Assembly: GCF_000189775.2 (NCBI RefSeq)
Contig: NC_015555.1
Coordinates: 631,001 to 695,000, forward strand
From: Thermoanaerobacterium xylanolyticum LX-11
Lineage (GTDB): Bacteria > Bacillota > Thermoanaerobacteria > Thermoanaerobacterales > Thermoanaerobacteraceae
Direction: 5' to 3'
Length of the DNA stretch: 64,000 nt
Shown here: piece after piece, positions 1 to 64,000 of the stretch
Numbering within the stretch: the first letter of the stretch is position 1
How the letters are laid out: each line of letters opens with the position of its first letter
The notes under the pieces: generated by a model
Databases searched by the model: none
The model's input: the letters and a program-made list of their open reading frames with translations, nothing else
Told to the model about the DNA's origin: nothing
Position numbers and translations under genes: made by a program

Positions 1-132
1 TATTCCGCTATGAGATTTAAATATTTCCAGCTAGTAAGAGATAATCAAACACTGGATATTAAATTAAAAGGGTATGAGGCAGAAAACAATTATTTAAAAG
101 GACTTTCTGGCATAAGGACTGATGAAGAATGA
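1..132 (+). CDS. C-terminal end of an unidentified protein (partial)
   Basis: Frame 1 is open from the first base and ends at a TGA at 130-132, giving 43 residues that finish GIRTDEE. The stop overlaps the ATG of the next gene (ATGA at 129-132), which is typical of translationally coupled genes and is the main reason to believe this frame. The residues are charged and hydrophilic with no recognisable motif. I do not recognise the family; the rest lies outside the window. Confidence 0.5.
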   Translation, partial: YSAMRFKYFQLVRDNQTLDIKLKGYEAENNYLKGLSGIRTDEE

Positions 133-524
133 GGTATATATGTCCTAACTGCTTTAAAATAGCTGATATTGGCGATGAAAAATGTCAAAAATGTGGGTAT
201 GATTTTAAAAATATTACAAATGATGATTATAGCAAAAAACTTATTACGGCGTTAAATCATCCTGATTATAATGTACAGTATATGGCAGCAAAGATTATTG
301 GTGAACTAAAAATTAAAGAAGCTAAAAATACTTTAATAGAGTATCTTAAGAAGGACAGAAAGGAAAGAGATCCCTACATTGAACAAGCTGTTGTAGCAGC
401 ATTAGGGGAAATAGGCGATAAAGATGTATATAATTATATTAAAGAAAATATAGATAATTTTTCAGTTTTATCAAAGAACATCGCCTTAATTGCTTTAGAA
501 AAAATTAAATCAAGATTTAATTAG
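129..524 (+). CDS. Small zinc-ribbon plus HEAT-repeat protein
   Basis: A 131-residue protein. The N-terminus holds two CxxC pairs (CPNC near residue 5, CQKC near residue 19), the pattern of a zinc ribbon. The rest is built of alpha-helical repeats of HEAT type (ALNHPDYNVQYMAAKIIGEL; AVVAALGEIGD; IALIALEKI), which usually mediate protein-protein contacts. It is coupled to the gene before it by an ATGA overlap and is followed after 12 bp by an MFS carrier with an AGGAGG ribosome site. The motifs are seen; the role is unknown. Confidence 0.7.
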   Translation: MRYICPNCFKIADIGDEKCQKCGYDFKNITNDDYSKKLITALNHPDYNVQYMAAKIIGELKIKEAKNTLIEYLKKDRKERDPYIEQAVVAALGEIGDKDVYNYIKENIDNFSVLSKNIALIALEKIKSRFN

Positions 525-536
525 GAGGATAATAAA

Positions 537-1724
537 ATGGATAATAAAGAAAGACAAAATAAGAGTACAGTCAATAATATTAAGACATTAGGATGGGTGG
601 CTTTTTTTGGTGGTTTAAGCCAGGATATGATACAACCTATTTTGCCAACGTTTTACACTCAGATATTAGGTTTAAGTAAAGAAACCGTAGGGTTAATTGA
701 GGGAAGCGTAACAACGATTGTCAGTATTATGAGGATTGTTTCTGGCATAATATCTGACAAACTTGGAAAGAGAAAATCAATCGTCTTTATAGGATATTTA
801 TTTTCTGCAATAGGAAGAATTTTTCTATCATTGACTAATGGTGCAGCAATGACGTTTGGATTGCGTTTTACTGATGGCATTGGTAAAGGTTTAAAGGATG
901 CTCCAAGAGATGCACTTGTTGCAAAGTCATCTGAAATGAAAAACATGGGCTATTCATTCGGATTTCAAAGAATGCTTGATACGTTAGGCTCATTTATTGG
1001 ACCACTTATCACAACAGGGTTAATGGTTTTGCTTGCTAAATACATAGATGAGACGAAATACAGGATAATATTTTTAGTTGCAGGGCTTATTGGCTTTATT
1101 ACAATATTGCTTATTGGATTATTCGTAGTCGAAAGAAAAGGAGATAATGTCAGTACACCGTTTAAATTTGATTTCACTATATTCAAAGGAAAATTTTTGT
1201 TGTTTTTCATAGTTATGCTAATATTTACACTTGGAAATAGCAGTGATGCATTTTTGATATTAAGAGCTCGTAACGTAGGCGTAAGTTCAGCCATGATACC
1301 TATTATCATTGCCATGTTTAACCTTTTTTATGCTTTACTGTCTGTGCCCAGCGGAATACTGTCTGACAAGATTGGAAGGGTTAATGTAATCAAAATTGGA
1401 TGGTTAATTTATGCAGTTACTTATCTTGGATTTGCATTAGCCAGGGTGCCTTGGCATATATGGATTTTATATGCAATTTACGGTATTTATTATTCTACGA
1501 CTGAAGGTGTAGCAAAGTCTCTTGTTGCGCATCTTGTAGATGAAAATAATAGAGGAACAGCTTTTGGATTGTACAATGCTTCTATTGGTATCCTTGCACT
1601 GCCTGCCAGTTTTATTGCTGGGTATCTGTGGGATAAAGTTGCACCTTCCGCTCCATTTTATTTTGGCGCTGGATGCTCAATATTAGCTGTAATTTTTATA
1701 ACTATATTTAGAATAGAAAAGTAA
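537..1724 (+). CDS. MFS family transporter
   Basis: A 395-residue integral membrane protein with about twelve hydrophobic segments. The MFS signature between helices 2 and 3 is present (GIISDKLGKRKS), and a second copy of the loop motif lies in the C-terminal half (GILSDKIGRVN), the usual two-fold pseudo-symmetry. An AGGAGG site sits 7 bp before the ATG. The gene closes a small operon with the zinc-ribbon/HEAT gene and is followed by an intrinsic terminator. The substrate cannot be told from sequence; drug or metabolite efflux are the usual guesses. Confidence 0.85.
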   Translation: MDNKERQNKSTVNNIKTLGWVAFFGGLSQDMIQPILPTFYTQILGLSKETVGLIEGSVTTIVSIMRIVSGIISDKLGKRKSIVFIGYLFSAIGRIFLSLTNGAAMTFGLRFTDGIGKGLKDAPRDALVAKSSEMKNMGYSFGFQRMLDTLGSFIGPLITTGLMVLLAKYIDETKYRIIFLVAGLIGFITILLIGLFVVERKGDNVSTPFKFDFTIFKGKFLLFFIVMLIFTLGNSSDAFLILRARNVGVSSAMIPIIIAMFNLFYALLSVPSGILSDKIGRVNVIKIGWLIYAVTYLGFALARVPWHIWILYAIYGIYYSTTEGVAKSLVAHLVDENNRGTAFGLYNASIGILALPASFIAGYLWDKVAPSAPFYFGAGCSILAVIFITIFRIEK

Positions 1725-1738
1725 ATAAACTATAAATC

Positions 1739-1780
1739 AAAGTATGGTTTACACATGAACCATACTTTATTATTTTTGTT
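1739..1780 (+). terminator. Intrinsic terminator after the MFS gene
   Basis: A perfect 11-bp inverted repeat (1739-1749 with 1758-1768, AAAGTATGGTT) with an 8-base loop is followed by a T-rich tail (ATTATTTTTG). Confidence 0.8.
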
Positions 1781-1855
1781 TTACAGTAAAAATGATATAA
1801 TATATTAAGAATATATCGGCAATTATTTAGATTAAATTAAAGAGATGTGATGAGT

Positions 1856-3562
1856 ATGGATAAGAAAACTGTTACCGATATACTTAATGAAATAGGGCTT
1901 TTATTAGAATTAAAAGGTGAAAATCCTTTTAAGTCGAGAGCGTATTATAATGCTGCCCGTACAATAGAAGTTCTTGACGACGATATTGAGAAATTAATAA
2001 AAGAAGATAGATTAAAAGATGTGAAGGGTATAGGTGATGCGCTTAATAAAAAGCTTACAGAGCTTATTACTACAGGCAGACTTGAATACTATGAAAATCT
2101 TAAAGCATCGATACCTGAAGGCTTAATTGAGATGTTGAAAATACCAGGTCTTGGACCTAAAAAGATAAAAACATTGTATGACAAATTGGATATAAAGACG
2201 GTTGGTGAATTGGAATATGCCTGTATTGAAAATAGACTTGTTGAATTACCTGGATTTGGTGAAAAAACACAGAAAAAAATCCTTGAAGGTATACAATTTA
2301 TAAAACAGTTTAGTGGTAAGCATCTATTTATGGATGCATATTTAGAGGCCACATCATTAAAACAATATCTTGTTGATAGTGGATTGACAATAAGATGCGA
2401 GATTGCGGGAAGTTTAAGGCGAAGAAAAGAAACGGTGAAAGACATAGATATTCTTGCTACGTGTGACAATCCTGAGAAGCTAATGGACGTATTTACAAAA
2501 TATGAAGGTATAAGGGATATTGTTGCCAAGGGAGAAACCAAGACTAGCGTAATATTGAAATCTGGCATAAATGTAGACTTAAGGGTTGTTAAAGATGAGG
2601 AATTTCCATATGCATTGCACCATTTTACCGGTAGCAAAGAGCACAATACAGCTATGAGGCATAGGGCAAAGCAAATGGGAATAAAAATGAATGAATATGG
2701 ACTATTTAAAGATGATTTGCTTGTTAAATGCTATGATGAAGACGACATATTTAAAAGTTTAGCTCTTCAATATATTCCACCGGAACTTCGAGAGAATATG
2801 GGTGAAATTGAAGCAGCAGAAAAAGGATTACTTCCCATATTAATAGATGAAAAAGACATCAAAGGGGTTTTTCATGTACATACGATATACAGCGATGGTG
2901 CAAATACAATTTCTGAAATGGTGAATGCTGCACGAGATTGCGGTTATAAAATTATTGGTATTACAGATCACAGTAAATCTGCATTTTATGCAAATGGACT
3001 TAAAGAAGAAGATGTTTTAAGGCAATTGGATGAAATTGATGAATTGAATAACAAGTATAGTGATATAAAAATATTAAAAGGCATAGAATCTGATATATTA
3101 AAAGATGGTTCACTTGATTATGACGAAGATATATTGAGAAGACTTGACTTTGTCATCGCATCTGTTCATTCTAACTTTAAAATGACTAAAGACGACATGA
3201 CAGAGAGAATAATAAAAGCTATAAAAAATAAATACACAAAAATCATTGGACATCTAACAGGGAGACTTCTCCTTGCAAGAGACGGTTATGACATTGACGT
3301 GTATAAAATTATAGATAGTGTTGCTGAATACGGGAAAATAATTGAAATAAATGCAAGTCCATACAGGCTTGATTTGGATTGGAGATATATAAAATATGCA
3401 AAAGAAAAAGGTGTAAAATTTGCAATTTGCCCAGATGCACATAGGATAGAAGGACTTGATGATATGAAATATGGCATCGGCATTGCACGTAAAGGTTGGC
3501 TTGAAGCGAAAGATGTGATAAATACGTATGAATATGACGAATTAAAGAAGGTTTTAAAATAA
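1856..3562 (+). CDS. polX: DNA polymerase X family protein with PHP domain (PolX)
   Basis: About 568 residues, the usual length of bacterial PolX. The N-terminal half has the helix-hairpin-helix motifs (GIGDALNKKL; IPGLGPKKIKTLY; PGFGEKTQKKI) and the nucleotidyltransferase core of family X polymerases (AGSLRRRKETVKDIDIL, with the paired metal-binding aspartates). The C-terminal third is a PHP domain (FHVHTIYSDGA; GITDHS; HLTGR; CPDAH) that supplies 3'-5' exonuclease or AP-endonuclease activity. The family acts in gap filling and base-excision repair. The start is uncertain: GTG 1847, ATG 1850 and ATG 1856 are in frame. I chose ATG 1856 because MDKK matches the usual N-terminus; no start has a strong ribosome site. 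Confidence 0.92.
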   Translation: MDKKTVTDILNEIGLLLELKGENPFKSRAYYNAARTIEVLDDDIEKLIKEDRLKDVKGIGDALNKKLTELITTGRLEYYENLKASIPEGLIEMLKIPGLGPKKIKTLYDKLDIKTVGELEYACIENRLVELPGFGEKTQKKILEGIQFIKQFSGKHLFMDAYLEATSLKQYLVDSGLTIRCEIAGSLRRRKETVKDIDILATCDNPEKLMDVFTKYEGIRDIVAKGETKTSVILKSGINVDLRVVKDEEFPYALHHFTGSKEHNTAMRHRAKQMGIKMNEYGLFKDDLLVKCYDEDDIFKSLALQYIPPELRENMGEIEAAEKGLLPILIDEKDIKGVFHVHTIYSDGANTISEMVNAARDCGYKIIGITDHSKSAFYANGLKEEDVLRQLDEIDELNNKYSDIKILKGIESDILKDGSLDYDEDILRRLDFVIASVHSNFKMTKDDMTERIIKAIKNKYTKIIGHLTGRLLLARDGYDIDVYKIIDSVAEYGKIIEINASPYRLDLDWRYIKYAKEKGVKFAICPDAHRIEGLDDMKYGIGIARKGWLEAKDVINTYEYDELKKVLK

Positions 3563-3579
3563 AATTCCAAGAAAACCTA

Positions 3580-3608
3580 TTGACATTAATGATTTAAAGT
3601 GTTAATAT
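3580..3608 (+). promoter_or_regulatory. Sigma-A promoter of the metY transcript
   Basis: TTGACA at 3580-3585 and TAATAT at 3603-3608 with a 17-bp spacer. Transcription would start near 3615, about 20 bases before the SAM riboswitch. Confidence 0.8.
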
Positions 3609-3635
3609 AGTTTAAAATACAAATTGAATATGAAA

Positions 3636-3785
3636 CCTCTTATCAAGAGTGGTGGAGGGACTGGCCCGATGAAACCCGGCAACCGGCATATATAATGCGT
3701 CTGGTGCCAAATCCTGCAGGGAAACCTGAGAGATGAGAGGAGCGGCGCAAACTTAGCCCTCTTCTACATCGAAGAGGGCTTTTAA
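3636..3785 (+). ncRNA. SAM-I (S-box) riboswitch with terminator
   Basis: The S-box core is easy to read: P1 is closed by CCTCTTATC (3636-3644) and GATGAGAGG (3732-3740), with the conserved AGTGGTGGAGGGACTGGCCC, GATGAAACCCGGCAACC and GGTGCCAAATCCTGCAGG blocks between. A terminator follows (AGCCCTCTTC 3755-3764, GAAGAGGGCT 3771-3780, then TTT). The 3' strand of P1 (GAGAGG) can also pair with CCTCTT of the terminator stem, so an antiterminator is possible. Family knowledge: S-adenosylmethionine binding stabilises P1 and allows termination, so metY is read when SAM is low. Confidence 0.95.
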
Positions 3786-3868
3786 TATACCAAAATGAAA
3801 AGAGGTGCATTATAAGAATCAATTTAATTTGTTTATTTAAATTAAAATTATATAGAGGAGAGATTTAG

Positions 3869-5161
<1,293 letters not shown>

Positions 5162-5170
5162 ATATTATAG

Positions 5171-5199
5171 AGCTCTCTTCAGAATAGAAGAGAGCTTTT
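5171..5199 (+). terminator. Intrinsic terminator after metY
   Basis: A 10-bp stem (AGCTCTCTTC 5171-5180 with GAAGAGAGCT 5187-5196), a 6-base loop and a short T tail. Confidence 0.85.
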
Positions 5200-5335
5200 G
5201 ATATTGCAGTACGGTGAAATATATTGTATAATCTAATTGAGAATGAATTTCAGAATCAAAGAATTGTAAAAATTGAATTTGCTTTTCTTATGGTTTACTG
5301 AGGTTAAGAAAAATTTATGCAGAAGGGGTGCTTAA

Positions 5336-6607
5336 ATGCCTTTGAACGAAAACGAACATACACTATCTCATGAATTTGAAGGATCAAAAAAGAATAAATC
5401 TACTATTCTATTACTACTTGCAACAATAGGCCCAGGGCTTACTGTTATGTTAGCAGATACTGATGCAGGATCTATTATAACATCGGCACAGTCGGGTGCT
5501 AGATGGGGTTATAGCTTGTTGTGGCTGCAATTTTTGCTTATTCCAATTTTATATTTTGTGCAGGAGCTTACAACACGTATTGGAATAACGACTGGTAAAG
5601 GGCATGGCGAATTGATCAAGGAAAAGTTTGGTGCAGGTTGGGCATGGTTTTCAGTTTTAACACTTGTGGTTTCTGCTATAGGTGCTTTAGTCACAGAATT
5701 TTCTGGTATTGCCAGTGTTGGCTTATTGTTTGGCATACCAAAGTGGATAAGCATATCACTTGCATCAATCTCCTTAATATTAATAACAGGCTTTGGACGT
5801 TATACTATTGTTGAACGCATAGCTATATTTATCGGATTATTTGAACTAAGCTTTATACCAGCGGTTATACTAGCACATCCCGATACTTCGTCAATAATAA
5901 ATGGGATTATCGGACAGAAGCCTTTCTACGATGAATCTTATAGGCTTCTTATAGCAGCCAATGTTGGAGCCGTAATAATGCCTTGGATGATATTTTACCA
6001 ACAAGGCGCTGTGATAGACAAAAAATTAACAGAAAAATCGATAAGGTTTAGCCGCATTGATACTGCTGTCGGTTCAGTTGTAACTCAGATAATCATGGCG
6101 GTTGTACTTGTATTAACGGCTGCCACTATTGGACGGATAAATCCAAATGTTTCACTTACGAATATTCAGCAGATTGCTGATTCACTTATACCATTTGTAG
6201 GTCAGGTTGGTGGCAAAATCTTATTTTCAGCAGGTATTATCGGTGCTTCTTTGATAGCAGCTGTTGTTGTTTCATTGGCAACTTCATGGTCGTTAGGTGA
6301 AGTTATGGATTTTAAGCGAAGCCTTAATTCATCATGGAAAGAAGCTCCGATATTTTATGGATTATATGCTGCAGGTATTATTGTTTCCGCCATTATCGTC
6401 TTATCAGGAGTACCCCTTGTAACATTGACAATTTCAGTTGAAATAATGAATTCATTGCTTTTGCCAATTGTCCTCGGATTTTTGATAGCGCTTGGATGGA
6501 AGGCATTACCTGAAAAATATAAATTAAAAAATTGGGAAAAAATCGTACTTGCGATAATATATTTACTTGTATGTTCTTTGGGAATTCTCACGTTGTTTCA
6601 GATATGA
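5336..6607 (+). CDS. Divergent NRAMP/SLC11-family metal transporter
   Basis: A 423-residue membrane protein with about eleven hydrophobic helices. The start of the fold matches NRAMP (TIGPGLTVMLADTDAGS...WGYSLLW). The two metal-site motifs are altered: the DPGN of helix 1 reads DAGS (residues 43-46) and the A-x-x-MPHN of helix 6 reads A-V-I-MPWM (residues 212-218). The aspartate and the metal-binding methionine are kept, while the helix-breaking proline, the asparagine and the histidine are lost. Canonical NRAMPs carry Mn2+ or Fe2+ with protons; the changes suggest altered ion choice or coupling, as in the NRAMP-related Mg2+ transporters, but this is inference. An AAGGGGTG site precedes the ATG. 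Confidence 0.8.
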   Translation: MPLNENEHTLSHEFEGSKKNKSTILLLLATIGPGLTVMLADTDAGSIITSAQSGARWGYSLLWLQFLLIPILYFVQELTTRIGITTGKGHGELIKEKFGAGWAWFSVLTLVVSAIGALVTEFSGIASVGLLFGIPKWISISLASISLILITGFGRYTIVERIAIFIGLFELSFIPAVILAHPDTSSIINGIIGQKPFYDESYRLLIAANVGAVIMPWMIFYQQGAVIDKKLTEKSIRFSRIDTAVGSVVTQIIMAVVLVLTAATIGRINPNVSLTNIQQIADSLIPFVGQVGGKILFSAGIIGASLIAAVVVSLATSWSLGEVMDFKRSLNSSWKEAPIFYGLYAAGIIVSAIIVLSGVPLVTLTISVEIMNSLLLPIVLGFLIALGWKALPEKYKLKNWEKIVLAIIYLLVCSLGILTLFQI

Positions 6608-6630
6608 TTTCAGATACGAATTAAACTACG

Positions 6631-6654
6631 TAAAAAAAGGAGCCAAAGGCTCCT
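6631..6654 (-). terminator. Terminator of the small secreted protein gene
   Basis: Inverted repeat AGGAGCC (6638-6644) and GGCTCCT (6648-6654). Read on the minus strand the stem is followed by seven U residues (6632-6638), so it ends the minus-strand gene whose stop codon lies at 6658-6660. Confidence 0.8.
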
Positions 6655-6657
6655 AAA

Positions 6658-6948
6658 TTACTTTTGCTGTTCGTTGATTTCGTTCTTTAGCGCATTTGTG
6701 CATGCATTTAACATATTTTGCGCATCTTTTTCATCTATATTTCCACCCATCATATTTTGCACATCTTTCGCTGTAAGTCCTTTCATGTAGTTGTACATGG
6801 CACTATAGTTGAAATTTGAACCCATCATGTTAAACCCATAGCCGTTATTAATTGTATCGGCCTTTGCTCTTAATGCAGGTATTTGCGTAAATGCTATAGC
6901 ACCTATTATTAGCGTGCCTGCGAATATAGCTATAACTTTCTTTCTCAT
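6658..6948 (-). CDS. Small methionine-rich exported protein, function unknown
   Basis: A 96-residue protein with an N-terminal signal peptide or anchor (MRKKVIAIFAGTLIIGAIAF) and a probable cleavage region near ALRAKADT. The mature part is unusually rich in Met, Asn and Tyr (FNMMGSNFNYSAMYNYM; NMMGG). A GGGGGA site lies before the ATG on the minus strand and a terminator directly follows, so it is a single-gene unit. I do not recognise the family. It is encoded about 0.5 kb from a copper-export operon; methionine clusters can bind Cu(I), so an envelope copper role is possible but only a guess. Confidence 0.65.
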   Translation of the reverse strand: MRKKVIAIFAGTLIIGAIAFTQIPALRAKADTINNGYGFNMMGSNFNYSAMYNYMKGLTAKDVQNMMGGNIDEKDAQNMLNACTNALKNEINEQQK

Positions 6949-7087
6949 TTAAAATTCCCCCTAGTTTTTTTATTGTGATTTTATTATACAATGCAATTAT
7001 AAAGATCTTATGAAGACCAAAGCACTTTCTCCGCCTTTTACCGCCTGAAGACTCCATAAGGCTTTCCATAAAATATATTTAGTTCGT

Positions 7088-7124
7088 AAAAAAGAGCTGA
7101 AATAAATAACTATTCAGCTCTTTT
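7088..7124 (-). terminator. Terminator of the DUF1540 gene
   Basis: Stem AAGAGCTGAA (7092-7101) with TTCAGCTCTT (7113-7122). On the minus strand it lies just after the stop codon of the DUF1540 gene and is followed by a U run. T residues on the plus side also make it a possible bidirectional terminator. Confidence 0.75.
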
Positions 7125-7133
7125 AAAATATCT

Positions 7134-7286
7134 TTATCTTGACCTGAATGTTGTACATTCAGTTTCTGCGCTGGTTTTTGCTGTCGGGGTCTTTGGATTC
7201 ACTTCGATTGATTGTGCATGGCATCTCATATCTTTCCAATATGCGCATGTGTTAACACCGCATTTTACTACGCTTTCTGCATTCAT
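7134..7286 (-). CDS. DUF1540-type small cysteine protein
   Basis: A 50-residue open frame that begins MNAESVVKCGVNTC and ends ETECTTFRSR. Four cysteines are spaced as in DUF1540 proteins (C-x4-C-x7-C near the start and one C near the C-terminus), with the usual ECxTF near the end, so it probably binds a metal. A near-perfect GGAGGTG ribosome site lies 5-6 bases before the ATG (7284-7286), and a terminator follows the TAA. The role of the family is not established. Confidence 0.8.
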   Translation of the reverse strand: MNAESVVKCGVNTCAYWKDMRCHAQSIEVNPKTPTAKTSAETECTTFRSR

Positions 7287-7378
7287 AAAGAACACCTCCA
7301 ATTGATTTTAATCAAGAATTATTATTTGCATAAAGGATGTAGTTATACATAAGCTTATGAAAAGACGTCAAAATAATA

Positions 7379-7433
7379 TTGACATAAACATATCGGAATT
7401 ATATAATAAAATTACAATACCCTTAAGGGGTAT
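7379..7433 (+). promoter_or_regulatory. Promoter with CsoR-like copper operator for the copA operon
   Basis: A consensus promoter, TTGACA (7379-7384) and TATAAT (7402-7407) with a 17-bp spacer, is followed directly by ATACCCTTAAGGGGTAT (7417-7433). This pseudo-palindrome has the TACCC...GGGTA form of CsoR operators and lies over the expected start of transcription, where a repressor would block initiation. Family knowledge: CsoR releases such sites on binding Cu(I). No csoR gene is in this window. Confidence 0.75.
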
Positions 7434-7461
7434 AAAACGGTTAAATAGGAGAGTGTTTTTA

Positions 7462-7776
7462 ATGCAAATTCGTTTTTTATACTTCGAAGGATGTCCTAAT
7501 TCAGAGCCAGCTTTAAAATTGTTAAAAGAGGTTTTATTAGAAAAAAATATTAAAGATGATATAGAAATAGTAAAGATAGAGTCTGAAGAAGATGCATATA
7601 GATATAAATTTTTAGGTTCACCGTCAATTCATATCAATGGAGAAGACATAGAAAAAGAGAGAAGAAATGATGAACCTCTTTATGGATGCAGAGTTTATAA
7701 AGTGAATGGACGTAATTCCGGTGTGCCACCTAAAGAAATGATTTTAAAAGCTATTGGTGAGGCATTAGCAATATAA
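7462..7776 (+). CDS. Thioredoxin-fold protein of a metal-resistance type (DF family)
   Basis: About 104 residues starting MQIRFLYFEGCPN. The beta-alpha start with a single cysteine in a CPNS motif and the block FLGSPSIHINGEDIE are those of small thioredoxin-like proteins found in mercury, arsenic and copper loci. A second cysteine lies at LYGCRVY. The frame is open from 7357, but that would overlap the promoter and operator; ATG 7462 has an AGGAGAG site at a good distance. It is the first gene of the copper-regulated unit and ends 18 bp before copA. It may handle a metal or a thiol; the true function is not known. Confidence 0.75.
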   Translation: MQIRFLYFEGCPNSEPALKLLKEVLLEKNIKDDIEIVKIESEEDAYRYKFLGSPSIHINGEDIEKERRNDEPLYGCRVYKVNGRNSGVPPKEMILKAIGEALAI

Positions 7777-7794
7777 TTTGAGGAGATGATTTAT

Positions 7795-10191
7795 ATGCCT
7801 GAAAAAGCTACTTTAAAAATTACCGGCATGACTTGTGCGTCTTGTGCCGCTCGCATAGAAAAGGGTCTTAAAAATTTAGAAGGAATTGATGAAGCTAATG
7901 TTAACTTAGCGGTTGAGAAAGCCACAGTTGTGTACGATCCAGAAAAAGTTGACATAGATGATATGACGAAAAAAATTGAAGATTTAGGATATGGTGTAGT
8001 AAGGGATAAAGCAGATCTTGTATTGATTGGCATGTCATGTGCTTCATGTGCTACTAAAATAGAAAAGACTTTGAATAAATTGCCTGGTGTATATAAAGCA
8101 AGCGTTAATTTTGCCACAGAGGAGGCATCTGTGGAATATAATTCAGATGCTATAAGTGTAGAACAGATGGCAAAAGCCATAAGAGACATCGGCTATGATG
8201 CGAAAGAAAAAAAAGATAATGCATTAGACTATGAAAAAAATGAGAGAGAAGCCGAGATAAAAAAAACAAAAGCTTTGGTGATTGTATCTTCGATTTTGAC
8301 TTTTCCGCTTCTTCTTGCTATGGTATTAAAAGTTTTTAAATTACCTACAGGAATTTTAGAAGCGCCGTGGTTTCAAATACTTTTAGCCACACCAGTTCAA
8401 TTTATTATTGGATATAGATACTACAAAGGTGCTTGGCATAATTTAAAAAACATGTCAGCCAACATGGATACATTAGTTGCTCTCGGTACATCTGCTGCAT
8501 ATTTTTATAGTTTGTACAATGTTTTTACTAAGCCTATGTCAGAAGTACACAATTATTTGTATTTTGAAGCGTCGGCCGTTGTAATTACTCTTATTACATT
8601 AGGAAAAATGCTTGAAGCTATAGCAAAAGGCAAAACATCTGAAGCAATAAAAAAACTTATGGGGCTTCAGGCGAAAACTGCAAGGGTCATAAGAAATGGA
8701 GAAGAAATAGACATACCTATTGAAGAAGTAAAGGTAGGAGATATAGTTGTAGTAAGGCCAGGTGAAAAAATACCTGTAGATGGTATAATTGTAGATGGAA
8801 GTTCTACTATAGATGAATCCATGATAACTGGAGAATCCATTCCTGTTGATAAAAATGTCAATGACGAAGTAATAGGTGCGACAATAAATAAGACAGGTAC
8901 TTTTAAGTTTAAAGCGACGAAGGTCGGGAAAGATATGGTACTATCACAGATAATAAAAATGGTTGAGGATGCACAAGGCTCAAAAGCACCTATCCAAGAG
9001 ATCGCTGATAAGGTATCAGGAGTTTTCGTACCTGTAGTCATTGGAATAGCAATTGTTACATTTTTGATATGGTACCTTGTATTAGGAAATCTTAACGAAG
9101 GTGTAATAAGTGCAGTATCTGTACTTGTAATTGCATGTCCTTGCGCATTAGGTCTTGCAACGCCTACATCTGTCATGGTAGGTACAGGTAAAGGTGCAGA
9201 AAATGGCATACTTATAAAAGGTGGCGAATATTTGCAAAAAGCAAAAAAGATTAATGCTATTGTATTAGACAAAACCGGTACTATTACAAAAGGAGAACCT
9301 GTAGTCACCGATGTCATTTCATTTAGTCAATTGAAGGAAGACGATTTGCTGTATATTGCTGGAATAGCTGAAAAAAATTCTGAGCATCCGCTTGGCAAAG
9401 CAATTGTGAATAAATCAAAGGAAAACTGCGAAAAATTGCCAGATCCGAGCAAATTTGAGACTATACCAGGCTACGGTATTTGTGCTATAATTAACGAAAA
9501 AGAATATTATATTGGGAATAGAAGGTTGATGGATAGAGAGAACGTAGATACATCTGACATAAGTTTTTCTTTAGAAAAGCTTGAGAATGAAGGCAAAACT
9601 GTTATGATTCTATCATCTGAAGGTAAGGCTTTAGGTGTAATAGCGGTTGCCGATGTACCTAAGGAAGATTCAGCAAAGGCTATACAAGAATTAAAAGCTT
9701 TAAACATAGATGTATACATGATAACCGGTGACAATGAAAGAACTGCTGAGGCCATTGCAAAACAAGTTGGTATTGATCACGTATTAGCAGAAGTTTTACC
9801 AGAAAAAAAAGCGGAGGAAGTTATAAAGTTACAAAAACAGGGTAAAATAGTTGCAATGGTTGGAGATGGCATAAATGATGCTCCAGCGTTAGCACAATCA
9901 GATTTAGGTATTGCTATAGGGACTGGAACGGACGTAGCAATTGAGACGTCAGACATTACGCTTATAAGTGGTAGTTTAATGAGTTTAGTGACAGCGATAA
10001 AATTAAGCAGAGCTACCATGAGAAATATTTATCAGAATCTGTTTTGGGCTTTTATCTACAATACAATAGGAATTCCATTTGCTGCAGCAGGTCTTTTAAA
10101 TCCAGCTATTGCAGGGGGTGCAATGGCATTTAGTTCAGTATCAGTTGTGTCAAACGCCTTAAGGCTGAGGAGGTTCAGATCAGCTAATTAG
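7795..10191 (+). CDS. copA: Copper-exporting P1B-type ATPase
   Basis: About 798 residues. Two N-terminal heavy-metal-associated domains have GMTCASCA and GMSCASCA metal sites. The pump core has the CPC motif in a membrane helix ([12 protein letters not shown]), the phosphorylation site DKTGT, the TGES and HP (SEHPLG) motifs and the ATP-binding [10 protein letters not shown]. The last helices carry Asn and SSxS residues typical of Cu(I) pumps. It moves Cu(I) out of the cytoplasm using ATP. The start is ATG 7795, nine bases after GAGGAG; ATG 7786 would overlap that site. It lies behind the CsoR-like operator and directly before a small zinc-ribbon gene. Confidence 0.95.
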
Positions 10192-10204
10192 TGAGGTGAG
10201 TTAT

Positions 10205-10375
10205 ATGGAATGCCCAAATTGCAAAAGCACTAATGTGGGTAAAATAGGCAATAACCTATATTTTTGCAGGGATTGCAATTGCGAGATTAAGATCAAAAAG
10301 TGTACGGCTGTTGTTAGTGTTTATGACTCTGAGGGCTGCATTAGTAAAAGATTTAAAGTATGTTACAATGTTTGA
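10205..10375 (+). CDS. Small zinc-ribbon protein
   Basis: A 56-residue frame beginning MECPNCKSTNVGK. Two Cys pairs (CPNC and CRDC, followed by NC) form a classic zinc ribbon of the transcription-factor or rubredoxin type. A GAGGTGAG site lies 5-10 bases before the ATG. The gene starts 14 bp after copA and is followed by a terminator, so it is the last cistron of the copper operon. The function is unknown; coexpression with CopA suggests a metal-related role. Confidence 0.75.
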   Translation: MECPNCKSTNVGKIGNNLYFCRDCNCEIKIKKCTAVVSVYDSEGCISKRFKVCYNV

Positions 10376-10405
10376 GGAAGGTTTTAAAAAGCCTTCTATT
10401 TTTTT
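10376..10405 (+). terminator. Terminator of the copper operon
   Basis: Stem GAAGG...CCTTC (10377-10381 with 10392-10396), extended by T/A pairs, followed by TATTTTTTTG. Confidence 0.75.
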
Positions 10406-10532
10406 GTCTTTTTTATGCTTTAAAAAAGTGCTATACTCTAAGAGGAAAACAAAAAGGAATTAAACATGAGAATAGTTGATAAAATATTACTGAACGAAAA
10501 TTTCCTGTAAATACATGTAGGGAGTTGATATA

Positions 10533-11438
10533 TTGGAAAAGATTGCAGAAATGTTAAAGAAAGTGGTTTCAGATGAAGATATATATATAAATGAACCTAT
10601 GTCAAGACATACATCTTTTAGGATTGGTGGTCCGGCGGACGTACTGGTTATACCTCAAAGCGTGGATGAACTGATAAAAGTTATGGGCTTAATAAAAGCC
10701 GAAAATATACCTTATTTTATACTTGGTAACGGAACAAATATCATAGTCTCAGATAAAGGAATAAGGGGTGTGGTGATAAAACTTACTGCTATTAGGAAAA
10801 TTTCTGTAGATGGTGAGATGATTGTATCGGAGGCTGGTGCATTGCTTTCGTCGATTGCAAATACAGCTCTTGACAATGAACTCACAGGGTTTGAATTTGC
10901 CAGCGGTATACCAGGCACATTAGGTGGTGCTATCACAATGAATGCCGGGGCGTATGGTCCTGAAATAAAAGACGTAGTTGAAAAAGTAGAAGTTATTGAT
11001 GAAGATGGTTCTATTTATGAAGTAAAAAATGGTAACATGAGATTTGGGTATAGAAGCAGTTTAATACAGTTAGATAATTTGATTGCAATAAGAGCGTGGA
11101 TTCACTTAAAAAAAGGAAATTATAAGGACATAAAAGCAAAAATGGACGAATTAAATGGATTGAGAAAAATGAAGCAACCGCTGGAATACCCAAGTGCTGG
11201 AAGCGTGTTTAAAAGGCCAGAAGGATTTTATGCAGGAAAATTGATTCAAGATGCTGGACTTAGTGGATATACAATCGGTGGTGCGCAAGTGTCTGAAAAA
11301 CATTGTGGGTTTATCATAAATAAAGGTAATGCGACTGCAGATGACGTTTTAAATCTAATTGCATACATTAAAAAAACAGTCAAAGACAAATTTGGCGTAG
11401 ATCTGGAGACGGAAGTTAAAATAATTGGTGAAAGGTAA
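10533..11438 (+). CDS. murB: UDP-N-acetylenolpyruvoylglucosamine reductase
   Basis: 301 residues, type II MurB length. The FAD-binding domain shows FRIGGPADVLVIP and GNGTNIIVSD, followed by GFEFASGIPGTLGGAITMNAGAYG. The catalytic region has YRSS and PSAGSVFKRP, with a C-terminal glutamate in ETEVKIIGE. It reduces the enolpyruvyl group to lactyl in muramic acid synthesis, in the cytoplasm. The start is a TTG (10533) with an AGGGAG site 8 bases upstream. The gene leads the murB, PHP, rapZ, yvcK block conserved in clostridia. Confidence 0.95.
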   Translation: MEKIAEMLKKVVSDEDIYINEPMSRHTSFRIGGPADVLVIPQSVDELIKVMGLIKAENIPYFILGNGTNIIVSDKGIRGVVIKLTAIRKISVDGEMIVSEAGALLSSIANTALDNELTGFEFASGIPGTLGGAITMNAGAYGPEIKDVVEKVEVIDEDGSIYEVKNGNMRFGYRSSLIQLDNLIAIRAWIHLKKGNYKDIKAKMDELNGLRKMKQPLEYPSAGSVFKRPEGFYAGKLIQDAGLSGYTIGGAQVSEKHCGFIINKGNATADDVLNLIAYIKKTVKDKFGVDLETEVKIIGER

Positions 11439-11445
11439 TTTAAGG

Positions 11446-12177
11446 ATGGAAATTTTTGCTGATTATCACACACATACTGTATTTAGCCATGGAAAAGGTA
11501 CAATTGAAGATAATGTAAAAGCTGCAATTAAAAAAGGACTTAAAGAAATCGCTATTACTGATCATGGACCGAGGCATATATTTTTTGGCGTAAGGAGTCG
11601 CAATTACAGGAAAATCAGAGATGAAATAGACAGAATGAATGAGAAATTTCCTGATATAAAGGTTTTAATGGGAGTAGAAGCAAATCTTATAAGCTTAAAT
11701 GGCGATATCGATGTGGATGATGAGCTTTTAAAATATATAGATATACTGCTTATGGGTTATCATACGGGTGTTGCGCCATTTGATTTTTATAACTTTATTC
11801 ATCTATTTGGGGAAAATGCAGCCAGCAAATACTTTAGTTCTTTAAAAACTGTTGTAAGAGAGCAGAATACAGATGCAATGATAAAAGCCATAAATAAATA
11901 CAATATAAATATAATTACACATCCTGGAGCAAAAGTCGATATAGATACAAAGAGACTTGCTTTAGCGGCAAAAGCTAAAGGAACGGCTCTTGAGATAAAC
12001 TCAAGCCACGGATATATGACTGTAGAATACGTGAAAATAGCAAAATCTGTTGGTGCAAAATTCGTAATTGACAGCGATGCACACACACCGTCGAGAGTTG
12101 GCGATTTTGCAAGAGGAATCGAAATTGCGAAAGAAGCGGGACTTACAACAAATGATATAATAAATGCTAAGGAGTGA
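11446..12177 (+). CDS. PHP-domain phosphoesterase
   Basis: About 243 residues of PHP type: the N-terminal metal motif ADYHTHTVFSHGKGT, ITDHG, then GVEANLI, THPGAKVDID and the C-terminal IDSDAHTPSRVGD. The conserved His and Asp residues for a trinuclear metal site are present, so it is likely an active phosphoesterase like histidinol-phosphatase relatives; the substrate is unknown. The start is uncertain: ATG 11446 lies 7 bp after the murB stop with a weak site, and an upstream GTG at 11428 inside murB is in frame. It ends in the ribosome site of rapZ, a tight operon arrangement. Confidence 0.85.
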   Translation: MEIFADYHTHTVFSHGKGTIEDNVKAAIKKGLKEIAITDHGPRHIFFGVRSRNYRKIRDEIDRMNEKFPDIKVLMGVEANLISLNGDIDVDDELLKYIDILLMGYHTGVAPFDFYNFIHLFGENAASKYFSSLKTVVREQNTDAMIKAINKYNINIITHPGAKVDIDTKRLALAAKAKGTALEINSSHGYMTVEYVKIAKSVGAKFVIDSDAHTPSRVGDFARGIEIAKEAGLTTNDIINAKE

Positions 12178-12182
12178 TACAA

Positions 12183-13037
12183 ATGAGATTTGTGATAATT
12201 ACCGGTCTTTCAGGTGCAGGGAAAAGCCAAGCATTAAAATCGATGGAGGATATCGGATTCTTTTGCATTGACAACTTTCCTCCAGCATTGATACCGAAGT
12301 TGGCTGATCTCTTTTATGGCTCTAAAGATATTGATAAAGTTGCTCTTGGCATGGATTTACGTGGTGGACAACTATTTAAAGATATTTTTTCTGCTATAGA
12401 CTATCTAAAGAAAAATAAGTATGACTATGAAATAATCTTTTTGGAGGCTTCAGATGAAGCATTGATAAAGAGATTTAAGGAAACAAGGAGACGACATCCT
12501 CTTACAGATGGAGGCTCCATAATAGATGGAATAAAAGATGAGAGGCAAAAACTTGCGGAAATAAGAAAAATGGCAAACAGCATCATTGACACGACGAATT
12601 TAACTGCAGCTCAGCTTAAACAGGAATTGTACAATATTTTCATCGAAGGAAGAAAATTCAAAGGTATAATCGTAAATGTAATGTCATTTGGATTTAAATA
12701 CGGTATACCCCTTGATGCCGATCTTGTATTCGATGTGAGGTTTTTGCCAAATCCGTACTATATAGATGAACTTAGACCACTTACCGGAAATGATAAAAAA
12801 GTAATGGATTATGTTATGAAATGGGAAGAAGCAAAACAATTTTTAAATAAGTTGGAAGACATGATAGAGTTTTTACTGCCATTTTATATAAGGGAAGGCA
12901 AATCACAGCTTGTAATAGCTGTTGGATGTACAGGCGGTAAACATAGATCTGTAACAATTGCGAATGCATTATACGATTTACTGAGAAAAAGGGATTACAC
13001 AGCTATAATAAATCATAGAGATATTAGAGAAGAATAA
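12183..13037 (+). CDS. rapZ: RNase adapter / nucleotide-binding protein RapZ
   Basis: 284 residues. A Walker A motif lies at the N-terminus (ITGLSGAGKS), then CIDNFPPALIPK, FLEASDEALIKRFKETRRRHPL and DTTNL. The C-terminal half has the RapZ signatures FKYGIPLDADLVFDVRFLPNP and GCTGGKHRSV. The family (YvcJ in Bacillus) binds nucleotides and, in enterobacteria, guides an RNase to small RNAs that control amino-sugar synthesis. The start is ATG 12183 with AAGGAG 8 bases before it. It lies between the PHP gene and yvcK. Confidence 0.95.
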   Translation: MRFVIITGLSGAGKSQALKSMEDIGFFCIDNFPPALIPKLADLFYGSKDIDKVALGMDLRGGQLFKDIFSAIDYLKKNKYDYEIIFLEASDEALIKRFKETRRRHPLTDGGSIIDGIKDERQKLAEIRKMANSIIDTTNLTAAQLKQELYNIFIEGRKFKGIIVNVMSFGFKYGIPLDADLVFDVRFLPNPYYIDELRPLTGNDKKVMDYVMKWEEAKQFLNKLEDMIEFLLPFYIREGKSQLVIAVGCTGGKHRSVTIANALYDLLRKRDYTAIINHRDIREE

Positions 13038-13082
13038 GCGATATTATCCTTTTAGATGACTTATTGCAAAGGGGTTGCTTGT

Positions 13083-14054
13083 ATGAAGAATTTTGCTTAC
13101 TTAAATGGTCCAAAAGTTGTAGTAATTGGCGGTGGTACAGGATTATCAACAATGCTTAGAGGACTTAAAAAGTATACACATAATATTACTGCAATCGTAA
13201 CAGTTGCAGATGATGGAGGAGGTTCTGGTGTATTAAGAGAGGATTTAGGCATGTTACCGCCTGGCGATATAAGAAACTGTATACTGGCGTTGGCAAATAC
13301 TGAGCCTACAATGGAAAAACTTTTACAGTACAGGTTTACTGATGGAATGCTTAAAGGACAGAGCTTTGGAAATCTTTTTTTAGCCGCAATGAATGGCATA
13401 TCAAATAGCTTTGAAGAAGCTGTCAAAAAGATGAGCGAGGTTTTAGCTGTATCAGGAAAGGTTTTGCCTGTCACGTTAGATGACGTCAAACTTAAGGCTA
13501 AGTTAAAAAATGGGATAGTCATAGATGGAGAATCTCTAATACCGAAACTTCAAATGAAAGAAAAAAGTCCAATAGAAAGGATATTTTTAGAACCTAAAGA
13601 AGCGAAACCGGTAAAAGAAGCTTTAATAGATATCATGGAAGCTGATGAAATTATTTTAGGTCCTGGTAGCCTATACACCAGCATAATACCAAATCTATTA
13701 GTTAATGATGTTTGTGAAGCAATAGAAAAGTCAAAAGCAATTAAGGTATATGTGTGTAATATAATGACTCAACCTGGCGAGACAATTGGTTATGATGCCA
13801 ATGCACACGTTGATGCACTTTTTCTACATGGATTAAAATCTCTTGATTATGTCATTGTAAATAATGGTGAAATTCCTTATCAGTACAAAGATAGATATAG
13901 AGAAGACATGTCGCAACCTGTAAGCTATGATGTAGAAAGTTTTAAGCAAAAGGGAATAAAAGTCATTGAAAAAGATGTGTTAGCAATAAGAAACAATTAC
14001 ATAAGGCATGATGAGCAAAAGCTTGCAGAGATACTAATGGGGCTAATTGGATGA
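13083..14054 (+). CDS. yvcK: Gluconeogenesis/morphogenesis factor YvcK (CofD-like)
   Basis: About 323 residues. The N-terminal VVVIGGGTGLSTMLRGLK and the following VTVADDGGGSGVLRE and PPGDIRNCILALA are those of YvcK/GlmR proteins of the CofD fold, which bind UDP-GlcNAc. In Bacillus the protein is needed for wall synthesis on gluconeogenic carbon sources. The start is ATG 13083 after AAAGGGGTTG. In most relatives whiA comes next; here the downstream neighbour is the starch island, and whiA appears 24.8 kb later. Confidence 0.95.
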   Translation: MKNFAYLNGPKVVVIGGGTGLSTMLRGLKKYTHNITAIVTVADDGGGSGVLREDLGMLPPGDIRNCILALANTEPTMEKLLQYRFTDGMLKGQSFGNLFLAAMNGISNSFEEAVKKMSEVLAVSGKVLPVTLDDVKLKAKLKNGIVIDGESLIPKLQMKEKSPIERIFLEPKEAKPVKEALIDIMEADEIILGPGSLYTSIIPNLLVNDVCEAIEKSKAIKVYVCNIMTQPGETIGYDANAHVDALFLHGLKSLDYVIVNNGEIPYQYKDRYREDMSQPVSYDVESFKQKGIKVIEKDVLAIRNNYIRHDEQKLAEILMGLIG

Positions 14055-14179
14055 TAAATCCATAGTCTTTTTTATTTCATAGCAAATAAAAAATCTGGTA
14101 AATTTATTTGTTGAAAGCAATATTGTAGAGCTTTCAAACTATTATTAAAATTTCTCCAAAACTCAATCAATGAACATTA

Positions 14180-14208
14180 TTGACATTCTTTAACAATGAT
14201 AATATAAT
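14180..14208 (+). promoter_or_regulatory. Sigma-A promoter of the amylopullulanase gene
   Basis: TTGACA (14180-14185), 17-bp spacer, TATAAT (14203-14208): a full consensus promoter. Confidence 0.85.
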
Positions 14209-14219
14209 ATTATTTGAAA

Positions 14220-14231
14220 GAAATCGGTTGC
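14220..14231 (+). promoter_or_regulatory. LacI-family-type operator, amylopullulanase
   Basis: GAAATCGGTTGC matches the core GCAANCGNTTGC at every defined position but one, and is followed by GCAAATTTT as at other sites of the cluster. It lies at about +5 to +17, a position where a bound repressor blocks transcription. Confidence 0.65.
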
Positions 14232-14385
14232 GCAAATTTTGCACATTCAACTCTTAATCTCAAATAGTTTATTTTTATATTAATTTCAGAAGATAAATGA
14301 CTCTAAAAGGAGGTGAAAGAACGGGCTATAGGGATATAAAATATTAATTTATTTTAATCTAAAAAACTTAGTGGGAGGTATCAAT

Positions 14386-17300
14386 GTGTATAAAAAAGTT
14401 TTAAGTAAAAAATTTATAAGTTTTGTTATGTCACTTTTGTTAGTATTGACAGCAGTATTTTCTTCAATGCCATTTCACAATGCATATGCTGCTGACAATG
14501 CAAGCATTGTAGCAAATATCGTGGGGGATTTTCAAGACCAACTGGGTGATTCTAATTGGAATATAGATAGTAACATTACCATAATGCAGTATGTAGGAAA
14601 TGGACTATATGAATTTACTACGCCTACTCAACTAAAAGCTGGTAGTTATCAGTATAAAGTTGCATTAAATCATTCCTGGGCTGGTGGAGGTGTTCCATCT
14701 CAAGGAAATCTAACGCTAAACTTAACAAATGATTCATATGTTACATTCTGGTTTGACTATAATACACAATCTTTAACCGATTCTACAAAGTATACTCCAA
14801 TATCTAATGATAAATTACCTAGATTAGTTGGGACAATTCAATCAGCTATTGGAGCAGGCAACGATTGGGATCCTGGAACATCAACAGCTATAATGATAGA
14901 TGATAATTTTGACAATGTTTATTCATATACTGCGCATGTTCCAAAGGGCAACTATGAGTATAAGGTGACATTAGGGAATACATGGGATGAAAACTATGGT
15001 GCAAATGGTGCACAAGATGGTTCTAACATACAGTTAAACGTTATTAGCGATGCTGATATAACATTTTTTTATGATGCAAAGACACACAATATTTGGACTA
15101 ATTATAGTCCAACACTTACTGGTTTAGATAACAACATATATTATGATGATCTAAAGCATGATACGCATGATCCGTTTTTTAGGAATCCTTTTGGAGCTAT
15201 AAAAGTGGGACAAACAGTTACACTGAGAATTCAAGCCAAAAATCATGATCTCGAATCTGCCAGAATATCGTATTGGGATGATATAAACAAGACGAGGACG
15301 GAATTACCTATGACAAGAATAGGTGAAAGTCCTGATAGTAATTATGAATATTGGGAAATAAAGTTGAGTTTTGATCATCCAACGAGAATTTGGTATTACT
15401 TTATATTAAAAGATGGAACTAAAACTGCTTATTATGGCGACAATGATGACCAACTTGGTGGCGTTGGAAAAGCAACAGATACTGTAAATAAGGATTTTGA
15501 ATTAACTGTATACGATAAAAATTTTGATACGCCTGATTGGATGAAAGGCGCTGTTATGTATCAAATTTTCCCTGACAGGTTTTATAATGGAGATACATCT
15601 AATGATCATGCAAAGACATTAAGCCGTGGCAATGATCCAATAGAGTTCCATAATAACTGGAATGACCTTCCGGATAATCCTAATAATGCTGGAAAACTAG
15701 GTTATACTGGCGATGGTATTTGGTCAAACGACTTTTTTGGTGGTGATTTGAAAGGAATCGATGATAAACTTGATTATCTGAAAGGACTTGGAGTATCAGT
15801 AATTTACTTAAATCCAATATTTGAATCACCTTCAAATCATAAATATGATACTGCTGATTATACAAAGATTGATGAAATGTTTGGCACTACACAAGATTTT
15901 GAAAAGTTAATGAGTGATGCACACGCTAAAGGTATACAAATAATTCTTGATGGTGTATTCAATCACACCAGTGATGATAGCATCTATTTTAATAGATATG
16001 GAAAGTATCCAGATTTGGGTGCATATCAAGCTTGGAAAGAAGGGAATCAATCTTTATCACCGTATGGTGATTGGTATACCATTAATTCAGACGGTACTTA
16101 CGAGTGTTGGTGGGGCTATGATAGCTTGCCTGTTATAAAGTCGTTGAATGGCAGCGAGTATAACGTTACAAGTTGGGCTAACTTTATAATAAATGATAAA
16201 AATGCGATTTCGAAGTATTGGCTAAATCCAGACGGAAATTTAAATGATGGCGCTGATGGTTGGCGATTAGATGTTGAAACTGAAGTTGCACATGATTTTT
16301 GGACACATTTCAGGGATGCTATTAATACTGTAAAACCTGAAGCTCCAATGATAGCAGAAAATTGGGGAGATGCCTCACTTGATTTACTTGGCGATTCTTT
16401 TAATTCAGTTATGAATTATCAGTTTAGAAACGACATAATCGATTTCTTGATTGGGCAACCTTTTGATGACGGAAATGGTCAACACAATCCTATAGATGCA
16501 GCAAAACTTGACCAAAGGTTGATGAGCATATATGAAAGATATCCATTGCCTGCTTTCTATTCAACAATGAACTTACTTGGATCGCATGATACAATGAGAA
16601 TACTAACAGTGTTTGGATATAACTCTGCAGATCCTAACGAAAACTCAGATGCTGCTAAACAAATAGCAGAACAAAAGCTTAAATTGGCAACAATTTTGCA
16701 AATGGGATATCCTGGCATGGCGGATATTTACTATGGTGATGAAGCAGGAGTTTCTGGTGGCAAAGATCCGGATGATAGAAGAACATTCCCTTGGGGAAAT
16801 GAAGATACTGCATTGCAAGATTTCTTTAAAAATATATCGAGGATAAGAAATAACAATCAAGTATTAAAAACCGGTGATTTGGAGACTTTGTATGCACAAA
16901 ATGATGTTTATGCTATTGGTAGGAGAATTATAAATGGCAAAGATGCTTTTGGTAAGTCGTATCCTGATAGTGCTGCAATTGTTGCGATAAATAGGAGCAA
17001 TTCAGATAAACAAATAACTATTGATACTACAAAGTTTTTAAGAGATGGAGTTACTTTTAAAGATTTAATTAACAATAATGCATCATATTCAATAAGTAAT
17101 GGGCAGATAGTTATAGATGTACCTTCCATGAGCGGTGTAATGCTCATATCAGATGATGGGCAAGATTTAACTGCTCCACAAGCTCCTTCAAATGTAGTTG
17201 CGATATCTGGCAACGGTAAAGTTGATTTATCTTGGTCACAATCTGATGGTGCAACAGGATACAATGTATATCGTTCATCAGTAGAAGGTGGTTTATATGA

Positions 17301-20016
17301 AAAAATAGCATCAAATGTAACTGGAACAACGTTTGAGGATACCAATGTTACAAATGGATTAAAATATGTATACGCAATATCATCAGTCGATGAATTAGGC
17401 AATGAAAGCGAAATGAGTAATGATGCAGTAGCATATCCAGCGTATCCTATAGGATGGGTAGGAAATCTTACACAAGTATCTGATAATCATATAATAGGTG
17501 TTGATAAACCAACAGAAGATATTTATGCAGAAGTTTGGGCAGATGGACTTACAAATAGTGCTGGTCAAGGTCTAAATATGATAGCGCAATTAGGGTATAA
17601 ATATGTTGGCGGTACTGTCTATGATTCAGTATATGGCAGTGTATATAATAGCGTATATGGTGTAGATAATAGTGATTTTACCTGGGTAAATGCTCAATAT
17701 GTTGGAGATATAGGAAATAATGATCAGTACAAAGCAAGTTTTACACCTGATAAAATAGGTCAATGGGAATATTTAATGAGATTTTCAGATAATCAAGGTC
17801 AAAGCTGGCTTACGACAAATACATTATCGTTTTATGTTGGTCCTTCGGATGACTTAATAAAGCCAACTGAACCTTATTTGAACCAACCAGGTACAGAATC
17901 GTCGAGGGTCTCGCTTACATGGAGCCCATCTACAGACAATGTTGGGATATACGATTATGAAATTTATAGATCTGAGGGTGGAACATCATTTAATAAAATA
18001 GCTACTGTATCCAATGAGGTCTATAATTATGTTGATACAAGTGTAATCAATGGAAAAACCTATAGTTATAAAGTTGTTGCTGTTGACCCATCATTTAACA
18101 GAACAGAATCTAATGTAGTGACTATAAAACCAGATATAGTTCCTATCAAGGTTACTTTTAATGTAACTGTACCAGATTATACACCAGATGCTGTTAATTT
18201 GGCAGGAACATTCCCTAATGCTACTTGGGATCCATCAGCACAACAGATGACAAAAATAAATGACAATACTTATAGCATTACGCTTACTCTTGATGAAGGA
18301 ACACAATTAGAATACAAATATGCACGTGGTAGTTGGGACAAAGTTGAAAAAGATGAATATGGAAATGAACTTGCATCAAACAGAAAAGTAACGATTGTTA
18401 ATCAAGGCAATAATGAAATGACAATAAATGATACAGTTTATAGATGGAGGGATATACCAATATTCATATATTCACCAAATAGTAATAATGTTACAGTTGA
18501 TTCTGATACAAATATTATACAAATCAAAGGTAATACTTATGAAGGTGCTAAAGTTACAATAAATGGTGATAGTTTTGTTCAAAATGAAAATGGTGTATTT
18601 ACTAAAGATGTATCTTTAAATTATGGGGCAAATACGATTAAGATACATGTTGAACCAAATGATGGTAGTGTTTATGGTAACGATCAAGGCAGAATAGCTG
18701 AACTTACAAAGGATATTGAGATTGATGTAAATAGACAAGAGAATAATAGTGGAAGCAGCATAGGAAATAATAATACAGGCACAAGTGGAAGTAATTCAAG
18801 CAGTGCAGGGAATAATAACACTGAAAGCACAAGTACAAGCACAACAAGTACTACAAGCGTCAATAGCAGCAATACAAACAATACAAACAATACAAACAAT
18901 ACAAACAATACAATTGGAGCAGTCAATAAGAATGGTAACATTATTACATTGACGCTTGATGCAGGAAAAGCTAAAGACCTGATAATAAATTCAAAAGACA
19001 AGAAAGTAGTATTTGACATAACTACAATAGGCCAAGGACAGCAAAAAGTCGTGCAGATTTCCAAAGACATTTTAGATACAAGTGCTGCTAACGGCAAAGA
19101 CATCGTCATAAAATCAGATAACGCATCAATAGCACTTACAAAAGATGCACTTAACCAAAACCAGATACAAAACGGCGTCAATGTATCTATAAAAGACAAT
19201 GGAAAGCCTAATGTAACAAACTATATGCCGCTTTCTAATGTAGTAGACATAACAATAGGTAGTAGCAGTGGAAATGTAGCATTGGCAAAACCAGTAGAAG
19301 TAACATTAAATATATCAAAAGCTAACGATCCAAGAAAAGTAGCAGTTTACTACTACAACCCAACGACAAATCAATGGGAATACGTGGGTGGAAAAGTAGA
19401 CGTGTCATCTGGAACAATAACATTCAATGCGACGCACTTCTCACAATATGCGGCATTTGAGTACGACAAGACATTTAATGACATAAAAGACAATTGGGCG
19501 AAAGACGTAATAGAAGTATTAGCATCAAGGCATATAGTAGAAGGAATGACAGACACTCAGTATGAACCCAATAAGACAGTAACGAGAGCAGAATTCACAG
19601 CAATGATACTGAGGCTTTTAAACATAAAAGAAGAAACATACAATGGAGAATTTAGTGATGTTAAGAGCGGAGACTGGTATGCAAACGCAATAGAAGCAGC
19701 ATACAAAGCAGGAATAATCGAAGGTGACGGAAAGAACGCAAGGCCAAATGACAATATAACAAGAGAAGAGATGACAGCAATAGCAATGAGAGCATACGAG
19801 ATGCTGACACAGTACAAAGAAGAAAACATAGGTGCTACATCATTTAGCGATGACAAATCCATAAGCGACTGGGCAAGGAATGTAGTAGCAAATGCAGCAA
19901 AATTAGGAATAGTAAATGGAGAGCCTAACAATGCGTTTGCACCTAAAGGTGTAGCTACGAGAGCGGAAGCAGCAGCTATCATATACGGCTTATTAGAGAA
20001 AAGCGGAAACATATAA
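14386..20016 (+). CDS. amyB: S-layer-anchored amylopullulanase, GH13
   Basis: About 1876 residues, close to AmyB of T. thermosulfurigenes. The start is GTG 14386 after GGGAGGT. Order: signal peptide (to AYA near residue 36); two pullulanase-type beta domains (each with a Y-x-Y-K-V strand near KAGSYQYKV and KGNYEYKV); an N-domain ([16 protein letters not shown]); the GH13 barrel from [16 protein letters not shown] with Asp629 (nucleophile, GWRLDVETE), Glu658 (acid, IAENWG) and Asp735 (GSHD); a first Fn3 domain; a domain with a VYxS repeat; a second Fn3 domain; a starch-binding-like domain ([13 protein letters not shown]); a Ser/Thr/Asn linker; an unknown domain; three SLH domains at the C-terminus. 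It cleaves alpha-1,4 and alpha-1,6 bonds of starch and pullulan while bound to the wall. The gene has its own promoter and operator. Confidence 0.95.
17617..17664 (+). repeat. 12-bp (VYxS) tandem repeat inside amyB
   Basis: Four successive four-residue units, [12 protein letters not shown] and VYGV, encoded by four 12-bp units that differ mainly at synonymous or single positions. It lies in the domain between the two Fn3 modules. Confidence 0.8.
18871..18912 (+). repeat. 9-bp microsatellite in the amyB linker
   Basis: Four and two-thirds copies of AATACAAAC encode (NTN) units in the Ser/Thr/Asn-rich linker before the C-terminal unknown domain and SLH domains. The copies are identical, so the linker length can change in frame. 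Confidence 0.85.
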
Positions 20017-20135
20017 TCATATATAAGTTAGTTGCGATGAGAAAGATATGAGATGAATTATTTATTTTCATATCTTTCTCAAAATATAATTTGAGATAAT
20101 CTTTTTAAATTTTTTTGATATCATAAATAAATCTA

Positions 20136-20164
20136 TTGACTTTTGTAATTAAAGGATATAAAAT
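20136..20164 (+). promoter_or_regulatory. Promoter of the amyEDC transport operon
   Basis: TTGACT (20136-20141), 17-bp spacer, TAAAAT (20159-20164). Nearby TATAAT-like words at 20157 and 20164 give poorer spacing. Confidence 0.65.
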
Positions 20165-20179
20165 ATAATTAAACAAAGC

Positions 20180-20191
20180 GCAACCGGTTGC
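20180..20191 (+). promoter_or_regulatory. LacI-family-type operator, amyEDC (perfect palindrome)
   Basis: GCAACCGGTTGC is a perfect 12-bp palindrome, about +9 to +20 from the expected start, followed by AAATTTT. It is the best-conserved copy of the motif shared across the starch genes. Confidence 0.75.
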
Positions 20192-20417
20192 AAATTTTCC
20201 ATGAAATATCGAGATAAGGGGGAATGACTATCAGTTTTAAATTAAGTTTTGTGAAAACGCTTATATATAAAACAAAAAGTAAAACAAAAAGAAAATCGCA
20301 AGAGACTGGTTAAAATCAATTAAACGATTTAGAAATATGGAACTGCGTAAATTTTATAACTAAAAATAGTATAAGTCAATAGAAAAAATTGGCTTATTAA
20401 AGAGGAGGATTTTAATT

Positions 20418-21758
20418 ATGAGGAAAACCTCAAAAGTGATTGCACTGCTTTTGGTACTTTTAATGTCATTTTCAGTGATGTTAACAGGGTGCGGAAATAG
20501 TACTAAATCTGATCAGAGCAAAACTTCAGAAAATAGCTCAACTCAAAATAAAACTGAGACTACGAGTCAACCTGTGACGTTAGATATATTCCAATTCAAA
20601 GTTGAAATAAAAGATGCTCTTCAGAATGCTATAAATACTTACATGAAAGAAAATCCTAATGTTAAAATCAATCTAGAAACTGTAGGTGGCGGACAAGATT
20701 ACGGTGCTGCATTAAAAGCCAAATTCAATTCAGGTTCGGAGCCTGCAATATACAATGTAGGTGGACCACAAGATGTTGCTACATGGAAGCCAAAATTAGC
20801 TGATTTGTCAGATACAAAAGCTGCAAAAGCTGCTCTTCCTGGTACTCTTACTGGTGTGACACAAGACGGCAAAATTTATGGTTTACCATTTGATTTAGAG
20901 GGATATGGATTAATATACAACAAACAGATATTCAGTAAGGCAGGTATTGATCCATCCAGCATTAAGACCTTTGATGCGTTGGTGAATGCTGTAAAGACGT
21001 TAGATTCAAAGAAGAAAGAATTAGGTATTGATGCTGTATTCGCTTTTCCAGCAAAAGAAACTTGGGTTACTGGTCTCCATTTATCAAATGCATTTTTGTC
21101 ACCAGAATTTGATGGAGATGTTATGAAAGCATTTAATGCTAAGACAGTAGAATTCAAGTATGGCGATGCAATGAAGCAGATGATTGATCTTCAGAATAAA
21201 TATTCAGTGCAACCTACAGCAAGTCTTGACTACAGCACGCAAGTTGAAAAGCTTTTTGGAACTGGAAAAGTTGCTATGATTCAGCAAGGCAACTGGGTAT
21301 ATCCTACATTAGAGTCATTAGATAAGAATTTTGCACAAAATGATATAGGTATGTTGCCATACCCTGTTCCAGGATATAAAGAAGATTCATATCCTGAAGG
21401 TGTTCCAATGTATTGGGCAGTTAACAGTGATAAACCAGCAGATGTTCAAAAAGCTGCTAAAGATTTCTTAGATTGGTTGTACACATCAGATGAAGGAAAA
21501 CAGATAGTTACTCAACAGTTTAAGTTTGTGCCGGCATATACTGGGTACAATTCTAATAGCATATCAGATCCACTTGGAATGCAACTGTTTGTGGCAGCAA
21601 GCCAAGGAAAGACATATGGATGGGTATTTATGGGATATCCAAACAATTGGGGTCAAAATGTTCTCGGTGCTGATATTCAGCTTTATGTCAACGGTTCATT
21701 AACTTGGGATAAAGTAATTTCACATGCTAAACAAGCCTGGGCAGACGCAAGAAAATAA
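20418..21758 (+). CDS. amyE: Maltodextrin/cyclodextrin ABC transporter, substrate-binding lipoprotein
   Basis: 446 residues with a lipoprotein signal (MLTGC, Cys25) and a Ser/Asn/Thr-rich tether. The rest is a type I (cluster B) sugar-binding protein of the MalE class (PVTLDIFQFKVEIKDALQNAI; GLPFDLEGYGLIYNKQIF; GKVAMIQQGNWVYP). It would catch malto-oligosaccharides or cyclodextrins at the outer face of the membrane. An AGAGGAGG site precedes the ATG. The position between the amylopullulanase and two permease genes matches the EM1 cluster. The exact ligand is inferred. Confidence 0.88.
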   Translation: MRKTSKVIALLLVLLMSFSVMLTGCGNSTKSDQSKTSENSSTQNKTETTSQPVTLDIFQFKVEIKDALQNAINTYMKENPNVKINLETVGGGQDYGAALKAKFNSGSEPAIYNVGGPQDVATWKPKLADLSDTKAAKAALPGTLTGVTQDGKIYGLPFDLEGYGLIYNKQIFSKAGIDPSSIKTFDALVNAVKTLDSKKKELGIDAVFAFPAKETWVTGLHLSNAFLSPEFDGDVMKAFNAKTVEFKYGDAMKQMIDLQNKYSVQPTASLDYSTQVEKLFGTGKVAMIQQGNWVYPTLESLDKNFAQNDIGMLPYPVPGYKEDSYPEGVPMYWAVNSDKPADVQKAAKDFLDWLYTSDEGKQIVTQQFKFVPAYTGYNSNSISDPLGMQLFVAASQGKTYGWVFMGYPNNWGQNVLGADIQLYVNGSLTWDKVISHAKQAWADARK

Positions 21759-21772
21759 TAATTAAAGATAAT

Positions 21773-21802
21773 AGTGGGAGAGTATAGTCGTATTCTCCCA
21801 CT
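21773..21802 (+). promoter_or_regulatory. Stem-loop between amyE and amyD
   Basis: Inverted repeat AGTGGGAGA (21773-21781) with TCTCCCACT (21794-21802), followed by TTGC, not a U run. It probably protects the binding-protein mRNA or lowers read-through, as in mal operons. Confidence 0.6.
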
Positions 21803-21835
21803 TTGCAAATATGAATGAGAAGGAAGGTAAATACA

Positions 21836-22714
21836 ATGGGAAAAAAAGCTAAATTTTTTAAAAACGGTATTTGGTATTGGCTTTTTATAGCTCCAACACT
21901 ATTGTCGCTTATTATTGTCGTATTAATACCATTTATTATAGGAATATATTATTCATTTACAGATTGGAATGGAATAAATCAACCAGTATTTATTGGATTG
22001 AAAAATTTTATGGCACTTAAAGATGATGCTGAGTTTTGGAATTCAATATTTTTTACAGCTAAATTTGCTGTAGCATGCATCGTAATTATAAATGTGGTGG
22101 GACTAAGTTTTGCAATGCTTGTTACAAGAAAAATATTTGCCAGAAATTTTATGCGCACAGCATTTTATTTGCCTAATTTAATAGGTGGACTTATATTGGG
22201 ATTTATATGGAATTTCATTTTTGTAGATGTATTTCAAACAATTTCAGATGCTACACATATTGGATGGCTTGGAGGCTGGTTATCAACAACTAATACTGGC
22301 TTTTGGGGTCTTGTGATTGTCACATCATGGCAAATGATAGGCTATGTTATGGTGATTTATATAGCATATATTGAAAGCATTCCTACTGATTTAATAGAAG
22401 CTTCAAAGATTGATGGTGCAAATTCATGGCAACAATTTAGGAATGTCGTATTTCCACTTATAGCGCCAGCTTTTACAGTGAGTTTATTTATTACGCTTTC
22501 AAATTCATTTAAACTGTTTGATCAAAACTTATCATTAACTGCTGGAGCACCAGGCAATACTACACAAATGATAACACTTAATATATATCAAACAGCTTTT
22601 TCAGCTCAAGAGATGGCTGTAGGACAGGCAAAAGCAGTAATAATGTTCTTAATAATTGCTGTTATTTCTATCGTCCAAGTTTACTTGACACAGAAAAGAG
22701 AGGTTGAGATGTGA
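21836..22714 (+). CDS. amyD: Maltodextrin ABC transporter permease (MalF type)
   Basis: About 292 residues with six membrane helices. The EAA loop that contacts the ATPase reads EASKIDGANSWQQFRNVVFPL. The start is ATG 21836 with GGAAGG 8 bases before; ATG 21815 has no site. It ends with a GATGTGATG overlap to the next permease gene. It forms the channel with the AmyC permease in the cytoplasmic membrane. No ATPase gene is linked. Confidence 0.88.
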   Translation: MGKKAKFFKNGIWYWLFIAPTLLSLIIVVLIPFIIGIYYSFTDWNGINQPVFIGLKNFMALKDDAEFWNSIFFTAKFAVACIVIINVVGLSFAMLVTRKIFARNFMRTAFYLPNLIGGLILGFIWNFIFVDVFQTISDATHIGWLGGWLSTTNTGFWGLVIVTSWQMIGYVMVIYIAYIESIPTDLIEASKIDGANSWQQFRNVVFPLIAPAFTVSLFITLSNSFKLFDQNLSLTAGAPGNTTQMITLNIYQTAFSAQEMAVGQAKAVIMFLIIAVISIVQVYLTQKREVEM

Positions 22715-23538
22715 TGAAAAAAGTTCATGTTCAAAAATATTTATTGACATTTTTAGGAATTGTACTTTCATTGATATGGATATCTCCTTTTTATATAATA
22801 CTGGTTAATTCTTTCAAGACAAAATTAGAGCTATTTACAAACACATTGTCACTTCCAAAAAGTCTGATGTTGGATAATTATAAAACGGCAGCCGCAAATT
22901 TAAATTTAAGTGAAGCATTTTCCAATACATTAATAATAACTGTTGTTAGCATTTTGATTATTGCAATATTTTCCTCTATGACGGCTTATGCACTTCAAAG
23001 GGTAAAGAGAAAAAGCAGTGTGATTATTTATATGATTTTTACGGTAGCTATGCTTATTCCATTTCAATCGGTGATGATTCCTTTAGTGGCGGAATTTGGT
23101 AAGTTCCATTTTCTTACAAGGTCAGGACTTGTATTCATGTACTTGGGATTTGGGTCTAGTTTAGGTGTGTTTTTATACTATGGCGCGTTAAAAGGGATAC
23201 CTACATCTTTAGATGAAGCTGCTTTAATAGATGGTTGTAGTAGATTTAGGATCTACTGGAATATCATACTACCCTTATTAAATCCTACTACGATCACCCT
23301 TGCAGTTTTGGATATTATGTGGATATGGAATGACTACTTATTGCCATCTTTAGTCATAAACAAAGTCGGTTCCAGGACGCTTCCACTAATGATTTTTTAC
23401 TTCTTTAGCCAGTACACAAAGCAGTGGAATCTCGGTATGGCAGGACTGACAATAGCAATTTTACCTGTTGTAATTTTCTACTTCTTGGCACAGAGAAAGT
23501 TAGTCACAGCTATAATAGCTGGTGCTGTTAAACAGTAA
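22714..23538 (+). CDS. amyC: Maltodextrin ABC transporter permease (MalG type)
   Basis: About 274 residues with six membrane helices and the EAA loop EAALIDGCSRFRIYWNIILPLL. It overlaps the amyD stop (TGA 22712-22714); GTG 22711 is an alternative start with GAGAGG 7 bases upstream. The C-terminus AAQ-like AIIAGAVKQ is typical of MalG-class permeases. It is the partner of AmyD. Confidence 0.88.
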   Translation: MKKVHVQKYLLTFLGIVLSLIWISPFYIILVNSFKTKLELFTNTLSLPKSLMLDNYKTAAANLNLSEAFSNTLIITVVSILIIAIFSSMTAYALQRVKRKSSVIIYMIFTVAMLIPFQSVMIPLVAEFGKFHFLTRSGLVFMYLGFGSSLGVFLYYGALKGIPTSLDEAALIDGCSRFRIYWNIILPLLNPTTITLAVLDIMWIWNDYLLPSLVINKVGSRTLPLMIFYFFSQYTKQWNLGMAGLTIAILPVVIFYFLAQRKLVTAIIAGAVKQ

Positions 23539-23585
23539 GATAAATATTGTATTTAAACAAGTTAATTTAAAATTATAGACAACAT

Positions 23586-23633
23586 GCAATCGGTATAAAA
23601 GTATTTTTGCTTAATAATATCGATTGCTTTTAT
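23586..23633 (+). terminator. Hairpin with operator-like arms between amyC and the CGTase gene
   Basis: GCAATCGGTAT (23586-23596) pairs with ATATCGATTGC (23617-23627) with one mismatch, followed by TTTTATTAT. It can act as a terminator for amyEDC. Each arm is also a half-site of the LacI-type operator (GCAATCG, CGATTGC). A weak promoter for the CGTase gene may overlap its right arm (TTGCTT 23607-23612, TATTAT 23631-23636). Confidence 0.5.
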
Positions 23634-23713
23634 TATAGAAAGGAGTGATGGAAAACCAATAAATTATTAAACAACTCGCTAATCAAAAAAATAATTAAAA
23701 AGGAGGGTTTTGT

Positions 23714-25846
23714 ATGAAAAAAACGTTTAAATTGTTATTGGTGCTGGTGCTTTCGCTTACACTTGTTTTTGGATTAACAGCACCAATACAAGCAGCTTCT
23801 GATACTGCAGTAAGTAATGTTGTCAATTACTCGACAGATGTAATCTATCAGATTGTCACTGATAGATTTGTTGATGGAAATACCAGTAACAATCCAACTG
23901 GTGACTTGTATGATCCAACACATACAAGTTTAAAAAAGTACTTTGGCGGAGACTGGCAGGGTATTATCAACAAGATAAATGATGGATATCTAACAGGCAT
24001 GGGTGTAACAGCAATTTGGATATCTCAACCTGTAGAAAATATTTATGCAGTCTTACCTGATTCAACTTTTGGTGGGAGTACATCGTACCATGGTTATTGG
24101 GCTCGTGATTTTAAGAAAACAAATCCATACTTTGGAAGCTTTACTGATTTTCAAAATTTGATCAATACAGCTCATGCCCATAACATAAAAGTAATTATTG
24201 ATTTTGCACCCAATCATACTTCACCTGCATCTGAAACAGATCCTACTTATGCTGAGAATGGAAGGCTATACGACAATGGAACATTGCTTGGTGGGTATAC
24301 AAACGATACAAACGGGTATTTTCATCATTATGGAGGAACAGATTTTTCATCTTATGAAGATGGTATTTATCGCAACTTATTTGATTTAGCAGATTTAAAT
24401 CAACAGAATAGTACAATCGATTCATATTTAAAATCAGCAATTAAGGTGTGGCTTGATATGGGAATAGATGGTATACGTTTAGATGCTGTAAAACATATGC
24501 CATTTGGATGGCAGAAAAATTTTATGGATAGCATATTGAGCTATAGGCCCGTATTTACATTTGGAGAGTGGTTCCTTGGAACGAATGAAGTTGATGCGAA
24601 TAACACATACTTTGCAAATGAAAGCGGTATGAGTCTTTTGGACTTTAGGTTTTCTCAAAAAGTAAGGCAGGTATTTAGGGATAATACAGATACTATGTAT
24701 GGACTTGATTCAATGATTCAATCAACTGCATCTGATTATAATTTTATAAATGATATGGTTACTTTTATTGATAATCATGATATGGATAGATTCTATAATG
24801 GCGGTTCTACTCGTCCAGTTGAACAAGCATTAGCATTTACATTGACTTCACGAGGAGTACCTGCTATATATTATGGAACAGAACAGTACATGACAGGCAA
24901 CGGAGACCCTTATAATAGAGCTATGATGACGTCATTTAATACGTCAACTACAGCATATAATGTAATTAAAAAACTTGCTCCTTTGCGTAAATCCAATCCT
25001 GCAATTGCTTATGGTACTACTCAGCAACGTTGGATAAACAATGATGTTTATATATACGAAAGAAAATTTGGAAATAATGTTGCTCTTGTTGCTATAAATA
25101 GAAACCTCTCAACAAGTTATAATATTACAGGGTTGTATACAGCGCTTCCTGCTGGTACTTATACTGATGTTCTTGGCGGACTTTTGAATGGTAATAGTAT
25201 TTCTGTCGCAAGTAATGGTTCTGTAACACCATTTACACTTGGTGCCGGTGAAGTTGCAGTATGGCAGTATGTAAGTTCAAGTAGTTCTCCGTTGATAGGA
25301 CATATTGGACCAACAATGACAAAAGCAGGACAAACTATAACAATAGATGGAAGAGGTTTTGGTACGACAACCGGACAAGTTTTGTTTGGTTCAACGGCTG
25401 GTACTATTGTCTCTTGGAATGATACAGAGGTAAAAGTAAAAGTTCCTTCAGTGACGCCTGGTAAATATAATGTATCATTAAAAACTTCAAGTGGTACTAC
25501 AAGCAATACTTATAATAATATTAACATTCTTACAGGCAATCAGGTATGTGTTAGATTTGTTGTAAATAATGCAAGTACAGTATATGGAGAGAATGTTTAT
25601 CTTACTGGTAATGTGGCTGAGCTAGGAAACTGGAATACGTCAAAAGCAATCGGACCAATGTTTAATCAGGTAGTATATCAGTATCCTACATGGTATTATG
25701 ATGTAAGTGTTCCAGCGGGCACAACAATACAATTTAAGTTTATAAAGAAAAATGGCAATACGATAACATGGGAAGGTGGTAGTAATCATACTTATGCAGT
25801 TCCATCATCTGGTACTGGCACTGTAATTGTAAATTGGCAACAGTAA
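23714..25846 (+). CDS. amyA: Cyclodextrin glucanotransferase (CGTase), secreted, GH13
   Basis: 710 residues with a 27-residue signal peptide (cleavage after IQA), the same sizes as the EM1 enzyme. Domains A/B: barrel with Asp257 (nucleophile; 230 in mature numbering, GIRLDAVKH), Glu285 (acid, FGEWF) and Asp356 (FIDNHD). Domain C follows, then domain D (IPT/TIG-like, [20 protein letters not shown]) and domain E, a CBM20 starch-binding domain ([22 protein letters not shown] ... [14 protein letters not shown]). It turns starch into cyclodextrins by an intramolecular transfer. An AGGAGGG site precedes the ATG. It lies downstream of the amyEDC genes after a hairpin, so it may be partly cotranscribed. 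Confidence 0.96.
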
Positions 25847-25856
25847 ATAAAATAAT

Positions 25857-25900
25857 AAGGGCCAAGAGATCTAATTGTTTTGATTTCTTGACCTTTAATT
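25857..25900. terminator. Bidirectional terminator between CGTase and chemoreceptor genes
   Basis: Imperfect inverted repeat, 25857-25871 with 25882-25895 (AAGGGCCAAGAGATC against GATTTCTTGACCTT), placed between two convergent genes. Confidence 0.6.
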
Positions 25901-25910
25901 TATTCTTAAT

Positions 25911-28004
25911 CTATGTACTTATCTTAAACTTGTTAACAGCAGCCATTAATGTATTAGCAATAGCATTTAAATCTCTTGCATATTTTAATATCTCATCTAT
26001 CGCTTCTTTTTGAGTTTCAGCAGATGAGGAGATCTCTTCAGTAGATGCTGCCGTTTCTTCAGTTACAGATGCTATATTTTCAATAGATGTTATCATATTA
26101 GTTTTACTTTGCGATATCTTTTCCATCGAATTATTTAATTTTTTTAGTTCACTGACAATACAATTTACAGCTGACTGAATATCATAGAAAGTATGTATTG
26201 TTTTGTCCAATGCTTTATTTTGTTCTTCTATTGATGAGGTAGCATCTTCAACAATTTTATATGTTGTATCTATGTTAGTTTGTATCTCTCTTATTATCTG
26301 TTCTATAGTATTAGCTGCTTTCGATGACTGACTTGCCAGTTTTCTGACTTCATCAGCAACAACAGCAAATCCTTTGCCACTTTTACCTGCTCTTGCTGCC
26401 TCTATAGCAGCATTTAGCGATAGAAGATTAGTTTGATCTGCAATTGAAGTTATTGTTTCTATGATATTGCCAATCTCTATTGATTTTTTCTTAAGATATG
26501 AGGTCGATTCTTTTACTTTATTCTGCATTAAATCAGTTAATTTAGATTTCTCACTTAAATCTTTTATATTTTCGATTCCTTGATTAGTAGCGTAAATTAC
26601 ATTGTTTGTTTCATTGTTTATGTTTTCTGAATTCTTAATTGCAATATCTACATGTTTACTTAATTCATCCGTAAGTGATGCACTATTTTCAGCATCTTTA
26701 GCTTGTTCTTGAGCGCCTTCTGCGATTTCTTTCATTGCAATAGCGACTTCATTTGTTATTATTTCAGCTTTTTGCGATGAAGAAGTCAACTTTTCGGAGT
26801 AAAAATTAACATTGTTTGCGGCATTAAATACTTCTATTATGAGATTTTTAATGCCATCAATCATTTCATTAAAACCATTTGCAAGCAATCCAATTTCATC
26901 TTTTGCTTTTATATTTATTTTTTGAGTTATGTTTCCTTTTGAAGCTTCATTCATGATTTGCATGATCTTCTTTATATTAGATGTAATGCCTTTTGAGAAA
27001 AAATATGCTATTAGAAGCCCTATCAGGAGGCATATTAAGCTAAACAAAATTATATTATACTTTATTTGTGACACACTATCATTGAATTCTGAAGAATTCA
27101 TATCAACAACTGCTTTCCAACCGAAGTTACTGAGATTTTTTATCGTTGCAAATTTTATTATTCCGTTATCAGAGTATTGAAAGGTAGTATCATTTAAAGA
27201 AATCATCTTTTTGCCATAATTTTTTTTGGTTATATAAGTAAAAAGGTTATTTTTATCTTTACTTGCTAATATAATACCATCTTTTGATAAAATATATACA
27301 TTCCCAGTTTTACCTATCGCAATTGATGAAATCATATTAGAAAGGGAATCAAGGTTAATGTCAAAGGCTAAAACACCTATTACATCAGAGGCAGCAGATG
27401 TTAATGAACTTTTAACAGCTTTTGATACAGTAAAAACTGCACCGTTTGTACCATTATTACTGTAGGGCCCTGTCCATATTATTGAGTTGGGATTTTCTAC
27501 TGCGTCTTTGTACCATTTTTGTGCCGTTGGATCATAATTCGAATCAAGAGGCAAATCTGGTGATTGAATCATTTTTTTGTCAGTTGTTGCAAAATAAATT
27601 ATTGATATTTTACTGTTCTTTGTATTTAAAATATTTGTGAATAAGTCTTGAAGACTTTGATTATCTGTTGCAAAATCTGTTTTGCCGTAATTTAATAATT
27701 GACTGCTATCAGATAAAATGGTAATCTGAGTTTCTACATCATTTTTAAAAAGATTTACATAATTATTTATAAGCCCAAGAGTATCCTTGTTAGAAATGTC
27801 GATGCGAGCATTTAGAATTTGAGTAGATTTGTTTGCAGACATATAACCTGTAAATGTAAGTGGCAAAATTATAATTAAAGCAATAAAAATCATTAACTTA
27901 GTAAAAATGCTTTTGTTGTTTATTACAAGTTTTTGCAAATTTGGCTTAATTAAATTTAATTTTTGCTTATGAGTGGTTTGAGGTATTAACAATTTTTTGC
28001 TCAT
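25911..28004 (-). CDS. Methyl-accepting chemotaxis protein
   Basis: 697 residues. An N-terminal membrane helix ([21 protein letters not shown]) is followed by an extracellular Cache-type sensor domain (about residues 70-300), a second helix ([19 protein letters not shown]), a HAMP domain and a long signalling coiled coil. The CheA/CheW-binding tip is intact ([37 protein letters not shown]). GAGGAGGAG precedes the ATG. It is transcribed against the CGTase gene, and its promoter region has the same operator type as the starch genes. The ligand is unknown; a sugar or maltodextrin signal is likely from context. Confidence 0.92.
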
Positions 28005-28039
28005 AATTACTCCTCCTCTAAGTTAAATAAGCAAAGAAC

Positions 28040-28065
28040 ACAAACGATTGCATAATAATATTATA
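28040..28065 (-). promoter_or_regulatory. Promoter and operator of the chemoreceptor gene
   Basis: On the minus strand TATAAT (28060-28065) with a weak TTTGCA (28083-28088) 17 bp upstream. The operator ACAAACGATTGC (28040-28051) has one mismatch to GCAANCGNTTGC and lies just after the expected start. Confidence 0.55.
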
Positions 28066-28255
28066 ACATTAATACATAAAATTGCAAATGGAATATATAG
28101 AATAGTTTGAAATTAACATCGCTTTGTTTATGTTTAATGAAATTTAATAAAAATCGTAATTACAAAAATTTAAAAACAATTATATAATAGCATTGATTGA
28201 AATGTTAAGTAACTTTTGTAATAAACAAAAAATAATAATTTTTATAAAAAATATA

Positions 28256-28284
28256 TTGACAATATTTGAATCTGGAGATACAAT
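28256..28284 (+). promoter_or_regulatory. Promoter of the second maltodextrin transport operon
   Basis: TTGACA (28256-28261), 17-bp spacer, TACAAT (28279-28284). Confidence 0.75.
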
Positions 28285-28299
28285 TATATTAGATATGGC

Positions 28300-28311
28300 G
28301 CAAGCGATTGC
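28300..28311 (+). promoter_or_regulatory. LacI-family-type operator O1, second transport operon
   Basis: GCAAGCGATTGC matches the core GCAANCGNTTGC exactly, at about +10 to +21, and is followed by AAATTTT. Confidence 0.75.
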
Positions 28312-28353
28312 AAATTTTATTTGCAGTTAGGCGCTTTTAAAAATAGTGTCAAA

Positions 28354-28365
28354 GAAAGCGATTGC
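28354..28365 (+). promoter_or_regulatory. LacI-family-type operator O2 in the leader
   Basis: GAAAGCGATTGC has one mismatch to the core and lies 54 bp after O1, about five helical turns, a distance that allows two bound repressors on one face of the DNA. Confidence 0.5.
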
Positions 28366-28665
28366 TGTAATTTAATAGTAATCACTAAGGGGATGATAAT
28401 AGTAAAAGATTATGATTGTGAAGTTTGTCTGCAGCATTTTTTAGTTAATGTACGTCAATTTGTTATTATGTTGAAGAAAGATAAAGTGCGTTGTCGTTTT
28501 ATTTGGTTTTAGAACTTATATATAGAAAATCTATGTAAAGCAGTGACAGATATGCAATAACTACACATGTAAACATTGTAATAAAAGCTTATATTGAAGT
28601 TTGAAATAAAATTTTGGGATATACCCAAAAAAATCATAAAATTTTATTTTGTGAGGAGGATTTAC

Positions 28666-29928
28666 ATGAAAAAGTACACAAAAATTTTTGCAATACTTAC
28701 TGCCGTGGTATTGCTATTATCAGTTGCTTTAACCGGCTGTGGAAGCAGCAAGACAAATGAATCAAAGTCTTCAGATAATAGTTCTAATAACACTGCTCAG
28801 ACACAGCAAAAAAAGGAGCCAGTTGAATTAACGGTATGGTCACATTTGACAGATCCTGAAATAGCTAAGGTACAAGAAATCGCTAACAAATGGGCTCAAG
28901 AGACAGGCAATAAAGTAAAAGTATTGGCTGATCAGAGTGATTTCCAGGCATTTTCTACGGCAGCTCAGAGCGGTAAAGGGCCAGATATTATGTTTGGATT
29001 GCCCCATGATAATCTTGGAACATTCCAAAAGGCTGGACTTTTAGCGGAAGTACCTGACGGAGTCATTAATAAATCTGATTATGTCCCGATGAGCATAGAT
29101 GCAGTTTCATATGATGGAAAAATGTACGCAATACCATTATCAATGGAGACATACGGACTTTTCTACAATACAAGCAAAATTCAAACTCCTCCAGCTACAC
29201 TTGACGACTTGATTAAGCTTGGACAGCAAGTTGGATTCCAGTATGATATAAATAATTTCTACTACAGCTTTGCATTTATGGCTGCTTATGGTGGTTATGT
29301 ATTTAAAAATAATGGAGGAGCTCTCGATCCAAACGATATAGGATTAAATAATGATGGTGCGAAAAAAGGTTTGTCTTTGATAAGGGATTTTGTAAAAACT
29401 TATAAGTTTATGACTGCCGATATTAAAGGCGATATAGCTAAAGGCAATTTCCAAAATGGAAAGATAGGACTTTATATAAGTGGTCCGTGGGATGTTGATG
29501 GGTTTAAGAAAGCAAATGTTCCTTTTAAAGTAGCTCCATTGCCAACAGTCGATGGAAAGCCGATGCCTTCATTTGCTGGTGTACAGGCAGCTTTTGTAAG
29601 CGCTAATTCTAAACATCAACAAGAAGCATGGGATTTATTAAAATATCTTGCTCAAAATACGGCATTGCCTCTTTTTGAAACAGGTAATAGAATTCCAGTT
29701 CTCAATTCTGTGTTAAACAATGATGAAGTTAAAAACAATGATATTTTAAATGCATTTGCTGAACAAGCTAAGAATGCTATTCCTATGCCAAACATTCCTG
29801 CTATGACAGCAGTTTGGACACCGGCTGGTAATGCACTGCAGCTTGTAACATCAGGTAAAGCAACTCCTGATAAGGCAGCAGATGATATGGTCAATCAGAT
29901 AAAGCAGGGTATTGCTACTCAGCAATAA
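28666..29928 (+). CDS. malE: Maltose/maltodextrin ABC transporter, substrate-binding lipoprotein
   Basis: About 420 residues. The start is ATG 28666 with GAGGAGGA 5 bases before; the frame is open further upstream but the lipoprotein signal (ALTGC, Cys25) begins here. A Ser/Asn/Gln tether leads to a MalE-type domain (VELTVWSHLTDPEIAKVQEIANKWAQETGNKVKVL; YAIPLSMETYGLFYN; NGKIGLYISGPWDVDGFKKA; TGNRIPVLNSV). It probably binds maltose and linear maltodextrins. It heads an operon with two permease genes. Confidence 0.9.
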   Translation: MKKYTKIFAILTAVVLLLSVALTGCGSSKTNESKSSDNSSNNTAQTQQKKEPVELTVWSHLTDPEIAKVQEIANKWAQETGNKVKVLADQSDFQAFSTAAQSGKGPDIMFGLPHDNLGTFQKAGLLAEVPDGVINKSDYVPMSIDAVSYDGKMYAIPLSMETYGLFYNTSKIQTPPATLDDLIKLGQQVGFQYDINNFYYSFAFMAAYGGYVFKNNGGALDPNDIGLNNDGAKKGLSLIRDFVKTYKFMTADIKGDIAKGNFQNGKIGLYISGPWDVDGFKKANVPFKVAPLPTVDGKPMPSFAGVQAAFVSANSKHQQEAWDLLKYLAQNTALPLFETGNRIPVLNSVLNNDEVKNNDILNAFAEQAKNAIPMPNIPAMTAVWTPAGNALQLVTSGKATPDKAADDMVNQIKQGIATQQ

Positions 29929-29930
29929 AT

Positions 29931-29951
29931 AAAGGGGCTAAATGCCCCTTT
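29931..29951 (+). promoter_or_regulatory. Stem-loop between malE and malF
   Basis: AAAGGGGC (29931-29938) and GCCCCTTT (29944-29951) with a 5-base loop and only a weak U tail. It may let part of the transcripts stop or be cut after malE and so raise the binding protein over the permeases. Confidence 0.6.
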
Positions 29952-29978
29952 CCAATTATTTTAGAGGGAGGACATTTT

Positions 29979-30899
29979 ATGAAGACAGGAACAAAAATTC
30001 GGGACAAATTGACACCTTATGCGTTTTTGTCACCTGCAATATTATCAATGACAGTATTAAGTTTCTTACCTATTGCATATACTATATATATTGCGTTTAC
30101 TAACTTCAGCTTAAATCATTTTAAACAATATCAATTTGTAGGATTTAAAAACTTTATAGATATTATCAATGGACCGTTAAGAACGGTTTTTTTACCAGTG
30201 CTTTTATGGACGGTGGTTTTTGCAGCGATAGCAACATTGGCTAATTATGTCATAGGTTTATTTTTAGCGGTTTTACTCAACAACAAAAATATGTGGGAAA
30301 CGAATATTTATAGAGCTATACTTATAATTCCCTGGGCATTGCCATCAACAATTGCAATATTAGCTTGGCAGGGTCTGTATAATCAAGATTATGGTGGGAT
30401 AAATACTTTGTTAAGTTACTTGCATATTTCAAAAATTCCTTGGCTTACTGATCCGTTCTGGGCAAGAGTGGGAATAATAATTGCCAGTGCGTGGATGGGA
30501 TATCCCTTTATGATGAATGCATCTTTAGGTGGATTACAAGCCATACCACCAGAATTATATGAAGTAGCAGATTTGGATGGTGCTACTTGGTTTCAAAAGT
30601 TAAGACTTATAACACTTCCTATGCTTATGTCATCGGCGCTGCCACTTATTATCTCATCATTTGCTTTTAATTTTAATAATTTCGGTTCCGTGTTTTTGAT
30701 AACTGGTGGAGGTCCTCCAAGAACAGATACGGCTTTTGCTGGTACTACAGATTTACTTGTAAGTGCGGCTTATAAAATGACAATGCAATTTAATAGATAC
30801 GATTTGGCATCAGCATTGTCAATAATTATATTTTTGATAATTGGGACATTAAGCTATGTAAATATGAGGATGACGCATGCATTTGAGGAGGTGGACTAG
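29979..30899 (+). CDS. malF: Maltose ABC transporter permease MalF
   Basis: 306 residues with about six to seven membrane helices and the EAA loop EVADLDGATWFQKLRLITLPML. A GAGGGAGGA site precedes the ATG. It pairs with the following MalG-type gene in one transport complex in the cytoplasmic membrane. The family tie is clear; the sugar is inferred from the neighbours. Confidence 0.92.
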   Translation: MKTGTKIRDKLTPYAFLSPAILSMTVLSFLPIAYTIYIAFTNFSLNHFKQYQFVGFKNFIDIINGPLRTVFLPVLLWTVVFAAIATLANYVIGLFLAVLLNNKNMWETNIYRAILIIPWALPSTIAILAWQGLYNQDYGGINTLLSYLHISKIPWLTDPFWARVGIIIASAWMGYPFMMNASLGGLQAIPPELYEVADLDGATWFQKLRLITLPMLMSSALPLIISSFAFNFNNFGSVFLITGGGPPRTDTAFAGTTDLLVSAAYKMTMQFNRYDLASALSIIIFLIIGTLSYVNMRMTHAFEEVD

Positions 30900-30903
30900 A
30901 TTG

Positions 30904-31785
30904 ATGGATTCAGCTAATGCAAATATGAATAAAAAGAAATTAAAAGAAGATCGAAAAATGCGTCCAAATGAGAAAGTTACTTTGTGGGTTAGCAGAGTTA
31001 TAATCTGGATTTTTATTGTAATAATTCTTTTCCCTGTAGCATGGGTTGTAGGTGCTTCGTTAGGGACAGGTGATGCTTTTTTCTCTGGTACGATTTTTCC
31101 AAAGCAAGTAAGCTTTCAAAATTATATAGACTTGTTTCAGAAAACACAACTATTAACATGGATAAAAAACAGCATGATTTTGTGCTTTGGTGTGGCGATC
31201 ATACAATCTATTTTAACATCTACTTCCTCATATGCATTTAGCAGAATGAAATTCGTTGGAAGAAAAAATGGATTAATGACCCTTTTGATTTTACAGATGT
31301 TTCCGACATTTATGTCTTTGCCAGCGATATACGGAATTTTGGCAAAATTAGATTTGCTCGATAACTTGTATGTATTTATATTGGTACTTGCAGGTGGCAG
31401 TGCTTTTAATATATGGCTTCTAAAAGGTTATATAGATGGATTGCCAAAAGAACTTGATGAAGCGGCATTGGTTGATGGTGCATCATATTGGCAAATATTT
31501 ATTAGAATAATATTGCCACTTACTGCACCTATGCTTGTTGTAATATTTTTGTTTAGCTTTATAGGGACATATAGCGAATTTATATTATCGAGTGCTGTAC
31601 TGAAATCGCCTGAGAGTTATACTGTAGCACTTGGACTGCAAAGATTTATTACAAATCAATTTTCAGCCCATTGGACATTATTTGCGGCAGCGTCTGTTGT
31701 AGCATCATTGCCTCTTGTAATTATATTTATGGCTTTGCAGAGGTATTTGCAGCAGGGACTTGCAGCTGGTGCTGTAAAAGGATAA
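30904..31785 (+). CDS. malG: Maltose ABC transporter permease MalG
   Basis: About 293 residues with six membrane helices, EAA loop EAALVDGASYWQIFIRIILPLT and the MalG-type C-terminus GLAAGAVKG. The start is ATG 30904 after a strong GAGGAGGTGG; TTG 30901 is possible. It begins 4 bp after malF. A terminator follows, so the operon is malEFG without malK. Confidence 0.92.
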   Translation: MDSANANMNKKKLKEDRKMRPNEKVTLWVSRVIIWIFIVIILFPVAWVVGASLGTGDAFFSGTIFPKQVSFQNYIDLFQKTQLLTWIKNSMILCFGVAIIQSILTSTSSYAFSRMKFVGRKNGLMTLLILQMFPTFMSLPAIYGILAKLDLLDNLYVFILVLAGGSAFNIWLLKGYIDGLPKELDEAALVDGASYWQIFIRIILPLTAPMLVVIFLFSFIGTYSEFILSSAVLKSPESYTVALGLQRFITNQFSAHWTLFAAASVVASLPLVIIFMALQRYLQQGLAAGAVKG

Positions 31786-31817
31786 AAGGATAAAATGTTA
31801 CACATGGAACAAACTGT

Positions 31818-31847
31818 AAACACTGGAATGTATTCCAGTGTTTTTTT
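31818..31847 (+). terminator. Intrinsic terminator after malG
   Basis: Stem AACACTGGAAT (31819-31829) with ATTCCAGTGTT and a loop of a few bases, then seven T residues. Confidence 0.9.
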
Positions 31848-31916
31848 GTATATTATGGGCGTTTAATGTTAAAAATAATAGTGTTTTGATTTTATTAAAA
31901 AGTTCGGAGGTAAGAG

Positions 31917-32900
31917 ATGAGTAAAAAAGTTGGTATTCCAAAAGGACTTTTATACTACAACTTTTATCCTATGTGGAAAACATTTTTTGAAGAACTGGGT
32001 GCTGAAGTGGTTACTTCAAGTGATACATGCAAAAAAATAATTGATGATGGCATCAAGACTTGCGTGGATGAAACCTGCCTTCCTGTCAAGACATTTATAG
32101 GTCATGTGATTGATTTAAAGGAAAAAGGTATTGATTATATATTTGTTCCACGAGTTATAAGCGTAGAAAGACGTAGATATCTTTGTTCAAAATTTTTGGG
32201 TTTGCCTGACTTAGTGAGAAATCTGATTTCTGATTTGCCACAAATAATAGATATGAAGATTGATTACTATCGTGGAGAAGAGTTTATGGAAAGAGAAATT
32301 TTGAGAGTTGGCAAGCTGTTTGTTGATAGCACAAGTAAAATTAAAGACGCATACGAAAAATCTTTAAAAAGGCAAAGGACTTTTGAATGCATTATTAGAG
32401 AAGGATTTTCAAATACAGAAGCAATAAAGATTATGGAAGGGGAAAAATTAGATGCAAATACAAAAGGGGATTTAAAAATAGCTTTATTAGCCCATTCCTA
32501 TGACATAATGGATGATTATTTATCTATGGGATTGATAAATAGGCTTAAGAATATGGGAGCTTATGTGCTTACGACAAATATGATAGAAAGAGATAAAATT
32601 GAAAATGGTGCCAGCAAACTTCAAAAAGATTTATTTTGGACTTACGGAAGGGATATTTTAGGTGCAGGTAAATATTTTATCGAGAGCAAAGAAGTGGACG
32701 GGGTAATATCTGTTTCTGCTTTTGGATGTGGGCCAGACTCTATCACTGATGACCTTTTAGAAAGGGATTACAAGAGAGATGGCGGGATTCCATTTATGCC
32801 CATAACCATTGATGAACATACTGGTGAGGCAGGTTTAAATACTAGGTTAGAAGCCTTTATGGATTTGTTAAGATGGCGAAAAGGAGAGATTATGGCATGA
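31917..32900 (+). CDS. Acyl-CoA-dehydratase-activase-related protein (DUF2229-like), subunit 1
   Basis: 327 residues starting MSKKVGIPKGLLYYNFYPMWKTFFEELGAEV, the start of the DUF2229/COG3580 family related to 2-hydroxyacyl-CoA dehydratase components. Conserved cysteines (CVDETCLPVK; AFGCGPDS) suggest an iron-sulfur or metal site. A GGAGGTAAGAG site precedes the ATG. The stop overlaps the start of the next, related gene. No dehydratase or CoA gene is nearby, so an acyl-CoA role is not supported here. The function of the stand-alone pair is unknown. Confidence 0.75.
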   Translation: MSKKVGIPKGLLYYNFYPMWKTFFEELGAEVVTSSDTCKKIIDDGIKTCVDETCLPVKTFIGHVIDLKEKGIDYIFVPRVISVERRRYLCSKFLGLPDLVRNLISDLPQIIDMKIDYYRGEEFMEREILRVGKLFVDSTSKIKDAYEKSLKRQRTFECIIREGFSNTEAIKIMEGEKLDANTKGDLKIALLAHSYDIMDDYLSMGLINRLKNMGAYVLTTNMIERDKIENGASKLQKDLFWTYGRDILGAGKYFIESKEVDGVISVSAFGCGPDSITDDLLERDYKRDGGIPFMPITIDEHTGEAGLNTRLEAFMDLLRWRKGEIMA

Positions 32901-33979
32901 AAATAACATATCCACATATGGGTTCATTAAATATGATACTGAAGACGATGTTTGAAGGAATCAATATAGATGTTGTAGAGCCACCACCTGTAACTAATAA
33001 AACACTATCAATTGGAGTAAAATACTCGCCTGAGTTTGTTTGTCTCCCATATAAGATAAATCTTGGGAATTTTATAGAAGCGCTTGAAAATGGCGCTGAT
33101 ACTATAATAATGTTGGGTGGTATAGGTCCTTGCAGATTTGGTTATTATGGACAAGCACAAAGAGAAACATTGATTGATCTTGGATACAAGTTTAATATGA
33201 TAATATTAGATCCGCCTCACGGAAGGTTAATTGGTTTTTTAAAAGAACTTTCATCGTATTTTCCAGACGTATATTGGAGAGATGCTTTAAAGGCTTTTAT
33301 TTTTGCTGTTCAAAAAATGATAATTGCTGATAAATTTGAAAAGAAGCTTTTAATCTTAAGAGCACATGAGAATGAAACAGGAATTACGACTAAAATTTTT
33401 GAAAAATATATAGACGGAATAAAAAATGCTAAAAACAAAAGAGAACTAGATGATATTTATAGAGAAGGATTGAAGAAGTTGAAACAAAATGCAACCATAA
33501 AAAGAGAGATTCAGCTTAAGATTGCTTTGGTAGGGGAAATATATCTTATGCTTGAGCCTTTTTCTAATTTAGATATTTGCAGATCGTTGAATGAATTAGG
33601 TATAGAAGTTACTAAAACTGATTTTCTTTCAGATTATTTGATAAACAGTGCTTTTAAATTGCCTCAAAGAATGGAATTTAAAAAATATGCGCATGGGTAT
33701 TTAGAAAGGGATATCGGCGGTCACGGTTTAAATACTGTCGCAAATACTGTAAAATATGCAGAAAAAAATTACGATGGGATAATACAAATTTTTCCTTTTA
33801 CTTGTACACCTGAAATTGTTGCAGAAGGAATAATTGCCAAAATAAGTAGCGATAAGAATATACCAGTTATGTCTTTAAGTTACGATGAAAAGACTGGTGA
33901 AGCTGGGTATCAGACAAGATTAGAAGCCTTTAAAGATTTATTGGAGAGGAGGAGATTGAAAAATATAAAAAAATATTAA
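32897..33979 (+). CDS. Acyl-CoA-dehydratase-activase-related protein, subunit 2
   Basis: About 360 residues starting MKITYPHMGSLNMILKTMFEG, matching the COG3581 type that accompanies DUF2229 proteins. The start ATG 32897 overlaps the previous stop (ATGA) with AAGGAGAG 8 bases upstream. Cysteines at EFVCLPYK, GPCRFGYYG and FTCTPEI resemble those of the partner. Near its C-terminus EKTGEAGYQTRLEAFKDLL closely mirrors EHTGEAGLNTRLEAFMDLL of subunit 1, so the two are likely diverged copies of one domain and probably form a complex. Confidence 0.75.
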   Translation: MKITYPHMGSLNMILKTMFEGINIDVVEPPPVTNKTLSIGVKYSPEFVCLPYKINLGNFIEALENGADTIIMLGGIGPCRFGYYGQAQRETLIDLGYKFNMIILDPPHGRLIGFLKELSSYFPDVYWRDALKAFIFAVQKMIIADKFEKKLLILRAHENETGITTKIFEKYIDGIKNAKNKRELDDIYREGLKKLKQNATIKREIQLKIALVGEIYLMLEPFSNLDICRSLNELGIEVTKTDFLSDYLINSAFKLPQRMEFKKYAHGYLERDIGGHGLNTVANTVKYAEKNYDGIIQIFPFTCTPEIVAEGIIAKISSDKNIPVMSLSYDEKTGEAGYQTRLEAFKDLLERRRLKNIKKY

Positions 33980-34083
33980 AATTTTTATCTGGATATCGAA
34001 AAAATTATAAATTATTGGTATACTTATATTTGTATATAAATAGATTTTATTTTTTTATGGAAGATCGACTATGAGGTGATTTT

Positions 34084-34902
34084 ATGAATGAACTTGGTGA
34101 TATATTAAAAAATGCGAGATTAAAAAAAGGAATGACACTTGACGATCTTCAGGAGATTACGAAAATTCGTACAAGATATTTGAAAGCGATAGAAGACGGC
34201 GATTTTAATGTAATCCCAGCTTTAGTTTACGCTAAAGGTTTTGTAAAGAGTTATGCAGAGGCTGTAGGATTAGATGCAAATGATCTATTAAAAAAGTATA
34301 GCTATCTTTTTGAGGAACCTAAAGAAAAGGATGATGTAGTACAACATGCAACTACACTTTTAGAAGAAGAAAGTTCTTTTGATTTATCAGCACTCCTTAG
34401 AAGGTTTATAAAACCATTTATAGGAGTTTTGGTGGTGTGCCTTTTTGCATTTGGTATATATTACATGGTAAGCCAGATAAACAAAGGACTGGCTCCTCTC
34501 CCAAGTGCAGAGCAAAGCTCTAATAACACTACCCATAAAATACAAAATGATAACAGAGACAATACAACAGCCAATAATGTTTATAGCAATAACGAAAAAA
34601 ACACTACTTTCAACTTGGTAAACAGCACGAAAAGCGAATTTGATTATAAAATTTCACCTGCCGATAATTCATACAAAGTCGATCTATCTATACCTGGACA
34701 AAAATGTTGGGTTAGTGTGAAAGTGGATGGTGTGGATACTTATCAGTATTTGATGACATCAGGCATGATAAAAACTTTTGATGTCAAAAACAGCATAGAA
34801 ATCTTGATGGGTAATCCTCCAGATGCTAAAATAACAGTAGATGGCAAAGAAATACCACACATTGATATTCCAGCACCAGTAACTGTAAAACTTGAAAAAT
34901 GA
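34084..34902 (+). CDS. RodZ-like helix-turn-helix membrane protein
   Basis: 272 residues. Residues 1-70 are the HTH_25 domain of RodZ (LGDILKNARLKKGMTLDDLQEITKIRTRYLKAIEDGDFNVIP...YAKGFVKSYAEAVGLD). A single membrane helix lies near residues 108-128, then an Asn/Thr-rich linker and a C-terminal DUF4115 domain (WVSVKVDGVDTYQYLM ... ILMGNPPDAKITVDGKEI). RodZ links MreB to the cell envelope and helps keep the rod shape. GAGGTG lies 6-7 bases before the ATG. It overlaps the neopullulanase frame region by its stop and is probably cotranscribed with it, an unusual pairing. Confidence 0.85.
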   Translation: MNELGDILKNARLKKGMTLDDLQEITKIRTRYLKAIEDGDFNVIPALVYAKGFVKSYAEAVGLDANDLLKKYSYLFEEPKEKDDVVQHATTLLEEESSFDLSALLRRFIKPFIGVLVVCLFAFGIYYMVSQINKGLAPLPSAEQSSNNTTHKIQNDNRDNTTANNVYSNNEKNTTFNLVNSTKSEFDYKISPADNSYKVDLSIPGQKCWVSVKVDGVDTYQYLMTSGMIKTFDVKNSIEILMGNPPDAKITVDGKEIPHIDIPAPVTVKLEK

Positions 34903-34916
34903 GAAAGGGGTATTAC

Positions 34917-36641
34917 ATGATAAGACAAGCTGTATATCATAAAAGCGATGTTCCGTTTGCATATCCTTTAAATAAGGATGAGCTTCATATAGTCTTGAGA
35001 ACTGCTTCTTCAGACATAAAAAAATGTTACATTTTTTATCGTGACAGGTATGATTGGATGGGTAAGTTCAAAGTAAAAGAAATGTTTTTAACTCAATCAA
35101 ATGAATTATTCGATTATTATGAAACGACAATTAAACTGAACAAAAAATTTGCATACTTTTTTTATTTAATATCTAATAGGAACGAAAAAGTTTATTACAC
35201 AGAATCAGGATTCTACCAAAGGAGACCAGAAAATAGTTTTCACGGATTCTTTCAGTATCCTTATATATGTGACATGGACGTTTTTTTTGCACCAAAATGG
35301 ACAAGCGATTGCATTGTATATCAAATATTTCCTGATAGGTTCAACAATGGAGATAAATCAAATGATCCAGAAAATGTGAGACCTTGGGGTGAGAAACCTG
35401 AATCAACTACATTTTTTGGAGGAGATATACAGGGAATTATTGATAAAGTTGAATATCTTAAGGATCTTGGAATTAATGCAATATATATGACACCGATATT
35501 TTTGTCACCGTCAACGCATAAATACAATACAACAGATTATTATAAAATAGATCCTCATTTTGGTGACACTCATAAGGCTAAAGAATTAATTGATAAATGT
35601 CACAAAAATGGGATAAGAGTTATTTTTGATGCTGTCTTCAACCATTGTGGTTATGACTTTTTCGCATTTCAAGACGTGATTAAGAATGGAAAAGACTCAA
35701 AATATTGGGACTGGTTTAATATCTATGAATGGCCTATAAAAACAACACCTATTCCATCGTATGAAGCATTTGCGGATCATGAATGGAGAATGCCGAAACT
35801 TATGACCAAAAATCCTGATGTACAAGAGTATTTGCTTAATGTTGCCGAATATTGGATTAAAGAAGTTGACATCGACGGTTGGAGGCTTGACGTCGCAAAT
35901 GAAATAGACCATCATTTTTGGAGAAGATTTAGGGAGATTGTGAAAAAAGCGAAGCATGATGCCATAATTGTTGGTGAGGTTATGCATGATGCATCACCTT
36001 GGCTTTATGGTGACCAGTTTGATAGCGTCATGAATTATCCTTTTAAGAATGCTCTTGTTGACTTTTTTGCAAAAAGAAGAATAGATGCAAAACGATTTAA
36101 CACTATTATAACTGAACATTTGATGAGGCATATGGATGGTGTTAATAGGGCTATGTTAAACCTAATAGGAAGCCATGATACAGAGAGATTTTTGACAATG
36201 TGCAATGGTATGGTAGTGCGGATGAAGCTGGCATTGGTCTTCCAATTTACATATATTGGAGTTCCATATATATATTATGGAGATGAAGTTGGTATGGTTG
36301 GTGGTTATGATCCAGATTGTAGAAGATGTATGATTTGGAATGAAGAAAAACAAAACTTAAAATTATTTAATTTTTATAAAACGCTTATTTCTTTGAGAAA
36401 GGAAAATGAAGAACTAAGATATGGAACATACAAGACACTTTATGCAAGAGATGGAATTATAAGCTTCAAAAGGGAATACAAAGGTAAATCTATTATTGTA
36501 ATAATAAATGATAGCAGCAAAGAGCATTCAATATTATTAAATGGCGTACAAGGGAAACTAGATATTTTAGGAATGGGCAAGATAAAAATAAGGGGTAAAA
36601 TTGTATCATTAGAGCCAAACTGTGCCTATATTTTGAAATAA
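34917..36641 (+). CDS. Intracellular neopullulanase/cyclomaltodextrinase, GH13 (GH13_20-like)
   Basis: About 574 residues with no signal peptide. An N-terminal CBM34-type domain (AVYHKSDVPFAYPLNKDELHIVLRTA) is followed by the GH13 barrel ([20 protein letters not shown]) with Asp325 (GWRLDVANE), Glu354 (VGEVMHD) and Asp421 (GSHDTERF). The N-domain and size are those of neopullulanase, cyclomaltodextrinase and maltogenic amylase. It would open cyclodextrins and trim maltodextrins in the cytoplasm. I chose ATG 34917 with AAAGGGG before it; ATG 34899 would overlap the RodZ stop and lacks a site. The specificity inside the subfamily cannot be told from sequence. Confidence 0.92.
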   Translation: MIRQAVYHKSDVPFAYPLNKDELHIVLRTASSDIKKCYIFYRDRYDWMGKFKVKEMFLTQSNELFDYYETTIKLNKKFAYFFYLISNRNEKVYYTESGFYQRRPENSFHGFFQYPYICDMDVFFAPKWTSDCIVYQIFPDRFNNGDKSNDPENVRPWGEKPESTTFFGGDIQGIIDKVEYLKDLGINAIYMTPIFLSPSTHKYNTTDYYKIDPHFGDTHKAKELIDKCHKNGIRVIFDAVFNHCGYDFFAFQDVIKNGKDSKYWDWFNIYEWPIKTTPIPSYEAFADHEWRMPKLMTKNPDVQEYLLNVAEYWIKEVDIDGWRLDVANEIDHHFWRRFREIVKKAKHDAIIVGEVMHDASPWLYGDQFDSVMNYPFKNALVDFFAKRRIDAKRFNTIITEHLMRHMDGVNRAMLNLIGSHDTERFLTMCNGMVVRMKLALVFQFTYIGVPYIYYGDEVGMVGGYDPDCRRCMIWNEEKQNLKLFNFYKTLISLRKENEELRYGTYKTLYARDGIISFKREYKGKSIIVIINDSSKEHSILLNGVQGKLDILGMGKIKIRGKIVSLEPNCAYILK

Positions 36642-36670
36642 ATCAATGAATATTTTAAGTTAATCTTTAT

Positions 36671-36703
36671 GTTTTAAGCCGGACAAATAGTCCGGCTTAA
36701 AAC
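36671..36703. terminator. Bidirectional terminator
   Basis: A perfect 14-bp stem (GTTTTAAGCCGGAC 36671-36684 with GTCCGGCTTAAAAC 36690-36703) and a 5-base loop between two convergent genes; runs of T on both sides. Confidence 0.9.
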
Positions 36704-36712
36704 ATATGAATT

Positions 36713-38332
36713 TTAACGTTTTATATACATTAATTCGTAGTATTCTTTAAGCATTCTATTTGCTGAAAAGGCATCATAGGTTGTTTTAATGCTTTCTCTC
36801 ATCATATTTTCCCATTTTGCTTTATCGTTGTAATATGTTGGTACAACTTTATTTAACAATACATCGTACAAAGCTTCTAAGTCATGTTTATCTAAAATTT
36901 CCACATCATCAGATTCAAATCCATCGCCAAATTGCCAGCCATTTACATCGTCAATGCAAGCTTCAGGCCACCAGCCATCTAAAATACTTAAGTTTAATAC
37001 ACCGTTCATAGCAGCTTTCATACCAGATGTACCGCTTGCTTCCTTTGGCCTTCGAGGATTGTTAAGCCAAACATCGGAACCTCTTGTCAACATTTTGCCT
37101 ATTGTCATATCATAATCAGGAAGAAATACGACACTTTCTGGGTATTTTTTGGTCATCTCAATTAGTTTTGCGACAATTTTTTTACCAACATCGTCTAAAG
37201 GATGTCCTTTTCCGGAAAACACCATTTGTATTTTTCTTGATTTTAAGTACTCACCTATAACTTCATCATTTGTGAAAATTAGGTCACTTCTCTTGTAAGG
37301 AGCAGCTCTTCTTGAAAAGCCTATTAACAATTTATCAGAATCAAGTTTTACACCAGTGCGATCATATACAAAATCAATTAATTCTTGTTTTATTATATTA
37401 TGTGTTTTCAGGAGATTTTCACCTTTATTGTATGCTTCCGTAATTCTATTATCTACCCATGTCTTTCTATCAATACCGTTTGTAATTGATATGATTGGAG
37501 CTGCATTGTCAACATGTGCCCACATTTTGTTTGCCGTCTGACCATGTAATTTTGCGACACCGTTTGCGATTCGTGAAAGTCTTAGCCCCGCAACAGTCAT
37601 ATTAAAAGGAACTCCGCCTATTTGAGCCATTTGCTCAATTGTTAGACCATTGTTTGCACCCATGTACATGAGAAGCTCTATGTTGTGAGATTCGTTTCCT
37701 TCAATTACAGGTGTATGTGTTGTAAATACAACTTCTTGTCGTGTTGCATTCCAAGCTTCATTAAACATCATATTTTTATTTTCCATTTTCTCCCGTATAA
37801 GCTCTAATGCTGCTAATGCTGCATGGCCTTCATTGAAGTGATAGACATCGACGTCAATTCCCAACGCTCTTAAAGCCCTTACGCCACCGATTCCAAGCAC
37901 GATTTCCTGTGCTACTCTTTCTTCGCCAAACCAACCGTAAAGTTGTCCTGTTATCCATCTGTCTCCATTCTCAGGTATGTCTGTATCTAAAAGATACAGT
38001 GGAGCATTGTCAAAACTATCTACAAGCCAGACTTTGCAGTATACATCTTGATTTCTAATTTTAACTTTTACTTTTACACCTGTATCTTTTAGAAAATCGT
38101 ATTTGTAGTTATGATATGCATCATAAGGATAACCGTCTTCGCCTATATGCTGTTCTGTATAACCTTGTTTCCATAGTATACCGATGCCTACAAGCGGCAT
38201 GCCTAATTCTTTTGCGGCTTTTAAATGATCACCTGCTAAGATTCCAAGACCTCCAGCGTAAAGTTTAAAATCTGAATGAAGCCCATACTCCATGCAAAAG
38301 TATGCTACTCTTGGAAGTTTTCCTCTATCCAT
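36713..38332 (-). CDS. glgP: Alpha-glucan phosphorylase, short type (GT35)
   Basis: 539 residues, the short thermophile form compared with about 800 for classic glycogen phosphorylase. The N-terminus MDRGKLPRVAYFCMEYGLHSDFKLYAGGLGILAGDHLKAA and the block HFNEGHAALAALELI are typical of this group. The C-terminal part has RRPKEASGTSGMKAAMNGVLNLSILDGWWPEA, the PLP-site region. It splits maltodextrins with phosphate to glucose-1-phosphate in the cytoplasm, saving one ATP per glucose. It faces the neopullulanase gene. AAGGAGG precedes the ATG, and an operator-like site lies at 38388-38399. Confidence 0.92.
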   Translation of the reverse strand: MDRGKLPRVAYFCMEYGLHSDFKLYAGGLGILAGDHLKAAKELGMPLVGIGILWKQGYTEQHIGEDGYPYDAYHNYKYDFLKDTGVKVKVKIRNQDVYCKVWLVDSFDNAPLYLLDTDIPENGDRWITGQLYGWFGEERVAQEIVLGIGGVRALRALGIDVDVYHFNEGHAALAALELIREKMENKNMMFNEAWNATRQEVVFTTHTPVIEGNESHNIELLMYMGANNGLTIEQMAQIGGVPFNMTVAGLRLSRIANGVAKLHGQTANKMWAHVDNAAPIISITNGIDRKTWVDNRITEAYNKGENLLKTHNIIKQELIDFVYDRTGVKLDSDKLLIGFSRRAAPYKRSDLIFTNDEVIGEYLKSRKIQMVFSGKGHPLDDVGKKIVAKLIEMTKKYPESVVFLPDYDMTIGKMLTRGSDVWLNNPRRPKEASGTSGMKAAMNGVLNLSILDGWWPEACIDDVNGWQFGDGFESDDVEILDKHDLEALYDVLLNKVVPTYYNDKAKWENMMRESIKTTYDAFSANRMLKEYYELMYIKR

Positions 38333-38387
38333 ATTATACCTCCTTATAAAACTTTTAAGTATATTATAATATTAAAAAATCAGCAAT

Positions 38388-38399
38388 GCAATGGGTTGC
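38388..38399 (-). promoter_or_regulatory. LacI-family-type operator, phosphorylase gene
   Basis: GCAATGGGTTGC has one mismatch to GCAANCGNTTGC and is followed by ACAAAATTTT. On the minus strand it overlaps a possible -35 (TTGCAT 38386-38391) that lies 17 bp before a TATAAT (38363-38368). Confidence 0.55.
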
Positions 38400-38519
38400 A
38401 CAAAATTTTGTAGTCAAATGGATGTTTAAGTAACCTTATTTGAGATTTGTGAATATTATGCAGTATATATTAAAATATGGCTAAGTGCCATCTTTCCATA
38501 TTGTGATTGGGGTGAGATT

Positions 38520-38756
38520 ATGGAGGCAAATGAGAGATATGGAAGAGATTATCACTACTATAAAGAATACGAAAAGCTGTATGGAAGCCTTGATATTTTT
38601 AGATTTTTAGCTGCAAAAAGATTAAATGAGCTTGGCGAATATGAAGAGTGGAAAGACTATAAAGAATTCAAAGATTGGCTTTCATCAAGAGAAATAGCTG
38701 ACTGGAAAACCTCGAAAGATTATTTAGATTGGGAAAGAAAAAAGTTAGATTTCTAA
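38520..38756 (+). CDS. Small Trp/Tyr/Lys-rich protein of unknown function
   Basis: 78 residues, highly charged, with aromatic residues at short regular distances (YEEWKDYKEFKDWLSS; DWKTSKDYLDWERKKLDF). The pattern looks like amphipathic helices. GGGGTGAG precedes the ATG and a strong terminator follows, so it is a real single-gene unit. I do not recognise the family. It sits at the right edge of the starch island, next to whiA. Confidence 0.7.
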   Translation: MEANERYGRDYHYYKEYEKLYGSLDIFRFLAAKRLNELGEYEEWKDYKEFKDWLSSREIADWKTSKDYLDWERKKLDF

Positions 38757-38767
38757 ATTATTTTTAG

Positions 38768-38797
38768 ACTCCTATAAAAAATTATAGGAGTTTTTTT
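38768..38797 (+). terminator. Intrinsic terminator before whiA
   Basis: A 10-bp stem (ACTCCTATAA 38768-38777 with TTATAGGAGT 38782-38791) and seven T residues. Confidence 0.9.
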
Positions 38798-38843
38798 AAA
38801 ATTATGTAGTATAATAGATATAGGACCCGGCGAGGTGATTTAT

Positions 38844-39809
38844 ATGTCCTTTTCGTCTATCACAAAAAACGAGTTGTCAAGAATATACCCCGACGATAAC
38901 TGTTGCAAATTAGCTGAACTTGCTGCTTTGATAAGAACAATTGGTTCAATATCTATATATGGTCATCAAAGAATTAGTTTAAGTCTTGTAACTGAAAATG
39001 CTTCTGTAGCAAGATTGGCATTTAAGCTTTTAAAAGATATATTCAATGTCGTGGCAGAGGTGATGGTGAGGAGAAATAGCCAACTAAAAAAATCTTTAAG
39101 TTATTTGATCTTAGTCTCTGACAAAGACGCAGCCGAGAACATATTGAGAGAAGTTGGACTTTTAAAGTATGACAGTGAAGGTAGTAAGTTAAATTATGGC
39201 ATAGACAAAAGCATTGTTAGCAAAAAGTGTTGCAAAAAAGCCTATATTAGGGGGGCTTTTCTTGGAGGCGGTTCGATTAGCGATCCAGAAAAGGCGTACC
39301 ATTTGGAATTTATAACGCACAATTTAGATCATGCTAAGGATTTAAGCAAATTAATAAATAATTATCATTTGCATTCAAAAATTATTGCAAGAAAAAATAA
39401 TTATGTAGTATACTTAAAAGAGGGAGAACAAATAGTAGATGTCCTAAACATAATGGGGGCACATAATTCCTTATTAAACTTAGAAAATATACGCGTATAT
39501 AAAGACATAAGGAATAATGTAAACAGGCTTGTTAATTGCGAGACTGCTAATCTAACAAAGACCATCAATGCATCATTGAGGCAGATAGAGAATATAAATT
39601 ATATAAAGAACAGCGTAGGGCTTAATTATCTCCCGGATAATTTAAAAGAGATTGCAGAAAAAAGGCTTAAATATCCAGATATAAGCCTTAAAGAATTGGG
39701 TCAAATGCTAGATCCTCCTGTTGGAAAATCAGGAGTAAATCATAGATTAAGAAAAATTGAAGAAATAGTATCAAAATTAAAAGAGAGGAGAGTCAACAAT
39801 TATGACTGA
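38844..39809 (+). CDS. whiA: Sporulation/cell-division regulator WhiA
   Basis: About 321 residues. The N-terminal region is of LAGLIDADG-homing-endonuclease fold ([37 protein letters not shown]) and the C-terminus holds a helix-turn-helix ([32 protein letters not shown]), the WhiA design. It affects cell division and chromosome segregation in Bacillus and sporulation in Streptomyces. GAGGTG lies before ATG 38844. It overlaps the HPr gene by 8 bp. In relatives it directly follows yvcK. Confidence 0.95.
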
Positions 39810-40068
39810 AAAGACAGTAGAAATTAAAAATAAGACAGGTCTTCATGCGAGACCAGCAGCTTTATTTGTACAAGCGGCTAGCAAATTTTCATCACAGATA
39901 TGGGTGGAAAAAGAAAATAAAAAGGTAAATGCAAAAAGCATCATGGGTATTATGTCATTAGGTGTTGCACAGGGAAATACAGTGAAACTTATCGCTGATG
40001 GCAGCGACGAACAAGAAGCAATTAAGGCACTTGTTGATCTAATTGATTCAAAATTTGGAGAAGAATAA
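39802..40068 (+). CDS. HPr-family phosphocarrier protein
   Basis: 88 residues. His15 of the active site (GLHARPA) and Ser46 of the regulatory site (NAKSIMGIM) are both present. HPr is phosphorylated on His15 by enzyme I for PTS uptake and on Ser46 by HPr kinase for CcpA-mediated carbon repression. The place after whiA is that of Crh in Bacillus, but Crh lacks His15, so this is a full HPr by sequence. GAGGAGAG lies about 9 bases before the ATG, inside whiA. A terminator follows. Confidence 0.93.
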
Positions 40069-40071
40069 TCT

Positions 40072-40097
40072 AAAAAGGTTTCTTAGGAAACCTTTTT
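40072..40097 (+). terminator. Terminator after the HPr gene
   Basis: AAAAAGGTTTC (40072-40082) with GGAAACCTTTTT (40086-40097), a 3-base loop and a T run. Confidence 0.85.
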
Positions 40098-40118
40098 TGC
40101 ATGAAGGATGATTTTTTT

Positions 40119-41426
40119 ATGACTAAAAATGAGAGGGTGCTGGAGTATCTAAAAAGCCTGCCAGAAGGAACCAAAATATCAGTAAGGAGTTTAGCGCAGG
40201 CTTTAAAGATAAGCGAAGGCACTGCATATAAAGCCATAAAAGATGCAGAAAGCATGTACATTGTGACAACTATTCCGAGAGCAGGTACCATAAGGACAAA
40301 GCCTAAAAGCAAGTCCTTTGATAGACTGACCTACGAGGAAATAAAGAATGTTGTGGATGGAATTGTTTTAGGCGGAGAGAATGGGCTCAATATAGAGCTT
40401 AATAAATTTTTGATAGGCGCCATGACAACTGAAGAAATGGTAAAATATATTCAACCCGGTGATCTTATTATACTCGGCAATAGAGATAATGCACAGATGG
40501 CAGCATTAAAAGCAGGTGCTGCCGTCCTTATAACAGGTGGATTTGATGCTAAAATAGAAGTTAAAACTTTGGCAGATAAGCTTTCATTGCCATTGATCTC
40601 TACTACTTATGATACCTTTACTGTGGCAACCTTAATAAACAAAGCAATCAATGAGAGGATGACTAAGAAGAGGATACTGCTTGTAAGCAATATCATGTCA
40701 TCTAATCCTATCTACATGACGACAAATCAGACAGTAAATGATTGGAAGGCATTGCTAAATAAGACAAGCCATACAAGGTATCCTGTTGTAGATGAAAGCG
40801 GTACTTTGGTTGGAATAGTTACATCAAGAGAAATAGCTAAAGCTGACGATAATGATAAAATAGGAGATATAATGGCCAGAAATCCAATATACGTCACTGA
40901 AACTACAACTGTAGCTTTCGCAGCTCATCTCATGATATGGTGGAATATAGAGGTTTTGCCTGTTACCAATAATAAAGAACTTGTCGGCATAATAAGTCGG
41001 GAAGATGTGATAAAAGCGCTTCAGTACATGGCAAAACAACCTCAGATCGAGGAGACTATCAATGACACATTATTAAAAGACTTTCATGCTGAGAAAACTC
41101 AGGATGGGATGAAATTTTATGGTACGATACCGCAAAACATGGTAAACCAATTGGGAACAGTCAGCAGTAGCGCCCTCATGATGCTTATGAGCGAATGTGG
41201 CATATCATCAGTAACGAGAAATAAAAGATTTGATGCTGTTGTAGATAATTTTTTGGTTTATTTTATAAGGCCTCTACAAGCTGAAAAAACAATTGAGGTT
41301 AATACTTCTATTATTGACTACAGCGGTAATTTTTGCAAAGTTGAGATATCGGTTTTATACGAAGAAACAATGATTGCAAAAGCGCTGATGTCTTTGAGGC
41401 TTTTAAAGAACAAAAAACTTTTTTAA
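40119..41426 (+). CDS. HTH-DRTGG-CBS-thioesterase-fold regulator (YtoI type)
   Basis: About 435 residues. In order: a winged helix (SVRSLAQALKISEGTAYKAIKDAE), a DRTGG domain (about residues 60-180, GGENGLNIELNKFLIGAMTTEEM), two CBS repeats (about 190-310, MSSNPIYMTTNQTV; MARNPIYVTETTTV) that usually bind adenyl nucleotides, and a C-terminal hot-dog domain. The order is that of Bacillus YtoI, whose function is unknown. ATG 40119 with AAGGATG is preferred to ATG 40101. It ends 10 bp before dnaE, as in relatives. Confidence 0.9.
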   Translation: MTKNERVLEYLKSLPEGTKISVRSLAQALKISEGTAYKAIKDAESMYIVTTIPRAGTIRTKPKSKSFDRLTYEEIKNVVDGIVLGGENGLNIELNKFLIGAMTTEEMVKYIQPGDLIILGNRDNAQMAALKAGAAVLITGGFDAKIEVKTLADKLSLPLISTTYDTFTVATLINKAINERMTKKRILLVSNIMSSNPIYMTTNQTVNDWKALLNKTSHTRYPVVDESGTLVGIVTSREIAKADDNDKIGDIMARNPIYVTETTTVAFAAHLMIWWNIEVLPVTNNKELVGIISREDVIKALQYMAKQPQIEETINDTLLKDFHAEKTQDGMKFYGTIPQNMVNQLGTVSSSALMMLMSECGISSVTRNKRFDAVVDNFLVYFIRPLQAEKTIEVNTSIIDYSGNFCKVEISVLYEETMIAKALMSLRLLKNKKLF

Positions 41427-41436
41427 GGTGATTATG

Positions 41437-44871
<3,435 letters not shown>

Positions 44872-44944
44872 CGCGTAAATATATATTGATATTATACAAA
44901 AAATAAATTAAAATAGTAGTTAGAATATTCAAGGAGGCCTTTTT

Positions 44945-45142
44945 ATGTGGACTGTTATATATATGGCGCATAGCATGGAAGTTGCAGAAAAGGTCAAAGA
45001 TGTGCTGACAAAAGAAGGCTTTTTGGTAAAATTAAAACCATTGAAAAAAAATGTAGACAATAACGACGGCTACTGTGAAGTCATGGTTCCTAATTCAGAA
45101 GCTCAGGATGCACAGAATATTATTATTGAATATGGTCTTTAA
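44945..45142 (+). CDS. Small conserved protein, DUF2007-like
   Basis: 65 residues with a ferredoxin-like pattern (WTVIYMAHSMEVAEKVKDVLTKEGFLVKLKPL ... CEVMVPNSEAQDAQNIIIEYG), like DUF2007 'putative signal transducing' proteins. CAAGGAGG precedes the ATG. It sits between dnaE and pfkA as in related genomes. Some relatives are labelled glutamate decarboxylase, which a 65-residue protein cannot be. Function unknown. Confidence 0.75.
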   Translation: MWTVIYMAHSMEVAEKVKDVLTKEGFLVKLKPLKKNVDNNDGYCEVMVPNSEAQDAQNIIIEYGL

Positions 45143-45200
45143 TTACCCCTTAAAAGGGGGACTTTTAATAAAATGGGACATATAATGACCCGGTTGGTAA

Positions 45201-46178
<978 letters not shown>

Positions 46179-46189
46179 GGAGTGAAGAT

Positions 46190-47941
46190 ATGCGTAGAAC
46201 TAAGATAATATGTACGATTGGTCCTGCCAGTGAAAAGTATGAGATATTGAGAGAGCTTATAGAAAGTGGTCTTAATATCTGCAGACTGAATTTTTCACAT
46301 GGTGACCATGAAGAGCATGGAAGCAGGATAGATAATATTATAAAGATTAGAGAAGAGCTTAATCTGCCTATAGCAATTATGCTTGATACAAAAGGACCTG
46401 AAATAAGGACTGGCAAATTTAAAGGCGGTATTGCAGAGCTAAAAGAAGGTCAGACATTTACGGTGACATCAAGGGAAATTGAAGGAGATAATACTATTTG
46501 CTCTGTTTCATACAAGGGGCTTCCTCAAGATGTGGGGAGAGGTTCTCGCATATTGATTGATGACGGGTTAGTATCATTGAAGGTCAATGACGTAAAAGGC
46601 GAAGATATAATATGCACTGTGGAGAATTCTGGTACAATAGGTGACCACAAAGGTGTAAATGTGCCTGGTACAAAGCTTAATTTGCCTGCTATAACGCAAA
46701 AAGATGTAGATGACATAGAGTTTGGAATAAAAAAAGGAATCGACATGATTGCAGCGTCTTTTGTTAGAAAAGCAGCGGATGTAATAGCTATAAGGAGATT
46801 GTTAGAAGACAATGACGCTGGTCATATACTTATTATATCAAAAATTGAAAATCGCGAAGGTGTGGAAAATATCGACGAAATAATTAAGGTTTCTGACGGC
46901 ATAATGGTTGCCCGCGGTGATTTAGGTGTTGAAATTCCTATAGAGGAAATACCTATAGTTCAGAAAAGGATAATTGAAAAATGCAATAAAGCAGGTAAAC
47001 CAGTTGTCACTGCTACCCAGATGCTTGATTCTATGATAAGAAATCCAAGGCCCACAAGGGCAGAGGTGACAGATGTGGCCAATGCCATATTGGACGGTAC
47101 TGATGCGATAATGTTGTCTGGTGAAACAGCACAAGGCAAATATCCGGTAGAAGCTTTTAAGACAATGTCAAAGATAGCTGAAAAAATTGAAACGTATATA
47201 AATTACAAAGAAAATTTAGATAAAAATGTGGATTACAATATTTCTATGACAAACGCTATAAGCCATGCTACATGCACTACCGCAAGAGATATAGGTGCGA
47301 CTGCCATTATTACATCTACAATATCAGGCTATACTGCTCGAATGGTGTCTAAGTATAGACCGTCAGCACCTATAATTGCAGTGACGCCAAACAAAGATGT
47401 AGCAAGAAAGCTTAGCATCGTATGGGGTGTACATCCACTCATATCACAAGAAGTCAGCTCTACAGATGAAATGATAGAAGTATCAGTAAATACGGCTTTA
47501 AGTGAAGGCTTAATTCGAAATGGCGATATTGTAGTAATATCGGCAGGAATACCTGTCGCGACTACAGGCACGACAAATATGTTGAAGGTTCATATTGTGG
47601 GAGATGTAATAGTAAAAGGCACAGGCATAGGTACTAAATCCATAAGTGGTGTTGTTTCCATCATAAGAGATCCATACAAGGACAAAGATAAGTTCAGAGA
47701 AGGAGACATCATCGTTGCTCAAAAAACTGAAAGGGATTATATGCCTATAATTGAAAAGGCTTCGGCTATCATAACAGAAGAAGGCGGACTAACGTCACAT
47801 GCTGCAATAGTTGGATTAAACTATGGATTGCCTGTCATTGTAGGATGTGAAGGAGTAACAGCTAAGCTAAAAGATGGAATGACGGTAACTCTCGATACTG
47901 CCAGAGGATTGGTCTACAAAGGCATAGTGAATATAAAATAG
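46190..47941 (+). CDS. pyk: Pyruvate kinase with C-terminal PEP-utiliser domain
   Basis: 583 residues, about 110 longer than the classic enzyme. The start RRTKIICTIGPASEKYEIL, the phosphate and metal region SRIENREGVENIDEI and the signature ATQMLDSMIRNPRPTRAEVTDVANAILDGTDAIMLSGETA are clear. The extra C-terminal domain ends in the PEP-utilising mobile-domain motif (ITEEGGLTSHAAIVGLNYGLPVIVG), as in Geobacillus and Thermoanaerobacter enzymes. It makes pyruvate and ATP from PEP. A terminator follows the TAG. Confidence 0.96.
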   Translation: MRRTKIICTIGPASEKYEILRELIESGLNICRLNFSHGDHEEHGSRIDNIIKIREELNLPIAIMLDTKGPEIRTGKFKGGIAELKEGQTFTVTSREIEGDNTICSVSYKGLPQDVGRGSRILIDDGLVSLKVNDVKGEDIICTVENSGTIGDHKGVNVPGTKLNLPAITQKDVDDIEFGIKKGIDMIAASFVRKAADVIAIRRLLEDNDAGHILIISKIENREGVENIDEIIKVSDGIMVARGDLGVEIPIEEIPIVQKRIIEKCNKAGKPVVTATQMLDSMIRNPRPTRAEVTDVANAILDGTDAIMLSGETAQGKYPVEAFKTMSKIAEKIETYINYKENLDKNVDYNISMTNAISHATCTTARDIGATAIITSTISGYTARMVSKYRPSAPIIAVTPNKDVARKLSIVWGVHPLISQEVSSTDEMIEVSVNTALSEGLIRNGDIVVISAGIPVATTGTTNMLKVHIVGDVIVKGTGIGTKSISGVVSIIRDPYKDKDKFREGDIIVAQKTERDYMPIIEKASAIITEEGGLTSHAAIVGLNYGLPVIVGCEGVTAKLKDGMTVTLDTARGLVYKGIVNIK

Positions 47942-47973
47942 GACAGGAAGTCATCTTCTTGTCTTTATTTTTT
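47942..47973 (+). terminator. Terminator after pyk
   Basis: GACAGGAAG (47942-47950) with CTTCTTGTC (47955-47963), a 4-base loop and a TTTATTTTTT tail. The ribosome site of the next gene follows closely, so read-through is likely. Confidence 0.75.
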
Positions 47974-47987
47974 GAGGTGATAATGAA

Positions 47988-48413
47988 ATGTATACTTATG
48001 ATGCAAAAGTAAGGGTCAGATATGGGGAAACAGATAAGATGAGCATAGTGTATCATGCAAATTATTTAAACTGGTTTGAAATAGGTAGGACAGAATTTTT
48101 CAGATCTTTAGGCATGACTTATCGAGAATTAGAGCAAAATAATGTCATGCTTCCAGTGATAGAAGCTAATTGCAAATACTTTTGGCCTGCAGAGTATGAT
48201 GATGTAATAATTATAAAGACAAAAATAGGATTTTTAAAAGGCACCAGAATAAGGTTTGAGTACGATATAGTGAAAGAAGATGAAAATAAGCTTTTAGCAC
48301 AAGGCATGACAGAACACCCATTTACGACACTTGACAGAAAACCTGTAAATATAAAAAAAGTTTTGCCTCATGTTTATGAAATGTTGAATAAATGCTATGA
48401 TGATGGTGTTTAG
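47988..48413 (+). CDS. Acyl-CoA thioesterase, 4-hydroxybenzoyl-CoA thioesterase/YbgC type
   Basis: 141 residues with a hot-dog fold. The motif RVRYGETDKMSIVYHANYLNWFEIGRTEFFRSLG is that of YbgC/YneP proteins, with the conserved D-x-M-x-x-V-Y-x-A-N-Y segment. They hydrolyse acyl-CoA thioesters in the cytoplasm. GAGGTGATAATGAA precedes the ATG. It probably forms the tail of the pfkA-pyk unit. Confidence 0.88.
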   Translation: MYTYDAKVRVRYGETDKMSIVYHANYLNWFEIGRTEFFRSLGMTYRELEQNNVMLPVIEANCKYFWPAEYDDVIIIKTKIGFLKGTRIRFEYDIVKEDENKLLAQGMTEHPFTTLDRKPVNIKKVLPHVYEMLNKCYDDGV

Positions 48414-48439
48414 ATATTATTAGATAAAAAGTAAAAAGC

Positions 48440-48469
48440 TTGAATATAATTCAATAAATTGGTTATAAT
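48440..48469 (+). promoter_or_regulatory. Possible upstream promoter of the glucoamylase gene
   Basis: TTGAAT (48440-48445) and TATAAT (48464-48469) with an 18-bp spacer. A terminator-like hairpin follows at 48494. Confidence 0.5.
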
Positions 48470-48476
48470 GGTATTG

Positions 48477-48488
48477 GTAACCGATTAT
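48477..48488 (+). promoter_or_regulatory. Degenerate LacI-type operator, glucoamylase
   Basis: GTAACCGATTAT keeps the centre of the motif (AACCGATT) but has three mismatches to GCAANCGNTTGC. It lies just after the promoter at 48440-48469. Confidence 0.35.
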
Positions 48489-48493
48489 ATCAT

Positions 48494-48516
48494 GGGCATT
48501 GCGCCCTATTTTTTTT
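48494..48516 (+). terminator. Short terminator upstream of the glucoamylase gene
   Basis: GGGC (48494-48497) and GCCC (48503-48506) with a 5-base loop, followed by TATTTTTTTT. It either ends the pyk/thioesterase transcript or attenuates the glucoamylase transcript. Confidence 0.65.
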
Positions 48517-48526
48517 GCCTCTATGT

Positions 48527-48538
48527 AAAATCGATTGC
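48527..48538 (+). promoter_or_regulatory. LacI-family-type operator, glucoamylase
   Basis: AAAATCGATTGC matches the right half of the motif fully and has two mismatches in the left half; ACAAAT follows as at the phosphorylase site. A TATAAT lies at 48551-48556, but no good -35 is seen at the right distance. Confidence 0.5.
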
Positions 48539-48582
48539 ACAAATCGTTGATATAATGTAAAATGTTATTGGAGGCGATGAAA

Positions 48583-50694
48583 TTGAATAGAAAACTTATA
48601 AAATATCTACCTGTACTATTTCTTGCGTCAAGTGTACTAAGTGGATGCGCTAACAATAATATATCAAACATTAAAATTGAGAGATTGAATAATGTACAAG
48701 CAGTAAATGGTCCGGGTGAGACTGATACTTGGGCTAAAGCTCAGAAACAAGGCATAGGAACCGCAAACAACTACACTTCAAAAGTATGGTTTACACTCGC
48801 AGATGGAGCGATATCTGAGGTTTACTATCCCACTATTGATACTGCTGATGTAAAGGATATTAAATTTTTTGTGACAGACGGAAAAACGTTTGTCTCAGAT
48901 GAGACAAAGGACACAATAGTCAAAGTCGAAAAACTCACTGAAAAATCGTTGGGATATAAAATCATTAACACAGATAAAGATGGGCGATATAAGATAACTA
49001 AAGAAGTATTTACTGATGTAAAGAGGAATTCTCTCATAATTAAGGCGAAGTTTGAAGCCTTAAAAGGCAATATTGATGATTACAGGCTTTACGTAATGTG
49101 TGATCCTCATGTAAAAAATCAGGGCAAATACAATGAAGGATATGCAGTTAAGGCAAATGGCAATGTTGCGTTAATTGCTAAAAGAGATGGAATTTATACT
49201 GCTTTGTCATCTGATATAGGATGGAAAAAGTACTCAATAGGGTATTATAAAGTAAATGACATCGTGACAGACCTATATAAAAATATGCAAATGACTTACA
49301 ATTACGATAGTGCAAGAGGTAACATCATAGAAGGCGCTGAGGTAGATCTTAAAAAAGACAGTCAATTTGAAATTGTATTGTCTTTTGGACAAAGTGAAGA
49401 CGAGGCAGTAAAAACAAACATGGAAACTTTAAATGATAATTACGATAGCTTAAAGAAAGCTTATATAGACGAATGGGAGAAGTATTGCGATAGCCTTAAT
49501 AACTTTGGGGGAAAAGCAAATTCACTGTATTTTAACAGCATGATGATATTAAAGGCAAGTGAAGACAAGACAAACAAGGGTGCATATATAGCATCCCTAT
49601 CAATTCCATGGGGTGATGGTCAAGAAGATGACAATATCGGTGGCTACCATCTTGTATGGTCAAGAGATCTGTACCATGTAGCAAATGCATTTATTGTTGC
49701 TGGTGATACTGATTCGGCAAATAGAGCACTTGATTATTTAGTCAAAGTAGTGAAAGACAATGGTATGATTCCTCAAAATACATGGATAAATGGTAAGCCA
49801 TATTGGACAGGTATACAGCTTGATGAGCAGGCGGACCCAATAATATTAAGTTACAGGCTTAAAAGATACGATCTTTATGAAAGCCTTGTCAAGCCTTTAG
49901 CTGATTTCATCGTAAAAATAGGTCCTAAGACGGGACAAGAAAGATGGGAAGAAATAGGTGGATATTCACCAGCAACGATGGCTTCGGAAGTAGCAGGACT
50001 TACATGTGCTGCATATATAGCTGAACAAAATAAAGATTTTGAATCTGCTAAAAAATATCAAGAAAAGGCGGACAATTGGCAAAGGCTTATTGACAGCCTA
50101 ACTTACACAGAAAAAGGTCCATTGGGAGATGGCCACTACTATATAAGGATAGCGGGGCTTCCAGATCCGAATGCTGATTTCATGATAAGTATAGCGAATG
50201 GTGGTGGTGTATACGACCAAAAAGAAATCGTAGATCCAAGTTTTCTTGAGCTTGTAAGGCTTGGAGTAAAATCAGCAGATGACCCTAAAATATTAAATAC
50301 GCTGAAAGTCGTAGATGAAACAATAAAAGTTGAAACGCCGAAAGGACCGTCATGGTACAGGTACAATCATGATGGATATGGCGAGATGTCCAAAACGGAA
50401 TTGTATCATGGAACTGGAAAGGGAAGATTGTGGCCTCTCTTGACAGGTGAAAAAGGTATGTATGAAATTGCTGCGGGAAAAGATGCAACATCTTATGTAA
50501 AAGCTATGGAGAATTTTGCAAACGAAAGCGGCATAATATCAGAGCAAGTATGGGAAGATACTGGACTTCCTACTGATTCAGCATCACCTCTTAACTGGGC
50601 ACATGCAGAATATGTAATATTATTTGCATCAAATATAGAACACAAAGTGCTTGATATGCCAGACATCGTTTATAAAAGGTATGCTTCAAAGTGA
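48583..50694 (+). CDS. Glucoamylase (glucan 1,4-alpha-glucosidase), GH15, lipoprotein
   Basis: About 703 residues. The N-terminus has a lipobox (SVLSGC, Cys22). Then comes the bacterial GH15 layout: a beta-sandwich domain (NGPGETDTWAKAQKQGIGTANNYTSKVWFTLADGAISEVYYPTID) and a helical (alpha/alpha)6 barrel (GGYHLVWSRDLYHVANAF; WEEIGGYSPATMASEVAGL with the likely acid Glu; GRLWPLLTGEKGMYE). It frees glucose from chain ends outside the membrane. The TTG at 48583 fits the GGAGG at 48570-48574 best; ATG 48577 is too close to it. It is in the same regulatory group as the starch island though 10 kb away. Confidence 0.93.
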   Translation: MNRKLIKYLPVLFLASSVLSGCANNNISNIKIERLNNVQAVNGPGETDTWAKAQKQGIGTANNYTSKVWFTLADGAISEVYYPTIDTADVKDIKFFVTDGKTFVSDETKDTIVKVEKLTEKSLGYKIINTDKDGRYKITKEVFTDVKRNSLIIKAKFEALKGNIDDYRLYVMCDPHVKNQGKYNEGYAVKANGNVALIAKRDGIYTALSSDIGWKKYSIGYYKVNDIVTDLYKNMQMTYNYDSARGNIIEGAEVDLKKDSQFEIVLSFGQSEDEAVKTNMETLNDNYDSLKKAYIDEWEKYCDSLNNFGGKANSLYFNSMMILKASEDKTNKGAYIASLSIPWGDGQEDDNIGGYHLVWSRDLYHVANAFIVAGDTDSANRALDYLVKVVKDNGMIPQNTWINGKPYWTGIQLDEQADPIILSYRLKRYDLYESLVKPLADFIVKIGPKTGQERWEEIGGYSPATMASEVAGLTCAAYIAEQNKDFESAKKYQEKADNWQRLIDSLTYTEKGPLGDGHYYIRIAGLPDPNADFMISIANGGGVYDQKEIVDPSFLELVRLGVKSADDPKILNTLKVVDETIKVETPKGPSWYRYNHDGYGEMSKTELYHGTGKGRLWPLLTGEKGMYEIAAGKDATSYVKAMENFANESGIISEQVWEDTGLPTDSASPLNWAHAEYVILFASNIEHKVLDMPDIVYKRYASK

Positions 50695-50696
50695 TA

Positions 50697-50736
50697 CACA
50701 GATTTTCCGGATGACTATATCCGGGAAATCTGTTTT
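50697..50736 (+). terminator. Intrinsic terminator after the glucoamylase gene
   Basis: Stem CACAGATTTTCCGGAT (50697-50712) with ATCCGGGAAATCTG (50719-50732), one internal mismatch region, then five T residues. Confidence 0.85.
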
Positions 50737-50793
50737 TCATTGTTTAAATAGAGTATAATTGTGTATGAGAATATGAATTTGGAGTGATAATTA

Positions 50794-52155
50794 TTGCAAA
50801 ATGTAAGCATTGGCGATATATACGAAATATACATTGACAATATGGCACATGAAGGACAGGGCGTTGGAAGGTTAGATGGAATTGCCGTTTTTGTGAAAGG
50901 TGCTTTACAAGGTGAGAAGGTCTTAGCCAAAATAGATGAAAAACACAAAAATTACTTAAATGCACATGTGGAAAAAATATTAGAGCCATCAGAAAAAAGA
51001 ATTGTGCCTAAATGCCAATATGCTGATAAATGTGGTGGCTGTACACTTCAGCATCTAACATACAGCGGACAGTTAGAATTTAAAAAACATGTAGTGGGAG
51101 AAAGCTTGAAAAGAATTGGGAAAATTGATATTGTCGTATTTGATACGATAGGCATGGCTGACCCACTGCATTATAGAGATAAGGCAGAATATCCATTAAG
51201 CATTAAAAATGGCAAGATAGAAGGAGGATTTTATGCATCTAAATCACATGAAGTGGTTGGCATTGATTCTTGTATGATTCAAAGTAGTGTCAGTGTCAAT
51301 GCAATGAAAACTGTTGTAGAGTGGGCAAACGACTATAAGATTACAGTTTACGACAAAAAAACTGGGAAAGGGTTTTTAAGGCACGTGATAACTAAAGTTG
51401 GCTTTGCAACAAAAGAAGTCATGGTTATTATTGTGGCGAATAGCAGAGATATTCCACACAAAAAAGAACTTGTAAGCCGGCTTAAAGGAAAAATTGAAAA
51501 CTTAAAAAGTGTTGTTTTAAATGTAAATAGAAGTAATGGAAAACAAGTTATGGGTAACGAAAATATTGTCATATATGGTGATGATTATATTACTGATTTT
51601 ATTGGAGATAAAAAATTTGAAATATCTCCTTTGTCGTTCTTTCAAGTAAATCCCGTTCAAACCAAAGTGTTGTATGAGAAAGCATTAGAATATGCAGATT
51701 TAAAAGGCGATGAAATTGTCTTTGACGTGTACTGCGGTATAGGCACAATATCTATATTTTTTGCAAAACATGCGCGAAAAGTGTACGGAATAGAGGTAAT
51801 ACCAGATGCTGTAGAAGATGCGAGGCAAAATGCAGCCATAAATGGAGTAAATAATGCAGAATTCATTGCTGGAAAAGCAGAAGATATCATGATAGAACTT
51901 TGTAATAAAGGTTTAAAGCCTGATGTCATAGTGTTCGATCCACCAAGGAAAGGATTAGACAAAGATGTTGTAGAAGCATCGATAAAAATGAATCCTGAAA
52001 AAATAATTTACGTCTCGTGTAACCCGACTACATTAGCAAGGGATTTGAGAATTTTTGAAGACAATGGATATAGAACAAAAAAAGTACAACCAGTTGACAT
52101 GTTTCCATACACGTATCATGTGGAGTGCGTAGTATTGATGTCACGCAATATATAG
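50794..52155 (+). CDS. rlmD: 23S rRNA (uracil-C5)-methyltransferase, RlmD/RumA type
   Basis: 453 residues. An N-terminal TRAM domain (IGDIYEIYIDNMAHEGQGVGRLDGIAVFVKGAL) is followed by the iron-sulfur cysteines (Cys74, Cys80, Cys83 in CQYADKCGGC, and one at IDSC), the SAM domain (FDVYCGIGTISIFFA) and the catalytic VSCNPTTLARDL. It makes 5-methyluridine in 23S rRNA. The start is TTG 50794 with GGAGTG 7 bases before. The last codons (after VECVVL) come from an inserted element; the original end, reading LITRA then stop, is still present at 53819-53836. Confidence 0.93.
   Translation: MQNVSIGDIYEIYIDNMAHEGQGVGRLDGIAVFVKGALQGEKVLAKIDEKHKNYLNAHVEKILEPSEKRIVPKCQYADKCGGCTLQHLTYSGQLEFKKHVVGESLKRIGKIDIVVFDTIGMADPLHYRDKAEYPLSIKNGKIEGGFYASKSHEVVGIDSCMIQSSVSVNAMKTVVEWANDYKITVYDKKTGKGFLRHVITKVGFATKEVMVIIVANSRDIPHKKELVSRLKGKIENLKSVVLNVNRSNGKQVMGNENIVIYGDDYITDFIGDKKFEISPLSFFQVNPVQTKVLYEKALEYADLKGDEIVFDVYCGIGTISIFFAKHARKVYGIEVIPDAVEDARQNAAINGVNNAEFIAGKAEDIMIELCNKGLKPDVIVFDPPRKGLDKDVVEASIKMNPEKIIYVSCNPTTLARDLRIFEDNGYRTKKVQPVDMFPYTYHVECVVLMSRNI
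52117..52139 (+). repeat. Left attachment-site repeat (attL) in rlmD
   Basis: First copy of a 23-bp direct repeat that encodes HVECVVL near the C-terminus of RlmD; the flanking bases differ from the right copy on both sides. Confidence 0.8.
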
Positions 52156-52280
52156 TGAATTGCAACAGTTATTACTCAATATATTGTGTTTTTGCACAGT
52201 TGAAGGGCAAATATAACCTACTTATCATTGGCGCTAAATTGTGATAAAATTAGGCTAAATCAAGACAAGGAGGTGGGCTG

Positions 52281-53210
52281 ATGGATTCGAAAATCTGGTA
52301 TATTCCGGCAAGGAATGACCGCTTGTAAAAGAAAGTCGGAATCTATTGCAGGGTAAGTACAAATGAAAAAGAACAGCTTTATAGCCTTGCGGCGCAGATT
52401 TCCGCTTTGACGAGAGCAGTTGCGAATGTCAGCCAATGGCGACTGGTAGATGTTTTTATCGATATTGCATCAGCGAAAGGAGAAATCCCTCGACGTGAAT
52501 TTGAGTAGTTGATTCGAGAATGCGAAGCTCACAATATCTCCGTTGTTCTCACCAAAAGCATTAGCAGATTTGGCAGGGATACTGTAGAGACTTTATCAGC
52601 AATCAACAAGCTGAAGGCAGCCGGTGTCAGGATTATTTTTGAACAAGAAAACCTGGACACTGATGAAGTCGACAGCAATCTTATGATTTCAGTGATGGAA
52701 TCCTTGGCTCAGGCTGAAAATGAAAGCCGAAGCGAGAATATTCGTATGGGACTTGCCATGAGAGCGGCAAACGGTACATCCGGACTTTACAAAAGAAAGC
52801 TTTACGGCTATACAAAGAATAAAGACGGAGAACTTGTAATTGACGATGAACAGGCTAAGGTGGTACGGGATATATTCCGTTGGTATCTTGATGGTGACAG
52901 TGTGCTTGGTATAATAAAGAAACTATCAGATGCAGGTATTCCTTCCCCTGCTGGTAAAGGAACGTGGAGCAAGCGCTCTATAGAGAAGATGCTTGAAAAT
53001 GAGAAGTACACAGGTACGGTCACGTTTTTGGACTCTGCAACGCAGGAATATAAGTATCAGATAAAAGAATGCCATCCGCCGATTATAAAGCAGAGCGAGT
53101 TCGTGGCTGTTCAGGAAGAAAAGAAAAAGCGAAGCAATATCGTCACAGATGATGACGGTACGCATCGCAGCAGTAAGAAATATAGTTCGAAGAAGAAAAA
53201 GGAATTCTAA
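52281..53210 (+). pseudogene. Large serine recombinase, nonsense-mutated and C-terminally short
   Basis: One reading frame from ATG 52281 (after AAGGAGGTGG) shows a resolvase catalytic domain (KKVGIYCRVSTNEKEQL with the catalytic Ser; TKSISRFGRDTVETLSAINKLKAAGVRI; ENESRSENIRMGL) and a recombinase domain (KLYGYTKNKDGELVIDDEQAKVVRDIFRWYLDG; GKGTWSKRSIEKMLENEKYTG). Two in-frame stops interrupt it: TAA at 52326-52328 (codon 16) and TAG at 52506-52508 (codon 76). It ends in a Lys-rich tail at 53210 with no zinc ribbon or coiled coil, so it is also short (about 310 codons against about 500). A product starting after the second stop would lack the catalytic serine. Confidence 0.9.
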
Positions 53211-53224
53211 TTTGTGGAGGAATT

Positions 53225-53600
53225 ATGAAACGAGAATATGGTATTGCAAGGTGCGGACTTGCCTGTTGTTTGTGTTCTGAAAACAAAACGTGTCATGGAT
53301 GCAATTCAGGGGAGTGCCCTGATAAAGATTGGTGTGAAAATAGAAAATGCTTGATAAAGAAGTTTTATGAACATTGTTTTAATTGTGGAGAAGATTGTCG
53401 AAAGGGTCTTTTGACAAAAATAAAGCCTTACGGATTCACTCTATTTGCAAAGAGATACGGTCAGGAAATGCTTTTAGATTGCCTTGAGCGCAATGAAAAG
53501 CTTGGTATTGTTTATCATCGTGAGGGCATTAATGGGAGATTACGATGATTTTGATGATGTTGAAAAGTTTCTTTGTTTTATAAAAACAGGCAAAAGATAA
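53225..53600 (+). pseudogene. DUF3795 cysteine-rich protein, frameshifted
   Basis: The first 107 codons (ATG 53225, GTGGAGG before it) give a DUF3795 protein with many cysteines (ARCGLACCLCSENKTCHGCNSGECPDKDWC; CFNCGEDCRKG). At 53535-53540 a GGG run shifts the frame and the protein stops at 53548. Reading one base over restores GDYDDFDDVEKFLCFIKTGKR up to a TAA at 53598-53600, the usual end of the family. So one extra G probably broke the gene. It is cargo of the element in rlmD; the function of the family is not known. Confidence 0.75.
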
Positions 53601-53634
53601 AATCCCAGTTTGATTGATACGATGCTAAGAATAT

Positions 53635-53650
53635 CATTAGTGCACTAATG
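53635..53650. repeat. 16-bp perfect palindrome
   Basis: CATTAGTGCACTAATG, fully symmetric, in non-coding DNA just inside the right end of the element in rlmD. No T run follows. Confidence 0.7.
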
Positions 53651-53800
53651 TGACAAAGCCATTTAGTGATAGAAAATACAAATAGCCTACTTATGTGAGA
53701 TGACGACTTGGATGCCGGCTTTTTGAATAGCAAAGAAAAAGCCTTTAAAATCAAGCGTTTTCGTTGATTTTGGACATGTTCCCCAAATAACCTAAAAATC

Positions 53801-53823
53801 ACATGTGGAGTGCGTAGTATTGA
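53801..53823 (+). repeat. Right attachment-site repeat (attR) with original rlmD end
   Basis: Second copy of the 23-bp repeat. Read in the rlmD frame it continues LITRA and a TAG at 53834-53836, a plausible native C-terminus. Confidence 0.8.
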
Positions 53824-53836
53824 TAACGAGGGCTTA

Positions 53837-54187
53837 GAAGGAGTAGGTATGGAAAGCCTTTATATAAGCCTTTTCTGTAATTATGAGGTTGAAATCTGAA
53901 GTGTGAAATACTTGATTTTTGGCTTAGTGGGAACATATCGAAACAAGCTTTTAACCTTGTGACAGAGCGATTTAGATGTCGGTGGTTCATGAGTGGTCAA
54001 TTTTGATGTTTTTCTGATTCTTTAAGGGTTGAGAGAGCAGGTTGGATGTTAGTAAAAACATGCCGCTATTGCAGGGATAAACAGAAATTTATAGTACAGA
54101 TTATATAATATCAGTCACAATGTCTAAAAAGCAGTCCACTTTTTTATTAAAATAAGTAAACTGGTTTTTAATTTATTAGATGAACAT
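53837..54187. other. 351 bp without a recognisable gene
   Basis: Between the old rlmD end and the HXXEE gene. A short frame near 54048-54111 (MLVKTCRYCRDKQKF) has a CxxC but no ribosome site. I see no conserved feature. Confidence 0.5.
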
Positions 54188-54841
54188 CTACTTAGTCAGT
54201 CTAGCCATTCTTTCCTTTACATGGAATCGTTCCATTTCAACCTTATCGAAAACGTATTTTGTATTCTTGTTCGGCATTATCTTGTATGTCAGACCATTGA
54301 CTACAATTGCAGCAGTTGCCAACATATAAACAATTGCTAAAATCCAATCCGTTCCACTGACTAATCCGTTTGAAACAATGTAGTAAATGTAATAGATTCC
54401 GATAGGATAATGTAAAAACACAACAGCACCTAAACCGGGATTATAGATGGATTTCATTTTTATATTGGTCATTATTCCATGAACCATAAATTGCATAAAA
54501 CCAAACAACATTGGCATAAGTCCGAGCCAAATAACTTTTGGGAAGAAAACGGGAAGTAAGTAGCAAGTATAAGTTACGATTACATTTGTTAACATAGCAG
54601 AAAGTTGATTCAGTGGATACCTGTCTGGAATATCACTGCTTTGCAGAACGATATTTATGATAGCTGGCTCTCCACCCGGAAATCCATATTCCTCAAACTG
54701 ATGAAACAGAATTGCTATAAAGCTCATCAATTGCAGACGGACTAGCATATCCAGTTGCCCCCAAAATACTGCGAGATATGCAATTGTTCCTACCATAATC
54801 ACTGCGCCTATGTTATACCAATGTCTACATAATAATCTCAT
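54188..54841 (-). CDS. HXXEE-domain membrane protein
   Basis: About 217 residues. The HXXEE motif that names the family is present (LFHQFEEYGFPGGEPAIIN), and six or so hydrophobic helices follow (IGAVIMVGTIAYLAVFWGQL; LMPMLFGFMQFMVHG; ILAIVYMLATAAIVVNGL). The start is ATG at 54839-54841 with GGAGGA 7 bases before on the minus strand; the longer frame to 54919 runs into the promoter. It is divergent from a TetR-type gene, so probably its target. The activity is unknown; the conserved His and Glu residues suggest a membrane enzyme or metal site. Confidence 0.85.
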   Translation of the reverse strand: MRLLCRHWYNIGAVIMVGTIAYLAVFWGQLDMLVRLQLMSFIAILFHQFEEYGFPGGEPAIINIVLQSSDIPDRYPLNQLSAMLTNVIVTYTCYLLPVFFPKVIWLGLMPMLFGFMQFMVHGIMTNIKMKSIYNPGLGAVVFLHYPIGIYYIYYIVSNGLVSGTDWILAIVYMLATAAIVVNGLTYKIMPNKNTKYVFDKVEMERFHVKERMARLTK

Positions 54842-54859
54842 AATAATTTCCTCCTTTAC

Positions 54860-54945
54860 ATCATCCAACATTGTGTTGTATAATTTAATTATACTACGTG
54901 TTAATGATTCATCAACCATCAGATATGTTCAAATTGTTGGATGAT
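54860..54945. promoter_or_regulatory. Divergent promoter region with paired operators
   Basis: ATCATCCAACA (54860-54870) and its exact inverse TGTTGGATGAT (54935-54945). One lies just after a minus-strand TATAAT (54888-54893) for the HXXEE gene, the other abuts the plus-strand TATAAT (54945-54950) for the TetR gene. They are probably the sites of the TetR-type regulator. Confidence 0.6.
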
Positions 54946-54964
54946 ATAATAAGAGGGGATGTAC

Positions 54965-55519
54965 ATGAAAAAACAACCAGAAGTAACAGAACGTACAAAA
55001 GCCATATTGATGGATTCTTTTTGGCAGTTATATCGTGAAAACGACATAAGAAAAATTACTATAAAAGATATTACTGAAAAAGCTGGCTACAATAGAAGCA
55101 CATTTTATCAGTATTTTGTCGATGTCTATGATTTACTCAATCAGTTGGAGGATTCACTAATTCAATATATATCTGATAATGTTAAGCTAAGTCTTGTTTC
55201 ATCGATTGGAGATGATTTTATTGAACAGATGGCACAACTGTATGATTTGAAAGGTGAATATATTAGTGTGTTGTTAAGCAAAAACGGTGATCCTATGTTT
55301 GCTGAAAAATTAAAATCTGCTCTTAGTTTCATTATTTTTGACAAACTTGAAATAAAAAGAGATAAGGCTCATATGGATTTGATGTTTGAATTTGCAATAT
55401 CGGGAATGCTGTCAGCTATCACAAAGTGGTACAATCTAGGCAAGCCTATTCCTTCAAAAGAAATGGTTGTCATGTTGCGTTCTATGTTATTCAAAGGAGC
55501 TTCTTCCTACATAAGGTAG
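54965..55519 (+). CDS. TetR/AcrR-family transcriptional regulator
   Basis: 184 residues. The N-terminal helix-turn-helix is of TetR type (TERTKAILMDSFWQLYRENDIRKITIKDITEKAGYNRSTFYQYFVDVYDLL). The C-terminal ligand domain is not diagnostic (QMAQLYDLKGEYISVLLSKNGDP; GMLSAITKWYNLGKPIPSKE). The start ATG 54965 follows AGAGGGGA; ATG 54959 is too close. It faces the HXXEE gene across shared operator-like repeats. Confidence 0.9.
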   Translation: MKKQPEVTERTKAILMDSFWQLYRENDIRKITIKDITEKAGYNRSTFYQYFVDVYDLLNQLEDSLIQYISDNVKLSLVSSIGDDFIEQMAQLYDLKGEYISVLLSKNGDPMFAEKLKSALSFIIFDKLEIKRDKAHMDLMFEFAISGMLSAITKWYNLGKPIPSKEMVVMLRSMLFKGASSYIR

Positions 55520-55587
55520 AAATTAAATATAATACGATGCTCTATAAATTCTAATTTTGTTTGTGAAATCAAATACAAAATAATACA

Positions 55588-55618
55588 AAGCACCCTACGA
55601 TGTAATTCAGTAGAGTGC
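55588..55618 (-). terminator. Hairpin at the end of the recombinase remnant
   Basis: On the minus strand GCACTCTAC and GTAGGGTGC flank an 11-base loop containing the stop codon, followed by TTTGTATTATTTT. It is the native terminator of the remnant gene. Confidence 0.6.
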
Positions 55619-55732
55619 CTTGCTCGTTTTTCCCTTATCCTTCCACATCTCCACATCCACCGTCACGCCTGACTTGAATTCCACGGTGAATTTTTCCTCG
55701 TAGATATATACTCGTGTAATATAATTTCGAAA
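55607..55732 (-). pseudogene. C-terminal remnant of a recombinase-like gene
   Basis: About 40 codons ending at a TGA (55607-55609) read RVYIYEEKFTVEFKSGVTVDV then EMWKDKGKTSKALY, like the very C-terminus of transposon serine recombinases. The upstream part is missing: an IS630-type end begins at about 55714. It may be the left-over end of a second integrative element. Confidence 0.5.
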
Positions 55733-56852
55733 TTACCAACATAACCTTTTAATAATGGCTGATTTATTCTTGGAAATAGTATTTATAAATCGTTTTATAA
55801 CATTACTAATTTCCTTTCTAGTTTTATAAAAAGCATTATATATTGACAGTTTCCTTCAACCATTTCCACAATCCTTCAATCCTATTAAGATTTGGTGAGT
55901 AAGGCGGTAAAAAGATAAATTCCAAATTTGCATTTGTGCTTCTCTTTGAATTCTTTCAGCAGTTTGGCATAATGAATTCTCCCATTGTCCAAAATCATCT
56001 TTATTTTCTTGCCAGGATAGGCTTCCACAACCTTTCTTAAAAAGTCCAAAAATGATTGTGCATCCAACGTCTCAGTTTCGGAATATATAATATCCCCTGT
56101 AAAATAGTCAATAACTCCAAATATTCCGACTCCTATGTGATGCCCATATGTCTTAACAATTCTCTGATGCCCTTTTAAAAACCAAGTAGCTGTAATGGCT
56201 TGATAATCCCTGATTTTACATTCATCTTCGAAAAGAATTACTTCATCTCTTTTAATGTTTTTTCATATCTTCAAACTTTTCCTCAAATTTTTTCTGCTCT
56301 TCTTCGTCTGCTTTCATCAAAACATATGTGGGCCTGGTATAAGTAAAACCCATCCGCTTCATCAATCGTCTAATGCTTGAGGCTTCAATATTAATATTAT
56401 AAACATCTTTTACATATTGAGCGATAATTCTTGAATTCCAGTTTACATTTACAGCATACCCGATTTCACTTGGTGTCTTTAAAATTACTTCCTTTAACTC
56501 CTCCTGAATGTCAGGAATGATTTTCGGAATACGTCCAGGTGCCTTCCCTATGGTCAGCAATTCCTCCAAGCCGCCTTCATTGTATTTTTTCACATATTCT
56601 CCAAAGGTTTGATTGTTAAACCCAAGTATTTTTGCTATCTCCAGCCGATTCTTCCCTCGAAATGCAAGAATAATAACATTAATACGGTCTATTTTCCTTG
56701 AATCTTTAAGTCCTCTTTTGAATTTCTTTAAACTCTTTATGGTCTGCCCATGTTCATTTTTAATAATACTTTTCTTTTTCATTTGTAAATACTCCCCGAT
56801 ATATATTTTCTCTTATATATATCGAACATTTCGGAATTATTCTACACTCATA
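55709..56852 (-). mobile_element. IS630-type insertion sequence, decayed
   Basis: Imperfect terminal inverted repeats at 55714-55733 (GTGTAATATAATTTCGAAAT) and 56828-56847 (reverse complement GTGTAGAATAATTCCGAAAT), 17 of 20 identical. TA dinucleotides lie just outside, as expected for IS630/Tc1 targets, but exact ends are uncertain by a few bases. It holds one frameshifted transposase gene. Confidence 0.7.
55836..56782 (-). pseudogene. IS630-family transposase with two frameshifts
   Basis: ATG at 56782. The first frame (to 56252) has the helix-turn-helix part (INVIILAFRGKNRLEIAKILGFNNQTFGEYVKKYNEGGLEELL; IRRLMKRMGFTYTRPTYV). At an A6 run near 56258-56263 the frame shifts by one; then NIKRDEVILFEDECK ... 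LDNGRIHYAKLL gives the first catalytic acids of the DDE domain. At a TTT near 55936-55940 it shifts again to EFIFLPPYSPNLNRIEGLWKWLKE with the last catalytic Glu and the stop at 55836-55838. Both shifts fit single-base gains in homopolymers. Confidence 0.85.
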
Positions 56853-57052
56853 TATAGTATTTAAACTATAAATCTTCATGATTATTTAAAAATTGTTTTT
56901 AAATAGACCAGCTAGTAAAAGTCAATAGGTTTTAAAAAGAAATTTAAAATTTTTTACGTTGTAAAAAAGGGTATAGCAAACAAACTCAATTAAGAGCCGA
57001 ACTTTGAAAACTTAATATAGTTAATAGCTATTTCCAAGTATAGTGCAAGACT

Positions 57053-58345
57053 TTAAGCAGCTTTATGAATGTTCTGATATTGTTGTTTGTGTTCATCAGG
57101 TGTCTTTAATACAAAAGGCTTATTATCCCTTAGAACAGCAAATACAATATCTGAAATCTTGTGCATAACAGCTCCAAGAGCTACTTTTTTAGGTTTTGAT
57201 TCCTTCTTTTTCTGGTAATAATCATAAAGTACAGGATTTATTGCTATACCATTTCTTTTAACTCTTACAGAAGCTAAAGCAATGGCATAGAGAACACGCC
57301 TAGCAATTTTAGAACCTCTTTTGGACATTTTATTGTCATTACCTTTAAAATGTCCAGATTCATTAACAGAAGGATCTACACCAAAATATGCAAAAAGCTG
57401 CTTAGGTTTTCTAAATGCTGAAAAATCGCCTATTTCACACATAAGAGTAACCGCTGAGAGAAAACCAACACCAGGTATAGAATCAAGGTAATAAATTTGC
57501 TGTACAAATTTTTCAGACTTATTTTCATCCACAAATGCCTTGATTTCAGATAATACCAGGTTAATCTTTTTATCAAATTCTTCTATGAAATAAATATACA
57601 CTTTTAGTATGTCATAGACAGAAGGTAAATTATACCTAAAATTCAAAGCATTTTTAGCAGCTTTAAATAACTTATCATACTTAGCTTTAGCATAATTCAA
57701 GCCTTTTCTTGATGACGTTGAAATAAGTTTAATTATTTCATCAGGCTGAGCATTAATGACATCTTCTGGTGTTAGGAAATTTTTCAACAGAGAGATAGCT
57801 GTGATTCCAGTAATATCAGAGAAAACCTTGCAGAAACCAGGGAAAACAATATGCAATTGAGCTTTAAGTTTATTCACATAAGAAGTACGATTATCGACAA
57901 GGCTATAGTACTCTCTGCATAAACATCTAAGATTTAAAATTAACTCAGCAGGCATAACAGAAACCTTAGTGTCAGGCGAATAACCAATAACAGCAATACG
58001 TTTTGCATCAAGTCTATCATTCTTCACTTTTCTTATACCAATATTTTTGTTAGAATTAGTAATGAGAGGATTAATAACAAAAACCTCAAATCCTAATTCT
58101 TTTAGGTGGCAGAAGAGTGGGAAATGGTAGATTCCCGTAGACTCCAGAAATATCTTAGATTTCATGGAGAAATGCTCTTCTGCCTTTTTAATTGTCAGAA
58201 CAGCATTTTTAAGGGAATCAGCATTATCGTGTTCAACCTTAAAAGGCTTTTTAAACTCCCTTCCATCGGGTGACAAGATGCAAAACCAGCTAAAATCAGC
58301 AGCGACATCAATACCAACACTAATATAATTAGGCAAAAAACTCAT
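57053..58345 (-). CDS. IS110-family transposase
   Basis: 430 residues, full length. The N-terminal RuvC-like DEDD domain begins YISVGIDVAADFSWFCILSPDG (first Asp), with IFLESTGIYHFPLFCHL and VKNDRLDAKRIAVIGYSP. The C-terminal Tnp domain has DSIPGVGFLSAVTLMCEIGDFSAFRKPKQLFAYFGVDPSVNESG then KGNDNKMSKRGSKIARRVLYAIA, with the conserved Ser. IS110 enzymes use a non-coding bridge RNA from the element to choose donor and target. AGGAGTTG precedes the ATG. It looks intact and may still be active. Confidence 0.93.
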   Translation of the reverse strand: MSFLPNYISVGIDVAADFSWFCILSPDGREFKKPFKVEHDNADSLKNAVLTIKKAEEHFSMKSKIFLESTGIYHFPLFCHLKELGFEVFVINPLITNSNKNIGIRKVKNDRLDAKRIAVIGYSPDTKVSVMPAELILNLRCLCREYYSLVDNRTSYVNKLKAQLHIVFPGFCKVFSDITGITAISLLKNFLTPEDVINAQPDEIIKLISTSSRKGLNYAKAKYDKLFKAAKNALNFRYNLPSVYDILKVYIYFIEEFDKKINLVLSEIKAFVDENKSEKFVQQIYYLDSIPGVGFLSAVTLMCEIGDFSAFRKPKQLFAYFGVDPSVNESGHFKGNDNKMSKRGSKIARRVLYAIALASVRVKRNGIAINPVLYDYYQKKKESKPKKVALGAVMHKISDIVFAVLRDNKPFVLKTPDEHKQQYQNIHKAA

Positions 58346-58816
58346 AAAACAACAACTCCTTTAAGTAAAAGTGAATAAGAGTATCCATTCTATTTAGTGA
58401 GTAAACAACCTAGCATGTGACGCGGGTATCCCGAAAAGCCGGTCCCAACCAGCCAAAACATTAATCCTCACTAAATGGAATAATTAGCTATTTCACGGGT
58501 ATAGACCATAAGGATGATCGCCCAGGAGGAATTTCATTTATCCTCTATTCAGAGAAGATTGTACACAAATTTAAAGCTTAAGTCTATACCGGCTTAAAGG
58601 ATATCCCAAATTATTTATTTAAAAGCAACTTAAATGACTTTTAAGATGTGACATATAAAGTAATTTAAGCCAAGATATGCATAATATGGGAGTTGAGCAT
58701 TAGAATAAATCCGAACATGGAAAGGTCATGTTAAATTATTGTTCGGTGTATTAACTCCCGATTTGATATAAATCATGTAACTTTGTTACAAATATATTAT
58801 ACTAGGAGGAGTTTGT
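58346..58816. other. Structured non-coding stretch between the IS110 gene and the hydrolase remnant
   Basis: 471 bp without a gene. 58388-58607 folds strongly and is listed as a candidate bridge RNA. 58688-58759 holds a second nested structure. A ribosome site (AGGAGGAG) at 58804-58811 belongs to the hydrolase remnant. The outer end of the IS110 element lies somewhere here; such elements lack inverted ends. Confidence 0.6.
58388..58607 (-). ncRNA. Candidate IS110 bridge RNA
   Basis: Non-coding DNA directly 5' of the transposase, where IS110-group bridge RNAs are encoded. Pairings seen: ATTTAGTGAG (58392-58401) with CTCACTAAAT (58477-58486); GGTATAGAC (58498-58506) with GTCTATACC (58582-58590); and a long-range near-match of 58424-58442 (GGGTATCC...AAGCCGG) with 58589-58607 (CCGGCTT...GGATATCCC). 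Large internal loops are left, which fits guide loops. No transcript or guide match can be shown from sequence alone. Confidence 0.45.
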
Positions 58817-59340
58817 ATGAAAATTGGCGATAATGTTGTGATGTTGGAAATTTCATAGGAAATTTATCAGATATGGTAAAAGAATTGCAAGGTATAGCAA
58901 AGGTTATGGCACATGTCGATGAGAAACCATACATTGAAGGTGACTTGAAACCATTAAAATTAGCTCAGCTTGAATCAAAATTGAATGCATTACCTGACGA
59001 AATGAAAGGAATATTCAATAAGATGAAGTCATCATTTGATAAAAATAGGACAAAAGTCGATGTGGCATTAAATGATGGCGAAGAACTGCCATTTTGTGGT
59101 GGTATTGATGTAATACATACCCCTGGTCATACATTAGGGCACGTTTGCCTTTATTTAAAAAAGAACAAAGTGTTGATTACAGGCGACATGCTAAACATTA
59201 AAGACGGAAAACTTGTCCCTTCATCAAAGGATATTAATTTTGACGATGACATGAATCTAAAGTCGATTGAAAAGATAGGCGGATATGATGTTAAGTATGT
59301 AATTTGCTACCACAGCGGCCTTTATAAAAAGGAATGTTAA
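58817..59340 (+). pseudogene. Metallo-beta-lactamase-fold hydrolase with internal deletion
   Basis: The native start MKIGDNVVMLEIS (ATG 58817, AGGAGGAG before it) runs into a TAG at 58856-58858. One base out of frame the C-terminal part begins at IGNLSDMVKELQGIAKVMAHVDEKPYIEGD and goes on through HTPGHTLGHVCLY and ITGDML to the stop at 59340. About 60 codons between, which should carry the HxHxDH metal-binding motif, are gone. The remaining 155-codon frame (from 58873) lacks these ligands and cannot be an active enzyme. GGAAATTT occurs on both sides of the junction. Confidence 0.85.
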
Positions 59341-59531
59341 TGTATGATAGTAAGCGTTAGAAGGATAGATGTGTAAAAATCTTTCTGGTATGATCAACAA
59401 TCTTCATATTGGCAGTTACATTCATACTATTTTTAGTGTTTATTTCTATGAAAACTACAGTAAAAACATAGTAAATACTATAGATGAGAAAAATTGATAA
59501 CAAATATTACCATAAAATAGATACACTACGC

Positions 59532-60105
59532 CTATGCTAACTGTAGTTCTTCTAAAATTTCATCAATAGGTACTTTATTATTAGCTTGCTCATATAGCCA
59601 TTGAACACGCTGCTTTTGTACTTCTTTGCGTACTATTTTTATTCCTTGCCCAAATTTGCAATATTCGTCGCCTGAAGTCGTACAATACAGGTATGTCAAT
59701 GATATAAGTCATAATAATCTATCTATTGATTTTGTTGAGCGTACTTGATATGTATTTAGTCCAAGATTATTCTTTGTCTGCCTAAAGAATATTTCTATAG
59801 GCCATCTTTGACTGTAGTAATTTAGAATAGTCTCGGTATCTAATTCAGTATCAGTACAGATAAATGCATGTAGAGCATTCTGATTTTTAAAAGCTTTCTC
59901 AGGCCAACACAATACTACTACAGCATTATCTATTCCATTTAAGGCTCCTTCATAGCGATATACCCAGTAATTAGAACCGTTTACTGTAACGAGGCAAACT
60001 TCGTTCTTTTCGATATATTGGGCAAAATCTTTTATCTGAATTCTGATACCTTGTGGATAGATAATACGATTGGTTTTTAATGCTCCAGAGATTTCGCATT
60101 TAAAA
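59532..60105 (-). pseudogene. IS4-like DDE transposase, C-terminal fragment
   Basis: The minus-strand frame has VCLVTVNGSNYWVYRYEGALNGI, then LNYYSQRWPIEIFFRQTKNNLGLNTYQVRS, the Y-x-x-R-W-x-I-E-x-F-F-R-x-x-K motif with the last catalytic Glu of IS4-type transposases. A TGA at 59709-59711 (probably an old Trp codon) interrupts it, after which the frame continues to a TAG at 59532-59534. The N-terminal part is missing. Confidence 0.75.
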
Positions 60106-60212
60106 ATTTATAGAGTGATAAACACGTTGATTTATATAATTTAACTAAGAGCAGCTAGAAATATGTGATTTTCCGTTTTTTACTGGAAATTGAAAAAAAT
60201 TTGCAAAATAAA

Positions 60213-60262
60213 AGCATCCTTTCTATAATATGTTTTGCGACAACCTAAATAGAAAGGATGCT
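60213..60262 (+). repeat. 13-bp inverted repeat before a truncated transposase
   Basis: AGCATCCTTTCTA (60213-60225) and TAGAAAGGATGCT (60250-60262), perfect, with 24 bases between, just upstream of ATG 60269. It overlaps the ribosome site (AAAGGATG), so the hairpin could hide it. Confidence 0.75.
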
Positions 60263-60268
60263 GATAAA

Positions 60269-60553
60269 ATGAACAAAAGTTATTTAAAACAAATGCTTAT
60301 TTACTTCTCTAAGATATACCATCTTGGAGAAAAAATCAATACCCTAAAAGATAAAAGAGCAAAATCTTCAGTAAAAATTTCAACAGTTACCTTTGTAGTA
60401 TTATTTGGATTTATGCTTCAAATAAGGAGTTTTAATAGGTTGGAACATTGGCTTAAAAAAGGTAAATTTAAAAAAGTATTACCTAAAAAGACTAAAATTC
60501 CTCGTATTGACACTATTAGGCGTGTTTTTAAGCTTAGTGTAAAATTTTTTTAG
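60269..60553 (+). pseudogene. N-terminal fragment of a transposase
   Basis: About 94 codons from ATG 60269 read NKSYLKQMLIYFSKIYHLGEKI, then SVKISTVTFVVLFGFMLQIRSFNRLEHWLKKGKFKKVLP and PRIDTIRRVF, the start of a DDE transposase of about 450 residues found in clostridia. It stops in an A/T-rich tract 40 bp before the ISLre2-type element; that insertion probably removed the rest. It is not part of the opposite-strand IS4-like fragment. Confidence 0.6.
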
Positions 60554-60592
60554 GTGAAAAAGCAGGAAAATAGCGATGAAATGTAGAAATAA

Positions 60593-62341
60593 GACCTCAC
60601 CATCCTCCCAAGAGGATGAGTTAGAAAATAAATAGGAAGGTGAGGTCTTATGAAAATAATTCAACATACACTTCAAAAATTCCTGCTTGTTGTAGAAAAA
60701 ATTATTGGATTACTTGATGGAAAATATACCTATTTGGAATTTGAAGAAGAACTTAAAAAAATTCTAAATGAATTAGGAAAAGAGATTTGTGCAGATGTAC
60801 TTCATGAACTTGATCAAAGCATATATAAAGATAAATACAAAAGGAAAAACTGGGTGGTAGTCCAAAAAGATTGTGAAAGGACAATAACAACTGCATTTGG
60901 AGATATCACATACAAAAGACGGTACTATAAAAACAAAGAAACAGGAGAGAAGGCATATCTCGTAGATAAAGCTGCTGGCATCCAAAAATATGAAAGAATA
61001 GATGCTGAGCTTAAAGCTGATATAACGGATCTTTCTACAATACTCTCATATCAAAAAACCACTCAGGAACTTAAAAGAAATGGAGCTAACTGCAATGTAA
61101 GCCGGCAAACAGTAATGAACACATTAAGAAAAATAGACAACCTTCAAACATATGAAAAGCCAAAGACTAAAAAAGAAATAGAAACTTTATACATAGAAGC
61201 TGATGAAGATCATATACATCTTCAAAACGGCAAACCAGACATTGTAAAATTAATATACGTACATGAAGGAAAACAAACAATAACAAAAGGCAGAAATGAA
61301 CTAAAAAATGCCGTATACTTTTCCGGTGTATACGAAGGAGATAAAGTAGAAGAGTTATGGAAAGAAGTATGGGAGTACATTGCAAGCACATATAACGAAG
61401 ACAAAATAAAACGCATATACGTATCTGGAGATGGAGCGGAATGGATAAAATTCGGAGTAAAATATCTGCCTAACGCCGTATACGTATTAGACCTATTTCA
61501 TCTACAAAAATACATAACAGCTGCAATAAAAGAAGATAAAAAAACAAAGAGAGAATTATGGAAAGCCATATTTAAAGCAGATAAACAAAAAGTCAATGAG
61601 CTTTTAACACAAAAATACAAAGAACTAGAATTAAACGGAACAGAAAATCCCGTAACGAAGTGCCAAACATATATAAATAACAATTGGGATGGAATAAATT
61701 CATACAGCCTTTACAAAAAAGAAATAACAGGATGCAGTGCAGAAAGTCATGTAAGTCATGTACTTTCAGAGAGACTATCAAGCAGACCAATTTCATGGAG
61801 CAAGGTTGGAGCTCACAAAATGGCAAAATTAAGAGCAATAAAAGCAAGCGGCATATCGCTGAAAGGTGTCGTATTAAAACAGCAATATGAAAGCTTAAAG
61901 CCAATAGAAATACCAAAGCAAACAGTGTATAAAGCGAAACAACAACTAAAGAAAATAAAATCAACTTATGAAAACATAATAAGCTTGCCAATATTGCAAA
62001 ATAAAAAAACATTAACAAGTCAGGCTATAAAATCATTACTATTGAGAAATGCCATTTAAAAGTATGCATATATATTGAAGATTGTAGTTTTAGTTATTAT
62101 TATGGGGAGCTTATTTGGGTTACCTATCACATGTAAAATTCATGAATAAATAGCATTGATATACATGATGGCTTCTTTGAAGAGCGTGAGAATCTGAGAA
62201 TGAGTGAGATATTAAAAGAAAATCAAAGATTATAGAGTGAGTGGCGATTTTATGCTATCAAGAAGTTAAGAGACTTCAACACTAAAAACTTTTCTTAAAA
62301 TCCAGCTATCAATACTCATCCTTAGAGTGATAGTGAGGTCT
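60593..62341 (+). mobile_element. ISLre2-family insertion sequence
   Basis: The ends are related inverted repeats starting GACCTCAC (60593 onward, and the reverse complement ending at about 62340), each followed by a GGATGAG block. The element is about 1.75 kb with one intact transposase gene. I could not find a clear target duplication. Confidence 0.7.
60650..62059 (+). CDS. ISLre2-family transposase
   Basis: 469 residues, intact. Typical features are the N-terminal KRKNWVVVQKDCERTITTAFGDITYKRRYYKNKETGEKAYLVD, the catalytic-region YIEADEDHIHLQ, the block IYVSGDGAEWIKFGVKYLPNAVYVLDLFHLQKYI and the C-terminal E in SAESHVSHVLSERLSSRPISWSKVGAHKMAKLRA. ATG 60650 directly follows an 11-bp inverted repeat (60591-60601 with 60639-60649) whose right arm carries the AAGGTGAGG ribosome site, so folding may limit translation. 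Confidence 0.92.
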   Translation: MKIIQHTLQKFLLVVEKIIGLLDGKYTYLEFEEELKKILNELGKEICADVLHELDQSIYKDKYKRKNWVVVQKDCERTITTAFGDITYKRRYYKNKETGEKAYLVDKAAGIQKYERIDAELKADITDLSTILSYQKTTQELKRNGANCNVSRQTVMNTLRKIDNLQTYEKPKTKKEIETLYIEADEDHIHLQNGKPDIVKLIYVHEGKQTITKGRNELKNAVYFSGVYEGDKVEELWKEVWEYIASTYNEDKIKRIYVSGDGAEWIKFGVKYLPNAVYVLDLFHLQKYITAAIKEDKKTKRELWKAIFKADKQKVNELLTQKYKELELNGTENPVTKCQTYINNNWDGINSYSLYKKEITGCSAESHVSHVLSERLSSRPISWSKVGAHKMAKLRAIKASGISLKGVVLKQQYESLKPIEIPKQTVYKAKQQLKKIKSTYENIISLPILQNKKTLTSQAIKSLLLRNAI

Positions 62342-62460
62342 TTTTTTCAAAAAAACCTAAAAATACTTGACACGATCATGAGTTAAAAAATATATTGCAA
62401 TATTATGCATGTGATAGTATAATTATTTAGTAAATTATCTGTTGTCGGGAGGAGAAAAAA
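62060..62460. other. Right end of the ISLre2 element and promoter of the amino-acid transporter
   Basis: 401 bp. Up to about 62341 it belongs to the IS; one frame reads HDGFFEERENLRMSEILKENQ near 62160-62230, possibly an old transposase tail. From 62341 on it holds the transporter promoter. No intact gene. Confidence 0.55.
62395..62423 (+). promoter_or_regulatory. Promoter of the amino-acid ABC transporter operon
   Basis: TTGCAA (62395-62400), 17-bp spacer, TATAAT (62418-62423). A second possible pair, TTGACA (62367-62372) and TATATT (62391-62396) with 18 bp, lies upstream, directly at the IS border, so the IS end may contribute to expression. Confidence 0.6.
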
Positions 62461-63237
62461 TTGAAAAAAAGGTTGATAATATCTCTAATTCTTGTCACTA
62501 TTATGTCAATCGCGCTAAGCGGTTGTTCGAAACAGTCTACGTTAAGCAGAGTGAAAAAATCAGGAGTTATCGTCATGGGTACCAGTGCTGATTTTCCACC
62601 GTTTGAATTTCACAAAGTTGTCAATGGTAAAGATACTATAATGGGCTTTGATGTAGATTTAGCCAATGCAATTGCCAAAAAGTTAGGTGTAAAACTGGAG
62701 ATAAAAGATATGGACTTTACAGGGCTTATTCCAGCTCTTCAAAGTGGCCAGATTGACATGGCTATCGCAGGTATGAATGCCACACCAGAGAGGAAGAAAA
62801 ATGTTGACTTTTCTGATGAGTATTATAATTCTGAGCAGGTTTTAGTCGTGAAAAATTCCAGCAATATAAATAATTTAAATGACTTGAAAGGCAAGACGGT
62901 AGCTGTACAGCTTGGCACTACGTCTGATGATGCAGCTAAGAAGATAAAGGGAATAGACATAAAAGAGCTAAATAGATTAGGTGATGCATTTTTGTCATTG
63001 GAAAATGGCAGAGTAGACGCTATATTGATGGAAAGCACAATTGCGGATGCATACTTAAAAGAGTATAAAGACATGAAGATGCTTCACATTAAAGAGATAA
63101 ATGAAGCAGTGCCAGGATACTCAGTCGCAGTCGCAAAAGGAAATCAAGATCTTGTAAACCAGATAAACAGTGTAATAAAAGACCTTAAAGACAGTGGTGA
63201 ATACGAAAAAATGTTAAACAAATGGATGGGAAAATAA
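62461..63237 (+). CDS. Polar amino-acid ABC transporter, substrate-binding lipoprotein
   Basis: 258 residues with a lipobox (IALSGC, Cys22). The fold is that of family 3 solute-binding proteins (GVIVMGTSADFPPFEFHK; IMGFDVDLANAIAKKLGVKLEIKDMDFTGLIPALQSGQIDMAIAGMNATPERKKNVDFSDEYY; GKTVAVQLGTTSDDAAKK). The ligand is probably a polar amino acid such as glutamine, arginine or cystine; it cannot be fixed from sequence. The start is TTG 62461 with GGGAGGAG 6 bases before. Confidence 0.92.
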   Translation: MKKRLIISLILVTIMSIALSGCSKQSTLSRVKKSGVIVMGTSADFPPFEFHKVVNGKDTIMGFDVDLANAIAKKLGVKLEIKDMDFTGLIPALQSGQIDMAIAGMNATPERKKNVDFSDEYYNSEQVLVVKNSSNINNLNDLKGKTVAVQLGTTSDDAAKKIKGIDIKELNRLGDAFLSLENGRVDAILMESTIADAYLKEYKDMKMLHIKEINEAVPGYSVAVAKGNQDLVNQINSVIKDLKDSGEYEKMLNKWMGK

Positions 63238-63264
63238 AGCCTCTTGAAAGGAGAAAAAAGGTTA

Positions 63265-63927
63265 ATGAATCTTGATTTTTCAAGTATGCCACAATACACA
63301 CAGCTTTTTATAAATGGACTCATAATGACAATAGAGCTTACTATTATATCTGTGGCAATAGGTGCAGTATTGGGTTTGATTGTTGCTTTGATGAAAATGT
63401 CCAGCGTGAAGATATTAAGCTTTATTGGCTCAGCATACGTGGAGATAATAAGAGGCACACCGCTTTTGGTGCAGATACTCATCATATACAACGGTTTGCC
63501 TCAATTTGGTATAAAGTTTCCGGGATTTGTAGTAGGTATAATAGCCCTTTCTATGAACAGTGCCGGTTATGTGGCGGAGATAATACGCTCTGGCATTCAA
63601 GCGGTAGATCCGGGTCAGATGGAAGCTTCTCGCTCTTTAGGTATGTCTCACAGCATGGCGATGAGGTACGTCATAATTCCCCAGGCAATAAAGAATATCT
63701 TGCCAGCTTTAGGAAACGAATTTGTCGTAATGCTTAAAGAGTCGTCTATAGTATCTGTAATAGGCTTTGCAGATCTTACAAGGCAAGCAGAGATAGTATC
63801 AAGTGTGACATATAGGGCATTTGAGCCGCTTATAATAATAGCAGCCATTTACTTTGTGATGACACTGGTATTCTCAAGGCTTTTAAGCAAGTTTGAAAGG
63901 AGGTTAAGGACTGGTGATACGCGTTGA
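63265..63927 (+). CDS. Amino-acid ABC transporter permease
   Basis: About 220 residues of the HisM/GlnP family with about five membrane helices. The N-terminal PQYTQLFINGLIMTIELTIISVAIGAVLGLIVALMK and EIIRGTPLLVQILIIYNGLP and the EAA loop EASRSLGMSHSMAMRYVIIPQAIKNILPALGNEF are characteristic. The start ATG 63265 follows AAAGGAGA; the frame is open from 63244 without a better site. It overlaps the ATPase gene by 14 bp. Confidence 0.93.
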   Translation: MNLDFSSMPQYTQLFINGLIMTIELTIISVAIGAVLGLIVALMKMSSVKILSFIGSAYVEIIRGTPLLVQILIIYNGLPQFGIKFPGFVVGIIALSMNSAGYVAEIIRSGIQAVDPGQMEASRSLGMSHSMAMRYVIIPQAIKNILPALGNEFVVMLKESSIVSVIGFADLTRQAEIVSSVTYRAFEPLIIIAAIYFVMTLVFSRLLSKFERRLRTGDTR

Positions 63928-64000
63928 TAACCTCCATAAAAGATTTGGCAATTTAGAAGTCTTAAAAGGTGTAAGCTTAGAAGTAAAAAAAGGCGAAGTT
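63914..64000 (+). CDS. Amino-acid ABC transporter ATP-binding protein (partial)
   Basis: The first 29 codons from GTG 63914 read MIRVDNLHKRFGNLEVLKGV and go on SLEVKKGEV, the start of a GlnQ/HisP-type ATPase just before Walker A. AGGAGGTTAAGG precedes the start. It completes a binding protein, permease, ATPase operon and runs out of the window. Confidence 0.9.
   Translation, partial: MIRVDNLHKRFGNLEVLKGVSLEVKKGEV

Follow-up and report, generated by a model that had tools for sequence, protein, structure and literature searches.

A compact serine recombinase element that re-encodes the end of rlmD in Thermoanaerobacterium xylanolyticum LX-11 and its probable place in a cassette-like family

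The DNA analysed here (the window) is a stretch of 64,000 nucleotides from T. xylanolyticum LX-11, positions 631,001 to 695,000 of contig NC_015555.1. Its + strand encodes, at 50794-52155, an rlmD-type 23S rRNA (uracil-5)-methyltransferase with the Pfam domains TRAM and tRNA_U5-meth_tr, which aligns to the RlmCD and RumA structures. The original prediction had described a 23-bp direct repeat starting in the 3' end of this gene, and indeed we found an exact repeat, CATGTGGAGTGCGTAGTATTGAT. The left copy lies at 52117-52139, as predicted; the right copy lies at 53802-53824, one base away from the 53801-53823 given earlier. By an arithmetic estimate, about 1e-6 such 23-bp repeats are expected by chance per 4-kb region at this composition. 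In addition, when the whole 2.53-Mb genome was searched with the 17-base core of the repeat, GAGTGCGTRGTRTTGAT, just two sites were found, both in this repeat.

Both copies are on the + strand and in the reading frame of rlmD. The left copy (attL) spans the codons H-V-E-C-V-V-L plus the first two positions of the codon that follows, and the frame reads HVECVVLMSRNI followed by a stop codon, so that the present protein ends with MSRNI. From the right copy, the same frame reads HVECVVLITRA followed by a stop codon. The two alternative in-frame ends that had been proposed, MSRNI and LITRA, are thus both there. When we compared the rlmD ends of eight congeners, all of them were different and none was MSRNI; element-free relatives with the MSRNI end, which would have spoken against an exchange, were not seen. 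The last codons of rlmD, from about HVE on, are re-encoded by an inserted element, hereafter unit 1. The right copy at 53802-53824 is the attR of unit 1, carrying the displaced former rlmD end, and most likely also the attL of a second unit, as discussed below.

Unit 1 is 1,685 bp long and full length, with a conserved left end, a recombinase, one cargo gene and a conserved right end, all on the + strand. The segment 52140-52280 contains the remainder of the new rlmD tail and a conserved non-coding stretch up to the recombinase start, and was aligned with the left ends of relatives L102-L119. The serine recombinase pseudogene, whose presence between the repeats had been correctly predicted, lies at 52281-53210. 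With about 309 codons it is full length for its family and encodes Resolvase and Recombinase domains, and it contains two in-frame stops, TAA at 52326-52328 (codon 16) and TAG at 52506-52508 (codon 76). Its GC content is 43% vs 34% for the window. It is followed at 53225-53604 by a frameshifted cargo gene that by eye resembles DUF3795 proteins, with no Pfam match at E 0.01. This gene is open to 53548, and after a frameshift near 53.53 kb the next frame reads DYDDFDDVEKF and continues to about 53603; relative L165 carries a cargo gene that Pfam recognises as DUF3795. The conserved right end, at 53692-53801, contains AAAAAGCCTTTAAAATCAAG, GTTTTCG and TTTTGGACATGTTCCCCAAATAACCTAAAAATCA in this order and matches the right ends of L101-L109. 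The window copy is dead, with neither its recombinase gene nor its cargo gene left intact. We detected no ORF for a conjugation module (VirB4, relaxase, coupling protein) in the 1.7-kb interval, and the only ORFs of unit 1 above 100 aa are the recombinase and the DUF3795-like cargo, with no relaxase among them.

We then considered the recombinase family. We scanned 84,980 species genomes and obtained 80 loci with related recombinases. The closest relatives are 88-93% identical in protein and are found in Tepidibacillus, Fundicoccus, Sporosarcina, Dorea, Lachnospiraceae and further Clostridia, that is, in hosts from different classes. In a sample of the phylum, a close relative is present in 7 of 398 genomes, counting that of T. 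xylanolyticum LX-11. The recombinase is intact in 63 of 78 relatives, with a median length of 306 aa, and the gene in the window is therefore full length. These proteins of about 306 aa possess the Resolvase and Recombinase domains and lack a zinc ribbon. With intact proteins of this length, the window recombinase shares 89-93% identity. Carriage of close relatives by plasmids was also considered and rejected, all plasmid matches being distant (<60% identity).

The att motif was searched with the consensus CAYGTNGARNNNGTNGTRTTGATRWCR, free at several third codon positions, allowing at most 4 mismatches. It was found on both sides of the recombinase in 52 of the 80 loci and in none with shuffled sequence. 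The 52 two-sided units measure 1.18-5.53 kb (median 2.6 kb). Among the 70 loci with a left site, this site lies in the 3' end of an rlmD-type gene in 41, while 25 have no rlm gene despite at least 500 bp of upstream sequence and stand in tandem behind other DNA. Successive units form tandem arrays at several loci (L120, L126, L166, L171 and L175), and the region behind rlmD in G082, met in the comparison of empty sites, is a longer array. The relatives have in common the left-end motifs CAATATATTG, CCTACTTATCATT and ATTAGGCTAA and the right-end motifs GGACATGTTTCC and AAATAGCCTAA.

Unit 1 has the same architecture, that of clade I of the family. The distance from its attL (52117) to the recombinase start (52281) is 164 bp, compared with 163-170 bp in relatives, and its right att lies 592 bp past the recombinase stop. 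Its left 1.1 kb (att, left end and recombinase) shows 82-85% DNA identity to L101-L109 and its last 90-150 bp or so are 75-92% identical to relatives; the middle has no match. The relatives that share these ends, in Tepidibacillus, Fundicoccus, Lachnospiraceae and others, differ in their middles. Fixed ends and recombinase around a variable middle make up a cassette layout with swappable cargo. Where relatives combine this left module with this right end, the unit measures 1.5-2.6 kb and holds one cargo gene. Taken together, 52117-53824 very probably represents one complete, dead copy of a compact, cassette-like family of elements.

It had been suggested instead that a large rumA ICE had inserted in rlmD and that its body had been deleted, leaving as a scar the recombinase and the ends. 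Indeed, rumA is a known site of ICEs, IMEs and prophages with serine integrases (PMC4701971, PMC5357655, PMC5704250), phage phi-SsuFJNP3_rum is a further example, and congeners carry 30-50-kb islands with pairs of large serine recombinases behind rlmD. The known use of this gene, which the original prediction had invoked, is documented in Streptococcus, but with a different layout: the streptococcal ICEs integrate at a site within rumA, and their attR falls in the integrase gene (PMC4701971, PMC5704250). In addition, rumA IMEs average 10 kb and ICEs 41 kb, with a relaxase or a conjugation module (Ambroset 2016, PMC4701971; Coluzzi 2017, PMC5357655), and we found neither in the window unit nor in the scanned cargo of its relatives. 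No missing body is needed when relatives with the same ends have one cargo gene in 1.5-2.6 kb, the family naturally spans 1.2-5.5 kb, and both ends and a full-length recombinase gene are present here. We therefore abandoned the idea of a reduced ICE, which we consider very unlikely.

Islands with large serine recombinases were observed behind rlmD in G001, G006, G007, G026 and G033 (L048, L049, L084, L087 and L089); in G001, G006 and G007 the large recombinases are adjacent pairs of 532 aa and, mostly, 522 aa. Behind rlmD of G039 (C7:113000-284232, L075-L083), several pairs of large serine recombinases are found together with an intact short recombinase. We also noticed that left ends reading MTNVKNK and a stop are common to one congener and other genera of the class.

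Does the incoming element displace the native gene end? To answer this at a paralogous gene, rlmCD, empty and filled sites can be compared in a neighbouring genus (g3). Five genomes (G010, G012, G014, G015 and G016) have empty rlmCD sites with the same flank after each; the gene ends with HVETVVLIERK in four of them and with HVETVVLMERK in G012. In the filled site of G018, rlmCD ends with HVECVTLMSRVDK and a stop codon, and 9 kb further on an attR reads HVETVVLIERK and a stop, after which the flank of the empty sites resumes at 94-98% identity. The native end was thus displaced to the right site upon filling. The insert of G018 is a 9-kb composite with mere fragments of the short-recombinase type, and not a clean compact unit. 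This comparison bears out, at the paralog, two earlier proposals, namely that a serine recombinase element at the 3' end swaps the last codons and that the right copy holds the displaced end.

The position of the exchange within the protein is also informative. The HVE triplet aligns with E443 of RlmCD, and E443Q chains in the PDB show HVQ there. E443 was described as the general base of RlmCD (PMC6235398). HVE is therefore the catalytic Glu motif, and the left ends provide new codons for the terminus of the enzyme, beginning at about the catalytic Glu. A stop codon follows within 25 codons in 133 of 137 att copies, mostly at 11-13 codons counted from the His inclusive. Variation among att copies falls mainly at third codon positions, a pattern partly built in, as the search consensus itself is free there. 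The hints on the crossover point disagree, G018 placing it left of base 3 of the block and L115 vs L117 right of base 6. As a separate observation, the wobble positions of the att block (L101-L180) are more variable between close left ends than the neighbouring non-coding positions, as if the block were exchanged piecemeal.

We next examined the DNA to the right of 53824, whose in-frame end the original prediction had given as the alternative end of rlmD. The segment 53802-54002 aligns with the rlmD junction of the congener G003 at 75% identity (203 bp), and the region 53802-54079 (+ strand) has motifs in common with the left ends of elements that occupy rlmD and rlmCD of other genomes. In five congeners, the variable region behind rlmD is followed by a conserved genus flank. 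In the present genome, this flank is found at C1:1919184-1929491, on the other strand and 1.24 Mb away, with its first 58 bases or so at 59308-59365 of the window. Since the flank is split between these two places, a large inversion has probably separated its parts, with a putative breakpoint near 59365, beside insertion sequences. From the similarity to G003, the shared left-end motifs and the distant genus flank, the ITRA end most likely comes from an older element. The DNA right of 53824 would then most likely be the left end of this second element (53802-54079), of another subfamily, and the right-hand end would probably not be native.

A single element followed by native host flank, with ITRA as the host's own end, would also give a right copy that is in frame and makes a proper protein end, and the similar sequence right after rlmD in G003 could be ancestral. 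We consider this improbable: motifs of the similar 200 bp recur in left ends of elements elsewhere, including at rlmCD in another genus, the genus flank of rlmD is different and lies here at C1:1.919-1.929 Mb, and three att copies are present behind the rlmD of G003 itself (L041, L042). Host flank directly after 53824 was accordingly rejected on the comparison with congeners. The ABC transporter gene at 62461 was likewise dismissed as native neighbour, being far from rlmD in all congeners.

If a second unit begins at 53802, its probable cargo is an HXXEE-domain protein (54188-54919, - strand; Pfam HXXEE), without counterpart in the compared congener regions, and a TetR-family regulator (54959-55519, + strand; Pfam). 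No third att copy was detected within 70 kb downstream, nor did we find where unit 2 ends on the right. By eye, the first unit of G003 (0.88 kb) contains a GNAT-like gene and a remnant of a recombinase C-terminus. Further right in the window, IS630-like, IS110-like and ISLre2-like transposases were recognised by eye at 55885-56782, 57053-58345 and 60650-62059; a second, identical copy of the ISLre2-like protein is encoded about 16 kb further along the genome. A fragment of a metallo-beta-lactamase-fold gene, recognised by eye at 58873-59340, has a counterpart behind rlmD in the congener G002 (57% identity) and one with 95% identity in G008.

These results suggest how such elements would move. 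Each member of the family carries one short serine recombinase (about 306 aa) and one or few cargo genes. The recombinase, presumably acting alone, most likely inserts a circular form, a presumed intermediate, at the His-Val-Glu codons in the 3' end of rlmD or rlmCD. The left end would supply the codon of the Glu, or those immediately around it, as well as the last eight to ten codons; the enzyme would stay whole, with a presumably active chimeric RlmD, and the previous end would be pushed to the right-hand site. As the new junction would again be a target, further elements could stack in front or behind and build tandem arrays. In this genome, unit 1 would have inserted in front of the older element, the left end of which begins at 53802, and would later have decayed. 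We infer that a route between cells exists as well.

Alternatively, the units could be non-autonomous and depend for their movement on paired large serine recombinases (or phage/ICE triplets) that recognise the same ends, by analogy with pseudo-SCC elements moved by Ccr. The short recombinases of Gardnerella phage AB1 and Streptococcus phage Javan105, which have 53% and 55% identity to a protein closely related to the window recombinase, are in keeping with this: the former is the third member beside two large ones and the latter adjoins a 638-aa integrase. The lack of a zinc-ribbon domain in the short recombinase, and the large pairs near L103, L106 and L118 and downstream of rlmD in congeners, point the same way. 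Yet nearly every compact unit has its own short recombinase, mostly intact (63/78), and most of the stretches examined are without large pairs. Movement by such helpers therefore seems rather unlikely to us, and we prefer the self-contained unit.

The largest cargo of 38 units was compared with PADLOC models (E below 1e-20), and 12 of the 38, as a raw count, matched anti-phage defence proteins. These were Kiwa KwaA/KwaB (L128, L159), Hachiman HamA/HamB (L152, L163), PDC-S53 (L151), PDC-S28 (L154), PDC-S60 (L138), PDC-S04 (L140), an MkoC-like protein (L174), a ZorD/DpdE-like helicase (L110), a PD-T4-6-like kinase (L142) and an OLD/GajA-like protein (L132). Other cargo comprises metallophosphoesterase, methyltransferase, NUDIX, TauE, acetyltransferase and beta-lactamase-fold proteins. 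The cargo of L143, L158 and L120 includes proteins of the chloramphenicol acetyltransferase family, the beta-lactamase family and the metallo-beta-lactamase fold.

We cautiously favour the view that these units form a Bacillota-wide cassette system, which would dock at the catalytic Glu codons of rlmD or rlmCD, re-encode the tail so as to keep the host gene whole, build tandem rows and reshuffle individual cargo genes, including known or candidate defence genes. With about the same reserve, Kiwa, Hachiman, the PDC types and the Mokosh- and ZorD-like proteins may be counted among this known or candidate defence cargo. A search of the open-access literature, subscription papers lying outside it, gave no description of compact tail-rebuilding rlmD cassettes, and the family is apparently undescribed. 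The locus would thus change from the scar of an ICE to a member of a family of self-contained gene cassettes, recognisable from the exchanged protein tail together with a short DNA motif. With the att motif, arrays of mobile cargo genes in Bacillota can be listed from sequence alone, and the cargo so listed, many defence systems or unknown genes, offers good candidates for new defence systems. The host would be strictly spared, the element bringing along the codons that surround and follow the catalytic residue of its target gene.

Compared with known systems, the compact units share with the rumA ICEs and IMEs a serine recombinase with Resolvase and Recombinase domains, the same host gene family and the exchange of a 3' gene part, with direct repeats of 2-21 bp in the rumA elements. 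They differ by their size (1.2-5.5 kb), an att at the 3' end of the gene, a rebuilt host tail and an integrase gene that is intact beside the att. The serine integrase sets of phages and ICEs in Firmicutes and Gardnerella are pairs and triplets, whereas the compact units carry the short member alone. SCC elements at rlmH of Staphylococcus likewise keep the 3' end of an rRNA methyltransferase gene functional, accrete in tandem and form cargo islands; in contrast, the compact units target rlmD and have one short recombinase each. With the Ccr equivalog models, the window protein scores 36.6-52.5 bits and its relatives at most 86 bits, for cut-offs of 700-900. Finally, a conserved recombination site, swappable single cargo genes and arrays recall integron gene cassettes, and by this analogy the system would, on balance, be the functional counterpart of integron arrays, except that the compact units have neither tyrosine integrase nor attC and each brings its own serine recombinase.
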